A DNA stretch of 64,000 bases from Fidelibacterota bacterium (GTDB lineage Bacteria > Fidelibacterota > Marinisomatia > Marinisomatales > Marinisomataceae). Below are positions 1 through 64,000 of this stretch, piece by piece. How positions within the stretch are numbered: the first letter of the stretch is position 1; each line of letters opens with the position of its first letter. The stretch lies in assembly GCA_028140795.1 (NCBI GenBank), contig JAOIOW010000001.1, positions 150,466-214,465 of the forward strand, read 5' to 3'. The notes under the pieces were generated by a model. It had not been told where the DNA came from and searched no databases. It saw only the letters and a program-made list of their open reading frames with translations. The position numbers and the translations under genes were made by a program.

Positions 1-611
1 TCTGATATAACAATCCAATCTTTTTCTTTGCTTAATTTTAGCAGTTTAGATATTGCATCATCAGACCAAACGCCACCAGTCGGATTGCTTGGTGAATTAA
101 TTATAACTCCTTTAACTGAATCATCAATTTTGGAAATTAAATCATCAAAATCTGGTTCAAATTGCTTATCTGAGATTGTATGTACAAGTAAAGGTTCTGC
201 GCCAGCTATTCGTATAAACTCAGGAAATGAAACCCAATAAGGTGAAAAAACTACAACTTTATCGCCTTTATCAAACAGAGCTTGGCAAACAACTGATAAT
301 GATTGTTTTCCGCCATTTGAAACAATAATATTTTCAGGATCGTAGTTTATACCTGTTAAGTTTTTAAGCTTTGTTTGAATTGCTTCTTTTAACTCTAACA
401 TTCCTGATCCAGGCGTATATTTTGTGTACCCATCCACCATAGCTTGTTTTCCAGCCTCTATGATGTGATGAGGTGTATTAAAATCAGGCTCTCCAACGCC
501 AAAATTAATTACATCTTCTCCTTGAGATCTGAGCTCTGCAGCTCTGGCAGTCATTTGGAGAGTAAAAGAAGGTTTGATTTTTTTTACTAAACTAGAAAAT
601 TCTTTTGACAT
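1..611 (-). CDS. Class I/II aminotransferase, aspartate aminotransferase-like (3' part outside window)
   Basis: PLP-dependent aminotransferase of fold type I, probably acting on aspartate or a related amino acid. Only the first ~203 residues are present; the gene runs off the left edge. Visible family marks are INFGVGEPDF near residues 35-44, SPYWVSFPE near 123-131 and NSPSNPTGG at 172-180. The Schiff-base lysine lies beyond the window. The ATG at 611 follows the rho stop after one base (TAA A ATG), so it is the last visible gene of an amidase-folC-rho-aminotransferase run. Aspartate specificity is inferred from the overall resemblance to AspC of the PYWVSYPE type; another amino acid is possible. 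Confidence 0.88.
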   Translation of the reverse strand, partial: MSKEFSSLVKKIKPSFTLQMTARAAELRSQGEDVINFGVGEPDFNTPHHIIEAGKQAMVDGYTKYTPGSGMLELKEAIQTKLKNLTGINYDPENIIVSNGGKQSLSVVCQALFDKGDKVVVFSPYWVSFPEFIRIAGAEPLLVHTISDKQFEPDFDDLISKIDDSVKGVIINSPSNPTGGVWSDDAISKLLKLSKEKDWIVIS

Positions 612-612
612 T

Positions 613-1899
613 TTACTGGCTCATTAAATCTAGGAATTCTTGATTTGTTTTGGTCCTGCGCATTCTATCAGTCATAAACTGCATAGCCTGCTCTGTAGAC
701 ATTTCTCCTAACATTTTTCTCAATATCCACATCCTTGATAAATGTTGATCTGATAATAAAAGCTCCTCTTTTCGCGTACCTGATTTCACGATATTAAATG
801 CAGGATAAATACGTCTATCACTCAATTCTCGATCTAGAACCAATTCCATATTACCTGTTCCTTTAAATTCTTCGAAAATCACTCCATCCATTTTACTTCC
901 GGTATCAATTAAAGCAGTAGCAATAATAGATAAACTTCCGCCTTCTTCCGTATTTCTAGCTGCTCCAAAGAATTTTTTTGGTTTTCTTAGCGCATTTGAA
1001 TCAACACCTCCAGATAATATTTTACCACTATGTGGAATTACGGCATTATGTGCACGTCCCAACCTGGTAATACTATCTAACAGAATAACAACATCCTTAC
1101 CACATTCAACTAATCTTTGTGCTTTAGCAAGAGCCATATCAGATACTTGCACATGTCTTTCTGGTCCTTCATCAAATGTGGATGCAATAACCTCTGCATC
1201 AACACTTCTTTTCATATCTGTAACTTCCTCAGGCCTTTCATCAATCAGAAGAATAATAAGGACAGTATTAGGGTGATTTCTTCTAATTGCGTTTGCAATC
1301 TTTGAAATTAAAATAGTCTTACCGGTTTTAGGCTGAGCTACAATTAAGCCACGTTGACCCTTGCCGATTGGAGCTACCATATCCATTATTCTCATTGACA
1401 TATCGCTTGTATTGGAAAGATTAAATTTTTCATTGGGATGGAGTGGAGTAAACTTATCAAACTTTCTTTGATCTTTAATTTTCTCCGGATTCATACCGTT
1501 AACTTTTGTTAATTGTAAAAGTGCGTGAAATCTTTCTTTAGATTTAGGAGCTCGAGTAGTTCCTTCAACAAAATGACCTGTTTTTAGTTTAAATCTCTTA
1601 ATTTGTGATGGGCTAACATAAATATCTTCAGGCCCAGGTAAATAATTATCATTTACACTTCTTAAAAATCCGTATCCATCAGGTAAAATTTCTAAAACTC
1701 CGGCTGCCATTTTATCGCTTTTGTTGTTATCGTTATTAGTAGAAGGTTTATTGGTCTCTTGTTTCTCTGAAGTGTCTGTAGCAGAAATGGCTTTAATAAG
1801 TTCATCTTTTGACATAGATGATGATTTTTCAATTTCCATTTGCTTTGCTATTTCTTTTAATTCAGTTAGTTTTTTGTCTTTTAAATCAGTTAGTTTCAT
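613..1899 (-). CDS. rho: Transcription termination factor Rho
   Basis: Hexameric RNA-dependent ATPase that ends transcription. The 428 residues fit the family. An N-terminal Rho helix-bundle region (about 1-45) is followed by a short Asn/Lys-rich linker, a cold-shock-like RNA-binding domain (about 65-130) and a RecA-type motor. Walker A is AQPKTGKT at 188-195, and [10 protein letters not shown] near 273-282 is Walker B. The ATG is preceded by GAGGAATT, an acceptable ribosome binding site. It lies 58 bp after folC with no terminator between them, so it is probably co-transcribed with folC. Nothing is unusual beyond the polar linker at 46-63. Confidence 0.97.
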
Positions 1900-1957
1900 A
1901 ATTCCTCGATTGTTGTGAAAATTCTTAGGGGAGAGTCACCTTGAAATACAAATTACG

Positions 1958-3205
1958 CTATATATTGCCTTTGTCAAAGGAAAAATCAAAAAATTTATAG
2001 ACGTATTTTGCAATATAATGGCTTCCAAATATAACTTTTGGTCCATCAAATTGTTTATTTTTTAATAATCCTAAAGCATCATTTAAGTTTTCTATAAATT
2101 GGTAATTATTTAAACTTTTTGTCGATTTAATATCATTTTTTGACAGAATGTCTTTAGAAGGAATCGTTGATATGATCAATTCTTTGAAAGCATTTTCAAA
2201 CAAGCTAATGATTTCAGGTCTTATCTTGTCATTTTTCATTACAACCAGCCCAATTGGTTTTTGATTGTATATATTAAATAAATCTGAAGTTAGGATATTT
2301 ACTCCTGAACTATTGTGAGCTACATCATAAAATATATTTTCTCCCATTTGTTGCATTCTGCCTGGCCAAAACCATTGATCCAACCCATCTTGAATTTGAT
2401 TATTGGTAATATTTTTAAATTCATTTTTTATTGTTTCAATAGCTAGTACTGCATTTTCTGCCTGAAATGAACCAGCTTGAGGTAGGGTGTAACTAGAATC
2501 ATGATAATTTAGATGAAGTTTGTTTGTTTTATGTTCAACTATATTGATGAGATCTTTATTAATATAATTTGTGTTAGTGTTCTGTTCAGTTGAAAATTTA
2601 TCTATGACTTCAGCTATATTACTTTTGGTGTTAATTGTTGTATTAGGAACAGAATTTTTTATGATACCACATTTCTCTGCAGTTATTTCTTCAACCGTCT
2701 CACCCAAAAGGTGGGTATGATCAAAATCAATTTCAGTAATGATAGTATGAATAGGTGATAAAACATTTGTGGAATCTAATCTTCCTCCAAGCCCAGTTTC
2801 TACTATTGCAATATCAATTTTGTTTTTTCTAAAATAGTCAAAGGCCATTGCAGTAGTGGCTTCAAAAAATGTAATTGAGTGTTTTTCAAAAAAATCTCTG
2901 TACGTTTTCGTAAAACTTATTATATCGCTATCGTTAATTGGTACTCCATTAATTCTGATTCTTTCATTAAAATTAATCAGATGAGGAGATGTATAAAGCC
3001 CAACCTTTTGTCCTGCATTTTGTAAAATTTTTGCAATTATAGATGCTGTGGAGCCCTTACCGTTAGTTCCAGCTAAATGAATCGATTTAAATTTATCATG
3101 AGGGTTGTTGCATTCATGAAGAATTTTATTAATATTTTCTAAACCTAACTTTATTCCTCTATTATGCAATTGGTATAAATATTCTAATGTAGAATCAATC
3201 ATCAT
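1958..3205 (-). CDS. folC: Bifunctional folylpolyglutamate synthase / dihydrofolate synthase
   Basis: Mur-ligase-family enzyme that adds glutamate to dihydropteroate and to folates, using ATP. The P-loop GTNGKGS lies at residues 46-52. The following Mur-like segment YTSPHLINFNERIRING, a usual FolC signature, fits a 415-residue full-length protein. The start is the first of two adjacent ATG codons, directly abutting the TAA of the upstream amidase gene, so translation is probably coupled. Together with folA-thyA at the other end of the window this covers several folate steps; the purine enzymes PurN and PurH also depend on folate. Confidence 0.95.
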   Translation of the reverse strand: MMIDSTLEYLYQLHNRGIKLGLENINKILHECNNPHDKFKSIHLAGTNGKGSTASIIAKILQNAGQKVGLYTSPHLINFNERIRINGVPINDSDIISFTKTYRDFFEKHSITFFEATTAMAFDYFRKNKIDIAIVETGLGGRLDSTNVLSPIHTIITEIDFDHTHLLGETVEEITAEKCGIIKNSVPNTTINTKSNIAEVIDKFSTEQNTNTNYINKDLINIVEHKTNKLHLNYHDSSYTLPQAGSFQAENAVLAIETIKNEFKNITNNQIQDGLDQWFWPGRMQQMGENIFYDVAHNSSGVNILTSDLFNIYNQKPIGLVVMKNDKIRPEIISLFENAFKELIISTIPSKDILSKNDIKSTKSLNNYQFIENLNDALGLLKNKQFDGPKVIFGSHYIAKYVYKFFDFSFDKGNI

Positions 3206-4360
3206 TTATAGAGTTTTTTGGTACTGTTCAACAGCTCGATAAATTGCTGTCGCCAACTGATCTCGATATTGAGGACTTCGTAATTTTTTTTCTTCCGATG
3301 GATTAGAAATAAATCCTAGCTCTACTAAAACATTTGGCATTGATGCCCCCATAAGTACATAAAACCCAGCCTGTTTAACACCTCTATCCCGACTTTGCAC
3401 TCTTTTTTTAATTTCTTTCTGCACCATGGATGCAAACTGTTCGCTTTTAGATGCAAAGGCACTTTGCGCGATTGTTGCTTGAATCAAATCTTCATTTGTT
3501 AATTTTTTACCAGTTGTTCCCTCAAGTTCTAGCACTGCGTTTTCCCTAGCAGCAACTCTTACTGCTGCTTCGTTTTTATTTGGACCAATTAAAAAGGTTT
3601 CAAATCCACTTGCTCTTCTGTCTTCTGCAGCGTTTGTATGAATACTTATAAATAAATTGCCGTTACTTTCGTTTGCAATTTTAGTTCTCTCGCTTAATCT
3701 CAAAAACACATCTTCATCTCTCGTCATGATTATTTTAACGTTCATATTTTTAGATAATTTTTTTTCCAACCTCTTAGCAACATCCAATGCGATATCTTTT
3801 TCTTTGGTACCTCTATATCCAACCGCACCAGGATCTTTACCTCCATGACCAGCATCAATAACAATGGTTTTAAATTCCCATTTTTCCTTTTCGCTGCGAA
3901 GATCTACATTTTTTGTAATTATTTTTTTATCTGGAGAAATAGATGTAAATCTAATTTCATTGTTTGTGTATTTTATTGATGAAGAATTAGACAAATTTTG
4001 AATGATTCTAAAGAATGATTCAGTCGGCAGATAATAAATACCGTTTTCATTTATCACTTCTGAAGAAAGCTGAAAAAGGGTGTCTTCAATTTCAATAAAT
4101 GTAATTTGGTTGCTAATTTTTATTTTTTTGTCACCTACATAAAAAACAGCTTTTTGTGTTTTATTGTTTATAAACTTTTTTGAATTAGTTATTTGAATGA
4201 AGTCGTTTACAGAAAAAAGCTTTTTATTTTGAATGGTATTTATCTCGCCAATAAGTAAATCATTATCAAAAACCTTTATCTTGGATTCGGTTTTTGCACA
4301 TAAATGTGAGAATAAAAAAATAGTCAAAAAAAGTTGGAAGCATGTTCTCAATAGTTTCAC
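3206..4360 (-). CDS. N-acetylmuramoyl-L-alanine amidase (AmiC-like, Amidase_3)
   Basis: Zinc amidase that cleaves the peptide side chain from MurNAc in peptidoglycan, probably during cell separation. Residues 1-22 are a signal peptide, so it acts in the periplasm. A beta-rich stalk (about 28-140) resembles copper-amine-oxidase N-terminal-like domains. The catalytic Amidase_3 domain follows, with IDAGHGGKDPG (His172), Glu187, ISIHTNA (His241) and VLVELGFISN near the C-terminus supplying the expected metal and catalytic residues. The start is GTG. The gene heads a run with folC, rho and the aminotransferase. A bidirectional terminator lies just upstream, so its promoter must sit within 4361-4390 or inside that hairpin. 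Confidence 0.93.
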   Translation of the reverse strand: MKLLRTCFQLFLTIFLFSHLCAKTESKIKVFDNDLLIGEINTIQNKKLFSVNDFIQITNSKKFINNKTQKAVFYVGDKKIKISNQITFIEIEDTLFQLSSEVINENGIYYLPTESFFRIIQNLSNSSSIKYTNNEIRFTSISPDKKIITKNVDLRSEKEKWEFKTIVIDAGHGGKDPGAVGYRGTKEKDIALDVAKRLEKKLSKNMNVKIIMTRDEDVFLRLSERTKIANESNGNLFISIHTNAAEDRRASGFETFLIGPNKNEAAVRVAARENAVLELEGTTGKKLTNEDLIQATIAQSAFASKSEQFASMVQKEIKKRVQSRDRGVKQAGFYVLMGASMPNVLVELGFISNPSEEKKLRSPQYRDQLATAIYRAVEQYQKTL

Positions 4361-4386
4361 TATTTAAATTATTATAAAAATAATAC

Positions 4387-4414
4387 AAAAGGGCTCAAAA
4401 TTTGAGCCCTTTTT
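4387..4414 (-). terminator. Intrinsic terminator after the small membrane protein genes
   Basis: GGGCTCAAA and TTTGAGCCC (4391-4409) form a near-perfect hairpin flanked by AAAA on the left and TTTTT on the right, so it can work in both directions. It ends transcription of the minus-strand small gene whose stop codon is at 4443. It also isolates the amidase operon that starts at 4360. Confidence 0.85.
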
Positions 4415-4442
4415 ATATCAATCAATATGGTAGAAAATAAAA

Positions 4443-4655
4443 TTATTTTTTCATCCACATTGCAACAATCATAACTGCTACTAAACCGGCAACTCCACCA
4501 TCTCCAATTGCGCTTACTGCATTACCAATGCCCGCAATAACACCAAAGACGTCATCATAAAGTATACCAATAATAGTACCAGCAACAATCAAGTTCATTA
4601 ATAGGCCTGTTGTCATACCTAAAAAATCATTGATTTGTTTAATCACATTTTTCAT
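4443..4655 (-). CDS. Small two-helix membrane protein, paralogue B (unknown function)
   Basis: 70 residues with two long hydrophobic stretches (about 14-32 and 36-67) and a Lys-Lys C-terminus. I do not recognise a family. It aligns by eye with the 68-residue protein encoded just upstream: both share GIL(Y/F)D, a Gly-rich turn, then GG(V/L)(A/T)GL followed by a hydrophobic run. A Shine-Dalgarno AAGGAG lies 7 bases before the ATG, which is strong evidence that it is translated. It is second in a two-gene unit, preceded by an 11-bp hairpin and followed by an intrinsic terminator. Possible roles such as pilin-like subunit, holin-like pore or membrane scaffold are speculation. Confidence 0.82.
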   Translation of the reverse strand: MKNVIKQINDFLGMTTGLLMNLIVAGTIIGILYDDVFGVIAGIGNAVSAIGDGGVAGLVAVMIVAMWMKK

Positions 4656-4678
4656 TGTGTTTTCTCCTTCGAGCTTTT

Positions 4679-4703
4679 AGAGCTCCTCATATTGAGGAGC
4701 TCT
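4679..4703 (-). other. Intercistronic 11-bp hairpin between the small membrane protein genes
   Basis: AGAGCTCCTCA and its exact complement flank a 3-base loop. On the transcribed minus strand it is not followed by a T-run, so it is not a standard terminator. It ends about ten bases before the AAGGAG ribosome binding site of the downstream gene. An mRNA-stabilising or processing element that sets the ratio of the two proteins is a reasonable guess. Confidence 0.6.
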
Positions 4704-4725
4704 ATTTATTAGTAAATACTGATCT

Positions 4726-4932
4726 TTATAATAGTGATAAAAATACTACCAGAACTAGAAGTCCTGTTAGTCCACCATTAAGAAAAGTATCTACAAAACC
4801 CATTATACCACCTAGTGCATCAACTGGTGTATCGAAAAGTATGCCTGCAAAAACAAAAAAGATAATTGCAGCCTTTACTACACCTGTTAGTCCATTTAAA
4901 GCACCATTTAACATTGAATCCCATGAAGCCAT
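4726..4932 (-). CDS. Small two-helix membrane protein, paralogue A (unknown function)
   Basis: 68 residues, highly hydrophobic, with two predicted membrane segments (about 17-34 and 50-68) and very few charges (Asp5, Lys20, Asp34, Asp38, Asp48). The pattern GILFD...GGIMGFVD...NGGLTGLL matches paralogue B downstream. A near-perfect Shine-Dalgarno AAGGAGG lies 7 bases before the ATG. Transcription probably starts at the minus-strand promoter at 5074-5102 and passes a leader terminator at 4965-5006. The family is unknown to me. A tandem pair of tiny, well-translated membrane proteins under apparent attenuation control is uncommon in this compact region. Confidence 0.82.
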   Translation of the reverse strand: MASWDSMLNGALNGLTGVVKAAIIFFVFAGILFDTPVDALGGIMGFVDTFLNGGLTGLLVLVVFLSLL

Positions 4933-4964
4933 GTTATTCCTCCTTGATTAGTTAATAACTAGTT

Positions 4965-5006
4965 AAAAAAAAGGCAAAAACCCTATAAACTTATAGTTTT
5001 TTTGCC
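4965..5006 (-). terminator. Leader terminator (putative attenuator) upstream of the small membrane protein genes
   Basis: On the minus strand GGCAAAAA pairs with TTTTTGCC, and an inner CTATAA pairs with TTATAG across a small internal loop. This is followed directly by eight T (4972 down to 4965). It lies between the promoter at 5074-5102 and the ATG at 4932, and I see no second promoter after it. It should therefore either stop most transcripts after about 100 nt or be a controlled attenuator. Confidence 0.78.
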
Positions 5007-5063
5007 CCCATCATTAATCATGTCAATATGATTAAATTCTTTAAAAAGTTGCCAAAAATTCAT
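4983..5063 (-). CDS. Possible 26-residue leader peptide ending inside the leader terminator
   Basis: An ATG about four bases after the predicted transcription start opens a 26-codon frame beginning MNFWQLFKEF and ending ISL. Its TAG lies in the downstream arm of the terminator hairpin. There is no Shine-Dalgarno, so translation would have to be leaderless. If translated, a ribosome reaching the stop would melt the hairpin and allow read-through, as in pyrBI-type attenuation. The frame may also be chance; codon number and position are the only evidence. Confidence 0.3.
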   Translation of the reverse strand: MNFWQLFKEFNHIDMINDGGKKTISL

Positions 5064-5073
5064 CTTATTTATA

Positions 5074-5102
5074 ATTATAGTCTCTTTTTTTGGGGTAATC
5101 AA
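5074..5102 (-). promoter_or_regulatory. Sigma-70-type promoter for the leader and small membrane protein genes
   Basis: Minus-strand -35 TTGATT (5102-5097), a 17-base spacer and a perfect -10 TATAAT (5079-5074). The predicted start is near 5067, giving a 135-base leader before the ATG at 4932. The rest of the 292-bp gap up to eno (5103-5224) is AT-rich and must hold the eno promoter, but I found no convincing pair of boxes for it. Confidence 0.72.
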
Positions 5103-5224
5103 CCTTTTTTGAGCATTATCTATTAAATAAATAATATGCAATTTCTGTTCATTTTGTTGATTTATGCATTAATAATGCTGAATTCTGTTATTTCATATGA
5201 AATTTATAGACATTAACTTTTTTC

Positions 5225-6508
5225 ATGGATAAAACACTTAAACCAATAATCGAGAAGGTTCATGCTAGAGAGATTTTAGACTCGAGGGGATTTCCAACAG
5301 TTGAAGTGGAAATTACAGCATCGGGTCATAAAAGTATATCTGCTGTTCCTTCAGGAGCATCTACAGGAGAATTTGAAGCTCTAGAACTAAGAGATGGAGA
5401 TGCCAAAAGATTTCACGGTAAAGGTGTTTTAAAAGCTGTGGATCACGTTTTAAACAATTTTGGACCAGCATTGATTGGTAAAGATGCAAGCAACCAAAAA
5501 GAAATTGACGATTTACTTATTAATATTGACGGTTCTTCAAATAAAAGTACGTTTGGTGCAAACGCCAGCTTAGGAATATCAATGGCTTGTTCAGTCGTTA
5601 GTGCTACTTTTTATAATAAGTCATTATATCACTTCTTAAACCCTAATAGTAATGTAATGCCTGTACCAATGATCAACGTCCTCAACGGTGGAATGCATGC
5701 AGACCAAGGTTCTGACCTTCAAGAAATTATGTTATTCCCACATGGTGCAAAAAACTTTAAGCATTCTCTTCAAATGGGCTCTGAGGTATTTCATTGTTTA
5801 AAAAAAGAGTTAAAAAAGCAAGGACTAGGAACAACGGTGGGTGATGAAGGCGGATTTGCTCCGGCACTAAAATCAAACGACCACGCAATTGAGCTCCTTC
5901 TTAATTCTATCGAAAAAGCTGGGTTTAATATTGGGAATGATATTTCTTTAGCTTTAGACGTGGCAGCATCAAGTTTTTATAAAAATCATAAATACCATTT
6001 AAAGGTTGATGGAAGCGTTTTAGATACTGATGGAATGATTGGTTTTTATGAAGATTTAATTAAAAAATACCCAATTGTTTCGATTGAAGATGGTTTAGAT
6101 GAAAACGATTGGGAGGGTTGGGCTAACATGAACAAAGTACTTGGTTCAAAGATTCAAATTGTAGGTGATGATTTAACTGTAACTAACCCAAAAAAGCTAG
6201 AAAAAGCAATTGAGCAAAACTCAATGAATTCTATATTAATCAAGTTGAATCAAATTGGGACTGTTTCAGAGACAATCAAGGCCATAGAGATGGCTAAGAA
6301 AAATAACATGAATTATATCATTTCACACAGATCAGGTGAAACGGAAGATACTTTTATCTCTGATCTATCAGTTGCAATGGATGGCGGACAAATTAAAACA
6401 GGTTCAGTGTGTCGATCTGATAGAACTGCAAAATATAATCGACTTCTAAGAATTGAAGAAGAGCTCCAAAACTCAAAATTGTGTAATTCTTTAAACTTTA
6501 TTAAATGA
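5225..6508 (+). CDS. eno: Enolase
   Basis: Interconverts 2-phosphoglycerate and phosphoenolpyruvate in glycolysis and gluconeogenesis. The 427 residues are the usual length. Recognisable segments are the N-terminal AREILDSRGFPTVEVE (Phe where most enolases have Asn), the SGASTGEFEALELRD loop at 43-57, VGDEGGFAP with the proton-donor Glu208, the magnesium-site region IVGDDLTVTN, and ISHRSGETED. The start is chosen by the conserved N-terminus; no Shine-Dalgarno is visible. It overlaps ftsB by 4 bp (ATGA), a common pairing. Confidence 0.98.
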   Translation: MDKTLKPIIEKVHAREILDSRGFPTVEVEITASGHKSISAVPSGASTGEFEALELRDGDAKRFHGKGVLKAVDHVLNNFGPALIGKDASNQKEIDDLLINIDGSSNKSTFGANASLGISMACSVVSATFYNKSLYHFLNPNSNVMPVPMINVLNGGMHADQGSDLQEIMLFPHGAKNFKHSLQMGSEVFHCLKKELKKQGLGTTVGDEGGFAPALKSNDHAIELLLNSIEKAGFNIGNDISLALDVAASSFYKNHKYHLKVDGSVLDTDGMIGFYEDLIKKYPIVSIEDGLDENDWEGWANMNKVLGSKIQIVGDDLTVTNPKKLEKAIEQNSMNSILIKLNQIGTVSETIKAIEMAKKNNMNYIISHRSGETEDTFISDLSVAMDGGQIKTGSVCRSDRTAKYNRLLRIEEELQNSKLCNSLNFIK

Positions 6509-6798
6509 AGTCATTTTTCTCATTAACAAACCTCTTAATGGTCACAATTTTTGTTGGCTGCATATCTCTGCTTCTGTTTAGCGACAGGGGATTAATTAAT
6601 TTATGGTCACTTAAAAAAGAAAAATTAGAAATTCAAAATGAAATCAATGATTTAAGAAATCAAATTGCTATGCTTGAAAAAGAAGAAGAGAAGTTAAAAT
6701 TTGATGAAAAATACATTGAAAAGATTGCTCGAGAAAAATTTAAAATGGTTAAACCTGGAGAAAGAGTTTTTAAAGTAACGGACGGGGAATCTAACTAA
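6505..6798 (+). CDS. ftsB: Septum formation initiator FtsB/DivIC-like
   Basis: 97-residue bitopic membrane protein. A short cytoplasmic N-terminus leads to one membrane helix (about 8-27), then a Lys/Glu/Leu-rich coiled coil (about 33-65) and the conserved tail YIEKIAREKFKMVKPGE. It acts with FtsL and FtsQ in the divisome. It is translationally coupled to eno through a 4-bp overlap, and its last codons overlap the 3' end of convergent recO by 8 bp. Confidence 0.88.
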   Translation: MKSFFSLTNLLMVTIFVGCISLLLFSDRGLINLWSLKKEKLEIQNEINDLRNQIAMLEKEEEKLKFDEKYIEKIAREKFKMVKPGERVFKVTDGESN

Positions 6799-7465
6799 AT
6801 AAATCTTTTGCAACCTTAAATGACTTTACGTCTGGAAAGTGATATCTTACCAGCTCTGACATAAATCTAGTCATTATTTTTCTTTCATAATTAGGCATAT
6901 TTTTTGATTTATGCATTCCACTAAGATCCAAATCAAATATTAGATTCAAATCGTCTAATAAATTTGGATTTTTTTGCTGAAAACGTAAGATTATCGGATG
7001 TTTTTTTGCGCTTAAAATGTCATACCCGCTGTTTTTAAGAAAATGCAATATAAAGTAATAAAAAGCGTTATTAAGATTTTTGTTATTATGGTCAAAATAA
7101 AGCATTACAGATTGTAATGTATCATATGTCTTTGTGTCAGGAATTTCTTCATCATAGCTTTTATCAATTATTTCTAGCATAGATGTACAAAGCACTGTTT
7201 TTTTTAAGTCTGCACATATATTCTCCCAGTCGTTTATAAGTTTTACGCTATAAACTGGATGTATTTGTTTTTTAGGGTGATGCGTATAATTAATCTCGAC
7301 CTCATTTAATTGCTGATATATCGCTTTGTTAGGTGACTTTTGCCTCATTGCTGCTTTTACAATGTATGTAGACTTGCCCTTTTCTCTCGTAAATAGCCTA
7401 ACTATTAAACTTGATTCTTTAAAGATTGTTGTTTTTAGTACAAGTGCGTGAGATTTGATTTTCAT
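6791..7465 (-). CDS. recO: DNA repair protein RecO
   Basis: Helps RecR load RecA on SSB-coated gaps in the RecF pathway. The N-terminal OB-fold starts with MKIKSHALVLKT and continues SLIVRLFTREKGKSTYIVKAAMRQKS, which is typical. The helical C-terminal half is divergent, and I see no zinc-binding cysteine set. I chose the ATG at 7465 (224 residues) because it overlaps the stop of the preceding gene as ATGA and matches the family start. An in-frame upstream start at 7489 would add eight non-conserved residues. Confidence 0.88.
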   Translation of the reverse strand: MKIKSHALVLKTTIFKESSLIVRLFTREKGKSTYIVKAAMRQKSPNKAIYQQLNEVEINYTHHPKKQIHPVYSVKLINDWENICADLKKTVLCTSMLEIIDKSYDEEIPDTKTYDTLQSVMLYFDHNNKNLNNAFYYFILHFLKNSGYDILSAKKHPIILRFQQKNPNLLDDLNLIFDLDLSGMHKSKNMPNYERKIMTRFMSELVRYHFPDVKSFKVAKDLFS

Positions 7466-8526
7466 TTTGGAATTTCTATTTTCCCCCAACCTGCGTGAGT
7501 CAAGCTTCCAAAATATAAATTATTTTCATATTGCTTAACGCTCGTAATAGGAGAGTAAGCTTCATCTGCTTTGTATTGTAAATTATAGACTACTTTGCCT
7601 CCTTCATCTAATCCGAGAACATAAGAATGACTAATTGGTTGAGGCTGCAATGATTCAGGAAGTCTTAAAACTATTTTTCTCAAAAATGGTTTATTGGACG
7701 ACATTTCAATAAAGTCGTTCCTTGGATTAAATAAAGCGACCCAAAAAATACCTTCCTCGCTTGATGATACGTTGTCTGGGAAACCAGGTAAGTTTTCTAT
7801 AAAAATTTCTGAGGTTCCGGCTTTATCTCCTTTTAGCCAATATTTTTGTATTCTGTACATAAATGTTTCGTTAACCAAAACAAATGATTCGTCGCTACTA
7901 AGCGCTACTCCATTTGCAAAGTATAAGTCTTTTAACAAGGTTGTTGTTTTTTGGGTAGCTGGATCATAAACCAATAATCTGCCATTAGCAGAATGTTCTA
8001 AAAGCTCTAACCTGTCATTGCCATATCCATATTTGCTTGACGCATCTGAAAAGTAAATTTTACCATCACTTGCAATGTCCAGGTCGTCAACAAATTTAAA
8101 CGGTATATTATCTGAATCTGATTTAATCGACAAGGAGGTAACCTCACCGCTACCATCAATTGAAATAAGTCCTTGAATAGCATCTGCAACAATTAAGTTA
8201 TCGTTAGAATCAAATGCCATACCAAGCGGTCTGCCTTTAGTATCTGAAAAAATACCATCAACATTCATTATTACACCATCATCATAACCTACATAAATTT
8301 CATCATTTTTAAGTACAATGTCCTCGGGTCCAACATGTCCATCATTAATCCAAAATATCTTGATGTCTTTAAGTTTTTGATTCAAAGAAAATATAGGATC
8401 TATTCTACTGTCTTTTGGGCTTTCCCATGCGGTTGGTTCTATGGGAACTGGCCAAAACAAAAGGTAGATTATGGCTGTAGTTAATAGAAATGAAATTATA
8501 TTTGAAATATTATTAATTTTTTTCAC
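7462..8526 (-). CDS. Membrane-anchored SMP-30 / strictosidine-synthase-like beta-propeller protein
   Basis: About 354 residues. An N-terminal hydrophobic helix (about 9-27) anchors or exports a six-bladed beta-propeller. The strictosidine-synthase-like core is visible in GRLLVYDPATQKTTTLL, NGVALSSDE, KYWLKG and NLPGFPDNVS. Relatives include APMAP-type and gluconolactonase-like hydrolases, so a calcium-dependent lactonase or esterase is likely; the substrate is unknown. The start is uncertain: GTG at 8526 is used here, but an in-frame TTG at 8547 overlapping the end of proS is equally open. It lies between proS and recO and overlaps recO by 4 bp. Confidence 0.8.
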   Translation of the reverse strand: MKKINNISNIISFLLTTAIIYLLFWPVPIEPTAWESPKDSRIDPIFSLNQKLKDIKIFWINDGHVGPEDIVLKNDEIYVGYDDGVIMNVDGIFSDTKGRPLGMAFDSNDNLIVADAIQGLISIDGSGEVTSLSIKSDSDNIPFKFVDDLDIASDGKIYFSDASSKYGYGNDRLELLEHSANGRLLVYDPATQKTTTLLKDLYFANGVALSSDESFVLVNETFMYRIQKYWLKGDKAGTSEIFIENLPGFPDNVSSSEEGIFWVALFNPRNDFIEMSSNKPFLRKIVLRLPESLQPQPISHSYVLGLDEGGKVVYNLQYKADEAYSPITSVKQYENNLYFGSLTHAGWGKIEIPK

Positions 8527-8530
8527 TTCA

Positions 8531-9991
8531 CTAGTAAGCCTTAGCAAAAACTACCAAATGTTTAGCGGTTTCTCCTGAAAAAATACACTTATTGGAAGAG
8601 TCTTCGTTATCTTCAACTATACAGCGGATTGTTGCTTTAGTTTTTTCCTTTATTTTAAGTTCAGTTTCATCCGTTCCATCCCAATATGCTTTGATGAATT
8701 GGTTGTTTTTAGATAAAGTATCTGTAAAATCAGCAAAAGAGCTTACCGTGCATGTATTGTTATCCATAAAGGTTTTTGCATCATTAAAAAGATTATCTTG
8801 AATACTTTGTAAAATTGTTGATATTTCGTCAATTTTATCGATTTGGATTTGGTATTTTTCTGAATTATCTCTTCGACAAACAGTCACCTCCATATTATCA
8901 AACTCTTTTAAGCCGATTTCAATTCTTATTGGCACACCTTTAAGCTCCCATTTATTAAATTTAAATCCTGGGCTTTCATCGAGATCATCAATGTGTGTTC
9001 TTATGTCTAGATGAGTTAATTTTTTTTCCACTTTCATTACAAAACTAGAAAATTCTTCAGAGTTTTCTTTTTTTGGATTAATTGGGACAATAACAACTTG
9101 TGTAGGTGCAATTTTAGGTGGAATTTTTAATCCTTTATCATCTCCATGAACCATTATTAGCGCTCCAACCATCCTTGTGCTAACACCCCAACTTGTTGCA
9201 TAAACCGGGTGCTCTTTGTTGTCTTTGCTTTGAAATTTTACATCAAATGCTGATCCAAAATTAGTCCCAAGATAATGTGAGGTACCTGCTTGCAAAGCTT
9301 TCTTATCTCTCATCATTGTTTCAATTGAGAATGTTTCATCTGCTCCTGCAAATCTTTCAAGATTTGATTTCCTACCTATAATTGTTGGAATTGCAAGATA
9401 GTCCTCAAACAATGTTCGATAAATTTCAACAATTTCTAGTGTCTCCTTCATTGCTTCTTCCTTTGTGGCATGTGCAGTATGGCCTTCCTGCCATAAAAAC
9501 TCAGAAGTTCGTAAAAATAGTCTTGTGCGCATTTCCCAACGTACAACATTTGCCCACTGGTTTACTTTTAACGGTAGATCTCTGTATGATGTAATCCATT
9601 TTTTAAACATGTGCCAAATGATTGTTTCTGATGTTGGTCTAACAATGATTTCTTCTTCAAGTTTCGACTCAGGATCTACTGTTAAAGACCCTTCTTCAGA
9701 GATAAGTTTTGAGTGAGTTACAACAGCACACTCTTTGGCAAAACCTTCAACGTGCTTAGCTTCTTTTTCTAAAAAACTTTTAGGTATGAATAATGGAAAA
9801 TATGCATTGTCATGACCGCTGTCTTCAATCATTTTATTTAAGGAGTCTCTGATGTTTGTCCAAAGCGAAAAACCATAAGGCTTTACTACCATTGTACCTT
9901 TAACAGGACCATAATCAGCTAAATCAGCGTCGAGTATAACGTCTGTATACCATTTGGAAAAATTATCGCTCTGTTTTGTAATTTTGGCCAT
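8531..9991 (-). CDS. proS: Prolyl-tRNA synthetase, archaeal/eukaryal (ProS type 3) form
   Basis: Class II aminoacyl-tRNA synthetase that charges tRNA-Pro. The 486 residues are the short form without the bacterial editing (INS) domain. Motif 2 is visible in RPTSETIIWHMFKKW through VVRWEMRTRLFLRTSEFLWQ. The protein ends in Tyr (VVFAKAY), as archaeal and eukaryal-type enzymes do. This form is also found in scattered bacterial phyla. The gene is divergent from mgtE across only 56 bp, which must hold both promoters. Confidence 0.96.
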   Translation of the reverse strand: MAKITKQSDNFSKWYTDVILDADLADYGPVKGTMVVKPYGFSLWTNIRDSLNKMIEDSGHDNAYFPLFIPKSFLEKEAKHVEGFAKECAVVTHSKLISEEGSLTVDPESKLEEEIIVRPTSETIIWHMFKKWITSYRDLPLKVNQWANVVRWEMRTRLFLRTSEFLWQEGHTAHATKEEAMKETLEIVEIYRTLFEDYLAIPTIIGRKSNLERFAGADETFSIETMMRDKKALQAGTSHYLGTNFGSAFDVKFQSKDNKEHPVYATSWGVSTRMVGALIMVHGDDKGLKIPPKIAPTQVVIVPINPKKENSEEFSSFVMKVEKKLTHLDIRTHIDDLDESPGFKFNKWELKGVPIRIEIGLKEFDNMEVTVCRRDNSEKYQIQIDKIDEISTILQSIQDNLFNDAKTFMDNNTCTVSSFADFTDTLSKNNQFIKAYWDGTDETELKIKEKTKATIRCIVEDNEDSSNKCIFSGETAKHLVVFAKAY

Positions 9992-10047
9992 TTACTATCG
10001 CTTTAATATATTATAAAGTAGAGTTAATTTATAGAAAATCCAATACA

Positions 10048-11418
10048 ATGAAAAAAGCTATCTTTTCAACTGAAATCAACCTGCTAAGAAGCACTATGCA
10101 ACGCCTTTTAAGGAGAAGTGCTCACACTAACATTACTAAAATATTAAGAAAAACGCACCAAGCAGATGTTGCGCAAATCATGAGGAACTTAAATCAATAT
10201 GATCAGAACACAATTTTTAGTCTATGTCCTACTGCACTTCACAAAGCAAGACTATTAGAAGAGCTCGATGAAGCACTGATTGAAAAAGTGCTAGAAAATG
10301 AAAGCTCAAAGACAATTTCAAAGATTTTTAGATATCTTGATACAAATGACCAGGCAACAATTATTAGTATGTTTTCAGAGGATAAGCAAAACGAAATATT
10401 AAAAATCATTGAAGTCGATGATAAAGAGGAAGTTGAAGAGATAATGTCTTATCCAGATGATAGTGCTGGAAGTATAATGACAAAAGAAACTTTTACGCTT
10501 GATCAAAATACCTCTGTTAAAGATAGTATTAAAAAACTTCAGTCATTCCCCGAAAACGATAAAATATTTTATTTATACGTGTTAGACAAAAAAGAAAAGC
10601 TTGTTGGAGTTGTATCTTTAAGAACCCTAGTAACTTCAAAAAACTCTAAAAAACTAAAAGATATTATGATTAAGGATATTCAAGCAGCAACGACAGACAC
10701 TGATCAGGAAGAAGTAGCAAAAAAGGTGGCCCAATATAATTATCTTGCATTACCTGTGGTAAACAGACAAAACAGATTTCTTGGCATTGTTACTATAGAC
10801 GATGTCGTTGATATTATAAGGGAAGAGGCATCTGAAGATTTTTTGCAAATGGCGGGTGTGGGAAAAGACAGAGAAATTCTCTTAAAATCACCCTTCGAGA
10901 ATGCACAGTCTCGAGCACCCTGGATCCTTGCGAGCCTCATAGGAGGTATTTGTGCTGCTGCTATTATTAGTTACTTCAATAACCTGTTAGAGCAAATAAT
11001 TGTTTTAGCTGCATTTATACCAGTTATAATTGGAATTGGCGGCAATGTAGGTACACAATCTTCAACCATTGTAGTTAGAGGGCTGGCCACAGGAAGAGTA
11101 GATGTTACAAACACCTTTCCATTAATTTTTAAAGAAGTGATTGTAGGAAGCTTGTTGGGCGCAACATACGGCTTGTTGGTGGGCCTGGCCTCAGAATATA
11201 TAACGGGAACCTCAATGAACAACCTAGGTCTTGTAATAGGATTAAGCATATTTTGCTCCATGACTATTGCAACCGCAGTAGGGGCTAGCGTACCTATAAT
11301 TCTGAAAAAACTTAATTTTGATCCAGCAATATCCACCGGCCCCTTTGTTACGACAGCAATAGATATCATAGGGGTTGCTTTATATTTTTTAATTGCTTCA
11401 ACCATTTTAATAAATTGA
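10048..11418 (+). CDS. mgtE: Magnesium transporter MgtE
   Basis: Dimeric magnesium channel gated by cytosolic magnesium. The 456 residues show the standard order: a helical N domain (about 1-130), a CBS pair starting at DDSAGSIMTKE and running to about 270, a connecting helix, and five membrane helices containing the conserved GIGGNVGTQSSTIVVRGLATG region. No clear Shine-Dalgarno precedes the ATG. The next gene overlaps its stop by 4 bp. Confidence 0.96.
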   Translation: MKKAIFSTEINLLRSTMQRLLRRSAHTNITKILRKTHQADVAQIMRNLNQYDQNTIFSLCPTALHKARLLEELDEALIEKVLENESSKTISKIFRYLDTNDQATIISMFSEDKQNEILKIIEVDDKEEVEEIMSYPDDSAGSIMTKETFTLDQNTSVKDSIKKLQSFPENDKIFYLYVLDKKEKLVGVVSLRTLVTSKNSKKLKDIMIKDIQAATTDTDQEEVAKKVAQYNYLALPVVNRQNRFLGIVTIDDVVDIIREEASEDFLQMAGVGKDREILLKSPFENAQSRAPWILASLIGGICAAAIISYFNNLLEQIIVLAAFIPVIIGIGGNVGTQSSTIVVRGLATGRVDVTNTFPLIFKEVIVGSLLGATYGLLVGLASEYITGTSMNNLGLVIGLSIFCSMTIATAVGASVPIILKKLNFDPAISTGPFVTTAIDIIGVALYFLIASTILIN

Positions 11419-11960
11419 TAAGAATTGCTTACATCACAACTTTACTTTTCTCTCAACTTTTTGCTAACAATGAGATAGAATACAAGATTTCATTTGAATA
11501 TTGGCTTAATGAAGACCTAAGAGTTTTTGCAGTTGATAATGTGATTATACTAGAAGTGGAAGAGGATTCAATTCATTTATCATCCAATAACTGGTTTGGT
11601 GAAACAATCTTAGATGAAGATATTGAATATGATGATCAGTCATTACTACAAAATAGTATATTTAATAAAATTTTATTTGATAAAACTATTTCAGAAGAAG
11701 ATTCATGGATTGAGGGGTATAGCTTGCTTGATGATAAAAAAATCAAGGTAAGGTATTTATTTAGTGCTATTGAAGATGATTTAAGGTTGTATCGCATGGA
11801 TGTTAAAGCGTTAGATAAAGATAATGATGATAATAAAGTAAATAATGTAATTTTAGATAATGATATCATTATGATATGGACTAATTTGAAGAAAGAAATT
11901 AAAAAAATTAGTTTGAGATATAATAGTGCTACTTACGTGTTAGAATTGAATGAAGAATAA
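11415..11960 (+). CDS. Secreted hypothetical protein
   Basis: 181 residues starting at a TTG that overlaps the mgtE stop (TTGA). Residues 1-17 form a signal peptide ending in LFAN. The rest is acidic, rich in Asp, Glu, Leu and Ile, and looks beta-rich; I recognise no domain. An Asp/Asn-rich stretch (KDNDDNKVNN) lies around 134-144. It is probably a periplasmic protein translated with mgtE and the following M23 lipoprotein, which it overlaps by 11 bp. Function unknown. Confidence 0.72.
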   Translation: MIRIAYITTLLFSQLFANNEIEYKISFEYWLNEDLRVFAVDNVIILEVEEDSIHLSSNNWFGETILDEDIEYDDQSLLQNSIFNKILFDKTISEEDSWIEGYSLLDDKKIKVRYLFSAIEDDLRLYRMDVKALDKDNDDNKVNNVILDNDIIMIWTNLKKEIKKISLRYNSATYVLELNEE

Positions 11961-12672
11961 ATATTTATATATATTAAGCGCTTTATTTTTAGGCGCATGT
12001 GCAGCTCCTACTTCTAGCCTTGATTTGTCAAGTAACAAAATTGATAAAACAGGGTATTTATTCTATCAAAATAGCGATATAAATCTTCACATATCTGAGC
12101 TCAAAAATAAGTTAGTGCTTCCAGCAGAAGAATATGGTGTGCCTGATTATATTAACTTGCTACCCAATGCTAAAAGAGATTATAGATCTGGTTATCATAT
12201 GGGAGTAGATTTTTCTTCTCCTATGAATTATCCTATTAGAGCAGCATTTGATGGAGTAGTTGTTAGAAGTAATGCTTATCAGCAAGATGTTGACATTGAT
12301 ACATATAATTACTTTTTAAATCTGTCGTCACGAGTAGGTAAAACACCAGATGATATTTACAACTTTATTCTTCTTGGTAAATCAGTTGTTATTGATCACG
12401 GATATAACATCACAGATAAATATAGAGCCATCACTGTCTATTCACACCTTTCTTCTATTAGAGAAGGAATGATGGCAGGAGATATAGTCAAGGCAGGAGA
12501 TATCATTGGGCTATCTGGCAATACTGGAACTTCTTCTGGAGCGCTACAAAATGATAGAGGTGCACATTTACACTGGGAATTGTTTTTTGATGATAAATCT
12601 GGGAGATATTTTTTAGGACAAAATATTCCTTCTGATTTATTAAAAATTAATATCGAACAACTATTTCAATAG
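11950..12672 (+). CDS. M23 family metallopeptidase lipoprotein
   Basis: 240 residues. The signal peptide has the lipobox LGAC, with lipidated Cys17, so it is membrane-anchored in the cell envelope. The LytM/M23 domain shows YHMGVDFSSP (zinc His and Asp), VVIDHGY, and the catalytic HLHWE near 211-215. All expected metal ligands appear present, so it is probably an active endopeptidase acting on peptidoglycan cross-links. It is the last gene of the mgtE unit and is followed by a strong terminator. Confidence 0.92.
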   Translation: MKNKYLYILSALFLGACAAPTSSLDLSSNKIDKTGYLFYQNSDINLHISELKNKLVLPAEEYGVPDYINLLPNAKRDYRSGYHMGVDFSSPMNYPIRAAFDGVVVRSNAYQQDVDIDTYNYFLNLSSRVGKTPDDIYNFILLGKSVVIDHGYNITDKYRAITVYSHLSSIREGMMAGDIVKAGDIIGLSGNTGTSSGALQNDRGAHLHWELFFDDKSGRYFLGQNIPSDLLKINIEQLFQ

Positions 12673-12681
12673 GATAAAGAA

Positions 12682-12705
12682 AAAGGGCTCATTTCTGAGC
12701 CCTTT
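12682..12705. terminator. Bidirectional intrinsic terminator between convergent M23 and PorV-like genes
   Basis: AAAGGGCTCA and TGAGCCCTTT form a 10-bp stem around a 4-base loop. The minus strand continues with TTCTTT after the stem's own T's. It sits ten bases after the M23 stop and 33 bases after the PorV-like stop, so it serves both convergent units. Confidence 0.82.
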
Positions 12706-12738
12706 AACTATTTTACTTCCTAAACTATTAGAACAGTT

Positions 12739-13788
12739 TTAGAAATCAAACGTAACCTGCATAGTACTGTGATCATCAAAGTACTCATTAGCAGTTCTCA
12801 TAGCATATGAAACATGCATCATGTAATCACCAACAGGAACTGTAACTCCAGCACCTAATGAAAGGCCCCAGAATGTACCGCTCCACTCTTCCCAATCTGC
12901 GTCTGAAACATCAGTTGGTTGTTCATCATCTCCAATAGTCATTGTTGTTGCCGCGCCGAACCATGATGATCCAAGCATATATTTAGCACCAAGCGCTAAC
13001 GTATTAGTTTGATATGAGTGATTAGTAAATGTTGCACTCATGTTTAGATTATCTAGCAACTCATATGATGCTGAAAGATCTAAACTTGTAGGTAATGCAA
13101 AATTATCAGCTACGATTCTAAAGGTTTCTGCGCTTGAACCTGATTCTGATTCCTCAGGAACCATGTTTTGGTCAAGATTGATACCATCGTAGTGCATTCT
13201 GTTACCAACATTTTTCATAGCTACACCAAATGTAAGTGGTGCGTTTGGAAAACGATATTGTACACCAACATCGAGTGCCATACCTGTAGCAGATGTTTCT
13301 TCAATAGTCTCTGAAATTAATTTTCCAGCGATACCTACATTAACACGGTCTGAAAATGCTCTAGCAAATCCAGCTGTTGCAGTAAAGAAACTTGGAGAGA
13401 ATGTTTGGCCATCTCCCTCTGGTGCGAAAGAGGTTGTTTTTGGAATATCACCAAAGTCTAATGACTTGATTGTCATACCAAAGGTTCCTGTTTCTCCCAG
13501 TGCTACAACCATACCTGCATGCATTACATCAATATCAGCAATGTATGAGGTAGTTGAAACTGATCCTTGTAACCCAGAGTTGTGTCTAGCTAATCCAGCT
13601 ACATTAGTAAATAATGCATCAATACCGGATACTGTACCAACGTTCGTTCCGCTAAGAGCTACTGTTTCAGTACCAACGGGTATGAGAAGCTGTGCAGCCC
13701 CTGCAGTACCTTGCGATCTTACTGTACCAGCAGTAAGAGCTGAAGCTAAAACTGCGCATCCAAGGAAGATTTTAAATGTATTTTTCAT
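12739..13788 (-). CDS. PorV/PorQ-family outer membrane beta-barrel protein
   Basis: 349 residues with an N-terminal signal peptide (about 1-25, ending VRSQG). The N-terminus GTAGAAQLLIPVGTETVALSGTNVG followed by ALFTNVAGLARH is characteristic of PorV/UPF0164-type barrels, and alternating hydrophobic strands run to the C-terminal VTFDF. PorV acts as a shuttle for type IX substrates in Bacteroidetes. Its position right behind a gene with a T9SS-like C-terminal domain suggests that it handles or displays that product. Shine-Dalgarno AAGGAGAA precedes the ATG, and an 18-bp gap separates it from the upstream gene. Confidence 0.85.
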   Translation of the reverse strand: MKNTFKIFLGCAVLASALTAGTVRSQGTAGAAQLLIPVGTETVALSGTNVGTVSGIDALFTNVAGLARHNSGLQGSVSTTSYIADIDVMHAGMVVALGETGTFGMTIKSLDFGDIPKTTSFAPEGDGQTFSPSFFTATAGFARAFSDRVNVGIAGKLISETIEETSATGMALDVGVQYRFPNAPLTFGVAMKNVGNRMHYDGINLDQNMVPEESESGSSAETFRIVADNFALPTSLDLSASYELLDNLNMSATFTNHSYQTNTLALGAKYMLGSSWFGAATTMTIGDDEQPTDVSDADWEEWSGTFWGLSLGAGVTVPVGDYMMHVSYAMRTANEYFDDHSTMQVTFDF

Positions 13789-13806
13789 TTCTTATTCTCC
13801 TTTTCC

Positions 13807-16800
13807 TTAGTAAACGTCAAGACGTTGTTCTGGTTGAATTACAGCTAACTTAAGGATTTTATCTCCTCTGTTAGTCTCTACATGCGCAATGTACATTCCA
13901 CTAGCAACTGGAAGTTCGAAGTTGTTCTTCATGTCCCAGTATGTATGCTGTGAACCTGCATCATTGTGCTTAATTGTTCTTACTAAAGTACCATCTAAAG
14001 CAAATATTCTAATTGTTGATGGTCCCTCTGTTGGAAGATGACTGAACATAACCCTTCTATCAAGAGCATCTCTTTCTTCTGGGTTATAACCATAGTATGG
14101 ATTTGGCCATACTGAGATTTTATCTGGATCGTAATCCATTGTCATCATCGTCATACCGTCAGTTGTAAAGCTGAATGTGTCTCTACTTGATAGAGGTTTA
14201 GCCATTCTAAATACAACAGAACTTGCGCTATCATATCCACTACCATAAGAAGCGTGTCCAGCAGCTGTTGGAAGCTGTGACCCTGCTAAATATGCTGTGA
14301 ACAATGTAGCTGTTTGATATGGATATCCAATTCCTCGGCCACTAGTTGTAACTGCGGTACAAGTACTACCTGAAGCCCAACCACAACCACCTGAAGCACC
14401 TAAGCTGTTTTCAGCAATGTATTGTGCTTCTTTTGCTGGGTCGTATTCAAAACCAATATTTCCAACAAAGTTGTAAATAGGCTCCCACGCTGGTGCACCA
14501 TAAACTGGTCCAGACCATCTAACACCATCTAGTGGGTTTGAAAGTCCTGCAACACCATCGGATTCCCAATAACCTGCAAACATTTGTTCTTTTTGTCCGG
14601 TTGCAAAATTATGCCTAAATGCCGCAAATGGCACATAAGCATTAAGTGTTTCTGAAAGATAATCGTAACCTAAAGAAACTTGTCCAAAGTCAAGCTCAAC
14701 ATCATCAGATTCCCAATAGTTAAATCTGTCGAAGTCTCTATTGTATGGCTGCATGTATGCTTCACCAGCTCTGTTTTCAATAATGTATCCTGTACGTCCT
14801 AAACTAGGAGGTAGGTAAGATACAGATGTATCTCTTAAGTCACTATTTTCAAGCCATCCAGAAGCATATTCTTCTACAGCAACTAAGTCTTCTTGCGGAC
14901 CAAATACTTGTACTTGGAACCCGTCGTATAAGTTAGCTGCACCAACACCGACATTAACACCTGTCATTTGGTTTAATCCACCCATTGTTGGATTATTAGC
15001 TTCGTATACTTCTCCGGTTGTAGTATTGGTTAGTGTCCAGTTTACTACAGCTTCTCCGGTTGGCATATTATCATCAAATGTTACAGTATATGAATCACCT
15101 GTTAGTTTTGAAGGATCTGCGACCCATACTTCAACATAACCTTGAGCAGGACCATCATGGTCTGCTAACATCATATCTCCAACACCTGCTGTTGATTCAC
15201 CAAACATTAGAGTATTAGGCACTTCTGGTCTAACACTAAAGTATTTAGGTGAACTTTCAAATGTTTTAGGTACACCAAATTCGTTGTACCCATATGCAGT
15301 AACAGCAAAGTAATAATTTCTATTTGTAATTAGTTTACTATTACCGTTTAAAGCGTCTCCATCTACAACGTGATAACGAGCAAGACCTGAGTCAGATCCA
15401 AACTGTGTTGTTACAGCTATATACTCATTATAGTTTGTATCAAAGACGGTGTCTACAATTTCTTCAACACCATTAACAACATCATATGTTGCTATTCGTT
15501 TGCTTTGTCCAGAACCATCAGCGGTTTCAACTTGGTATACATTGTATCCTTCAAAAAGGTAATTAGTTGTGTTACCGTCTAGGTCTGTAAAGAAACTTTC
15601 CTCATTGTAGTCTTCTGCGTTTCCTTGCCATGAAATAACAATCTCATCTGTGAAAGCTGAATGAGCTACGACAGGAGGTACTGGTGCATCTGGAAGGTCA
15701 AAATCGTTGTCATATGCTGACTGAGCAAGTTGGTCAACCTGTGTCAAATATGCAACAGATGAAAGTGCGTCACCACCAGCAGCGTGGAATATACCAAACA
15801 CTACCTCTTGTGAGTCGCCTGCAGCCATTGTAAATGGACCTACACTCATTAGGAATCTTCTATCCGCAGAAGCAGCATAATTACCATCAACTGGATTAGC
15901 TGAACTGTGAGCTACTTCAGGGTCTCCGTAGAAACAGAATTTCTGATCATATAAATCACCAGCAATTTCTGTTGGGTATGCACTACCGTCTTTTCTTAGA
16001 CCTTGCAAATAATAATAACCCTCAGTTTCATCAGAAGGGTCAGTATATGTTGCATCACCATTAATATAAAATGCGAACGATGACATCTTTAGGTTTTTCT
16101 CACCAGGGAAGTATGTTCCAAACATTTTTGCACCCTGAGCTGGACATTCAACTGTGTCAGTTGGATCATCACAAGGAACCTTAGGTCCTTGGAAGAAGTC
16201 ATATCCTGCTGCCGGTGTACCAATGTCTAGGTTGTCATACTGTGAGTCTGCTCCGTCATTCCAAACATAACCCATACCTAGATCAACATTACAACCTACA
16301 AAGTCGTCACCTGCATATCCTAAGTCTGGATCAGACCATAGACCCATATAAGTGTCTACAAGGTCATCTCCACCTTTATTAATAACTAATTGTTTAACAA
16401 ATAGCATGTCTCCAATAGCGTCGATTCTGTCATAACCAAACATAGTGGTTTGAATTTCAACACCCATTGGATCTGTACCAAAGTTAAGTTTATAAGCGAT
16501 GTCACCATCATTACTTACAAACCAAATTACTTGGTCACCAATAAACTCAGGGTGGTCAGGTCCTGCTGGAAGTGGAGTGTAAACTCCGTCTCCGTCAGCA
16601 TCTACCCATGGTGCACCCCAATCAGTTGGCCAGTTCTGAAAATCATCGTGGCTCGCTGGATCGTCAAGCATGCTTTTGTTAACTTTATATATTCTATGAA
16701 CCGCTGCTAATGGATCACCACCATATGGACCTGGGCCCATATCTTGTGTATAATCTCCAACAATCGTTCTAATTTGACCATTCACTGTCGCTCCCATCCA

Positions 16801-17061
16801 AAGTGCTGATTGGAAGATTGAGTGAACACCAGTTCCTTTAGGCCATTCTAATGCAGAATCACCAGAAATGTGGTAGTCTAAAAATAGACCGTTATTGGTA
16901 ACATCAGCGTAAATACGGTTTCCATCAAATGTCCCACTTGACTCAACGAAGTTAGACCCGCTAAAGTTTGAAACCTTTTTGGTTTCTCTTGCTTCTAATG
17001 AAGAAACAAGTAGCAAGGCCATCACCATCGTAGTAGTGGTAATATTCTTTAAGATTTTCAT
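13807..17061 (-). CDS. Large secreted protein with fibronectin III region and T9SS/FlgD-like C-terminal domain
   Basis: 1084 residues. Signal peptide 1-24. The N-terminal ~450 residues hold a repeat-poor extracellular region with a DADGDGVY calcium-binding-like loop near residue 155. A fibronectin type III-like segment (about 455-620) follows, and the last ~100 residues (VWPNPYYGYNPEERD, IRIFALDGTLVRTI, PVASGMYIAHVE) form a type A T9SS sorting or FlgD-like Ig domain. The protein is probably exported across the outer membrane. It is the middle gene of a TonB receptor, secreted protein and PorV-like operon, with Shine-Dalgarno AGAGG before the ATG. The ligand or enzyme activity, if any, is unknown. 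Confidence 0.83.
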   Translation of the reverse strand: MKILKNITTTTMVMALLLVSSLEARETKKVSNFSGSNFVESSGTFDGNRIYADVTNNGLFLDYHISGDSALEWPKGTGVHSIFQSALWMGATVNGQIRTIVGDYTQDMGPGPYGGDPLAAVHRIYKVNKSMLDDPASHDDFQNWPTDWGAPWVDADGDGVYTPLPAGPDHPEFIGDQVIWFVSNDGDIAYKLNFGTDPMGVEIQTTMFGYDRIDAIGDMLFVKQLVINKGGDDLVDTYMGLWSDPDLGYAGDDFVGCNVDLGMGYVWNDGADSQYDNLDIGTPAAGYDFFQGPKVPCDDPTDTVECPAQGAKMFGTYFPGEKNLKMSSFAFYINGDATYTDPSDETEGYYYLQGLRKDGSAYPTEIAGDLYDQKFCFYGDPEVAHSSANPVDGNYAASADRRFLMSVGPFTMAAGDSQEVVFGIFHAAGGDALSSVAYLTQVDQLAQSAYDNDFDLPDAPVPPVVAHSAFTDEIVISWQGNAEDYNEESFFTDLDGNTTNYLFEGYNVYQVETADGSGQSKRIATYDVVNGVEEIVDTVFDTNYNEYIAVTTQFGSDSGLARYHVVDGDALNGNSKLITNRNYYFAVTAYGYNEFGVPKTFESSPKYFSVRPEVPNTLMFGESTAGVGDMMLADHDGPAQGYVEVWVADPSKLTGDSYTVTFDDNMPTGEAVVNWTLTNTTTGEVYEANNPTMGGLNQMTGVNVGVGAANLYDGFQVQVFGPQEDLVAVEEYASGWLENSDLRDTSVSYLPPSLGRTGYIIENRAGEAYMQPYNRDFDRFNYWESDDVELDFGQVSLGYDYLSETLNAYVPFAAFRHNFATGQKEQMFAGYWESDGVAGLSNPLDGVRWSGPVYGAPAWEPIYNFVGNIGFEYDPAKEAQYIAENSLGASGGCGWASGSTCTAVTTSGRGIGYPYQTATLFTAYLAGSQLPTAAGHASYGSGYDSASSVVFRMAKPLSSRDTFSFTTDGMTMMTMDYDPDKISVWPNPYYGYNPEERDALDRRVMFSHLPTEGPSTIRIFALDGTLVRTIKHNDAGSQHTYWDMKNNFELPVASGMYIAHVETNRGDKILKLAVIQPEQRLDVY

Positions 17062-17085
17062 ATATACCTCTTTACCTTCTTATTA

Positions 17086-20000
17086 TTAAAAACTAATGTT
17101 TAAACCAACCCTTACTGTACGAGGTCTGTTCCATCTACCAGGAAACGCTAGGTTGTCTTGATACATAGCTGCCGCGTCAACGTCAGGGTTTTGTGATAAT
17201 CTATTGGCAAGCCATTGCTGCCCACTTTCAGTAGCAACCCAGCCATCTTCGGCTACGTTACCTGTACCATGGTAAACATCATTTACTTGCTCAGAATCAA
17301 GTGCATTGAATACAGATATATATGCATTAGCAGTTAAACCGCCTAGGCTAATAGCTCTATCAACACGTAGATCTAAGTTTGAATATGCAGGCATTGTACC
17401 TGAGTTTACTGGTCCTTCTGGGAACTCCCAGCGATTCTCAAAAACTGTACTATAGATTTGAGATGGTGTGTAGCGAGTACCACTACCAAAACTCATAACT
17501 GCATTAAATCCTGTGTTAGCTAGAGCGCCTGTAGCATCAGGTGATCTCCAGTCAAGGATTATGTTTGCAGTATGTGTTTGGTCATAGTCTAATAGGTTCA
17601 TCGCTTTAGGATAACCATCGTCTGTACCAATCCAAGTAATGTAGAAGTTTTGTGATCCATAAGATCCTGTACCTCTAGCTTCTGAGTATGTATAATTTGC
17701 TTGTGCATACAAACCTCTTGTTCTGCGCATTTCAAAGTTTGTAGTCAAACCTTGAGATACCATAACGTCACCGTTTTGGTATTGTGCCCAGTTTTGCTGA
17801 GTGTCAGCACCACCAGTGTTAGTGAATGCTTCTGTACGATTTGCAAGCGTTAAATAGTCTTTACTTTCTTTATAGAATCCTTCAACCTTTAATGAAGCAA
17901 ATGCTCCAATACGCTGCTCAATACCAATTTCGTACTGAGTAGATCTTTCAGGTTTTAATGCAGGATTCTCAGATGCTGTAGCATTACCAGCTAAAATGTC
18001 AGCTGATAGCTGTGAATCTGAAAGATATAAATAAGACATAGGTACTGATTGCCAGTGTGTACCGTAGTTCGCACGGAATACTGTACGATCGGATACTGGG
18101 AATGAAACACCTATTCTTGGGTGAGTAGCGGTCTCTTTTTTAACTTTTTTCCATACATAGTTACCGTTACCATCACCGTTTCTGTTTACACGTTGTCTGT
18201 TAAAGTAAAGGTTGTTGAATCCGTCAGAGTCACCATATCCGTCATTATCTGAGTCAGGAGCCATAGCGCCTGTGTCGATAGTTTCATAAGATACCCCTAA
18301 TTGAACAACAACATCTTTAAATTCAAGCTTGTCTTGAATGTAGAAACGTGATTGTGTTGGTTCTGCTGGTGCTAACATATGATCGTCTTGATTATATTGT
18401 CCGCTCCACTCATCACCATAAATATTGTAACCAAGATTTGTTACGTACAATGATCTATAGTTAATGAATCTCCAGTCTTTAGCTCCATCAACACCTGCAT
18501 AGTCAATAATTTCTTGTTCTGATGCAAGTCCGTCAAGATCTGTGTCTACCTGAGCAATTGCTCTTGCAACTCCAGATGCACTTAAACCGTATCTTGAAAT
18601 TTCATGATTATCTATAGAAGCACCAAGTTTTAACTCGTTATAACCGATTTGGTTTGTGTAGTCAAAACTAATAGTGTTTGTAGTGGTTTTTCTTGTATCA
18701 AAAGAAGTATACTGAGAACCATAACCAGCTACACCAAAGAATTCATCTGGTGCCACAGGGTTAAATCCTGTTCTATCTCTTTTGTAATAATTTGCAGATC
18801 CCCAAGTTTTGGTTCTTCTACCATATGCTTCAATATCGTTTAAATAGTTTTCATTACCACTTGTTGTTTCATATGTCTGTTGAGACAATGAAGCTTTAAC
18901 ATATGATAATGGACTAATAGTATATCTAGCATTTAAATAACCCATGGTAAAGTCTGCTTCATTAACAAATGAACCATCTGTTCCACCGTAAACTCTGCTC
19001 CAGCTGTAGCTATTTCCTTCATAGTCATAAGCTTGAGTACCAAGTTTCAAACGTAATGGACCAAAGTCCATGGTCATATTACCGTTTATAGTAATTCTTT
19101 CGTTTGCATCTTGTGGCTGTTGCCCATACATACGTCTATAATTACTGTAAACAACATAAGTTGTGTCATTAGCAACAAATAACGGATCAGCTAAAAGCTG
19201 TTCTCTAGTTGCGTTATTTCTAATAACAGTTTCAATATGATGAATTTTATTACCGTTTTCATCAGTTCCGTATACTAAACCATCTGAACCATCACTGTAA
19301 TAGTCAGCTGGTGGAGCATCTTGCATAGGCGTTGCATCCATCATTGGGAAATAGCTGTAAGAAACATCCCCGCCTTTTTCTTTGCTCTCAACGGATAAAT
19401 ATACTTTAATGTTTTCGCTTATTGGACCACCAAAGTCAAAGTTGACATTTTGATATCCATCTGTGTATAGCTTGTCAGGGTCTGTGCCTGCATCTGCACC
19501 TAGAGAAGATTCAACACCTACTCTAGAAGACCAGTCAGATCCACCTGTTTTTGTAGTAATATTTACAATACCACCATTAGCACCACCATACTCAGCTGAG
19601 AAACCACCAGTTTGTACTGAGATTTCTTGTAAAGCTGCTTGTGAGTTACCGTTTAAAAGGTTTCCACCGCCATAAACATCTTTGACTGGAACACCGTCTA
19701 CATAGTAACGACTGTCTCCGCTTCTACTTCCGCGGAAATATCCATTAACAACACCTGTCTGAAGGTTTACAATATTGCTTACCCCTCTAACAGCAAAAGC
19801 GTCGATTAACTCTTTGTCAACGACACGAGTTGTGTTTGTTGCGTTTGGATTAATTAATGGTCTTTCTCTAGTTACTGTAACTGCCTGACCTGCTACAGCT
19901 GCAACATCAAGATTAAAATCAACAGTTGTTGTAAAACCAACTGATGTTCTAACACCTGATTCGATTACAGTGGTATAACCAATGTATTCAGCTCTAAGGT

Positions 20001-20211
20001 CATAAGAACCTACAGGAACGTCAAGAATATAATATCTACCTAGTTCATCGGTAGCTGCACCAAGGTTTGATCCTTCAACTACAACATTCGCACCAACCAA
20101 TGGATTTCCATCAGCATCAGCTACAACACCTGCTAGCTTAGCAGTTGTTGATTGTGCAAACATCATTGTTGGTAGGAGAACTAGTGCAATTAACATACGT
20201 AGTTTTCTCAT
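17086..20211 (-). CDS. TonB-dependent receptor with carboxypeptidase-regulatory-like N-terminal domain
   Basis: 1041 residues. Signal peptide 1-20 (ending MMFAQ), a CarboxypepD_reg-like domain (about 25-105; GVVADADGNPLVGANVVVEG), a plug domain (about 115-225; DGVPVKDVYGGG, GGFSAEYGGANGGIVNI), then the 22-strand barrel ending RVGLNISF. The ATG at 20211 is chosen because GGAGGT lies 6 bases upstream and a signal peptide starts there; an upstream in-frame ATG at 20268 would hide it. Two Asp-rich loops (DTDLDG and DSDNDGYGDSDG) look like calcium sites. The gene leads an operon with the T9SS-tailed protein and the PorV-like barrel. The substrate is unknown. Confidence 0.92.
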   Translation of the reverse strand: MRKLRMLIALVLLPTMMFAQSTTAKLAGVVADADGNPLVGANVVVEGSNLGAATDELGRYYILDVPVGSYDLRAEYIGYTTVIESGVRTSVGFTTTVDFNLDVAAVAGQAVTVTRERPLINPNATNTTRVVDKELIDAFAVRGVSNIVNLQTGVVNGYFRGSRSGDSRYYVDGVPVKDVYGGGNLLNGNSQAALQEISVQTGGFSAEYGGANGGIVNITTKTGGSDWSSRVGVESSLGADAGTDPDKLYTDGYQNVNFDFGGPISENIKVYLSVESKEKGGDVSYSYFPMMDATPMQDAPPADYYSDGSDGLVYGTDENGNKIHHIETVIRNNATREQLLADPLFVANDTTYVVYSNYRRMYGQQPQDANERITINGNMTMDFGPLRLKLGTQAYDYEGNSYSWSRVYGGTDGSFVNEADFTMGYLNARYTISPLSYVKASLSQQTYETTSGNENYLNDIEAYGRRTKTWGSANYYKRDRTGFNPVAPDEFFGVAGYGSQYTSFDTRKTTTNTISFDYTNQIGYNELKLGASIDNHEISRYGLSASGVARAIAQVDTDLDGLASEQEIIDYAGVDGAKDWRFINYRSLYVTNLGYNIYGDEWSGQYNQDDHMLAPAEPTQSRFYIQDKLEFKDVVVQLGVSYETIDTGAMAPDSDNDGYGDSDGFNNLYFNRQRVNRNGDGNGNYVWKKVKKETATHPRIGVSFPVSDRTVFRANYGTHWQSVPMSYLYLSDSQLSADILAGNATASENPALKPERSTQYEIGIEQRIGAFASLKVEGFYKESKDYLTLANRTEAFTNTGGADTQQNWAQYQNGDVMVSQGLTTNFEMRRTRGLYAQANYTYSEARGTGSYGSQNFYITWIGTDDGYPKAMNLLDYDQTHTANIILDWRSPDATGALANTGFNAVMSFGSGTRYTPSQIYSTVFENRWEFPEGPVNSGTMPAYSNLDLRVDRAISLGGLTANAYISVFNALDSEQVNDVYHGTGNVAEDGWVATESGQQWLANRLSQNPDVDAAAMYQDNLAFPGRWNRPRTVRVGLNISF

Positions 20212-20283
20212 TATTCTACCTCCAAATGAGTATTTATATACAAATTTTTGTTTATTGTTTTTTGTCATTTTTTTTCTTACCCT

Positions 20284-20289
20284 ATTATA
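20284..20289 (-). promoter_or_regulatory. Possible -10 box for the TonB receptor operon
   Basis: A perfect TATAAT on the minus strand 73 bases before the ATG at 20211. The best upstream partner is TTGTGA at 20310-20305 with a short 15-base spacer, so this is a weak call. The rest of the 246-bp gap (20212-20457) holds only the hairpin at 20320-20352 and AT-rich sequence. Confidence 0.35.
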
Positions 20290-20319
20290 TATATGTGTAA
20301 AAGCTCACAATACATACAC

Positions 20320-20352
20320 AGCTTCCAAAGGGTTCTTGCCCTTTCAGAAGCT
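20320..20352 (-). other. Two-step hairpin upstream of the TonB receptor operon
   Basis: AGCTTC with GAAGCT and AAAGGG with CCCTTT form a stem with a small bulge around a 6-base loop. No T-run follows on either strand. It lies upstream of the putative -10 box, between the hydrolase gene and the receptor. It may be a weak terminator for the hydrolase transcript, an operator palindrome or an RNA structure. Confidence 0.45.
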
Positions 20353-20457
20353 AATTTCACCTAAATTGATGATTGTTTCCGTAGATGTCAATACATTTTT
20401 TGTACTTTTTTTTTGGCTCTCCTCGAGAAAAAATAGTTTTATCGACGGAGAGTGATG

Positions 20458-21699
20458 TTAGGGGTGTGTATTATAAATTACTTGATTGTTGTAGGTGTTG
20501 TTGTTCTTGATATCGAAAGGTTGGCCTTTTAAAGAATAATTAAAAAAATCCAATACAGTTTTATCCATAACTTGATCCACTATTTTTTTGTCAACCTCTC
20601 CAAGACTGTCTAGTGGTAAAGCAAACGGTGCTTTTTGATTATATATTAATTTCATATCTGTATATGAGTAGTGTAAACTGTTCTTAATATACACTCCGTA
20701 GCTTTCTTTGTTGGTCGCTAAAATTGTATTATAAATATCAAAATTTCTTTTTCCATCCTTTGAAAAGTTGATGTCTCCTTCAATGTCTTTATCAAGAAAC
20801 TGTTCTTGTCCTATATGCAAAAATGGTTTTTTTGTATTTGTTTGTGCGTCTTCATTTAGCAGTCCAAAAAACCAACCATCAAGAGCTACCCCTGCTTTGA
20901 TTTCGTTATTTTTAAGCATTGCAATATAGGTTGTTCCACCCCCCATAGAATGTCCCATTGCTCCCACGTTTTCAAAATCGATATTGTTTTTAAATGGATT
21001 TGCAGAGCCGTCATTTAGGTTGTTTTGTTTTAACGTTTGTAATAAAAAAGCTAAATCTTGATACCTATAGTTAATAAGAAGGTTGGTATAATATTTTTTA
21101 TGGTATTGCGCTTGTTCGTTCCAACTTACATTTTGTTTATATGGGATGGGGTTTCCATCTTTATCAAATGTTATACTTGCATTGTAAGTATGATTGCAGG
21201 CAATTACTATATATCCGTTACTTACTAGTTCTTCAACCTGAGAGGTGTTTTGGGTTAAAAGCCCTCCGTCTCCATGTGAAAAAAGGATTAATGGGAATTT
21301 TTCATTTTGAATTGGAGAAAGCCCAAAAACGCTGTTTGAAACTAGTTGGGTTCCATGGTTTCCAAAGCTTGTGGGCAACCCGGCAGTTTTTGCAATGCTA
21401 GAAATTGATTTTTTTGGAAAAGTGACGTGTGGTGCCTTTTGATAATTTTCTCCCCCTTCTGCAGGATACCATATTTGAACCATCAGCTCTCTGTAATCTG
21501 TCGGGTCAATGGTATACACTTCACCTCTAGAGCTGTCTGTCCAAAAGTATACCTGTGTTCCAATATTATATTTTCCTTTTGGTGGATCAATAGACTCAAG
21601 AGGGACTAGCACAGATCCAACTACAGCACACCCTTGTAGCGCCACACAAACAAAAAATATGAATATTTTTAAAGTATTCTTTTGGTATAAAAAACTCAC
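20458..21699 (-). CDS. Lipoprotein alpha/beta-hydrolase, PAF-acetylhydrolase II-like
   Basis: 413 residues from a GTG start. The signal peptide ends in the lipobox LQGC (Cys about 24), so it is a membrane-anchored lipoprotein. The hydrolase core shows a FPLILFSHGDGG oxyanion region, an ACNHTYNAS segment and the nucleophile elbow GHSMGGG. A C-terminal SLHYSYTD may supply the His. The overall order resembles platelet-activating-factor acetylhydrolase isoform II, so a phospholipid or other carboxyl-ester hydrolase is likely. It is divergent from purA, with only 34 bp between the two start codons. Confidence 0.8.
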   Translation of the reverse strand: MSFLYQKNTLKIFIFFVCVALQGCAVVGSVLVPLESIDPPKGKYNIGTQVYFWTDSSRGEVYTIDPTDYRELMVQIWYPAEGGENYQKAPHVTFPKKSISSIAKTAGLPTSFGNHGTQLVSNSVFGLSPIQNEKFPLILFSHGDGGLLTQNTSQVEELVSNGYIVIACNHTYNASITFDKDGNPIPYKQNVSWNEQAQYHKKYYTNLLINYRYQDLAFLLQTLKQNNLNDGSANPFKNNIDFENVGAMGHSMGGGTTYIAMLKNNEIKAGVALDGWFFGLLNEDAQTNTKKPFLHIGQEQFLDKDIEGDINFSKDGKRNFDIYNTILATNKESYGVYIKNSLHYSYTDMKLIYNQKAPFALPLDSLGEVDKKIVDQVMDKTVLDFFNYSLKGQPFDIKNNNTYNNQVIYNTHP

Positions 21700-21706
21700 A
21701 CCATAA

Positions 21707-23019
<1,313 letters not shown>

Positions 23020-23020
<1 letters not shown>

Positions 23021-25350
23021 TGCTAGATAAACTTGCTAGTTGGGACACAATAGATTTTTCTTCTAGCTCAGATGCAGAAATAACAAAAATTCTCAAAAAG
23101 TTAAATATCCCGCTTAGCATTGACGAAGTAAAAAAAATTCAATTTTCGTTTCTTAATAGGCCAGCCACTTTAACAGAGCTTGTTCTATTTTCTATACAAG
23201 GGTCAGAGCACAGTTCATATAAAAGCAGCAAAAATCACATAAAACACTTTTTAACAGACGGGGATCATGTAATCTTGGGTGCTAAAGATGATGCAGGTGT
23301 CGTTTCATTATCTGTAGATGATAATGGAAACAGGTACGGTCTCGTTGTAAGTCATGAATCACACAATCACCCCAGCCAAATTGTGCCTTATGAGGGTGCT
23401 GCTACTGGAGTAGGAGGAAACGTAAGAGATGTTTGCTGTATGGGAGCAGAGGTGATGTCTTTGGGTGATAGTTTAAGGTTTGGAGATATCGACAGAAATA
23501 AAACAAAATGGATTACCGATGGCGTTGTATCTGGTATCGCGGGTTATGGTAATCCGCTTGGTATACCAAATATTTGTGGTGACTTGTATTTTGACAAAGA
23601 ATACAATGAAAATTGTTTGGTTACTGTATTAACAGCCGGTGTAGTGAAAGAAAAAAATGTAATCAGGTCAAAGGCGCCTAAGAATTCTGTTAACTATGAT
23701 TTAATATTGGTTGGAAAACCAACAGATAATAGTGGATTTGGGGGAGCAAGTTTTGCCTCGCTAGAGCTTGAAGAAGAAAAAGAGCAGCAAAATAAGGGGG
23801 CTGTCCAAGAGCCCAACGCATTTCTTGAAAGGCATATTCTAAAATCTACTTATTCCCTTTTTGACTTTTTAGAAAAAAACAATCTAATAAATAGGGTTGG
23901 TTTTAAGGATTTGGGCGCTGGAGGTGTTGCTTGTGCAAGCATTGAGCTTGCGGACGCTGCTGGGCTTGGCGCTGAAGTTTGGGTGGATAAAATTCATACT
24001 AGTATGCCGGAGCTCGACGGTCATGTTATTCTTTGTTCAGAAACACAGGAACGCTTTATGTGGGCCTGTCCAAAAGATTTGACACAAACCATTTTAGACC
24101 ACTACAACAAGGTGTTTGATTTTCCAAATGTTTCGGTTGGTGCAATGGCAAGCGTTGTAGGAAAAATTATAAATGAAAAGCATTATACTGTTTTTTATAA
24201 AGATAAAAAACTTGTCGATGGGCCAATAGAAAAAATAAACGAGGGCTTTGTTTATAATCGCCCAATGTCTGAAAAGAAAACCCGAATAGAAAATGATCCT
24301 CTACCAGAAAAAATTGACTATAACGATTTAATGTTAAAAATTTTATCTCACGAAAATGTGGCTTCGCGTGCTCCTGTTTATGAGTCTTATGATAAAAATG
24401 TTCAAGGAAGAGTTGTTAATGAAAGAGGAAAAACAAACGCTGGTGTAATTGCTCCTTTTGACTCAAAAAAATTTCCAAAAGAAATTAAGGGTGATTGTTT
24501 TTCTGCTGCTCTTGCTCACAACCCTTCAATTGGTAAAATTGACCCCTACATTGTTGCGCAACACGCTGTTATAGAGGCTTGTGCAAAAACTGTTTCTGTG
24601 GGGGCTTCCCCGCTTGCACTTACTGACTGTTTGTGTTTTGGAAATCCTGAAAAACCTGAACAAATGTGGCAATTTTCACAAAGCTGTGTTGCCATTAGGG
24701 AGGCTTGTAGCCTTTTACATTTTAATGGAACAGACAATCTGCCGATAGTAGCAGGAAATGTAAGCTTTTATAATCAGAGTGGGGATCAATCTATTCCAGC
24801 AAGCCCAATGATCGGTTGTTTCGGAAAGGTTTCCAAAGAACAGGTTTTAATGAACGGATTTAGATCTAGCGATGCTAATATATATTTGGTAGGCGAAACT
24901 CCTGCATTTATTGGTGGAAGCATTGTTGTTGATGTTTTAAACATAAAGAACACAAAGGTTAAAAAAATTGACGTACAAAAATATAGCAATATGTTAAGCT
25001 GTGTTTTAAAAGCTAATTCAGAAGGTCTTGTAAGCTCTGGTAGTTATGTTGGCCTTGGTGGTCTGGCAACATGCCTTTTTAAAATGGGCTTTGTAAACAA
25101 TGTGGGTTGTTCTATTGATAAAGATATAAACAAAAACTTATTATTTAGTGAGAACTTTGCATTTGTTGTTGAGGTTTCGGAAGAAAGCTCTGCTGCCTTT
25201 GAAGAGATATTAAATAAGAGCAAGTGTACCTATAAACAAATTGGTAAAACTAATAAATCCAGTAAGATTGTTGTAAAAAATTTCATAGACTTGGATGTGG
25301 CTCAAACAAAAAGAACTTGGGAAAATGCTCTTAGAGAAAAACTTCAATAA
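23020..25350 (+). CDS. purL: Phosphoribosylformylglycinamidine synthase subunit PurL (small form)
   Basis: ATP-dependent synthase subunit that converts FGAR to FGAM with ammonia from PurQ. The 776 residues are the small PurL type that needs separate PurQ and PurS. Visible motifs are ESHNHPSQIVPYEGAATGVGG and DLGAGGVACASIE, and the second half repeats the AIR-synthase fold. PurS functions appear to be supplied by the fused C-terminus of the purQ product two genes downstream. TAATG overlaps link it to both purA and purM. Confidence 0.96.
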
Positions 25351-26393
25351 TGAATAAAAAAATTACCTATAAAGATGCCGGTGTTGATATAAAAAAAGCT
25401 GATGAAGCGATTGAAATGTCAAAGAAGGAGATTAGCAGCACTTTTAGTAAACATGTTTTGTCTTCGATTGGAGGATTTGGTTCCATGTATTCACTGAAAG
25501 ATATATTTAATAATTATCATGATCCAGTTCTGGTTCAAAGCATTGATGGTGTTGGAACCAAAATGTCTGTTGCTATGGCAGCGAACAACTTTCAGTTTAT
25601 TGGTCATGACCTAGTAAATGCGTGTTGTAACGATGTTGCTGCTACTGGAGCTGTGCCTTTGACTTTTTTAGACTATGTGGCAGGTAGCGATCTTGATAAA
25701 AGTATTATTTCAGAAATAATAAAAAGCGTTGCACAAGAGTGCAAAGAACATGGTGTTTCTTTGGTTGGTGGCGAAACTGCTGAAATGCCTGGGACCTATC
25801 ACAAAAATGAGTATGATTTAGTTGGGGTGGCTACTGGCATTATTGAAAAAAACAACATTATTGATGGGACAAGCGTACAGGCAGGAGATGTGGCAATTGG
25901 AGTTTTTTCAAACGGCCTTCATACCAACGGCTATTCTTTGGCTAGAAAGCTTATTTTTGATACGTTAGGACTTTCAACGTCTGACACCCTGCCAGGGCAT
26001 AACGTATCAGTAGAAGAATGCTTGTTGGCTCCACACACAAACTATAGCTCTTTAATCGGGCAAGTTCTTAATAAGGGAATTAATATTAAAAGTATTTCTC
26101 ATATTACAGGCGGTGGGTTGGTTGATAATGTTCCTCGTGTTATTCCTAAAGATGTATCTTTGGAGGTCGATATTAACTCTTGGAATAAAATACCAATATT
26201 TGATTTCTTAAAAAATAACCTAGATATTGAAACAAGAGACCTATATCAAACTTTTAATATGGGTGTTGGCCTTGTGTTCATTGTAGAACAATCGGAAAAA
26301 GATAGGCTGATTTCATTAATAGGTAAAGATAGTTGTAGTGAAATTGGTGTTGTAGTTAAAGACAGCGTTAATGCGGTACATCTTTATGGCTAA
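25350..26393 (+). CDS. purM: Phosphoribosylaminoimidazole synthetase (AIR synthetase)
   Basis: ATP-dependent ring closure of FGAM to AIR, purine step 5. The 347 residues show YKDAGVDIKKADEAI at the N-terminus, the SIDGVGTKM loop, GHDLVNACCNDVAATGA, VGGETAEMPGTY and ITGGGLVDNVPR, all typical. It overlaps purL by one base and the next gene by 8 bp. Confidence 0.97.
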   Translation: MNKKITYKDAGVDIKKADEAIEMSKKEISSTFSKHVLSSIGGFGSMYSLKDIFNNYHDPVLVQSIDGVGTKMSVAMAANNFQFIGHDLVNACCNDVAATGAVPLTFLDYVAGSDLDKSIISEIIKSVAQECKEHGVSLVGGETAEMPGTYHKNEYDLVGVATGIIEKNNIIDGTSVQAGDVAIGVFSNGLHTNGYSLARKLIFDTLGLSTSDTLPGHNVSVEECLLAPHTNYSSLIGQVLNKGINIKSISHITGGGLVDNVPRVIPKDVSLEVDINSWNKIPIFDFLKNNLDIETRDLYQTFNMGVGLVFIVEQSEKDRLISLIGKDSCSEIGVVVKDSVNAVHLYG

Positions 26394-27636
26394 AAAGAAA
26401 ATAGCCTATATTCAGTTTCCTGGTTCCAACACAGAAAATGAAACAAAAAATATTTTACAAAAACATGGCATGTTACCATTTGGACACTTTTGGAATGACC
26501 CTTCTGAGGTGTTAAATGATTTTGATGGTTTTATAATTTTAGGTGGATTTTCTTTTGAAGATAGGTCTAGATCGGGAATTATTGCATCTCTTGAGCCGGT
26601 TGTTAATGAACTAAAAAAACAAGCTTTGCTTGGTAAGCCTGTTTTAGGAATTTGTAATGGTGCTCAAATTTTAGTGGAATCTGGTCTAGTTCCGGGTAAC
26701 AAAGAGTTTGACACTCTTGTTTCTTTAACTGACAATAAAAGAATGGTAAGCGGTCGTATTGTTGGAACAGGATATTTTAATAAGTGGTGCTATATAAAGC
26801 CTTGCGAAAACGCAAAATCGGCTTTTATTAAAAAAGACGGAAAACCAATGAGAATCCCTATTGCACATGCCGAAGGTCGTTTTTTATTTAACGATGACCT
26901 TGAGGCTGAAATATTAAAAAACAATCTAATTACCTATAAATATTGTGACTCAAAGGGAAACCTTTCCGATGATTTTCCAACCAACCCTAACGGCTCACTT
27001 CATAGCGCCGCCGCCTTAAGCAACCCAACAGGAAATGTAATGGCGATAATGCCTCACCCTGAACGAACACTAAAAAATGAGGCTGATGATCTTTTTGATA
27101 GCATGAAAAACTATGTTGAGTCTGATTCTCCCTTTAGCTATAAAGCCTTAAATTTTAAATCAAAAAAAATAGATATTCAGAAATTTGAAAAGCCATCAAA
27201 AGGCAGCGAACTTCTTATTTCTACAATTATCACGGACAACGAAGCTGCATCGGTCGAAAAATGTATTCACAACCTAGGTGTAGACGCTAAGGTAAAAAAA
27301 TATGTTCATTTTGAAATTGATACAACCGATGGTTTTGATGTTAATAAAATTATCTCAACCGACGTATTGTTTAACCCTAGCAAAGAATATATAGCTGAAA
27401 CAAAAGAAGAATCGGGGGCGTACAGGTTCTTGGTTCGCAACAAGGACGACATTGTTGGACAAAGCCTTACTCAAACTCTACGAGACCGCTTTGAATTGTC
27501 AGATTTGAAATCTATAAAAAGAGGTATTGTTTGGGAGGTTAAAATTAATTCACGTTCAACAAAAAAAGACGTGGATTTAATATTAAATAGTCATATTTTT
27601 TCTAATCCCATTTCACAGGAATGTCATGAATATTGA
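26386..27636 (+). CDS. purQ: FGAM synthase glutaminase PurQ fused to two PurS-like domains
   Basis: 416 residues from the ATG at 26386, which lies inside the purM end. Residues 1-255 are PurQ, a class I glutamine amidotransferase: IQFPGSNTE, nucleophile Cys90 in LGICNGAQ, HAEGRF at 161-166, and His224/Glu226 in MPHPER. Residues 275-337 and 346-416 look like two successive PurS units, each with a (K)xY/GxxxEx strand pair and a closing FNP or SNP motif. PurS is normally a separate protein of about 85 residues. The known PurLQS complex contains two PurS per PurQ, so this chain would provide that ratio. The PurS assignment is by eye. Confidence 0.88.
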   Translation: MAKKKIAYIQFPGSNTENETKNILQKHGMLPFGHFWNDPSEVLNDFDGFIILGGFSFEDRSRSGIIASLEPVVNELKKQALLGKPVLGICNGAQILVESGLVPGNKEFDTLVSLTDNKRMVSGRIVGTGYFNKWCYIKPCENAKSAFIKKDGKPMRIPIAHAEGRFLFNDDLEAEILKNNLITYKYCDSKGNLSDDFPTNPNGSLHSAAALSNPTGNVMAIMPHPERTLKNEADDLFDSMKNYVESDSPFSYKALNFKSKKIDIQKFEKPSKGSELLISTIITDNEAASVEKCIHNLGVDAKVKKYVHFEIDTTDGFDVNKIISTDVLFNPSKEYIAETKEESGAYRFLVRNKDDIVGQSLTQTLRDRFELSDLKSIKRGIVWEVKINSRSTKKDVDLILNSHIFSNPISQECHEY

Positions 27637-28600
27637 CAAAAAATATTATCAGGAAATTAACAATAACCTGACTAATACAATTCAGGATACCAATATTGAC
27701 GCCCCTAATAAAAAAGTTGGAAAAGTTAGGGATGCTTATTTTTTAGACGAAAAAGTGGTAATGATTTCTACTGATAGGCAAAGTGCTTTTGATCGCGTTT
27801 TAGCTGCTATTCCATACAAGGGCGCTGTTTTAAACTCTGTCAGTGCGTGGTGGTTTAAAAAAACTGAACACCTATTCCCTAACCACCTTATTTCTACCCC
27901 AGATCCAAATGTTTCTATAGTAGAAAAATGTACTGTCTTTCCGGTCGAGTTTGTTGTGAGAGGTTATATCACAGGAACAACGGACACCTCCCTATGGACC
28001 GTATATAATAATGGAGATCGAGAGTATTGTGGAAATACTCTTCCTGAGGGGCTAAAGAAAAACGACAAACTTGTCGCTCCCATGTTAACACCGACAACCA
28101 AAGATAAGGTTCATGATAGGCCTGTTTCTAGAGAAGAAATAATTGATCTTGGGTTAATGTCTGCAGAAGATTACGACATAGCTGCCAAAATGAGCTTGGA
28201 TCTTTTTGCTTTTGGACAAGAAACAGCAAAGAAAAATGGCCTAATTCTGGTAGACACAAAATACGAAATTGGTACAGACTCTTCAGGAAAAATTAAGTTT
28301 GTCGATGAAATACACACTCCTGATAGTAGTAGATTTTGGATAAGTGGTTCATATAAAGAAAGAATTGATGCAGGTCAGGAGCCTGAAAATATCGATAAAG
28401 AGTTTTTAAGGCTTTGGTTTGCAAAAAACTGTGATCCTTATAATGATGAGGTTTTACCAGACGCTCCAAACGATCTCGTTGCAGAGCTCTCTGCTAGATA
28501 CATTTTATTATATGAACTAATTACTGGAGAAAAATTTGTTTTTCCAAATCTTAATAATATAAACAAACGAATTACTGAAAACATAAAGGAACTATTATGA
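27626..28600 (+). CDS. purC: SAICAR synthase
   Basis: Joins CAIR and aspartate with ATP to give SAICAR. The 324 residues are the longer form seen in yeast and many FCB bacteria. Motifs include KVGKVRDAYFL, STDRQSAFDRVLAAIPYKG, VEFVVRGYITGT, LVDTKYEIG and VDEIHTPDSSRFW. It overlaps purQ by 11 bp and purE by 4 bp. The purC-purE order mirrors the domain order of the animal PAICS enzyme. Confidence 0.97.
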   Translation: MNIDKKYYQEINNNLTNTIQDTNIDAPNKKVGKVRDAYFLDEKVVMISTDRQSAFDRVLAAIPYKGAVLNSVSAWWFKKTEHLFPNHLISTPDPNVSIVEKCTVFPVEFVVRGYITGTTDTSLWTVYNNGDREYCGNTLPEGLKKNDKLVAPMLTPTTKDKVHDRPVSREEIIDLGLMSAEDYDIAAKMSLDLFAFGQETAKKNGLILVDTKYEIGTDSSGKIKFVDEIHTPDSSRFWISGSYKERIDAGQEPENIDKEFLRLWFAKNCDPYNDEVLPDAPNDLVAELSARYILLYELITGEKFVFPNLNNINKRITENIKELL

Positions 28601-28992
28601 AAGCTGTATTAATTATGGGTTCAACCTCAGATCAGCCACATGCAGACAAAATTACTAGCACTCTTGATACGCTTGGAATTGAACATGAGGTTCATGCTGC
28701 TTCAGCCCACAAAAACCCTGAAAGGGTATTAGAAATTATAAGGTCTTTTGGAGAAAAAGATGCTGTTGTTTTTGTTACAATAGCTGGAAGATCAAACGCT
28801 CTTTCTGGTTTTGTAGGTGCAAATTGCAATAAACCAACCATAGCTTGTCCTCCTTTCAAAGATAAAGTAGATATGAGCATTAATATTCACTCAACACTTC
28901 AGATGCCAAGCAAAACTCCCGTGCTTACAGTGCTAGATCCTGGAAACTGTGCTATTGCTGTACACAGAATATTAAACATCGGTTCAATGTGA
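28597..28992 (+). CDS. purE: AIR carboxylase, class II PurE
   Basis: 131 residues. The N-terminus MGSTSDQPHADKI and the core SAHKNPERV, VTIAGRSNALSGFVG, TIACPPF and STLQMPS match class II PurE (animal PAICS, Treponema), not class I, which has SAHRTP and GAGGAAHLPG. Class II enzymes carboxylate AIR directly with CO2 and do not need PurK, and no purK is present. It is somewhat short at the C-terminus compared with treponemal enzymes. It overlaps purC (ATGA) and purB (GTGA). Confidence 0.92.
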   Translation: MKAVLIMGSTSDQPHADKITSTLDTLGIEHEVHAASAHKNPERVLEIIRSFGEKDAVVFVTIAGRSNALSGFVGANCNKPTIACPPFKDKVDMSINIHSTLQMPSKTPVLTVLDPGNCAIAVHRILNIGSM

Positions 28993-30338
28993 GCAACATT
29001 TCTCCAATTGACGGGAGATATAAAAAAAGCGTCTCTGAACTAGAAACATTTTTTTCAGAGCAGGCACTAATGCGCCATCGAGTAATGGTTGAGGTCGAGT
29101 ATCTGCTGGCCCTAATTGAACACAAGTCTTTTCAAAAAACCCGCTCCTTAAGCAAAAAAACTTTAAACTCGTTGAAAGGTTTGTACGTTGAATTTTCAGC
29201 AACTCATTTTAAGCAAATAAAGAAAATTGAGAAAAAAACAAGTCATGATGTAAACGCAGTTGTTGTATTTGTGTCTGAAAAGTTAAAAAAAATCGGTCGA
29301 GATGATTTGGTGCCTTTTGTTCACTTTGGGCTCACATCCGAGGACATTAACAACATTTCGTACTCTTTAATGACACAGGGTGCTGTTAAAGATGTAATGA
29401 TCCCCTCCGTAAAGGGTGTTCTAAAAGAGCTAAAGGCTCTTTCAAAAAAAACAAAATCTTTATCTTTGTTGTCTTTAACCCATGGACAGCCTGCCACCAC
29501 AACAACCCTTGGAAAAGAGCTTGCTATTTTTGTTTCTAGGGTAGAAAGAGAAATTGCTTTGGTTAAAAAAATCAAATTGTTAGCAAAGCTTTCGGGGGCA
29601 ACAGGATCTTATGCAGCTCACAAGGTTGCCTTCCCAGATTTTAACTGGCCTTTGTTCTCAAAGAGGTTTATTAAAAAGCTAGGCCTTGAACAATCCCCAA
29701 TTTCTACACAAATTGAACCGGGGGATTCTCTTGCGGAACTACTACACTCTTTTGTTAGAATTAATAATATATTTTCTGATTTTTCTTTAGATATGTGGCT
29801 ATATATAAGTAGAAATATTTTTGTTCAAAAAAATATAGTTGGCGAGGTTGGCTCAAGCACTATGCCCCATAAAATTAATCCAATCTTTTTCGAAAACGCC
29901 GAAGGAAACCTAGACATCGCAAATAACAACTTCTCTTTCTTGGCATCCAGAATTACGAGGTCTAGACTTCAAAGAGACCTAAGCGGTAGCACTGTTTTTA
30001 GAAATATCGGTGTTGGGTTTGCTCACTCGCTCATTTCATATAAAAACCTAATTAAAGGTGTTTTGAGGGTGTCTCCAAACAAAGCACAAATGAAAAAAGA
30101 GTTGGATGAAAATTGGAGTATTCTTGCAGAAGCTATACAAACGGTTTTACGTAAATCTGGAGACGCTTCCGCTTATGATAAAATTAAAAAGCTAACAAGA
30201 GGAAAGCCGCTAACAAAAGAATCTTATTTGCAACTGGTTAACAGCCTTAATGTTACTGAAAAAGATAGGCTTGCCCTTCTTGAATTAACCCCACATACAT
30301 ATCTAGGTGAAATAAATAAAGTTTTGGAGGACCTATAA
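28989..30338 (+). CDS. purB: Adenylosuccinate lyase
   Basis: Splits SAICAR to AICAR and adenylosuccinate to AMP, releasing fumarate. The 449 residues begin ISPIDGRYKKSVSEL and carry the fumarase/ASL signature SSTMPHKINPIFFENAEGN with its mobile catalytic loop. GTG start overlapping the purE stop. One base separates its stop from purF. Confidence 0.97.
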   Translation: MSNISPIDGRYKKSVSELETFFSEQALMRHRVMVEVEYLLALIEHKSFQKTRSLSKKTLNSLKGLYVEFSATHFKQIKKIEKKTSHDVNAVVVFVSEKLKKIGRDDLVPFVHFGLTSEDINNISYSLMTQGAVKDVMIPSVKGVLKELKALSKKTKSLSLLSLTHGQPATTTTLGKELAIFVSRVEREIALVKKIKLLAKLSGATGSYAAHKVAFPDFNWPLFSKRFIKKLGLEQSPISTQIEPGDSLAELLHSFVRINNIFSDFSLDMWLYISRNIFVQKNIVGEVGSSTMPHKINPIFFENAEGNLDIANNNFSFLASRITRSRLQRDLSGSTVFRNIGVGFAHSLISYKNLIKGVLRVSPNKAQMKKELDENWSILAEAIQTVLRKSGDASAYDKIKKLTRGKPLTKESYLQLVNSLNVTEKDRLALLELTPHTYLGEINKVLEDL

Positions 30339-30339
30339 G

Positions 30340-31791
30340 GTGTGCGGAATAATTGGTTTATACCACCCAACAGAAAATGTTTCTGGTGAAATTTATGATG
30401 CTCTGATTCAAGTTCAGCACAGAGGTCAAGATGCCGCTGGAATCGCAACCTGGGACAGCAAAAAACTTTCTATTCATAAAGAGCTTGGCGTTGTTACCGA
30501 GGTTTTTAAAACAAACGAGTCTCTAGGTTTGGAGGGTAATGTAGGAATAGGTCATGTACGATATCCCACCGCCGGCTGTTCTGACGTTTCAGAGGCACAA
30601 CCATTTCACTCTTCTAATCCTGTGAATATTTGCCTTGCACACAACGGAACGCTGACTAACAGCGATGAAATGAAAAAATTTCTTCTAGAAACTCGCTTCT
30701 GTCAACTTAACACTCAGTCTGATTCTGAGGTGTTATTAAATCTTTTTGCATATGAATTGTCTAAAACAGACTTTGATGTTTTACAAAACTCTCATGTTTT
30801 TGAGGCTCTAAAAAGAGTATATGAAAGGTGTGAGGGCGGCTTTGCTGTGACAATGATTGTTGGGGGCGTTGGTTTGGTTGCCTTTAGAGATGCAAACGGA
30901 ATTCGACCGCTTGTTGTGGGCAAAAAAGATGATGAATCTTTTATGGTTGCTTCAGAAAGCTCTGCGCTTAGCGCTCTAGGGTATGAATTTGAATACGATA
31001 TTGATCCTGGGTCAGCCGTTATTATATCTGAAAGCGGTGTTGTAGAAAAAAGCGTTTGTGCTGAATCTATATCACACTCTCCTTGTCTTTTTGAATTTGT
31101 ATACTTTTCGCGCCCCGACTCTGTTATTGATTCTATATCAGTTCATAAATCTCGACTTAGAATGGGAGATTTTTTAGGAGATAAAATCCTTAGAGATTAT
31201 TCTCATCTAAAAATAGACGCGGTAATACCCGTTCCAGACACAAGCAGAACATCTGCGATGCAGGTTGCCTACAAACTTGGTGTTAAATACAGAGAAGGGT
31301 TTATTAAAAACAGATATATAGGTAGAACGTTTATTATGCCGGGGCAAAGTATAAGAAAAAGGTCTGTTGCTCACAAATTAAGTCCAATAGAAATTGAGTT
31401 TAAAAATAAAAACGTTTTGTTGGTTGACGACTCAATTGTGCGAGGAAATACATCAAAAAAAATTGTTGAAATGGTTAGAAAACAGGGAGCAAAAAATGTA
31501 TACTTTGCTTCTGCAGCTCCTCCAGTGCGCTATCAAAACGTTTATGGTATTGATATGCCCGCAACCAAGGAGCTGGTTGCCCACGGAAAAACAGTTGAAG
31601 AGGTAAGACACTTCATCGGAGCAGACGAGCTTATTTATCAAGACATTGAAGACTTAAGAATGGCCGCGCACATTGGGAATACAAACATTACAAGCTTTGA
31701 AGACTCGGTTTTTACGGGCAAGTATTGTGCCGGAAAAATTTCTGAAGAATATTTATCACGACTTGAAAACAACCGATCTTCCAAAGAATGA
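30340..31791 (+). CDS. purF: Amidophosphoribosyltransferase
   Basis: First committed step: PRPP plus glutamine to phosphoribosylamine. GTG start directly followed by the catalytic Cys (MCGIIGLYHP), so the nucleophile is exposed after Met removal and there is no propeptide. The N-terminal Ntn glutaminase shows QHRGQDAAGI and GHVRYPTAG. The C-terminal phosphoribosyltransferase loop is VLLVDDSIVRGNTSKK. The 483 residues are full length. Only part of the cysteine set of the Bacillus Fe-S type is visible (SPCLFE, GKYCAGK), so an Fe-S cluster is uncertain. Confidence 0.97.
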   Translation: MCGIIGLYHPTENVSGEIYDALIQVQHRGQDAAGIATWDSKKLSIHKELGVVTEVFKTNESLGLEGNVGIGHVRYPTAGCSDVSEAQPFHSSNPVNICLAHNGTLTNSDEMKKFLLETRFCQLNTQSDSEVLLNLFAYELSKTDFDVLQNSHVFEALKRVYERCEGGFAVTMIVGGVGLVAFRDANGIRPLVVGKKDDESFMVASESSALSALGYEFEYDIDPGSAVIISESGVVEKSVCAESISHSPCLFEFVYFSRPDSVIDSISVHKSRLRMGDFLGDKILRDYSHLKIDAVIPVPDTSRTSAMQVAYKLGVKYREGFIKNRYIGRTFIMPGQSIRKRSVAHKLSPIEIEFKNKNVLLVDDSIVRGNTSKKIVEMVRKQGAKNVYFASAAPPVRYQNVYGIDMPATKELVAHGKTVEEVRHFIGADELIYQDIEDLRMAAHIGNTNITSFEDSVFTGKYCAGKISEEYLSRLENNRSSKE

Positions 31792-33095
31792 AAAAAGTGT
31801 TGGTTGTGGGGTCTGGGGCAAGAGAGGTTGCAATTGCTAGGTGTATTTCACAAAGCTCAATAAAAAATTCTCTTTTTTGCGTATCAAAAGACATAAACCC
31901 GCAGATCTTCGATCTTTGTAAGGACTACTTTGTTACTGATCTTGCGAACATATCTGATATTGTGTCATATAGTACAAAAAATAAGGTTGATTTTGCAATA
32001 ATTGGTCCAGAAAACCCGCTTGCTAACGGTATTGTCAATGAGCTTGAAAATGTTGGAATTGGGTGCGTTGGGCCCAAAAAAGAAGTTGCACTAATTGAAA
32101 CCAGTAAGACCTTTGCAAGAAAAATAATTGATCTTTGCTGTCCAGAAAAAAATCCACAAAGAAAAGAGTTTAGCTCAATAGAGGGTGTTGAAAGCTTTAT
32201 CAAACAGTTGGGCGGAGAGTACGTAATAAAGTTTGATGGTCTTATGGGGGGAAAGGGAGTTCGTGTTTCTGGTGAACACCTAAAAAACATCGATGAGGGC
32301 GTTGCATACGCTAATGAAATTATTAACATTGGCGGATCGTTTTTAATCGAAGAAAAGTTGGTTGGAGAAGAGTTTTCTTTAATGAGTTTTGTAGATGGTA
32401 AGGTTTGCAAACATATGCCTGTTGTTCAGGATCACAAAAGAGCATACGAAGGCGACACCGGCCCTAACACCGGGGGGATGGGCACCTACTCTTTTGGAAA
32501 TCACTCCCTTCCCTTTTTAAGCGAAAAAGACATTAACGAGGCTCAAAAAACCAATGAACTTGTAGCCAAACAACTTTTTGAAGAAACAGGCACTCCCTAT
32601 GTTGGCATATTATATGGCGGCTTTATGTTAACAAGGGATGGCGTTAAGGTCATTGAATATAATGCACGTTTCGGTGACCCTGAAGCAATGAATGTCTTGT
32701 CTATATTAGAGTCAGACTTCTTGTCAGTTTGTATTTCTATGATTGATGGAAACCTAAAAAGCCAAGATGTCTCTTTTGAAAGGCTTGCTACTGTTTGTAA
32801 ATATGTTGTTCCGGTGGGCTACCCAAACAAACCAGAAAAAAACTTTGAAGTGTTTTGTGATCAAAATGACCGCTCTCTTTTTCTCGCATCTGTTATGTTA
32901 AAAGATCAAAAGCTAATAGCCTGTGGTTCAAGAACCGCTGCGGTGGTTGGTAAAAACAAAGATGTTTTTCAAGCTGAGTTATTTGCTGAAGCCGGTATAG
33001 CAAATATATCCGGAAACCTCTTTCACAGAAAAGATATTGGCACAAAGAAGTTGATTGACTCTAGAATTAAAAGAATGAAAGAGTTGTTGCAATGA
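31788..33095 (+). CDS. purD: Phosphoribosylamine-glycine ligase (GAR synthetase)
   Basis: ATP-grasp enzyme, purine step 2. The 435 residues start VLVVGSGAREVAIARC and include GPENPLANGIV, KFDGLMGGKGV, DHKRAYEGDTGPNTGGMGTYS and EYNARFGDPE. Four-base ATGA overlaps join it to purF before and purN after. Confidence 0.97.
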   Translation: MKKVLVVGSGAREVAIARCISQSSIKNSLFCVSKDINPQIFDLCKDYFVTDLANISDIVSYSTKNKVDFAIIGPENPLANGIVNELENVGIGCVGPKKEVALIETSKTFARKIIDLCCPEKNPQRKEFSSIEGVESFIKQLGGEYVIKFDGLMGGKGVRVSGEHLKNIDEGVAYANEIINIGGSFLIEEKLVGEEFSLMSFVDGKVCKHMPVVQDHKRAYEGDTGPNTGGMGTYSFGNHSLPFLSEKDINEAQKTNELVAKQLFEETGTPYVGILYGGFMLTRDGVKVIEYNARFGDPEAMNVLSILESDFLSVCISMIDGNLKSQDVSFERLATVCKYVVPVGYPNKPEKNFEVFCDQNDRSLFLASVMLKDQKLIACGSRTAAVVGKNKDVFQAELFAEAGIANISGNLFHRKDIGTKKLIDSRIKRMKELLQ

Positions 33096-33664
33096 GGTTG
33101 GCTGTTATTGGATCAACCAATGGCACAGACCTTGTTCCTATTGTTGACGCTATTAACTCCGGAGAGCTTTTGGCCAGCGTGGAGGTTGTAATTTCAAACA
33201 ACGAGCTTTCTGGGATTCTAAAAAAGGCTGGCTCTTATGGTATAGAAGGTCACTTTATTTGTCATAAAAATAAAAAACGTGATGTTTTTGACTTAGAAAT
33301 GTCACAAATTTTAGAAAGCAAAAAAATTGATTTGATTTTGCTTATTGGGTTTATGAGAATTCTTTCATCAGGGTTTGTAGAAAGGTGGCGTGGAAAAATA
33401 ATTAACGTCCACCCTTCTCTGCTGCCAAAATATGCTGGTGGGATGAACAACAGTGTTCATGAAAGCGTCTTGGCTGCGGGCGATAAAGAAAGCGGGTGCA
33501 CAATTCATCTTGTAACCAAAGATGTTGATTGTGGTCCTATTTTATTACAAAAATCGTGCCCTGTTTATGAAAATGATTCTGTTGAATCTCTTCGAGAAAG
33601 AGTTCAAAAGCTTGAAGGGGAGTCTTTTATAGAGGTAATTAATAACTGGAGGAGTTATGAATAA
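33092..33664 (+). CDS. purN: Phosphoribosylglycinamide formyltransferase (folate-dependent)
   Basis: Transfers formyl from 10-formyl-tetrahydrofolate to GAR. 190 residues with LILLIGFMRILSSGF, the NVHPSLLPKYAG catalytic region (Asn-His), and SGCTIHLVTKDVDCGPIL with the catalytic Asp. It overlaps purD by 4 bp and the PsiE-like gene by 8 bp. Its presence removes the need for the formate-using PurT. Confidence 0.96.
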   Translation: MRLAVIGSTNGTDLVPIVDAINSGELLASVEVVISNNELSGILKKAGSYGIEGHFICHKNKKRDVFDLEMSQILESKKIDLILLIGFMRILSSGFVERWRGKIINVHPSLLPKYAGGMNNSVHESVLAAGDKESGCTIHLVTKDVDCGPILLQKSCPVYENDSVESLRERVQKLEGESFIEVINNWRSYE

Positions 33665-34052
33665 CAAACTGTTTTTTGACTTTATTTCTGTTGTTGAAAA
33701 AGTTCTGCACTTAATCATACTGGGCATGGTGATATTCCTTTGTTTTGAAGAGGTTATGTCTGCTGTAAACGGTGGAGGGGTTAAGGTGGAGAGCGTTTTA
33801 ATGCTATTTATTTATCTAGAAATCATGCAAATGGTAAACATATTTTTTTCCACTGGAAAAATTCCAATAAGGTATCCTTTATATATTGGGATGTTTGCTT
33901 TGGCAAGACATATATCTTTTGAAGATATAAAAGGTATTGAATCTTTGTATCTTTCTGCCTCTGTGGCTCTATTGTCTTTAGCTCTTGTTGGTTTGGCGTA
34001 TAGAAACAAAATAATGAATAAAAGCGTTCCAGAACTTCCAGAGAACGAATGA
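33657..34052 (+). CDS. PsiE-family (phosphate-starvation-inducible-like) membrane protein
   Basis: 131 residues with four predicted membrane helices. The segment LFIYLEIMQMVNIFFSTGKIPIRYPLYIGMFALAR closely follows the PsiE family core. The biochemical role of the family is not established. It is embedded in the purine operon between purN and purH, overlapping both (8 bp and 4 bp), so it is almost certainly co-translated with them. That placement is unexpected. A link between PRPP/phosphate demand and phosphate status is a guess. Confidence 0.8.
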   Translation: MNNKLFFDFISVVEKVLHLIILGMVIFLCFEEVMSAVNGGGVKVESVLMLFIYLEIMQMVNIFFSTGKIPIRYPLYIGMFALARHISFEDIKGIESLYLSASVALLSLALVGLAYRNKIMNKSVPELPENE

Positions 34053-35548
34053 CAAACAAGGTCTTACCTAAAACTGCACTAATATCGGTTTCTAACAAAT
34101 CTGGTGTTGTAACGTTTGCTAAACTGCTTCAAAAAAGTGGTGTAAAAATATTTGCAACCGGAGGTACGGCCTCTACTTTAAAGGACGCTGGAATAAAAGT
34201 ATCAAAGGTGTCTTCAATTTCTCGCTTCCCTGAAATCTTTGGAGGAAGGGTTAAAACTCTTAGTCCGTATATTTCTGGCGGAATTCTAGGACAAAGAGAT
34301 AAAGATAAAGCTGAAGCAAAAAAAAACAACGTTACTTGGATTGATCTCGTTGTTTGCAACCTATATCCTTTTTCCGATGTTGCTAAAAACACCAACTCCA
34401 CAATGGATGAAAAAATAGAAAATATTGACATTGGCGGACCAACCATGATTAGGGCAGCAGCAAAAAATTTTAAGTGGGTTAGTGTTGTTGTAAGCCCAAA
34501 AGACTACCGTTCTGTTAGTGCGGCTATTTCTAATGGGGGCCTTACAGAAAAAAGGCGTTTTAGCCTTGCTAAAAAAGCCTTTGGTCATTGTGCTGAATAT
34601 GATCAAACCATCTTTGAAACACTATCAGAAAAAACACCCGAGCATGATTCTTTGCGTTATGGTGAAAATCCTCACCAACAAGCTTTTGTTGTGAAAGGAG
34701 ACATGCCCTCCTCTCTTGGTATTCCACAGGCCAAACAACACCAAGGAAAAGCTCTTTCGTATAATAATTTTTTAGATGGAGACGCTGCTTTACAGTGTCT
34801 GTCGGAGTTTAAAAAGTCTCCTGCATGTGTTATAGTAAAACACAACTCTCCTTGCGGTGTCGGAGTAGGAAAGAACGTAAGCGAGGCATTTTCTGGGGCG
34901 CTTAATGTCGACAGCCTGTCTGCTTTTGGCGGGGTGGTTGCAATGAACAGGAGGTGTACCGTTGATCTGGCAAAAAAAATAGATAAAATATTCTTTGAAA
35001 TTATAGTTGCTCCTTCTTTTGACACTGGTTCATTAAAAATATTTTCAAAGAAAAAAAATCTGCGCGTTTTAAGCCTTAAAAAATATTTGTCCCCAGAATT
35101 TTCGATCAAAACAATTGGCGGTGGAAGCTTGGGTCAAGAGCGAGACGATTCAAACCTGCTCAAAAAACACCTTGTTATTCCAACAAAGAAAAAGTTGACT
35201 CCAAACCAGCTTTCTACCGGCTTGTTTGCTTGGAAGGTGGTCAAACACACAAAGTCAAATGCAATCGTTGTAGCTAAAAACAACAAAATTATAAGCATAT
35301 CTGGTGGTCAGACAAGCAGGGTCGATGCCACGAAAATAGCTTTTGAAAAAACAAAAATACCTAAAGGGTGTGTCGTCGCTTCTGACGCTTTTTTCCCTTT
35401 TAAAGACTCAATAGAAAAAATGGCACAATACAAAATTGCTGCCATAATCCAGCCCGGCGGGTCTATAAGAGACAGTGAGATTGTTGAGTCGTGTAACAAA
35501 AATAAAATTGCTATGGCCTTTACTGGCTTTAGAGTGTTTAAACATTAG
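34049..35548 (+). CDS. purH: Bifunctional AICAR transformylase / IMP cyclohydrolase
   Basis: Last two steps to IMP. The N-terminal IMP cyclohydrolase half has ALISVSNKSGVVTFAK, GGTASTLKDAGI and DLVVCNLYPF. The C-terminal transformylase half has LRYGENPHQQA, VKHNSPCGVGVG and SDAFFPFKDSIE. The C-terminus ends MAFTGFRVFKH as in other PurH proteins. The 499 residues are full length. It starts in a 4-bp overlap with the PsiE-like gene. Confidence 0.97.
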   Translation: MTNKVLPKTALISVSNKSGVVTFAKLLQKSGVKIFATGGTASTLKDAGIKVSKVSSISRFPEIFGGRVKTLSPYISGGILGQRDKDKAEAKKNNVTWIDLVVCNLYPFSDVAKNTNSTMDEKIENIDIGGPTMIRAAAKNFKWVSVVVSPKDYRSVSAAISNGGLTEKRRFSLAKKAFGHCAEYDQTIFETLSEKTPEHDSLRYGENPHQQAFVVKGDMPSSLGIPQAKQHQGKALSYNNFLDGDAALQCLSEFKKSPACVIVKHNSPCGVGVGKNVSEAFSGALNVDSLSAFGGVVAMNRRCTVDLAKKIDKIFFEIIVAPSFDTGSLKIFSKKKNLRVLSLKKYLSPEFSIKTIGGGSLGQERDDSNLLKKHLVIPTKKKLTPNQLSTGLFAWKVVKHTKSNAIVVAKNNKIISISGGQTSRVDATKIAFEKTKIPKGCVVASDAFFPFKDSIEKMAQYKIAAIIQPGGSIRDSEIVESCNKNKIAMAFTGFRVFKH

Positions 35549-35556
35549 GAGAGTTT

Positions 35557-36558
35557 ATGAAAGCTATAATTTGCAAAAAATTTGCTCCGGTTTCAGAGCT
35601 GGTTTGGGAAGAAGTTGCTGATCCTATTGCAGGACCAGGAGAAATTGTCGTTGATGTAAAAGCAGCTGGGCTAAACTATCCAGACAATCTTATTGTTCAG
35701 GGTTTATATCAATTTCAACCAGAAAGACCCTTTTCTCCCGGACATGAGGGCTCTGGTGTTGTTTCTTCAGTTGGACCTGATGTTAAAATGCACAGTGTTG
35801 GAGACAGCGTTGCGTTCTTTAAAGGCTTCGGTGCTTTTGCAGAAAAAATTGTAGTGTCTGAAAGGATGGCTTTTCCCATTCCTAAAAGCTTTCCTCACAA
35901 GATAGCAGCTGGCGTTTTTATGGTTTATGGCACAAGCTATCATGGCCTTGTTCAAAGAGCAAAAATTAATAAGCAAGATGAGGTGTTGGTTTTAGGTGCC
36001 GCTGGTGGTGTTGGTTTAGCTGCCGTAGACATTGCAAAGTCTTTTGGTGCAAGAGTTGTGGCCGCAGTCTCCACCAAAGAAAAAGCTGAGGTATGTAAGG
36101 GTTACGGGGTGGACGATGTTGTTATATACGGCGAAGAAAAACTTGATAAGGAAGGTCAGAAAGCGCTTACAAAAGAATTAAAGTCTAAAAGTGTGCGTGG
36201 TGGGTTTTCTATTATTTATGATCCAATAGGCGACTGTTTTGCTGAGCCGGCTCTAAGGTCTATTAGCTGGGGAGGAACCTATCTTGTGGTTGGCTTTGCT
36301 GCAGGAAAGATCCCACTCTTTCCAACAAACCTAATGCTTTTAAAGGGTTGTGCTGTTTCTGGTGTTTTTATTGGAAGATTTCAACAAGAAGAGCCTCGAC
36401 AAAATGCTCAAAACTTGAAAGAAATTGGTGAGCTCCTTGGCTCTGGTAAGTTAACCCCGTTCATATCAGAAACCATACCCATGTCCGAGTCCGTTGACGC
36501 AATTGAACGAATTGCTAAACGCGGAGTCGTTGGCAAGGTGGTTTTTATTAACGACTAG
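35557..36558 (+). CDS. NADPH:quinone oxidoreductase-like MDR-family dehydrogenase
   Basis: 333 residues of the medium-chain dehydrogenase superfamily, quinone oxidoreductase branch, without the zinc cysteines. The N-terminal GroES-like domain has KAAGLNYPDNLIVQGLYQ and PGHEGSGVV. The Rossmann domain has VLGAAGGVGLAAVDIAKSFGA. It sits 8 bp after purH with its own Shine-Dalgarno (AGGAG), probably as the last operon gene. I see no metabolic link to purines. The 3' end overlaps the convergent DoxX-like gene by 4 bp. Confidence 0.88.
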   Translation: MKAIICKKFAPVSELVWEEVADPIAGPGEIVVDVKAAGLNYPDNLIVQGLYQFQPERPFSPGHEGSGVVSSVGPDVKMHSVGDSVAFFKGFGAFAEKIVVSERMAFPIPKSFPHKIAAGVFMVYGTSYHGLVQRAKINKQDEVLVLGAAGGVGLAAVDIAKSFGARVVAAVSTKEKAEVCKGYGVDDVVIYGEEKLDKEGQKALTKELKSKSVRGGFSIIYDPIGDCFAEPALRSISWGGTYLVVGFAAGKIPLFPTNLMLLKGCAVSGVFIGRFQQEEPRQNAQNLKEIGELLGSGKLTPFISETIPMSESVDAIERIAKRGVVGKVVFIND

Positions 36559-36890
36559 CCAAAATAAAGCAGTGTTAAGCAAAGCGACATTAGTGTCACG
36601 GATGGTATAGCCTTTCTAAAGCTGCTCTTTACTCTGATGTGTGTAAGTATTGCAAGCGCCATTAATATTATAATACCTTTTAATCCTAGGTTGTTCAGTT
36701 CTGAGTTTGTGCTTAACAACATTACAGCACAAGAAAGTTTGGTAATACCCGTAAGATCTCTTAGCCAGTCTGGGTAGTTAAAGTCTTTTCTAAACTCTGT
36801 AATTATGTTGTCATATCTTACAACCCACACAAAAAAAAGGGTTGTTGAAATAACAATTTTAAGCACTGTTGTCAATAGTTCTATGTTCAT
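36555..36890 (-). CDS. DoxX-like small membrane protein
   Basis: 111 residues with four predicted hydrophobic helices. The segment YPDWLRDLTGITKLSCAVMLL resembles the second helix region of DoxX-like (DoxX_2) proteins; the rest is divergent. Function unknown. It is last in a dnaA-ssb-plsC-doxX-like run on the minus strand, 15 bp after plsC. Family placement is tentative. Confidence 0.6.
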   Translation of the reverse strand: MNIELLTTVLKIVISTTLFFVWVVRYDNIITEFRKDFNYPDWLRDLTGITKLSCAVMLLSTNSELNNLGLKGIIILMALAILTHIRVKSSFRKAIPSVTLMSLCLTLLYFG

Positions 36891-36905
36891 TATATCTCTC
36901 TTTTT

Positions 36906-37523
36906 TTAATAGTCTTCAGGTAATAATTTTTTTATCTCTTTCATTGTTAGTGCGGTTATGTCGTCAATATTATCTCCGCTACTTGTAAATATAGGGCTTC
37001 CAAAAACAACCTTCACGCTTTCTCTTTTCAGGGATCCTATTTTTTCTAGGATTCCTTTAGTTCCTATTACTGCGGTTGGGATGATTGGTATCTCGTTTTT
37101 AATTGCAAAATAGGCTACACCTCTTTTTCCCTCTTTAAGGCCCTCCCCCTTCACGGTTCCTTCTGGAAAAATGCAGATTCTCTCGTTTTTTTGTATCTGC
37201 TTTTGAATATTTTTAATTGTAGAAATTTGAAGGTTTGATCTATTTACTAGCGTAACACCATATGACCACGGCCCCCATGCTTTATACCAAGGAAGTTCTA
37301 TTTGGTCTTCAGCCATCAGATATGTAATAGGCTTAACAACTGCTGCTGTTATTGGTGCGGGGTCAACGTCGTCAATGTGATTTGGTGCAAGTATATATGG
37401 CCCTGAAGGTGGTAAATTTTTTTTACCCTCAACGGAAAATTTTGTGAGAACGCTGCATAGCAAAAGCGAAAACACCCCAATAACATACCTTATCAGCCAG
37501 CTTCTTGGGTGCGGTTCTTTCAT
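36906..37523 (-). CDS. plsC: 1-acyl-sn-glycerol-3-phosphate acyltransferase (PlsC-like)
   Basis: 205-residue membrane-associated acyltransferase that makes phosphatidic acid. One N-terminal hydrophobic segment (about 9-26), then the catalytic HX4D motif NHIDDVD at about 49-55 and the substrate motif FPEGTVKGEGLKEGKRG. This length and motif set fit PlsC well; a related lysophospholipid acyltransferase cannot be excluded. It starts 3 bp after ssb. Confidence 0.88.
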   Translation of the reverse strand: MKEPHPRSWLIRYVIGVFSLLLCSVLTKFSVEGKKNLPPSGPYILAPNHIDDVDPAPITAAVVKPITYLMAEDQIELPWYKAWGPWSYGVTLVNRSNLQISTIKNIQKQIQKNERICIFPEGTVKGEGLKEGKRGVAYFAIKNEIPIIPTAVIGTKGILEKIGSLKRESVKVVFGSPIFTSSGDNIDDITALTMKEIKKLLPEDY

Positions 37524-37526
37524 TTT

Positions 37527-37970
37527 TTAAAAAGGGAGGTCGTCGTCTTCTACTGTTTGATCTAGGTTCTTTTTTTTTACGGGCTCCTGGTTCATTCCGG
37601 ACGAGGAATCAAGACTGTTTTCTCCTCCGCCCAAAATTTGGACACCGCCATAATTGTTAGCAACAACGCCTGTTGAATATCTTTCGTTTCCTTCTTTGTC
37701 TTGCCACTTGTCTGTCTTCAAAGATCCCTCTATATAAACCAAGGTTCCTTTTTTTACATATGGTTGAACATATTTTTCTGCGGTTGAGCCAAATACGGTT
37801 ACCTTTGTCCACTCTGTTCTTTCTTGCGTTTCGCCGTCTTTGCCTTTCCACGACTCGTTTGTGGCAACGCTAAAACTGGCTACAGCCGCACCGTCTCCGG
37901 TAAACCTTATTTCAGGATCTTGTCCAAGCCTGCCTATTAGTGTTACTTTGTTTACTGTTCCCTTTGCCAT
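37527..37970 (-). CDS. ssb: Single-stranded DNA-binding protein
   Basis: 147 residues. OB-fold (about 1-107) starting VNKVTLIGRLGQDPEIRFTGDG and including WTKVTVFGSTAEKYVQPYVKKG. A short Ser/Asn-rich linker follows, then the acidic C-terminal tip DDDLPF that recruits RecO and other partners. It follows dnaA by 10 bp. Confidence 0.97.
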   Translation of the reverse strand: MAKGTVNKVTLIGRLGQDPEIRFTGDGAAVASFSVATNESWKGKDGETQERTEWTKVTVFGSTAEKYVQPYVKKGTLVYIEGSLKTDKWQDKEGNERYSTGVVANNYGGVQILGGGENSLDSSSGMNQEPVKKKNLDQTVEDDDLPF

Positions 37971-37980
37971 TTTTTTTCCT

Positions 37981-39321
37981 TTAACTAAGATTTAGTTCGT
38001 TATAAATAATATCTACTCTTCTTTTAAATTTATCGTCATTTTTTAATAGTTCTGAGACCTTTTTATGTGCGTGCATAATTGTTGTATGGTCTCTTCCCCC
38101 TAGGTGTACCCCTATTTCGCTCAAAGGCATGTCTAAAACCTCTCTCGCCAAATATGCTGCAACCTGTCTTGCCTCTGCAATGTTTTTTCTTCTAGACTGG
38201 CCCACCATTTCTTCTTGGGAAACAGAAAAAATGCTACAAACTCCGCTGACAACATCCTGCATATTAACCTGTCCGTACCCCTGGTCTCCGAGCCTTTCCC
38301 TTATTATAGACTCTACAAGCGCTTCATTAATTTTATCTCCAGAAAGAGTTGCGTGTGCAAATATTTTTGTTACACAGCTTTCTAGGTCTCTTATATTTGT
38401 CCTAACGTGTGATGCTATCTTTTCAAGGTGGCTTCCTTCAATTTTCATATTATTTTGTTTGGCTTTTGTTGAGAGTATGGCAACCCTTGTTTCAAAGTCT
38501 GGTGGTTGAATATCTGCATGAAGCCCAGACTCAAACCTAGACAGCAACCTGTCTTGAAGTCCTACCATTTCTCCCGGATATCTGTCAGCTGTCATCACAA
38601 TCTGTTTTCCGTTTGTGTAGAGCTCGTTAAATGTGTGAAAAAACTGTTCTTGGGTCTGCTCTTTTCCTTGAAAAAACTGTATGTCGTCAATTAATAAAAC
38701 ATCGGCGTTTCTATAAACCTTAGAAAAGTCCAGCGTTTTGTTTTCTTGGATGCTTGCAATAAAGTCGTTTGTAAATTTTTCTGATGAGGCGAGCACCACG
38801 TTTATTTCCTTTTTTGATCCTATTAATTCGTTTGCGATTGAATGTAAAAGGTGTGTCTTTCCAAGCCCCACTCCGCCATAAATTATAAGCGGGTTAAAGT
38901 CTGCTGTTCCCGGAGCGCTTGCAACCTTGTGTGCCGCATTCTTTGCAAAAATGTTGTTTGGTCCCTCGATAAATGAAGAAAAAATATTTGAGGGGTTTAT
39001 ATTATTTCTTTTGCCCGCATTGCTCTGTTTGGTTGTTTCTTCTTTATCAAGCTCAACAGAAGAGATGTTTTGTTCTGATTGGGGGGCTATAGAAACCTTT
39101 AGCTGTAATGCGCTATCAATCTCTTTCAAAGAAGACAATATGATGTCCTGATAATTATTAATAATCCAGTCATATGCAAACTGGTTTGGCGCTTCAACAA
39201 TAAAAATGTCGTTTGTTATTCCAACAGGAGATAGTGTTTCAATCCATGCTTCGTAGGCATGAGCAGGTAGGCTGCTTTTAAGATCCTCGTCTGTTTTTTT
39301 CCAAATTTTTTTGTAATCCAT
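37981..39321 (-). CDS. dnaA: Chromosomal replication initiator DnaA
   Basis: 446 residues in the usual four domains. Domain I (about 1-70) is followed by a short polar domain II linker, the AAA+ domain with Walker A GGVGLGKTHL near 149-158 and LLIDDIQFF, and the domain IV helix-turn-helix with LGGRDHTTIMHAHKK. A perfect DnaA box lies 4 bases before the start codon, which suggests autoregulation. It leads the minus-strand dnaA-ssb-plsC unit away from rpmH. Confidence 0.98.
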   Translation of the reverse strand: MDYKKIWKKTDEDLKSSLPAHAYEAWIETLSPVGITNDIFIVEAPNQFAYDWIINNYQDIILSSLKEIDSALQLKVSIAPQSEQNISSVELDKEETTKQSNAGKRNNINPSNIFSSFIEGPNNIFAKNAAHKVASAPGTADFNPLIIYGGVGLGKTHLLHSIANELIGSKKEINVVLASSEKFTNDFIASIQENKTLDFSKVYRNADVLLIDDIQFFQGKEQTQEQFFHTFNELYTNGKQIVMTADRYPGEMVGLQDRLLSRFESGLHADIQPPDFETRVAILSTKAKQNNMKIEGSHLEKIASHVRTNIRDLESCVTKIFAHATLSGDKINEALVESIIRERLGDQGYGQVNMQDVVSGVCSIFSVSQEEMVGQSRRKNIAEARQVAAYLAREVLDMPLSEIGVHLGGRDHTTIMHAHKKVSELLKNDDKFKRRVDIIYNELNLS

Positions 39322-39324
39322 TAG

Positions 39325-39333
39325 TTATCCACA
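39325..39333 (+). promoter_or_regulatory. DnaA box upstream of dnaA
   Basis: TTATCCACA, identical to the consensus. It lies between the dnaA start and the rest of the 152-bp dnaA-rpmH gap. One-mismatch relatives follow nearby (TTATTAACA at 39336-39344; TGTGTATTA at 39355-39363). It probably serves dnaA autoregulation, and possibly an origin sub-region. Confidence 0.7.
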
Positions 39334-39429
39334 GGTTATTAACATATTTTTATTTGTGTATTAATTACTTTACGTTCTTTTTGTTTTGATGCATAGAACT
39401 TTTTGGGTTTTTTGAAATCTTTTATTTGT

Positions 39430-39457
39430 TTTACAAATAGTTTTATTAAACTATATT
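39430..39457 (+). promoter_or_regulatory. Possible promoter for rpmH-yidC
   Basis: TTTACA (39430-39435), a 16-base spacer and TATATT (39452-39457) give a start near 39464, ten bases before the rpmH ATG. Moderate match to sigma-70 boxes. Confidence 0.4.
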
Positions 39458-39473
39458 TCGGCAATATACTATT

Positions 39474-39614
39474 ATGAAAAGAACTTATCAGCCTAGTAAC
39501 AGAAAAAGGAAAAATAAGCACGGTTTTATGAAAAGAAAATCGACCGTTGGCGGCAAGAAGGTTTTGTCTTCTCGTATGAAAAAAGGTCGTAAACGTCTTA
39601 CCGTTTCTTCATAA
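39474..39614 (+). CDS. rpmH: 50S ribosomal protein L34
   Basis: 46-residue basic protein. It begins [18 protein letters not shown] and ends [11 protein letters not shown], the family pattern. It sits at the classic dnaA-rpmH boundary and is divergent from dnaA. The yidC ATG follows its TAA after one base, so the rnpA gene that normally comes next is missing. Confidence 0.96.
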
Positions 39615-39615
39615 A

Positions 39616-41283
39616 ATGGATCGTAAAACTCTCACTGGTTTTATTCTAATCGGTGCAATTTTATTATTGTGGCCAAGCTATCTTGAATTAATTTCTCCGT
39701 CAGAAAAAAGCGATAAAGATGTTGTTTCGCCTGACACTTCTTTAGTAGAAAAATATTCAGAAACTACTCTCAAAAAACCCGTTGAAGCAACTTTAGAAAG
39801 CTCTACTGTTGAGGAACAAACCTTTATTATTAAAGGTAAAAACTATCTTGCTGAGATAAGCAATGTCGCTGGGGGTTCAATTGTTTCTTATAGTCTAACA
39901 AAACACCTTAAAAAATCAGAAGACGCTCTAAATATGATTGATGCCTACAACTCTAATAATTTAGTTGTAAGCTTTGTAAACCAGTCCGGTGAGATCGTTT
40001 CCTTAAACAAAAAATGGAAGTTGGTTTCTGGGGGCTCGGTTGATCTTTCTGAAGCAAACCCAGAAGCATCTTTTTTGTTTACCACTGAACACCTTGGTAG
40101 ATCGGTTACAAAAGAGCTGGTTTTTAGCTTTGACTCTTATGAAATAGATATTTCAACCTCTTTAAGAAACCTTAAGGATGTTTCTTTAGACGAAAAATAT
40201 ACCCTATCCTGGGTTGGTGGCCTACCAGAACACGAAGGGACTCAAGATGCAATGTTTATGGAGGGTCTAATAAGTCAGGCTGGTAGTATCGAGTCTTTTA
40301 GGGTTGGAGCTGCAGGCTTTTTTGGGTCATCAAACACCAACAATATTGATGCCGAAGAAAAAAGGTATGTTGGACAAGCAGACTTTGCTGGATATAGAAC
40401 AAAATATTTTGGTCTCTTTTTTGTTCCTCAAAAATCAGATTTAGTTGAAATAACAAAATATCCAACCCCCTTAAGGGCTGGGGTTAATGTTAACATTACT
40501 CAAGATATAAACCTTGAAAAAAACAAGTTTTATCTCGGGCCCCTTGACTATTCTAGCGTTGAAAATCTCGGCGTTGGTCTCGAAGAAAAAATTTTAGGTT
40601 GGCAATGGCTTTCTTCTGTCTCTTGGCTTGTTTACAGCATTATGATAATTCTGTATGGGTTTATACCTAATTATGGTGTTGTGGTTGTACTTTTTGCAGT
40701 TTTAATCAAACTTGTTACATACCCTTTAATGGCAAAACAACTTAGGTCCTCGAAGAAAATGCAAGAAATATCTCCTTTGATGAATCAAATTAAAATAAAA
40801 TACAAAAACAACCCAACCCTACAACAACAAAAAATGGCGGCGCTTTTTCAGGAAAACAAAATAAATCCCCTGGCTGGCTGTTTACCCCTTTTAATTCAAA
40901 TGCCGGTTTTAATGTCAGTCTTTATGGTGTTTAGAAACACTATTGAGTTTAGGGGCGAATCATTCTTTTTGTGGATTAATGATCTTTCTGCTGCCGACAC
41001 GCTTTTTAGTTTTGGGGGGATACCAATTAATATATTGCCGTTTTTAATGGCTGGCTCTATGTACTATACAATGAAGCTAAGCTCAGCTTCTCAGCCTGCT
41101 GGAGGAGACCCCGCACAAGAAGCAACTCAACAAATGATGAAATATATGTTCCCTGGCATGATGTTCTTTTTGTTTTATTCTTTCCCGTCAGGGCTAAATC
41201 TATACTATTTGTGTTTTAATGTAATGCAAATAGCCCAGCAAAAAATAATAAATAACGAAAAAACAGAAACCGTAAGGAAATAA
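39616..41283 (+). CDS. yidC: Membrane protein insertase YidC
   Basis: 555 residues. An N-terminal membrane anchor (about 6-22), the large periplasmic beta-domain (about 60-320) of Gram-negative YidC, then the conserved insertase core with hydrophobic hairpins, LRSSKKMQEISPLMNQIKIKY, NPLAGCLPLLIQMPV and a C-terminal PSGLNLYY. It inserts membrane proteins with or without SecYEG. It is coupled directly to rpmH; mnmE follows after two bases. Confidence 0.97.
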   Translation: MDRKTLTGFILIGAILLLWPSYLELISPSEKSDKDVVSPDTSLVEKYSETTLKKPVEATLESSTVEEQTFIIKGKNYLAEISNVAGGSIVSYSLTKHLKKSEDALNMIDAYNSNNLVVSFVNQSGEIVSLNKKWKLVSGGSVDLSEANPEASFLFTTEHLGRSVTKELVFSFDSYEIDISTSLRNLKDVSLDEKYTLSWVGGLPEHEGTQDAMFMEGLISQAGSIESFRVGAAGFFGSSNTNNIDAEEKRYVGQADFAGYRTKYFGLFFVPQKSDLVEITKYPTPLRAGVNVNITQDINLEKNKFYLGPLDYSSVENLGVGLEEKILGWQWLSSVSWLVYSIMIILYGFIPNYGVVVVLFAVLIKLVTYPLMAKQLRSSKKMQEISPLMNQIKIKYKNNPTLQQQKMAALFQENKINPLAGCLPLLIQMPVLMSVFMVFRNTIEFRGESFFLWINDLSAADTLFSFGGIPINILPFLMAGSMYYTMKLSSASQPAGGDPAQEATQQMMKYMFPGMMFFLFYSFPSGLNLYYLCFNVMQIAQQKIINNEKTETVRK

Positions 41284-41285
41284 TC

Positions 41286-42575
41286 TTGGCTATTATTGCC
41301 TGTTCAACACCCCCCGGCGTTAGTGGTATTGCCGTTGTTAGAATTTCGGGGGAAGATGCAATAAAGAATGTTTCTACCTTTGTTAAAGACAGCCCCCTTA
41401 ATAAAACGCGCCCTGTTTCGAAAGTTTGTTTTCTCGTCGACAAAGACGGTGAAGTCTTTGATGAGGCTATAGTTACAAGCTATATTAGCCCAAACTCATA
41501 TACCGGGGAAAATTTGGTGGAGATATCGTGCCACGGAAACCCTAAAATCATTTCAAAAATAATTGATCTTTCTGTTGATGCTGGTTCGAGATTAGCAGAA
41601 GCCGGTGAGTTTACAAAAAATGCTTTTTTAAATGGAAAGCTTGACCTTTCTGAGGCTGAGGCTGTTGCGTCAGTAATTCACTCTTTGTCTTTGGCGGGAG
41701 TTAAGGCTGGAATTAAAAATCTTAGGGGTGGATTATCAAAAGAAATATACTCTATTAAGTCTTCCCTAATATCTGTTGTTGCAAACCTTGAATTTAATCT
41801 CGACATATCGGAGGAAGACCTACAGCCAAACCTTTTAAAAAACTCAGAAAAAACAATTTTAGATACAATCAAAAAACTAGATGCCTGTATCCTTTCTTTC
41901 AAAGAAACAAAAATGTTTCAATCTGGTGCCTCCGTTGTTATTTTGGGGCCCCCAAACGCAGGGAAGTCAACACTGTTCAACTGTCTTGTTAGTAAAGATC
42001 AATCAATCGTTACAGATGTTGAAGGAACAACAAGAGATGTGATAGAAAAAAGTATAAATATTAACGGCTTACCTATACTATTAAAGGACACGGCAGGAAT
42101 TAGAGAGTCTGGTGATGATGTTGAAAAAATTGGTGTTGAAAGGTCTTTCATCGAAGCAAAAGACGCTGATTTGACTATTATATTAAATGATAGAAATCTC
42201 TCTTTCAAGGGTGTTAAACATATACATGTTTTTAATAAGTCAGATATTAAAAGCCCAGACGGAAAATATGATATTTCTATTTCTGCCAAAACGGGAAAAA
42301 ATATTAAAGAGCTAAAAGAGGTCGTTTATAATAGCTTGATTAGCGATAAAACCAATACTGATACCCTTTTGACCTCTAAAAGACAATACAATGCAATAAA
42401 AAGTGCGTTAAAGTATATAAAAGATGCTTATTCATTATTGATAGCTGAAGACTCTATGGAACTTTTGGTTGAAGATATCAACCGATCAATTGGTTTCCTC
42501 GACAGTATAACAAAAAAAACAACAAAAGATGATGTACTAGATGCGGTTTTTTCATCCTTTTGTGTGGGGAAATAG
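41286..42575 (+). CDS. mnmE: tRNA modification GTPase MnmE
   Basis: Works with MnmG to install the 5-carboxymethylaminomethyl or aminomethyl group on wobble U34. The 429 residues start at a TTG (MAIIACSTPPGVSGIAVVR). The folate-binding N-domain is followed by helices enclosing the G domain (G1 GPPNAGKST near 223-231, G2 EGTTRD, G3 DTAGIRE, G4 NKSD) and the C-terminal FCVGK with the conserved Cys. The stop codon's last base is the first base of a parS site. Confidence 0.97.
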   Translation: MAIIACSTPPGVSGIAVVRISGEDAIKNVSTFVKDSPLNKTRPVSKVCFLVDKDGEVFDEAIVTSYISPNSYTGENLVEISCHGNPKIISKIIDLSVDAGSRLAEAGEFTKNAFLNGKLDLSEAEAVASVIHSLSLAGVKAGIKNLRGGLSKEIYSIKSSLISVVANLEFNLDISEEDLQPNLLKNSEKTILDTIKKLDACILSFKETKMFQSGASVVILGPPNAGKSTLFNCLVSKDQSIVTDVEGTTRDVIEKSININGLPILLKDTAGIRESGDDVEKIGVERSFIEAKDADLTIILNDRNLSFKGVKHIHVFNKSDIKSPDGKYDISISAKTGKNIKELKEVVYNSLISDKTNTDTLLTSKRQYNAIKSALKYIKDAYSLLIAEDSMELLVEDINRSIGFLDSITKKTTKDDVLDAVFSSFCVGK

Positions 42576-42588
42576 TTTCACGTGAAAC
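42575..42588. promoter_or_regulatory. parS centromere-like site 1
   Basis: Perfect palindrome GTTTCACGTGAAAC, the core of the ParB/Spo0J binding site. It fills the mnmE-mnmG junction and contains the mnmG GTG start codon (42582-42584). parS sites cluster near oriC and nucleate ParB spreading. Confidence 0.9.
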
Positions 42589-44477
42589 GCACACAAAATA
42601 AATATGATTTAGTTGTTGTTGGGGGTGGACATGCTGGAATTGAAGCAGCTCTAATTGCCCATAAAAGAGGCATTAAAACTCTTTTGGTTTCTATGGACAA
42701 AAAATCTGTAGGTCGAACGTCTTGTAACCCAGCTGTTGGAGGGCTTGCAAAAGGACAAATGGTAAAAGAGGTTGATGTTTTGGGCGGAATAATGGGTTTT
42801 TTTGCGGATTTATCTACACTACAAAGCAAAACACTTAATAAATCAAAAGGGAGGTCTGTTTGGTCTCCCAGGTCTCAAATAGATAAAAATCTCTATGAAA
42901 AAATTGCCCAAAAATATATTAAAGAGCAGGGTCTTAAAGTTTTAGAGGGAGAAGCTGTATCTCTAAATGTAAAAAAAGACTGCGTTCGTGGGGTTTTTTT
43001 AAAAGATGGTTCAGAAATTACTTGTTCGGCGGTGGTTTTAACCTGTGGAACCTTCTTAAATGGGTTAATTCACATTGGGTCTAAACAAATTAATGCAGGA
43101 AGATATGGAGAAAAAAGAGCTGAAGGAATTACAGAAAGCCTAAACAGCCTAGGTTTAAAAAATGGAAGATTAAAAACCGGAACGCCTCCGAGAATAAAAA
43201 AGTCTTCTGTTAATTGGAAAAAGGGTGAAGCTGGATATGGGGATAAAAACCCCTCTCCCCTGTCTTATAGAACAAAAAACTTTTCTCCAAAAGATGAGCC
43301 TTGTTATTCTTTTCGAACAAATAGCAATACACATAATATTATTTTAGATAACCTTTCTTCTTCTGCTATGTATTCTGGAAAAGATATGGCAACTGGGCCC
43401 AGATATTGCCCCTCTATTGAGGACAAAGTATATAAGTTTAATCAAAATCCTTCCCATGTTTTACAGCTAGAACCAGAGTGGAGTATGTCTGAACAAATAT
43501 ATGTGAACGGTTTTTCAACAAGCCTTGAAGAAAAAATTCAGTTAGAGTCTCTCAAAACAGTTAGCGGCTTAGAAAATGTAGAGTTTATAAGACCTGGATA
43601 TGCAATTGAGTATGACTTTTTTTATCCTTCTCAACTGAAAAACACACTCGAGAGCAAGGCTGTCTCTGGATTATTTATGGCAGGACAAATAAATGGGACC
43701 TCGGGATATGAAGAGGCCTCCTCACAAGGTATTATAGCAGGCATAAACGCCTCTTGTTTTATTTTGAATGAAAATCCTTTAGTTTTAAAAAGAAATGATG
43801 CTTATGTAGGGGTATTAATTGATGATTTAATATTAAAAGATACCGACGAACCATATAGAATGTTTACCTCAAGGGCAGAATATAGATTACAACTAAGATC
43901 TTCTAACGCAGATCAGAGATTATTAACAAAATCAAAAGAATATAGTCTTCTCGACGAGAAAACAGTAGAAAAATTAAGTGAAAAAATAGAAAATACTATA
44001 AACATGGTTAAGTTTCTTGAAGACAATAACATAAACCCAAAAACAATTAATAAAAGGTTGGAAGAGTTGGGTGAAAAACCAATAGAAGAACCTGCTCGTA
44101 TGTCAAATATTCTTAAAAGACCAAAAGTATCTATATCAGATATGAAAATAGATAACGAAGAAACTAAAAGTGCTCTCACAAATCATATGAAAGAAGAAAT
44201 TTTATTTGAAGCGGAAACAATTATTAAATATAGTGGTTATATAAATAGACAAAAGGAAGAAATTGATAAAATTAAAGTATATGAAAACATGATTATTCCT
44301 GAAAAATTTGATTATAATGATATTAAAAGCCTTTCAAATGAAAGCAGAGAAAAGTTTATTAACATAAAACCACAAACAGTTGGACAAGCACAAAGAATAA
44401 ATGGTATTAGACCATCGGATATTTCGATTTTATTAGTATATTTAAAGCGTCCGTTTCACGTGAAACAAATGAAATGA
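42582..44477 (+). CDS. mnmG: tRNA uridine-5-carboxymethylaminomethyl modification enzyme MnmG (GidA)
   Basis: FAD and NADH-dependent partner of MnmE. The 631 residues begin with the FAD dinucleotide motif VVVGGGHAGIEAALIA, then SCNPAVGGLAKGQMVKEVD and GRYGEKRAEGITESL, and end with the helical C-domain (TVGQAQRINGIRPSDISILLVYL). The start GTG lies inside parS site 1 and the last codons contain parS site 2. Both sites are therefore partly protein-coding (HVK near the C-terminus). Overlaps the next gene by 4 bp. Confidence 0.97.
   Translation: MKRTQNKYDLVVVGGGHAGIEAALIAHKRGIKTLLVSMDKKSVGRTSCNPAVGGLAKGQMVKEVDVLGGIMGFFADLSTLQSKTLNKSKGRSVWSPRSQIDKNLYEKIAQKYIKEQGLKVLEGEAVSLNVKKDCVRGVFLKDGSEITCSAVVLTCGTFLNGLIHIGSKQINAGRYGEKRAEGITESLNSLGLKNGRLKTGTPPRIKKSSVNWKKGEAGYGDKNPSPLSYRTKNFSPKDEPCYSFRTNSNTHNIILDNLSSSAMYSGKDMATGPRYCPSIEDKVYKFNQNPSHVLQLEPEWSMSEQIYVNGFSTSLEEKIQLESLKTVSGLENVEFIRPGYAIEYDFFYPSQLKNTLESKAVSGLFMAGQINGTSGYEEASSQGIIAGINASCFILNENPLVLKRNDAYVGVLIDDLILKDTDEPYRMFTSRAEYRLQLRSSNADQRLLTKSKEYSLLDEKTVEKLSEKIENTINMVKFLEDNNINPKTINKRLEELGEKPIEEPARMSNILKRPKVSISDMKIDNEETKSALTNHMKEEILFEAETIIKYSGYINRQKEEIDKIKVYENMIIPEKFDYNDIKSLSNESREKFINIKPQTVGQAQRINGIRPSDISILLVYLKRPFHVKQMK
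44453..44466. promoter_or_regulatory. parS centromere-like site 2
   Basis: A second perfect GTTTCACGTGAAAC, 1878 bp after the first and inside the last codons of mnmG. It reads through the protein as Phe-His-Val-Lys. Two identical 14-bp palindromes this close together cannot reasonably be chance. Confidence 0.9.
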
Positions 44478-45772
44478 ATTATTTAGTTTATATATTATTA
44501 TTTATGTCTTTTTTAGAGGCTCAGCAAGAAATTCTCCTCGATAGAGTTGCTTCTGTTGTTGAAAATAAAATTGTATTAATGAGTGATGTAGTGTTAGCTG
44601 CAAATGCTGTTGCGGCTCAACAACAAATAAATCCAAACACTAATCCTGTTGCATATAAGAAAATTTTAGAATCTTCACGCGAAAGTATGGTAGAACAATT
44701 ATTAATTATAGAAATGGCTGAACAAGATTCAGTAGAAATTTTAGATAAAGACATAGATAAAGCATTAAATCAACAAATAGATAATATTATTGCACAAACA
44801 GGAAGTAAAGAGCTAGCAGAAGCAGCTCTTGGTAAGAAAATTTCAGATTTTAAAAGATCATATAGAGATGATATGAAAGGTAAATTATTGGCAGAAAAAT
44901 ATACATCCTCTTTAACAACCTCAATTAACGTTTCTCGAGGAGATGTTATAGATTTTTTTAATACCTATAAAGACAGTATTCCATCATTTCCAACTCTTTA
45001 TAAAACACATCATATATTAGTAGAAATAAAGCCTTCTGAAGAATCAATAAAAAATTCGTTTAATAAAGCCAATAATATTAGAAATAAAATTTTAAATGGA
45101 GAAATAAGCTTTGATGATGCAGCAAAAACTTATTCTGCTGATCCAGGATCAAAAGATCAGGGTGGTAATTTAGGTTATGTTCCAAGAGGAACATTTGTAC
45201 AAGAATTTGATAAAGTTGTTTTTACTGTGGAAAAAAACATTATAACGGAGCCGGTAAAAACTCAGTATGGACATCATATAATTGAAGTGCTTGAAAGAAC
45301 CGGAGAAAAGGTATTAGCTAGACATATTTTAATTAGAACAGAAACAACAGATATAGATAAGAAAAAAACTTATGATACTATAAATAATATTAAAAATAAT
45401 ATAACAAATTTTGATGATTTTTATAAAGCCGCTGCTGATTTTTCAGACGACAAAACAAGTAATTCAAGCGGTGGTTTTCTAGGAATGATTGATTTAGAAT
45501 ATTATCAAGTACCTGAATTAAAAAAAGAAATTTCTACTATTAAAACAAAAACCATAAGCAATCCTATTGAAACTGATTTTGGTTATCATTTAATATGGGT
45601 TGATGAAATTCAAGAAGGTGGTCCTCCTACATTAGAAACAAATTGGTTAGAGCTAGAAGAAATGGCTTTAAATAAGAAAAAATCAGACTGGTATCAAGCC
45701 TGGATTAATAAAATCAAATCACAATTTTACATAAAAAGAAATCCACTAACTTATCCACAAATTAATGGATAA
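44474..45772 (+). CDS. SurA-like periplasmic peptidyl-prolyl isomerase
   Basis: 432 residues. Signal peptide 1-16 (ending FLEAQ). A SurA N-domain follows (about 18-165, DRVASVVENKIVLMSDV), then two parvulin domains: about 176-280 (HHILVEIKP, GGNLGYVPRG, YGHHIIEV) and about 285-390 (RHILIRTE, GGFLGMID, FGYHLIWVD). It probably escorts outer-membrane barrel proteins. It occupies the place where rsmG-parA-parB commonly follow mnmG. Its last codons include a perfect DnaA box. Confidence 0.9.
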   Translation: MNYLVYILLFMSFLEAQQEILLDRVASVVENKIVLMSDVVLAANAVAAQQQINPNTNPVAYKKILESSRESMVEQLLIIEMAEQDSVEILDKDIDKALNQQIDNIIAQTGSKELAEAALGKKISDFKRSYRDDMKGKLLAEKYTSSLTTSINVSRGDVIDFFNTYKDSIPSFPTLYKTHHILVEIKPSEESIKNSFNKANNIRNKILNGEISFDDAAKTYSADPGSKDQGGNLGYVPRGTFVQEFDKVVFTVEKNIITEPVKTQYGHHIIEVLERTGEKVLARHILIRTETTDIDKKKTYDTINNIKNNITNFDDFYKAAADFSDDKTSNSSGGFLGMIDLEYYQVPELKKEISTIKTKTISNPIETDFGYHLIWVDEIQEGGPPTLETNWLELEEMALNKKKSDWYQAWINKIKSQFYIKRNPLTYPQING

Positions 45773-46008
45773 TTTAAGTATTCTTTTTTCATAACCTTAT
45801 CAACATATTTTTCACAAGTTATTAACCTAATCTTTGACTTTAAATTTTATATTTTTATCGACGACAAATGATAAATGTTATATACTTTTCCACAAACACA
45901 CATCTATAATACTACTACTAGTTTTTTTATATATAAATATCTTATAAATATATATACCAATTTAATCTTGTACTCAACGCATTATTATTATAATATTGAA
46001 GGTTAATT
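45751..46008. other. Candidate replication origin (oriC) before dnaN
   Basis: A 236-bp gene-free gap plus the end of the SurA-like gene. It holds one consensus DnaA box TTATCCACA (45751-45759) and three one-mismatch boxes: TTATCAACA (45797-45805), TTTTTCACA (45808-45816) and TTTTCCACA (45886-45894), all in the same orientation. An A/T-only run of about 37 bases, broken by one C (45921-45957), could be the unwinding element. A TATAAT at 45989-45994 may serve dnaN. Confidence 0.6.
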
Positions 46009-47115
46009 ATGAAAATTTCAACCACAAAAAAAGAACTCCAACAGGCATTTTCAAAATTATCTAAAACAACTCAATTAAAATCTCAAAATCCTTTAGTTAA
46101 TTATACTTATATATCGTCATCTCCTGCTGGAGTAATTCTACATTCAACCGATCTTGAGGTTGGTGTTAAAACACAAATTAATGCTTCCGTTAATTCAGAT
46201 GGTGAATGTTTATTTCCAACTTCTGAAATGAATGATATTATAAGCGTTTTAGACGACGGGAGGGTAGATATTGAAGTTTCGGGTCCTCATATTAATATTA
46301 AATCCGAAACTGGAGTTTCTTTTGATATTTCTACAGTACCTTTTCAAGATTATCCTGAGGTACCTGAAAATAAACATGATAATTTATTTTGTATTGAAAC
46401 ATTAAGCTTAAAGGATATTATTTCTTCATTGATGTATGCAATTAATAGTGAACCTACTAAACCGGCTTTAAATGGAGCTTGTTTTAATTTTTTGGAAAGC
46501 ACTGTAGATTTTGTTGCAACAGATGGTCATCGTCTTGTTAAAATTTCTAAGCAAAATACAACAAATATAAATGGATCTTTTATTATACCTAAAAAGTTTT
46601 TATCAATATTGAGCACTTTTTTAGAGGGACAATCAGAAACAAATTTAATAATAAGTGGAAATTATATTTTTACTAATAGTAATAACGATGTTTTTTATTC
46701 TAAAATAATTGATGAAAAATATCCTAATTATAATGCAGTAATTCCGGAGGAAAATCCTTTAACACTTATTGCTAATAAAACAGAAATGTTAAATAATATA
46801 AAAGCAGCTTCTATTGCTACTAATAAAAATACTAATCAGATATCATTACACTTAACTGAAGGTAAAGTATATTTTAAAAGTGTTAATCAACCTGAAAGTA
46901 AAACAGTTCATGCTCCTTTAAAATCTGCAAAATATGCAGGAGAAGAAGTATCAATTGGTTTTAATGCTGTTTATTTAAAAGAAGCAGTTTCAAAATATCC
47001 AAATGAAGAAATTGTTTTTTCTTTTAAAGATTCTTTGTCTGCTACACTTTTTTTACCTAATGTAGACGATCAAAAAACAACTATTCTATTAATGCCAGTG
47101 AGGATAAATGAGTAA
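46009..47115 (+). CDS. dnaN: DNA polymerase III beta subunit (sliding clamp)
   Basis: 368 residues forming three clamp domains. The N-terminus MKISTTKKELQQAFSKLSK, the middle NGACFNFLESTVDFVATDGHRLVKIS and the C-terminal ILLMPVRIN are typical. GAAGG lies 7 bases before the ATG. It overlaps gyrB by 8 bp. Confidence 0.97.
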   Translation: MKISTTKKELQQAFSKLSKTTQLKSQNPLVNYTYISSSPAGVILHSTDLEVGVKTQINASVNSDGECLFPTSEMNDIISVLDDGRVDIEVSGPHINIKSETGVSFDISTVPFQDYPEVPENKHDNLFCIETLSLKDIISSLMYAINSEPTKPALNGACFNFLESTVDFVATDGHRLVKISKQNTTNINGSFIIPKKFLSILSTFLEGQSETNLIISGNYIFTNSNNDVFYSKIIDEKYPNYNAVIPEENPLTLIANKTEMLNNIKAASIATNKNTNQISLHLTEGKVYFKSVNQPESKTVHAPLKSAKYAGEEVSIGFNAVYLKEAVSKYPNEEIVFSFKDSLSATLFLPNVDDQKTTILLMPVRINE

Positions 47116-49045
47116 TAATTACGGTGCAGATAAAATATCTGTCTTAAAAGGATTAGAAGCAGTTAGAAAAAGACCTGCTATGTATATTGGTGATGTTGGT
47201 AAAAGAGGATATCATCATCTGGTTAGTGAGGTTGTTGATAATAGTATTGATGAGGCACTGGCTGGTTTCTGTAGTTCTATAATTGTAACAATAAAAAATG
47301 ATGGTTTTATTTCTATTGAAGATAATGGGAGAGGTATTCCTGTAGAAATTCATAAAACAGAAGGAAAGCCAGCGCTAGAAGTGGTAATGACAGTCTTACA
47401 CGCTGGTGGTAAGTTTGATAAAAACACTTATAAGGTTTCTGGTGGATTACACGGTGTTGGTGTGTCTGTAGTAAATGCTCTTTCAGAAAGTTTAGTTGCT
47501 GAAGTTCATAGAGATGGTTTTCATTATAAACAGGAATATAAAATAGGACAACCTACAACTGAAGTAGAAAAAATAGGTAAAAGTGATAAAACAGGAACTA
47601 TTGTATCATTTAAACCAGATGAAACTGTTTTTTCACATAAGGGTTTTGAAGAGGAAGTTATTAAAGGAAGACTTAAAGAATTAGCATATTTAAATAAAAA
47701 CTTATCAATAAAATTAATTAATGAACCCGAAGAAACAGAGACAGAATATTGTTTTCCAGGAGGTTTATCAGATTTTGTTAAATATTTAGATGGTAATGAA
47801 GATTTAATTCATGATGAGGTTATTGTAGTAAATAAAGAAGATATAGAAGTGCCCGTTGATTTAGCTCTTAGATATAGCACAAATTATAATAGCAATATTT
47901 TTTCCTTTGTAAATAACATTAATACAATAGAAGGCGGTACACACTTATCTGGTTTTAGATCAGCATTAACTAGAGCATTAAACAATTATGCAAATAAAAA
48001 TGATTTAATTAAAACAAAAAAGAATGAAAAATTTTCACTATCGGGAGATGATTTTAGAGAGGGTTTAACTGTTGTTATTTCTGTTAAAGTTCAAGAACCA
48101 CAGTTTGAAGGACAAACAAAAACCAAACTAGGCAATGGTGAAGTAAAGGGTTTAGTAGATAATGTTGTCTATGATGGAATACAGGCCTTTTTAGAACAAA
48201 ATCCAAAAGTAGGAAAAAGAATTATTGAAAAAGCAGCAGAAGCTGCAAGAGCAAGAATAGCCGCTAAAAAAGCAAGAGAATTAGTAAGAAAAAAATCAGG
48301 GTTAGGATCAACAACACTTCCAGGAAAATTGGCAGACTGTTCAAATAAAGATCCTATGCAGTGTGAGTTGTTTCTTGTTGAGGGTGACTCTGCTGGAGGT
48401 ACAGCTAAACAGGGAAGAGACAGAAGAACTCAGGCTATTTTACCCTTGCGCGGAAAGGTTATTAATTCAGAAAAGGCAAGAGAAGATAAACTTTTAGCTA
48501 ATAATGAAATTCAGTCTATGATAACAGCTCTAGGGTGCGGTTTTGGAGAAGACGAAGACGACCCTAATAGCTTCAACCCCGAAAAACTTAGATACCATAA
48601 AATAGTAATTATGACAGACGCAGATGTTGATGGTAGCCACATAAGAACCTTATTATTAACATTCTTTTGGAGAAAAATGAAAAGCCTTGTTCAGGGCGGT
48701 TATTTATATATGGCAATGCCACCTCTTTATAAATTAAAGCAAGGTAAAAAAGAAAGATATGCATATACAGATGAAGAAAGAGATAATATTTTAAGAAGGT
48801 TAGAATCAGAAAATAAAACAAAAATAGATATTCAAAGATATAAAGGTTTAGGAGAAATGAACGCAGAACAGCTTTGGGAAACAACAATGAATGCAGAAAC
48901 CAGAACCTTAATTCAGGTAACGGTTGACCATATTATGGAAGAGGAAACAAACGTAAGATTTAGAGAGCTGATGGGATCAGAGGTAGAGCACAGAAGAAAG
49001 TTTATAACAGAAAGAGCAAAATTTGCGACCAACATAGATATATAA
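47108..49045 (+). CDS. gyrB: DNA gyrase subunit B
   Basis: 645 residues. GHKL ATPase domain with [31 protein letters not shown] and [15 protein letters not shown]; transducer domain; TOPRIM with [17 protein letters not shown] and [16 protein letters not shown]-terminal [19 protein letters not shown]. It pairs with gyrA, which starts one base after its stop. Confidence 0.98.
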
Positions 49046-49046
49046 A

Positions 49047-51521
49047 ATGGATTTAGGTAGAGATAACATATTAGATAAACAATTAGTAAAAGAGCTTGAA
49101 GAAAGCTATTTAAACTATTCAATGTCTGTCATTATGTCGAGAGCGCTTCCCGACGCAAGAGATGGACTAAAACCTGTACATAGAAGAATTTTATTTAGCA
49201 TGAGTGAAATGTCTGCTATGTGGAACAGGCCCTATAAAAAATCTGCCAGAGTGGTGGGAGAGGTTTTAGGTAAATATCACCCACACGGAGACAGCTCTAT
49301 ATATGATGCCCTTGTAAGAATGGCACAAGAGTTTTCAATGAGACACGAACTGGTGCAAGGTCAAGGAAACTTTGGATCTGTTGATGGCGATAGAGCCGCC
49401 GCAATGAGATATACAGAGTCTAGAATGTCTAGAATTGGAAGCGAGCTTTTAAGAGATATTGAAAAAGAAACAATACCATGGACAACAAATTTTGATGAAA
49501 CCTTAAAAGAACCAGCAGTTTTACCAGCCGTTTATCCAAACTTGCTAGTAAACGGATCAGAGGGTATAGCCGTTGGTATGGCAACAAAAATTCCGCCACA
49601 CAATCTTTCTGAATTGGTAGGAGGTCTTGTTGAGCTAATGGACAACCCTGAGTGTGAAACAAAAGATTTAATGAAACATATTAAAGGTCCAGACTTTCCT
49701 ACAGCAGGAAAAGCGCTTGGAATTAAAGGAATTCAAGACGCATATGAAACAGGAAGAGGAAAGGTTGTTATGCAGGGAAGGGCACACGTAGAACCTTCAA
49801 ACAGAGGAAGAGATTCTTTAATAATAACAGAGCTTCCATATCAAGTTAATAAAGCAAACTTAATAGAAAAAATTGCAGAGCTAGCAAGAGATAAAAAAAT
49901 AGAGGGAATTGCCGAACTTAGAGATGAGTCAGACAAAGACGGAATGAGGGTGGTAATTGAAACCAAAAGAGATGCAGTGCCAGAGGTGGTATTAAATCAA
50001 CTGTATAAACAAACTCAGCTTCAGGATACCTTTGGAATAATTTTACTTGCCCTAGTTGATGGAACACCAAAAGTAATGTCTTTAAAAGAGCTTTTAGAGG
50101 TGTTCATATCCTTTAGGTTAGATGTTGTTGTAAAAAGAACAGAATTTGATCTAAAAAAAGCAGAAGCTAGAGCACATATTTTAGAAGGTCTTAAAATTGC
50201 CCTAAAAAATATAGATAAGATTGTTGAAACGATTAAAAAAAGCAAAGATCCCCAAACAGCTAGACAGTCTTTAATGGACGGCTTTGGTTTATCAGAAATA
50301 CAAGCACAGGCTATTTTAGACATGAGACTTCAAAGGCTAACAGGTTTAGAAACAGATAAAATTATTAGCGAATATAAAGATGTAATACAATACATCGCAG
50401 AGCTAAAAGGTATTTTAGAAAGCGAATCAAAAAGAATGTCAATTATCAAAGAAGAGCTTTTAGAAATAAAAGAAAAGTATGGAGAAGAAAGACGAACAGA
50501 AATTATAGAAGACTTTACCAGCCTCAGTATTGAAGACATGATAGCAGAAGAGGAAATGGTTTTAACTATTACACATAATGGCTACATAAAAAGAACAAGC
50601 TTAAGCACTTATAGAAGCCAAAGAAGAGGGGGAAGAGGGGTTCAGGGAGCCTCCTCAAGAGAAGAGGATTTTGTGGAACACCTGTTTGTAGCAAACACTC
50701 ACAGCTACATTTTATTTTTTACAGACAAAGGAAAGTGCTACTGGGTCAAAGTTTATGACATTCCAGAAGGGGGTAGAGCGGCCAAAGGTAGAGCAATTGT
50801 TAACCTTATTGGTTGTGAACCAGATGAAAAAGTTAGTGCGTTTATAAGCGTTAAAGAATTTAACGATGACCATTATGTTGTGATGGCAACCGAAAAGGGT
50901 ATGGTTAAAAAAACCAAGCTTTCTGCATATTCAAACCCAAGAAAAAAAGGTATATATGCTGTCGAAATCAGAGATGGAGATAAATTAATTGAGGCAAGAG
51001 TTTCAACAGGAGACAACGACATTCTTCTTGGAACAAGAAACGGAAAATCAATTAGGTTTTCAGAAGAACAAATAAGGGCAAGCGGAAGGAAAACAATGGG
51101 GGTTAAGGGGATAACGCTTAGCTCAGAAGACGACAGACTGGTTGGAATGTTGTTAATCAAAAGAGAGGGCACTGTGCTTGTTGCAACCGAAAAGGGCTTC
51201 GGAAAGAGAACTGAAATTTCACAATATCGCGCCCAAAAGAGAGGCGGTAAGGGTGTTTTAACCATGAAAACAACCGACAAGGTTGGAAAAATGGTTACCA
51301 TAAAAGAGGTTGTGGACAAAGATGACCTAATGATCATAACAAACCAGGGCGTTTTAATAAGGCTTCCGGTTGCCCAAATAAGATCAATTGGAAGAGCAAC
51401 TCAGGGCGTTAAACTAATTAAGCTAGGCGAAGGAACGCTTGTTTCGTCAATCACCAGAATTATGTCTGAAGAAGAAGAAGATGAAAACAATAACACAGAA
51501 TCTACAGACCCTAAAGAATAG
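49047..51521 (+). CDS. gyrA: DNA gyrase subunit A
   Basis: 824 residues. Winged-helix and tower domains with [18 protein letters not shown] and the catalytic Tyr in [10 protein letters not shown]. The C-terminal pinwheel carries the GyrA box QRRGGRG near residue 528, which marks it as gyrase and not topoisomerase IV. An acidic tail (SEEEEDENN) ends the protein, and its coding sequence doubles as the ribosome-binding region of the next gene. Confidence 0.98.
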
Positions 51522-52143
51522 CTTAGAAGATAAGCCACAAATTAATATAGTTGTTGTAACCAAAACCAGATCACCAGAGGAAATTCAAGAAGCTATAGTC
51601 GCGGGGGCAACATCAATTGGCGAAAACAGGGTTCAAGAAGCAGAACAAAAGTTCCCTAAAATACAAAACATAGAAAAAACAGAAAAAAGACTAATTGGAA
51701 GACTACAATCAAATAAGGCAAAAAAAGCTGTCAAAATTTTTGACACAATAGATTCTGTAGACTCATTAAAGCTATCTCAAAAAATATCAAACGCCGCAGA
51801 AGATTTAGGAAAAACACAAAGGGTCTTGTTGCAAATTAATAGCAGCGGAGAAAATACAAAGGCGGGATTTAGTCTTAATAGCAAAAAAGAGATTTTAGAA
51901 TGTATTAATATGCCAGGCATAAAGGTTGAGGGTTTAATGACAATGGGCCCAAACACAAAAGACGTTGATCTAATAGCCAGGTCCTTTCAAAAAACAAAGA
52001 AACTCTTCGATGAGCTTAATGAACTTGAAAACATAAAAATGAAAACACTCTCAATGGGAATGAGTGGAGACTATCAAATAGCAATTAGAGAAGGATCAAC
52101 ATCAATAAGGGTTGGAACAGCAATTTTTGGGCCACGCGCCTAA
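51481..52143 (+). CDS. Pyridoxal phosphate homeostasis protein (YggS/PLPBP)
   Basis: 220 residues, single-domain fold-type III PLP protein. Motifs are [15 protein letters not shown] (PLP lysine in VTK), [29 protein letters not shown] and [28 protein letters not shown] chose the ATG at 51481, inside the gyrA end (41-bp overlap), because it fits the family length and has a purine-rich AGAAGAAG upstream. An earlier in-frame start would add 14 unrelated residues. Confidence 0.93.
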
Positions 52144-52631
52144 TGCTAGATTTAAAAAACTGGTTTAACCCAAAACACTATAAAAGACTTTGGAACGTAG
52201 GTCCCCCCGGTTTAATAATGTCGCTTTTATTAATTTATTTAACGCTTCAGTACGAAGCAGCGCTTAATATTAAAAAATATGAAACAGGACACACGTGGAT
52301 TGATGTTTTATTTTTTTTAATTCTTTTAGAAATGCTTTTTATTTTATTCTGGACGCTGTTTAGCTTGCCACCTAAAAACAGAGGAAAAAAATTGTCTACA
52401 AGAGGAATATATTCTTTTATTCGTCACCCCGTATATACGGTTGTTATTTTCCATATAAATATACTCACGTCTTTGTGGGTGGGTTCATATTTGCTGCTCT
52501 TTTTAGTGCCGCTACAGTATTTGTTGTGGTCTAAAATAGTTGTCAAAGAAGAAGAATACCTTGTTGGCATATTTGGGCAAGAATATATAGATTATATGTC
52601 CAACGTTTCCCGGTTCATTCCATGGAAATAG
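52143..52631 (+). CDS. Isoprenylcysteine carboxyl methyltransferase-like membrane protein
   Basis: 162 residues with about four membrane helices. The C-terminal RGIYSFIRHPVYTVVIF, KEEEYLVGIFGQEYIDYM and VSRFIPW are the SAM-binding region of the ICMT/PEMT family. In bacteria these proteins methylate lipids or small molecules; the substrate here is unknown. It starts in a one-base overlap (TAATG) with the previous gene. Confidence 0.82.
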   Translation: MLDLKNWFNPKHYKRLWNVGPPGLIMSLLLIYLTLQYEAALNIKKYETGHTWIDVLFFLILLEMLFILFWTLFSLPPKNRGKKLSTRGIYSFIRHPVYTVVIFHINILTSLWVGSYLLLFLVPLQYLLWSKIVVKEEEYLVGIFGQEYIDYMSNVSRFIPWK

Positions 52632-52652
52632 TTAAACCTTAAAGGAGAAAAA

Positions 52653-55349
52653 ATGAAGAAATTAATTTTAACATTATTATTTATGGGAGCTGTCATGTCG
52701 CAAGAAAAATTTTATGGATTTGAGTTTGTTAAAGAGTCCGGAGGTATAAAGGAATATACAATGACATCGAACGGTCTTAGGGTTTTGTTAAAACAAGACA
52801 ACACTGCGCCGGTAGCCACATTTATGGTTACTTATGAGGTGGGATCAAGAAATGAGGCCATTGGATATACAGGATCCACACACCTTTTAGAACACCTAAT
52901 GTTTAAGGGGTCAAGAAAGTTTAACACAAAAAAAGGAAATTCTGTGTTTCAAACCCTTCAATCTCTTGGGGCAAGAATGAACGCTACAACATGGCTAGAC
53001 AGGACAAACTATTTTGCTGTACTGCCAAGCGAACACCTTGAAACTTTAATTGAAATTGAAGCAGATAGAATGAGAAACGCCTACATAAAAGAAGAAGATA
53101 GGCAGTCCGAAATGACCGTTGTAAGAAACGAGTTCGAAAGAGGTCAAAACAGTCCTTCTGGCGTACTAGATGAAAACATATGGGCAACCGCCTATCAGGC
53201 GCACCCCTATCACCATTCAACAATAGGTTGGAAAGAAGATATTGAGAACGTTTCTATTGAAAGGTTAAGAGAGTTTTATGATACCTTTTATTGGCCAAAC
53301 AACGCAACAGCAATAGCAATAGGAGATTTTTCTGAAGCAGACGCCTTGGCAATGATTAAAAAACATTTTGGAAAAATTAGAAAAAGCACGAAACCAATCC
53401 CTGAGGTTTATACTGCTGAACCAAAACAAGAGGGCATTAGAACCGTTACACTTAAAAGAGCGGGACAACAGGGAATAGTGGGAGTGGCACACAAAACACC
53501 GTCTGCAACACATCCCGACGCAGCGGCCTTTATGGTTTTGTCATCAATACTTTCATCCGGGAAAAACAGCAGGTTTTATAAAAACATAACAGACAAAGGT
53601 TTAACCACAAGCGTTTATATTTGGGATTCACTCTTTAGAGATCCAGGCTTGTTTACTGTTTATGCAAACCTATCCCCGGAGGTTGATCATAAAACAGTAG
53701 AAAAAGCAATCGTTGAAGAGTATGAAAAAATCAAAAAAAGCGGTGTAACAGATGAAGAGGTTAAAAAAGCACAAGCACAACTTATTGCTTCAATGAAATT
53801 TTCTCAAGATGGAAGCTATGCAATTGCCAGCGGACTAAACGAAGCAATTGCCAGTGGAGATTGGACACTATATACAACATATGGTGAAAAGATAGGGGCT
53901 GTGACAAAAGAAGACATTAAAAGGGTGGTAAATGAGTACTTTTTGGAAGACTTAAGTACTATAGGTTACTTCATCCCTCTCGGTCAGGGCGGTCAAGGAA
54001 AGAGGGTGGCAACTAGCGCCAAAGAGCTGGAAAAAATGAAACTCAAGCACTACTCAGAAGAGGAAGAAACCTTATCGTCAAAAATAATTGATACAGAGCC
54101 AATTAAGGGCATAAGACTTTTGACCTTAAAGCGCGGAACTGGAGTTGTAACTATGAGGGGAAGTATGTTGGGTGGAGACATTTATTCTACAAAAAACGGC
54201 AGAACAGCAGACATGGTTGCGGCTATGCTTGACCAGGGAACAAAGAACATGTCAAAGTTTGAGATTAGCGAAAAGCTTGAGTCTGCGGGAGCGCGTTTAA
54301 GTTTTTTTAACGGCCAGGCAAGGGTTGGTTTCAGCGGTAAGTTTTTATCTGAAGACACCAATATGGTTGTAGGGCTGTTGGCCGATCAACTACAAAATCC
54401 GCTTTTTGCTGAAGAAGAGCTTGAAAAGGCAAAGAAAAGACAAATAGCAGGATATAAAAGATCTAAAGAAAGCACAAGAGGAAACGCAATGAATAACATG
54501 TTGCAGGCTTTTTATGGGTCTGATCATCAAAACTCACCAACAAACCCCGACCTAGCAATAGAAGAGATAAAAAAACTAACCTCTGAAAACTTAAAAGCTT
54601 ATCACGGTGAAAATTATGGCCTTGGGTCCATGGTTTTAGTTGTTGTTGGGGATGTCGACCACGCTAAAATGGAAAATCTAATTAAAGAAAGTTTTAAGGG
54701 TTGGAAGCAGTCTCCACTCAAAAACAAAGAGGAAAAGAGCCTTGGAACCAAAGCCTCTAGCAAGGTTTATGTAACCATGCAAGACAAAACAAGCACAGAC
54801 TTTGTTGTTGGAACAGCGCTGGGAATAGACAGATATCACCCGGACTACCTACCTCTTTATTTAGCAACGCACACGTTAGGAGGAAATTTTTCTGCCAGGT
54901 TGATGCAAACAGTTAGAGTAAAAGAGGGTCTAACCTACGGAATTAACTCATCTTTAAGCGGGTTTGGAAATGGTAATGATGGATATTGGATGGTTGGAGG
55001 TACTTTTTCACCAAAACTACTTTCAAAAGGAGAAAGCTCAACGCTTAGGGAAATTAAAAAGTGGGCGGAAGAAGGAATAACACAAAAAGAGCTAGATATT
55101 ACAAAGTCCACACTTATTGGAGGTTTCCAAGTTGGTTTTGACACAACTGGAGGATTGGCAGGAGGCATTCTAAATGCAGCGGTTGTTTATAATGACCTAA
55201 CCTACCTTGACAACTATCCAAACATGGTTAAAGAGGTTACTTTGGATCAGGCTAACAGCGCCATAACAAAATATATTAACTTTGATGGCTTATATCAGGT
55301 AGCGGCAGGAACAATTGATAAAGATGGAAAACCAATAGAAGATGAGTAG
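52653..55349 (+). CDS. M16 family zinc metallopeptidase, two-domain form
   Basis: 898 residues with a signal peptide (1-16, VMSQ). The N-terminal half has the inverted zinc motif His77-Leu-Leu-Glu80-His81 in STHLLEHLMFKG and the downstream Glu of VVRNEFERG. The C-terminal half repeats the M16 fold without the motif, so there is one active site per chain, as in pitrilysin-like and PqqL-like proteins. It probably degrades peptides in the periplasm. Clear Shine-Dalgarno AAAGGAG. Confidence 0.94.
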   Translation: MKKLILTLLFMGAVMSQEKFYGFEFVKESGGIKEYTMTSNGLRVLLKQDNTAPVATFMVTYEVGSRNEAIGYTGSTHLLEHLMFKGSRKFNTKKGNSVFQTLQSLGARMNATTWLDRTNYFAVLPSEHLETLIEIEADRMRNAYIKEEDRQSEMTVVRNEFERGQNSPSGVLDENIWATAYQAHPYHHSTIGWKEDIENVSIERLREFYDTFYWPNNATAIAIGDFSEADALAMIKKHFGKIRKSTKPIPEVYTAEPKQEGIRTVTLKRAGQQGIVGVAHKTPSATHPDAAAFMVLSSILSSGKNSRFYKNITDKGLTTSVYIWDSLFRDPGLFTVYANLSPEVDHKTVEKAIVEEYEKIKKSGVTDEEVKKAQAQLIASMKFSQDGSYAIASGLNEAIASGDWTLYTTYGEKIGAVTKEDIKRVVNEYFLEDLSTIGYFIPLGQGGQGKRVATSAKELEKMKLKHYSEEEETLSSKIIDTEPIKGIRLLTLKRGTGVVTMRGSMLGGDIYSTKNGRTADMVAAMLDQGTKNMSKFEISEKLESAGARLSFFNGQARVGFSGKFLSEDTNMVVGLLADQLQNPLFAEEELEKAKKRQIAGYKRSKESTRGNAMNNMLQAFYGSDHQNSPTNPDLAIEEIKKLTSENLKAYHGENYGLGSMVLVVVGDVDHAKMENLIKESFKGWKQSPLKNKEEKSLGTKASSKVYVTMQDKTSTDFVVGTALGIDRYHPDYLPLYLATHTLGGNFSARLMQTVRVKEGLTYGINSSLSGFGNGNDGYWMVGGTFSPKLLSKGESSTLREIKKWAEEGITQKELDITKSTLIGGFQVGFDTTGGLAGGILNAAVVYNDLTYLDNYPNMVKEVTLDQANSAITKYINFDGLYQVAAGTIDKDGKPIEDE

Positions 55350-55355
55350 GCCAAG

Positions 55356-55844
55356 GTGATAAAGGCAATTTTGGCTTGCGACAACGAGGGCGGCGTAAGC
55401 AAAAACGGGACAATACCTTGGCCAAAGAACAAGAAAGACTTGGGTTGGTTTAAAAAAAACACCACAAACAATGTGGTTGTAATGGGTTCAAAAACATGGA
55501 TAGACCCACTGATGCCATGGCCCCTGCCAAACAGAATAAACATTTTGGCAACCTCAAGAAAAGAAGAGTTTCCTGGAGCAGATAAATATATTTGCGGAGA
55601 TCTTAATGCTGAGCTTAAAAACCTTAAAAAAGAAAACGCCAATAAAACAATTTGGGTAATTGGTGGCCCCAACATAATTGAGCAAACAATTGAAACAATC
55701 GAAGAGTTTTATCTAAGTCGAATCCCAGGTGAGTATGGTTGCGACGGCTTTTTGTCTCTGAAAAGCATAGAAAAACTTTTTAAAAAAACCTGGTTTGAAA
55801 AACATGAAGAAGTAGAATTTCAGATTTGGAAAAAAGTAAAATGA
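55356..55844 (+). CDS. folA: Dihydrofolate reductase
   Basis: 162 residues from a GTG start. DHFR signatures are IKAILACDNEGGVSKNGTIPWP (active-site Pro-Trp), VVVMGSKTW and IWVIGGPNIIEQ. The acidic active-site residue after PWPKNKK is shifted relative to E. coli, so the enzyme is divergent but recognisable. It regenerates tetrahydrofolate for the overlapping thyA (ATGA). Confidence 0.92.
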   Translation: MIKAILACDNEGGVSKNGTIPWPKNKKDLGWFKKNTTNNVVVMGSKTWIDPLMPWPLPNRINILATSRKEEFPGADKYICGDLNAELKNLKKENANKTIWVIGGPNIIEQTIETIEEFYLSRIPGEYGCDGFLSLKSIEKLFKKTWFEKHEEVEFQIWKKVK

Positions 55845-56707
55845 AACAATATATAAAAGCGTTAGAACATATTCTTGAGAACGGGAAACAAAGAGACGAC
55901 AGAACAGGCGTAGGAACAAAAGGTGTTTTTGGGTATCAGATGCGCTTTGACCTTAGAAATAGTTTTCCAGCTGTAACAACAAAAAAACTAGCATGGAAAA
56001 GCGTTGTTAGCGAACTGCTTTGGTTTTTAGAGGGAAGCACAGATGAAAGAAGGTTGGCAGAAATACATTTCGGTAAAAAAAGAGATGAGATAGTAGACAA
56101 AAAAACCATTTGGACAGCCAACGCAAACAAGCAAGGCGTAGAGCTTGGATATTTAAACAACGAAACACAAAAAGAGTTAGGACCTGTTTATGGAAAACAG
56201 TGGAGATCTTGGGGGAGAGATGTTGGCGGAGAAGACCAAATAAGAAAAATAATCCTAGACTTAAAAAACAACCCCAACAGTAGAAGGCACATAGTAAGCG
56301 CATGGAATGTAGACAAGATCGATGAAATGGCCCTACCGCCATGTCATACGCTTTTTCAGTTTCACGTTCAAGACGAAGAGTTAAGCTGTCAGCTCTATCA
56401 AAGAAGTGCAGATATGTTTTTAGGGGTACCTTTCAACATTGCGTCTTACAGTCTTTTGGTTTGTATTTTTTCTGAAATTTTAAACTTAAAACCTGGAGAT
56501 TTTATTTGGACAGGAGGAGATTGCCACATTTATAACAACCACTTCGAACAAGTAAAAGAACAAATTCAGCGCAAACCAATGCAACCACCAAGCCTACAAA
56601 TTCCAAAATTTAATTCAATAGAAGAGGTTTTAAAGTCTAACCCCAAAGACTTCAGGTTGGTTGACTACAATCCAATGGAAAGCATTAAGGCTCCAATGGC
56701 AGTTTAA
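55841..56707 (+). CDS. thyA: Thymidylate synthase
   Basis: Methylates dUMP to dTMP with methylene-tetrahydrofolate. 288 residues from the ATG overlapping the folA stop. RDDRTGVGTKGVFGYQMRFDL, ELLWFLEGSTD, the catalytic Cys in LPPCHTLFQFHV, CQLYQRSADMFLGVPFNIASY and GDCHIYNNH are standard. An earlier in-frame ATG (55826) adds five residues and is unlikely. The 3' end overlaps the convergent EamA gene by 4 bp. Confidence 0.97.
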   Translation: MKQYIKALEHILENGKQRDDRTGVGTKGVFGYQMRFDLRNSFPAVTTKKLAWKSVVSELLWFLEGSTDERRLAEIHFGKKRDEIVDKKTIWTANANKQGVELGYLNNETQKELGPVYGKQWRSWGRDVGGEDQIRKIILDLKNNPNSRRHIVSAWNVDKIDEMALPPCHTLFQFHVQDEELSCQLYQRSADMFLGVPFNIASYSLLVCIFSEILNLKPGDFIWTGGDCHIYNNHFEQVKEQIQRKPMQPPSLQIPKFNSIEEVLKSNPKDFRLVDYNPMESIKAPMAV

Positions 56708-57555
56708 ACATCGTTTCGTATTATTATATAAACACCTAAAAGCGTAATTGATCCACCCAAAAAAACAAACAGACCAACAGGTTCGCCGAACAAAAAGAAG
56801 GCCCCCACAGAAGAAATAACAGGCTCACCAAGAGGAACGGCTGCAACAGTGGTAGCGCTTAACGTTTTAACTAAAAAATAAAAAATATTATGGCCAACCA
56901 TTGTAGGTATGGCGGCAAGAAAAACAAACCATCCAAAATCCTGGTAGTCAAAAGATAATACGTTTACCCCCTGATAAAGCGATATTGCAAAGAGACAGGC
57001 AGCAGCATACAAGAACAACCAGCGGGAATATTCAAACAGGCCTACGCTCTTCCTAACATCTTTTCCAACAAGAAGCACAACCGCCATTGCAATAGAACAA
57101 AGAACGGCCAGTAGGTTACCAAGAGAACTCGTGTCGCTAAAACTGCTTTGGCTAATAAGCGTGTATGCACCCAAAAGAGCAAGAGACAGCCCAAAGAAGA
57201 CCTTAATCGAAAAACCTTTTTTTTGGAAAACAATAGAATAAACCTCTGTAAAAACTGGAGCAATGGTCCCAAGCAGAGCAGCTTCAGCTATGGAGGTTAG
57301 CTGAACACTTCTAAAAAACAAGGCAAAATGAAAACCAAGAAATATTCCTGCAAGCAAAACCTTTTTATTTGGAACAAAAGTAAGAATAGTTTTGTAAGAT
57401 ATAGCAAAAGCCATAAGGCTTGCGAGAAACATTCTCCAAAAAGCTATTGTTGTTGCAGAGAGCTCAGGTAGAAACCTTACAACCCAAGCTGAAGAGCTAA
57501 CAGCAAGGAGAGCAATAAATAAAAGTACATACTTATTTTTTAAAAGAAAGCCCAT
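56704..57555 (-). CDS. EamA/DMT-family transporter
   Basis: 283 residues with about ten membrane helices in two EamA repeats (AFWRMFLASLMAF in the first, LGEPVISSVGAFFLFGEP in the second). Probably a small-metabolite exporter; the substrate is unknown. I chose the ATG at 57555 because the first helix starts there and it leaves a 4-bp gap to the divergent transglycosylase gene. An upstream start at 57591 would overlap that gene. Confidence 0.87.
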   Translation of the reverse strand: MGFLLKNKYVLLFIALLAVSSSAWVVRFLPELSATTIAFWRMFLASLMAFAISYKTILTFVPNKKVLLAGIFLGFHFALFFRSVQLTSIAEAALLGTIAPVFTEVYSIVFQKKGFSIKVFFGLSLALLGAYTLISQSSFSDTSSLGNLLAVLCSIAMAVVLLVGKDVRKSVGLFEYSRWLFLYAAACLFAISLYQGVNVLSFDYQDFGWFVFLAAIPTMVGHNIFYFLVKTLSATTVAAVPLGEPVISSVGAFFLFGEPVGLFVFLGGSITLLGVYIIIRNDV

Positions 57556-57559
57556 ATAA

Positions 57560-58372
57560 ATGAAAATAAACCTTATAGTCATACTAAGCATTATATTTTA
57601 TACAACAACTCTATTAGGGTCAGGCAAAGAACAAATAGTTAAAAAGGTTGTCTCTTATACAAAAGAAAAAACAACCCCATCGACAGAGTATATACTTAAC
57701 ACGTTTGAAGACAAGAGGCTTAAGGTGGATGAGGGCGTCCTTGTAAGGTTTAACAACAAGCCAGAAAAAATTAAAACGTACGAACAATACAAAAAAATAT
57801 TTTTTAACAAACAAAGAATTGATGGCGGCGTAAGTTTTTACAAAAAAAACAAAAAACTGCTTTCAAAAGTGGCAAGAGAGTTCGAAATAGATCCAATAGT
57901 CTTGGTTGCAATTATTGGCGTTGAAACAAACTACGGTTCAAAAGTTTCAGAGTTTTCAGTAATTAATTCTTTATATACACAAGCAATGAAAATGCCCAAA
58001 AGGTCTAGCTGGGCAACCAAAGAGATAGCAGAGCTTTTAATTTTTTGCTCAGAAAATGACATAGACCCTTTTTCTCTTGAAGGCTCTTATGCTGGGGCAT
58101 TTGGGTTTGGTCAGTTTATACCTTCCAGCTTCAACAAGCTATCAATTGACTATAACAACGACGGTAAAAAAGATCCATTTAGCTGGGAGGATGTCATAGG
58201 GAGCGTAGCATTTTACCTTGTAGAAAACGGCTACCCAAAGAATGATTATAATTTTACTTACAAATCAAAAGCATGGAGAGCCATAAGAACGTATAATAGG
58301 TCAGATAAATATGCAAACATTATAGTTGACCTAAGAAATGAAATAGCTAGAAATATTTTTTTATCAGATTAG
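57560..58372 (+). CDS. Lytic murein transglycosylase (MltB/SLT_2-like)
   Basis: 270 residues with a signal peptide (1-20). The transglycosylase core shows DPIVLVAIIGVETNYGS (catalytic Glu122), INSLYTQAM, GSYAGAFGFGQFIPSSF and the NDGKKDPFSWEDVIGSVAFYL segment typical of MltB. It cleaves peptidoglycan to anhydro-muropeptides. There is no lipobox, so it is probably soluble in the periplasm. It overlaps the convergent aldehyde dehydrogenase by 26 bp. Confidence 0.93.
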   Translation: MKINLIVILSIIFYTTTLLGSGKEQIVKKVVSYTKEKTTPSTEYILNTFEDKRLKVDEGVLVRFNNKPEKIKTYEQYKKIFFNKQRIDGGVSFYKKNKKLLSKVAREFEIDPIVLVAIIGVETNYGSKVSEFSVINSLYTQAMKMPKRSSWATKEIAELLIFCSENDIDPFSLEGSYAGAFGFGQFIPSSFNKLSIDYNNDGKKDPFSWEDVIGSVAFYLVENGYPKNDYNFTYKSKAWRAIRTYNRSDKYANIIVDLRNEIARNIFLSD

Positions 58373-59744
58373 CTAACGCCTCTTTGGTGTTGTTGTATGG
58401 TGGTAGCATTATCTTAAAAGGAGAAAGCGAACTGCTCTTCAAAACAGCTTTTTGATGTGAAAAAGCATCAAAACCAAACTTGCCGTGATAGCTACCAACG
58501 CCACTGTTGTTTATTCCACCAAAAGGAAGATTGGGATTCATGTGATGCAAAACACAGTCATTGATCACCATTCCGCCGCTTGAGGTGTTATTTAAAACCT
58601 TCTTGTGCACAGAAGACTTGTTGCTAAAAAGATAAAGAGCCAATGGTTTTTCGTTGCTGTTTATATACCCAATAGATTCATCAAGGTTTTTAACCTTAAC
58701 AATGGGCAGAATAGGACCAAAAATTTCTTCCTGCATAATTGGATTATTATAACCAACGCCAGTTAAAATAGCAGGTGAAAAATATAACCCACTTTTAGAG
58801 GTTTCTCCTCCACAAACAACCTCTGCTCCATCTGAAACAGCGTCCTCCAAAGCACTTTTAAGCCTGTTGAAGTGGTGTTCGTTGGCAATAGAGCAATAGT
58901 CTTTCGTAGCCGCATCCACCCCCTTAGGAAAAAATTGTGCCATATTTTTCTGTAAAGCAGTAACAAGATCGTTGTGTACGGACTCATCGCAAAGAATATA
59001 ATCGGGGGCTGTACATGTTTGACCCGCGTTTGCAAACTTAAAAAAAGAAATTTTCCAAGCAGCATCACTTATATTTGCGCTCTTATCAACAATAACAGGG
59101 GACTTACCACCCAGCTCAAGAGTAACGCCGGCGAGGTGTTTTGAAGCCGCCTTCATAACAAGCTTACCAACCCTTGGGCTACCAGTAAACATAATGTGAT
59201 TAAAAGGAAGGTCGAGCAGTTTTTCAGCCACGTCTTTTTCTCCTAAAAAAACAGCAACCTCATCGGAAGAAAAGGTTTTCTCAATTAATTTTTTCATAAA
59301 CTCACCGGACGCAGGTGTAAGCTCTGACGGCTTAATTATTGCTGTGTTTCCGGACGATATTGCAGCAATAAGCGGATTCAAACAAAGCATAATTGGATAA
59401 TTCCAGGGAGATATTATTAAAATATTTCCTTTGGGCTCGGGTTTAACCCAACTTTTACTAAAGGATATAGTCAGGGGGCTTGCAACTCTTTTTGTTTTCA
59501 TCCACCTGTGAATGTTTTTTATTGCAAATTTTGCCTCTGATTTGACTCCATAAATTTCTGCTAACAGCGCTTCAGTTTTAGATTTTCCAAGGTCGCTTGA
59601 CAGGGCAGAAAGGACCTCTTCTTCCATTTCTAAAAAGTTTTTAAGAAGAAGTTGCAGTTTTAACTTTCTTTCTTTGGCAGAGCTGTTCCTTAGGTCTAGA
59701 CTCTTTGCTTGTTGTGTTTTAAAAATTGCCTCAATGGGTTGCAT
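58347..59744 (-). CDS. Aldehyde dehydrogenase (class 3-like)
   Basis: 465 residues. NAD(P)-dependent oxidation of aldehydes to acids. Catalytic Cys244 in NAGQTCTAPDY, Glu210 in LELGGKSP, the cofactor region ISPWNYPIML and FTGSPRVGK. The short length and missing N-terminal extension match the class 3/fatty-aldehyde type. It has its own promoter with an extended -10. Confidence 0.94.
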   Translation of the reverse strand: MQPIEAIFKTQQAKSLDLRNSSAKERKLKLQLLLKNFLEMEEEVLSALSSDLGKSKTEALLAEIYGVKSEAKFAIKNIHRWMKTKRVASPLTISFSKSWVKPEPKGNILIISPWNYPIMLCLNPLIAAISSGNTAIIKPSELTPASGEFMKKLIEKTFSSDEVAVFLGEKDVAEKLLDLPFNHIMFTGSPRVGKLVMKAASKHLAGVTLELGGKSPVIVDKSANISDAAWKISFFKFANAGQTCTAPDYILCDESVHNDLVTALQKNMAQFFPKGVDAATKDYCSIANEHHFNRLKSALEDAVSDGAEVVCGGETSKSGLYFSPAILTGVGYNNPIMQEEIFGPILPIVKVKNLDESIGYINSNEKPLALYLFSNKSSVHKKVLNNTSSGGMVINDCVLHHMNPNLPFGGINNSGVGSYHGKFGFDAFSHQKAVLKSSSLSPFKIMLPPYNNTKEALANLIKKYF

Positions 59745-59766
59745 AACAAGAAATATATGAAATTTT

Positions 59767-59775
59767 ATTATACCA
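59767..59775 (-). promoter_or_regulatory. Extended -10 promoter for the aldehyde dehydrogenase gene
   Basis: Minus-strand TGGTATAAT (TGnTATAAT) with no good -35, giving a start near 59760, about 16 bases before the ATG at 59744. It lies in the 66-bp divergent gap shared with the Smr gene. Confidence 0.5.
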
Positions 59776-59810
59776 TGTTATGACGAATAAATTTTTATGT
59801 AATTTTTAAC

Positions 59811-60128
59811 ATGATCAAAACAGTAGACATTGCACATGCTGGACAGTCTTCCTCTGAGGCCCTTGTACTTTTGGAGGTCGCAATAAGCAACGCAAAAAAA
59901 GAGGGCGTAGTGGCTGTTAAAATAATTCATGGTTTGGGGTCAGGAAGCATTGCAGAAAAAGTCAGATCGTGGGCTAAAGAGCAAGAGGGTAGGTTTAGGG
60001 CTGTAATTCCTGGAGAAGATTATAATACATTTAACAAAGACGCCGTAAGCATGAGATCAAAGCTTTCAAACAAGAGCGACAGGGATTTTAACAACAGAAA
60101 TCCGGGCGTAACAATTTTTTGGCTTTAA
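59811..60128 (+). CDS. Smr-domain protein
   Basis: 105 residues containing one Smr domain: EALVLLEVAISNAKKEG, VKIIHGLGSGSIAEKVRSWA and a C-terminal GVTIFWL. In place of the usual DLHG the N-terminus reads IAHAG. Stand-alone Smr domains bind or nick nucleic acid. It lacks the MutS2 or PPR partners, so its role is unknown. Confidence 0.85.
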   Translation: MIKTVDIAHAGQSSSEALVLLEVAISNAKKEGVVAVKIIHGLGSGSIAEKVRSWAKEQEGRFRAVIPGEDYNTFNKDAVSMRSKLSNKSDRDFNNRNPGVTIFWL

Positions 60129-61321
60129 TTGTTAAGGGGTATTTCTTCAAAAACTACCCCAATATTTTTTAGTCTATTTATAAGAACGTTTCCTAGCCCA
60201 ATAGAAGGGGTTAGAAGACCGCCAAACCCCTCACCACCAGGAAGATCTGCTGGGTTCTCAACGGCTAAACACAAAGCGCTTTCGCACGCCATTCTTGACG
60301 TCATTTTATAGCCAGGGTCGCCGCTAGATGACATAGAGAAGGCGCGAATATCGTCTTGAGTTTTAACCAAAAATCTACTTTTAAAGAAGCCAGAGTCCAT
60401 TGCTTTTTGTGAAGGACCCTCACCTGGTTTTCTAAAAAATCCCCTAAATAGCTTGCGCAAAGGAGAAACAATAACCAGACCAAGAGCCAGCGTCATAAAA
60501 GACACCTTTCTTGCAGCACCCTTTTTTGAATAATATGCACCTTCAGAATAAACAAAATCATCTCCATAATACTTTCCGGTAGTCCTTGATAGTGCAGCCG
60601 ATCTTCTTACAACCCTGGTGTTTGGTAGAGCCATCACAAAGGGCCCCGTCCACCCGCCAAGATGTGGTATTTTGTGAATTTTAATTTTGTCATTTGTATT
60701 TCTTTTTTGATTTTCAGAAACAGAGTTTTTTGGGTTTAAAGAAAATTTTCCAAGCCCACCCTTAGCCAGCTTTGCATCCATTGAAGAAAACATGGTTTCC
60801 ATTGTTCCACCAGAAGCCTCACCCTTCCAGGCATGAAAACACTGAACGCTCTTCACTTCTCCGTCAACTTGATTTACAGCATAAAAAGACCCAAGGTCAG
60901 AGGGAGTAGAATCAAAACCACAAGCGTTAATTATTCTTAACCCTTTTTTTTCAGCAGCTTCGTGGTGTTTGTCAATCATGTCTTTTATCCAAAAACTTTC
61001 TCCCGTTATATCAACATAGTGACATCCATTATTAATACAAGCCTCTAAAAGATTAGAGCCATATTTATGATATGGTCCAGCTGTTGAAAGAACAACTTCA
61101 GCGTCCTTACACATTTTATTAAGCGCATCAACGTCAAAGGCATCCGCAACAATAGCAGGAAAAGGAAGGTTGTTGGTTTTTTTAATCTTCTCTAGTTTTT
61201 CAGCGCTCCTTCCAGCAATTGCTATTGGAATGTTAGAGTATCTTTCAGACATAAACCTTGCACAAAGCTCGCCGGTGAACCCGGTGGCTCCAAAAATAAC
61301 TATTTTATATTTTCTACTCAT
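60125..61321 (-). CDS. Saccharopine dehydrogenase-like / trans-acting enoyl reductase family protein
   Basis: 398 residues. N-terminal Rossmann motif IVIFGATGFTGELCARFM and IAGRSAEKL; VVLSTAGPYHKYG and VDITGESFWIKDMID follow. The middle segment CGFDSTPSDLGSFYAV matches the reductase family seen in mycobacterial trans-acting enoyl reductases and eukaryotic SCCPDH. The substrate is unknown, possibly a lipid intermediate. It overlaps ppdK by 4 bp. Confidence 0.88.
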   Translation of the reverse strand: MSRKYKIVIFGATGFTGELCARFMSERYSNIPIAIAGRSAEKLEKIKKTNNLPFPAIVADAFDVDALNKMCKDAEVVLSTAGPYHKYGSNLLEACINNGCHYVDITGESFWIKDMIDKHHEAAEKKGLRIINACGFDSTPSDLGSFYAVNQVDGEVKSVQCFHAWKGEASGGTMETMFSSMDAKLAKGGLGKFSLNPKNSVSENQKRNTNDKIKIHKIPHLGGWTGPFVMALPNTRVVRRSAALSRTTGKYYGDDFVYSEGAYYSKKGAARKVSFMTLALGLVIVSPLRKLFRGFFRKPGEGPSQKAMDSGFFKSRFLVKTQDDIRAFSMSSSGDPGYKMTSRMACESALCLAVENPADLPGGEGFGGLLTPSIGLGNVLINRLKNIGVVFEEIPLNN

Positions 61322-63999
61322 ATCTCAACTTGTGCCGCAGCAAGACGTGCGATAGGTACACGATAAGGAGAACAACTGACATAATCAAGGCCCAATATTT
61401 TACAAAACTCTATACTTTTCGGCTCACCACCGTGTTCTCCACATATACCAATAGAGATACTATTTTTAACAGCTCTTGCATCTTTTACTGCCATCTTCAT
61501 AAGCCTGCCAACGCCTTTACGATCAATTTCTTCAAAAGGATCTACCGACAAAATCTCCTCATTGAAATAGTGTGGAAAGAAGGTACCCGTATCATCTCTA
61601 CTAAAACCAAAGGTAGTTTGCGTAAGATCGTTTGTGCCAAAACTAAAAAAGTCAGCCTCTTTAGCAATGTCTTCAGCAACAAGGCAAGCTCGTGGAATCT
61701 CAATCATTGTTCCGATTTTTAAATTAATTTTTAAACCACTTTTACCAATAATTTCATTTTTTGCTTCAAGGACTATATTCTTTTGATTTAAAAACTCTTT
61801 TAAGTTAGAAACCAGTGGTATCATCAGCTCTACTTTAGGGTTTTTTCCTTCTTTTTTTAGCCTTACAGCAGCACCAATTATTGCGTGCGCCTGCATAGAG
61901 GTTACCTCTGGATAAGAAACACCAAGCCTGCAGCCTCTATGACCCAACATAGGGTTTGCTTCTTTCAAAGACTCAACCCTTTCTTCAACCAGCTTTAAAG
62001 ATAGGCCCATATCGTTAGCCAAGTTTTTCATTTCTTTGCGTTGAATATTAATAAACTCATGAAGTGGCGGGTCTAAAAGACGCACCGTTACTGGTAAACC
62101 GTCCATTTTTTTAAATATTTTATAAAAATCTTTTGTTTGAAAAGGGAGGAGGTTTTTTAGGTAGGAAGTACGACTCTTTTTATCCTGTGCTAAGATCATT
62201 TTTCTAAACTCATGAACCCTTTTTTCATCGAAAAACATATGTTCGGTTCTACAAAGACCAACGCCTTCTGCGCCAAACTCAAGCGCCCTTTCACAGTCTT
62301 CAGGGGTGTCTGCATTTGTTCTAATTTTTAATTTTCTTATTTTGTCTGCCCACGACAATAACTGGCTAAGTGGACCAACGTTGTCCAGCGGGTTTTGAAA
62401 CAACCTCAACCCTCCAATATAAATATCTCCAGAAGACCCATTGAGCGTTATTTGGTCACCCTCTTTTATTTTTTTGTCAGCTATTTTTGCAAACCTATGG
62501 CTTTTGTCAATAGTCAGGTCTTGGCATCCGACAACACAGCTTTTACCCCAACCTCTAGCAACTAGAGCTGCGTGGCTAGTTAGACCGCCTCTTGAGGTCA
62601 AAATTCCTTCAGAATAATGCATTCCATGGATGTCTTCCGGCGATGTTTCTTCTCGAATCAATATGACTTTTTTACCCTTTTTGCCAAGAGCCTCAGCTTT
62701 TTCAGCGGTAAAAACCGCTGATCCACAAGATGCACCAGGACCCGCAGGAAGACCAGAAGAAACCGGCGTGTTGTTATTTAAGTCTTCAGCTACTATATTT
62801 TTTAGGAGACTTTCATAAATTTGGACTGGGCGAACCCTACCCACAGCCACCTCTTTAGTTATAAGCTTTTCTTTTACCATGTCAGTTGCAATTTTTATAG
62901 CAGCGATACCAGTTCTTTTACCCCTTCTTGTTTGAAGCATCCACAGTTTATTTTCCTGGATGGTGAATTCAATGTCTTGCATGTCGTCAAAATGGTTTTC
63001 CAGTCTTTTTCTTACATCTTTTAAATCTTCAAAGGCTTTTGGCAATGCAACAGACAAAGACTTATTACTGTTTTTTTCATCAATTATAGGGTGCGGCGTT
63101 CTGACACCCGCAACAACATCCTCACCTTGAGCGTTTGGCAACCACTCTCCAAAAAAATTGTTTTCCCCAGTAGAAGGATTTCTTGTAAAAGCAACGCCTG
63201 TACCAGAATTTTTTCCAAGGTTTCCAAAAACCATTGCTTGAACATTTACAGCCGTTCCCATGGAAGAAGAAATTTTTTCAAAACTCCTATATTCTTTTGC
63301 TCTTTTTCCGTTCCAGCTTTCAAAGACAGCGGCAACAGCTCCATAAAGCTGTTCGTAGTGATCGTCAGGAAAAGGAACACCAAATTCTTTTTTTACTATT
63401 TTTAAATATTTTTCAGACAACACCTTCCAGTCTTTAGCTTTCATGTTAGAGTCGTTTTTATAGCCATTAACTTTTTTAATTGAATCAAGCTCTTTTTCCA
63501 TAAGCTCTCTGATTGGACGCGATGATTTGTTTAGCTTTAGCGCCTTCTCCATAACCACATCTGCATACATCATAATTAATCTTCGATAACTGTCATAAAC
63601 AAAACGCTCGTTTCCACTGGTGGCATCAATCATAAAGGGTATTGTTTTGGATGTAAGCCCTATGTTCAATATTGTTTCCATCATTCCTGGCATAGACACT
63701 GGAGCACCAGATCTAACAGAAAGAAGTAGGGGGTTTGATCCGCCAAATGTTCTTTCAATAATACCTTCCGTTTTGGCTATGTTTTTTTTGATATTCTTCT
63801 TTAAGGAGGTTGACAGTGATTTGGTTTTTAAGTAATCAGAACAAAGGCTTGTAGCCAGGGTAAAGCCTGGAGGAACAGGAAGACCAAGCTTACACATTTC
63901 TGCGATATTCGCCCCCTTACCACCAAGGATATCAACCATGTTTTGATCCCCGTCCGTTTGAAGTTGCGAGAAAAAATATATTTTTTGTTTATTGTTCAT
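61318..63999 (-). CDS. ppdK: Pyruvate, phosphate dikinase
   Basis: 893 residues, complete, with the ATG one base from the window edge. It interconverts pyruvate, ATP and phosphate with PEP, AMP and pyrophosphate. The ATP-grasp N-domain has GGKGANIAEM and LLSVRSGAPVSMPGMM. The phosphohistidine domain has GGLTSHAALVARGWG with His476 and the regulatory Thr474. The C-terminal PEP barrel has FGTNDLTQTTFGFSRDD and the catalytic Cys in SIGICGEHGG. I see no regulatory kinase/phosphatase gene next to it. Confidence 0.97.
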   Translation of the reverse strand: MNNKQKIYFFSQLQTDGDQNMVDILGGKGANIAEMCKLGLPVPPGFTLATSLCSDYLKTKSLSTSLKKNIKKNIAKTEGIIERTFGGSNPLLLSVRSGAPVSMPGMMETILNIGLTSKTIPFMIDATSGNERFVYDSYRRLIMMYADVVMEKALKLNKSSRPIRELMEKELDSIKKVNGYKNDSNMKAKDWKVLSEKYLKIVKKEFGVPFPDDHYEQLYGAVAAVFESWNGKRAKEYRSFEKISSSMGTAVNVQAMVFGNLGKNSGTGVAFTRNPSTGENNFFGEWLPNAQGEDVVAGVRTPHPIIDEKNSNKSLSVALPKAFEDLKDVRKRLENHFDDMQDIEFTIQENKLWMLQTRRGKRTGIAAIKIATDMVKEKLITKEVAVGRVRPVQIYESLLKNIVAEDLNNNTPVSSGLPAGPGASCGSAVFTAEKAEALGKKGKKVILIREETSPEDIHGMHYSEGILTSRGGLTSHAALVARGWGKSCVVGCQDLTIDKSHRFAKIADKKIKEGDQITLNGSSGDIYIGGLRLFQNPLDNVGPLSQLLSWADKIRKLKIRTNADTPEDCERALEFGAEGVGLCRTEHMFFDEKRVHEFRKMILAQDKKSRTSYLKNLLPFQTKDFYKIFKKMDGLPVTVRLLDPPLHEFINIQRKEMKNLANDMGLSLKLVEERVESLKEANPMLGHRGCRLGVSYPEVTSMQAHAIIGAAVRLKKEGKNPKVELMIPLVSNLKEFLNQKNIVLEAKNEIIGKSGLKINLKIGTMIEIPRACLVAEDIAKEADFFSFGTNDLTQTTFGFSRDDTGTFFPHYFNEEILSVDPFEEIDRKGVGRLMKMAVKDARAVKNSISIGICGEHGGEPKSIEFCKILGLDYVSCSPYRVPIARLAAAQVEI

Positions 64000-64000
64000 T

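Follow-up and report, generated by a model that had tools for sequence, protein, structure and literature searches.

Organization of the locus

We analyzed a stretch of 64,000 nucleotides from a Fidelibacterota genome (hereafter, the window), focusing on a small operon that encodes two short proteins, referred to here as A and B. Both open reading frames were confirmed on the minus strand; A is thus transcribed before B. The features of the operon, in the order of transcription, are as follows:

5074-5102, minus strand: sigma-70-like promoter, TTGATT-17-TATAAT, conserved across the genus
4983-5063, minus strand: putative short ORF in the leader (MNFWQLFKEFNHIDMINDGGKKTISL), uninterrupted in all 13 aligned leaders of the genus
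5013-5036, minus strand: leader palindrome TTTAATCATATTGACATGATTAAT, 24 nt, near-invariant in the genus and present once in the genome
4965-5009, minus strand: leader hairpin resembling a terminator, plus U-run; candidate attenuator
4939-4945, minus strand: Shine-Dalgarno sequence of A, AAGGAGG, -11.2 kcal/mol
4726-4932, minus strand: protein A, 68 aa, first gene of the operon, two predicted hydrophobic helices
4678-4704, minus strand: A/B intergenic hairpin, covarying, located just 5' of the Shine-Dalgarno sequence of B
4664-4670, minus strand: Shine-Dalgarno sequence of B, GAAGGAG, -9.3 kcal/mol
4443-4655, minus strand: protein B, 70 aa, second gene, with an amphipathic N-terminus, two predicted hydrophobic helices and a C-terminal KK
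4387-4413, minus strand: intrinsic terminator of the operon, conserved in the genus

The separate promoter, leader and terminator that the original prediction ascribed to this operon are therefore all present. The spaced pattern said to be shared by the two proteins, GIL[Y/F]D followed by GG[V/L][A/T]GL, is exact in both, reading GILFD and GGLTGL in A and GILYD and GGVAGL in B, and none of the 41 B and 42 A sequences departs from the GxxG of the last motif.

Hydropathy profiles of the A and B alignments contain two hydrophobic segments each, in a chain of about 70 residues, in agreement with the two helices per protein proposed earlier. Protein B starts with an amphipathic stretch (residues 1-17), followed by a hydrophobic segment (18-33) that includes G26xxxG30, by Asp35 (98% conserved), by a surface segment (36-52) with Asp52 at its end, and by a second hydrophobic segment (54-68) that contains the invariant G54 and G57 and precedes a terminal lysine. 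Protein A has hydrophobic segments at the same positions (18-33 and 54-68), with Lys20 conserved at 95%, D38, and the invariant residues F50, G54, G57 and L58; its C-terminus carries no terminal charge in the genus of the window. Columns 54-68 contain no acidic residues in either protein. The N-termini are polar amphipathic stretches on chains of mature size; no cleaved signal peptide is recognizable in the 41 B and 42 A aligned sequences, and a double-glycine (GG-type) N-terminal leader is likewise absent from them. AlphaFold models (10-13 close relatives) have low confidence, with mean pLDDT values of 65.4 and 62.2 and pTM of 0.34-0.36, and place helices at 2-32, 36/39-50/53 and 53/55-67/68; given this poor confidence, even the hairpin fold of A and B rests on hydropathy.

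RNA elements of the operon

The leader hairpin and its U-run are located between the promoter and the ribosome binding site of A. The upstream neighbor, eno, is divergently oriented, so the hairpin does not serve as terminator for a gene upstream of it. Two-sided compensatory changes were found at three of its pairs within the genus. Using a simple rule, a hairpin 15-60 nt before the start codon was found in many families, in 30 of 58 A leaders, which are related sequences and not independent observations, compared to 5 of 57 divergently oriented genes (9%) and 14 of 104 of all control genes from the same loci; a stricter rule yielded 22 of 58 A leaders versus 0-4 in shuffles. It should be noted that the hairpin of the window itself is missed by the rule, due to stem mismatches, and the leader counts are thus lower bounds. 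In the A/B intergenic hairpin, 6 of 10 pairs have changed on both sides and still pair. A search of the operon against Rfam returned nothing near a gathering score.

The leader ORF starts about 10 nt past the -10 box, i.e., it is nearly leaderless, and runs into the hairpin; NHI[D/G]MI is in frame in all 13 leaders of the genus. Summed over seven relatives, its changes include 21 non-synonymous and 4 synonymous codons. This predominance of non-synonymous substitutions implies that the peptide as a whole is not conserved and that, at most, its translation matters. Together, the leader hairpin and the leader ORF suggest transcription attenuation. One member of the genus (L014) keeps the promoter and the A-B pair, but its sequence upstream of A (about 5580-5716) no longer contains the U-run hairpin or the beginning of the leader ORF. 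The leader palindrome was also considered as a regulon operator; this was rejected, as the genome holds one copy within 3 mismatches.

Selection and translation signals

The dN/dS values, calculated against nine or ten relatives from the genus, are 0.016-0.25 for A and 0.02-0.26 for B. Ratios of about 0.02-0.26 overall, rather than near 1, indicate that the sequences of both proteins are under purifying selection.

The two Shine-Dalgarno sequences had been predicted to be among the best in the region. The pairing for A is stronger than that of all 47 other genes of at least 120 aa in the window (median -2.7 kcal/mol), whereas that for B is matched by 2 of these 47 genes, a number that rises to 5 when the most favorable start is assumed for every gene. 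The predicted strong translation is supported indirectly, through these signals, and judging by their strength A and B are probably made in large amounts.

Paralogy and age of the two proteins

The similarity of A and B is not detectable from the window proteins alone (BLASTP, E 8.2, not significant). Conversely, comparison of the A profile (42 sequences) to the B profile (41 sequences) gave a probability of 99.4%, E 2.5e-21 and 23% identity over all 74 columns. By this profile comparison A and B are paralogues, and the earlier description of them as tandem paralogous proteins holds. A tree of 144 sequences places 61 A proteins on one branch apart from B, with a support of 100/100 and a length of 1.5; such a long, strongly supported branch in the main group suggests that both roles are old. 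A divergent second group (families f3, f9, f14 and f20) has A-like and B-like sub-branches of its own, although the A/B labels within this group come from weak profile differences, and in one of its genomes (G162) both copies score as B. The tree contains only 71 columns, which leaves many forks unresolved, and one old duplication cannot be told from two in it.

Distribution across the class and phylum

Using single-sequence queries at E <= 0.1, each of which can also catch the other paralogue, we recognized B in 137 of 171 genomes of the class and in 55 of 59 good genomes (completeness of at least 90% and contamination of at most 5%), and A in 126 of 171 and 51 of 59, respectively. The B profile, which detects A too, matched 143 of 245 genomes of the phylum at E <= 0.01; seven of the matching genomes belong to a family outside the class (f30). 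The profiles are specific: among 9657 six-frame segments from all loci, each profile produced 326 matches up to E 10, and even the lowest-scoring ones are still the pair. The profile searches covered genomes of the phylum of the window; a further scan, over the contigs of all genomes, relied on exact 8-residue words, which capture close relatives only. Related contigs carry the NCBI names Candidatus Marinimicrobia or Neomarinimicrobiota, which correspond to the phylum Fidelibacterota. A streamlined genome, about 0.9 Mb in size, retains the pair too. Homologues are conserved throughout the class, and the original prediction withstands this test. One record titled Cryomorphaceae bacterium CM1_5m.P23 encodes A and B identical to those of the window, with the same flanks; this record is probably a mislabelled SAR406 bin.

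The pair as the conserved unit

B is located downstream of A on the same strand in 116 measured cases, with a gap of 6-152 nt (median 70); these are counts of cases and not of independent lineages, since loci overlap between genomes. All 13 of 13 divergent loci (families f3, f9, f14, f20 and f30) contain two tandem copies. For family f15, the whole unit is present as a tandem duplicate, A-B-A-B, with identical proteins (L098, 7187-8267; L099, 1432-2505), indicating that the unit duplicates as a pair.

The flanking genes vary with lineage. The pair is flanked by eno on one side and an amidase gene (Amidase_3) on the other in the family of the window and in part of f11; by glycosyltransferase, amidase, glutamate-racemase-like, folC-like and rho-like genes in further families of the same order; and by a cysteine-synthase-like gene, a glycosyltransferase-cluster gene and a Bax-inhibitor-like gene in f16. 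The eno/amidase setting, in which the original prediction proposed to look for synteny, is therefore conserved only in some families, whereas the A-B pair is found everywhere. A constant partner gene beside the pair was rejected as a candidate, and this variation of the flanks implies that no third gene is required close to A-B. In many families of the order an Amidase_3 gene occurs within a few genes on the downstream side, but it is missing in f16, so that the linkage may be by descent only. The amidase of the window carries at its N-terminus a hydrophobic stretch of its own that looks like a signal peptide, and lies beyond a terminator. Two adjacent genes for proteins of 289 and 612 aa (L081, 6023-6892 and 4261-6099), with N-terminal hydrophobic stretches and no Pfam match, often separate B from the amidase in several of the order's families.

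Searches against known families

Neither window protein had a match over the cut-off in Pfam or NCBIfam, consistent with the earlier statement that the family is unknown. All aligned A and B members produced weak Pfam matches only, and no cut-off was reached by the members that were checked against cut-offs. PHROGs, searched with the window proteins and with all A members, gave nothing over the cut-off, the one match of note being a single member at E 0.018. A PDB profile search with A and B returned only chance matches, and Foldseek searches of the AlphaFold models against the PDB found no meaningful structural neighbor. There were no relatives in phage genomes (query A), plasmids (query B) or IMG/VR viral contigs. 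A literature search returned nothing on the family, including expression, localization or interaction data. On these comparisons, A and B appear to constitute a new family of two-helix membrane proteins, encoded as tandem paralogues and strongly conserved.

Interpretation

We tentatively favor a model, plausible although far from secure, in which a single abundant oligomeric assembly in the cytoplasmic membrane is built from A and B as distinct subunits, neither of them dispensable. The topology, oligomeric state, abundance, membrane location and structural envelope role of the two proteins are what we infer from their sequences. Each chain would start with an amphipathic N-terminal helix followed by the first of two membrane helices; after it, a segment at the membrane surface bearing conserved acidic residues and then a glycine turn (GGxxGL) would lead into the second membrane helix, which would be short. 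The N- and C-termini of B would both face the cytoplasm, a location suggested by the lysines at both ends. A and B may pack via conserved small-residue faces to form a ring, lattice or filament. Expression would be driven by the operon's own promoter; the leader hairpin may tune read-through, and the intergenic hairpin may set the A:B ratio.

This assembly is supported by the paralogy of the two proteins, the constant A-then-B order, the lineage-variable flanks and the duplication of the whole unit in f15. The invariant glycines, Asp35 and Asp52 in B and Lys20 in A, the best ribosome site in the window, the 100/100 branch separating A from B and the retention of the pair in a genome of about 0.9 Mb argue in the same direction. 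The low AlphaFold confidence (65.4 and 62.2) and the genome with two B-scoring copies (G162) count against it, and a regulator/effector pair would also show constant adjacency. A broader version is possible but doubtful: that the class has as one of its core traits an abundant membrane structure of two components (ring, lattice or filament) not described before. In the genus of the window it would be controlled by a leader attenuator, whose read-through would depend on whether the leader ORF is translated across the 5' arm of the terminator.

Another possibility, which we consider real although on the unlikely side, is that A and B bind to a larger membrane complex, encoded at some other site, and modulate it as small accessory or regulatory subunits, similar to AcrZ or to small respiratory subunits. 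Their size and two-helix build are typical of such subunits, envelope genes (amidase, glycosyltransferases and a FemAB-like acetyltransferase) are found nearby in several lineages, AcrZ is among the weak sub-threshold Pfam echoes, and given the variable flanks the partner could be anywhere. However, accessory subunits are rarely always-paired tandem duplicates with a strong operon of their own, and the neighborhood of A-B yielded no constant partner gene.

A membrane pore or channel of two different subunits, either holin-like or ion-conducting, is unlikely. The two-helix hairpin would suit it, as would the basic ends of B with a likely N-in/C-in orientation, as in class II holins, the GxxxG spacing in the first helix of B and the Amidase_3 cell-wall amidase that adjoins the pair in the window. 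Nevertheless, the amidase, with its signal-peptide-like stretch, is separated from the pair by a terminator and is an inconstant neighbor, the PHROG holin match is limited to the one member mentioned above, and the searches of phage genomes and IMG/VR contigs were negative.

We regard as distinctly improbable the view that A and B are subunits of an extracellular filament, as are the hairpin pilins VirB2/TrbC. A and B are similar in size to mature VirB2/TraA pilins, and abundant translation would fit this role. TrbC/VirB2 (PF04956) is also the closest echo in the searches, with weak matches for 7 of 42 A proteins (best E 0.00019, 22.0 bits, residues 12-66). This best score, for the A protein of locus L084 (genome G046), is nevertheless below the curated cut-off of 27.9, as is every TrbC score seen, and a cleaved signal peptide is not recognizable in the alignments. 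The motors that extract VirB2 from the membrane are VirB4 and VirB11 (PMC12624023). Our filament-motor search covered the VirB4-type ATPase (PF03135), which was found in none of 21 genomes, including that of the window and G046, and was detected in the Caulobacter control. Among the three roles originally left open, the type IV secretion (T4SS) version of the pilin-like role is therefore weakened by the lack of VirB4 and the sub-threshold TrbC scores, and the pore-like and membrane-structuring roles remain.

Finally, a two-peptide bacteriocin or toxin pair, suggested by the tandem small hydrophobic peptides and the GxxxG motif, is highly improbable, given the lack of double-glycine leaders and of an immunity or export gene at a constant position, and a near-universal presence in a class that is unlike that of bacteriocins.

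Returning to the two-subunit membrane assembly, the near-universal presence of the pair in the main class of SAR406 and its relatives, uncultured bacteria that are abundant in the ocean, extends to genomes of about 0.9 Mb and suggests that it is important to the cells; A/B is likely to be a building block of the cells of this group. The pair offers a concrete target for studying what distinguishes this phylum's envelope and, as a marker operon, can be looked up directly in the marine metaproteomes and metatranscriptomes already available to see how abundant it is.

Comparison with known systems

The ATP synthase c subunit (PF00137), a member of a known ring-forming family, resembles A and B as a helical hairpin of about 70-80 residues, whereas the second helix of A and B has no conserved carboxylate. 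The identity of A/B with this subunit was rejected, the sole PF00137 match of the genome being elsewhere (G000:C1:366299-366454), outside the window. Regulators of the AcrZ type are, similarly to A and B, very small, conserved and inserted in the membrane; however, AcrZ has one helix, and 2 of 41 members match it weakly, with a best E of 0.002. Class II holins and pinholins are also small, with two membrane helices and small-residue motifs, and the ends of B are both likely to be inside, as in these proteins; in contrast, A and B are chromosomal, almost universal in the class, and found without phage relatives or a lysis cassette. The VirB2/TrbC pilins differ from A and B, which are always two distinct paralogues, score below the cut-off, have no signal peptide recognizable in their alignments and come, in the tested genomes, without VirB4; what these pilins share with A and B is the presence of two hydrophobic helices, a comparable size and a weak profile similarity to residues 12-66 of A.
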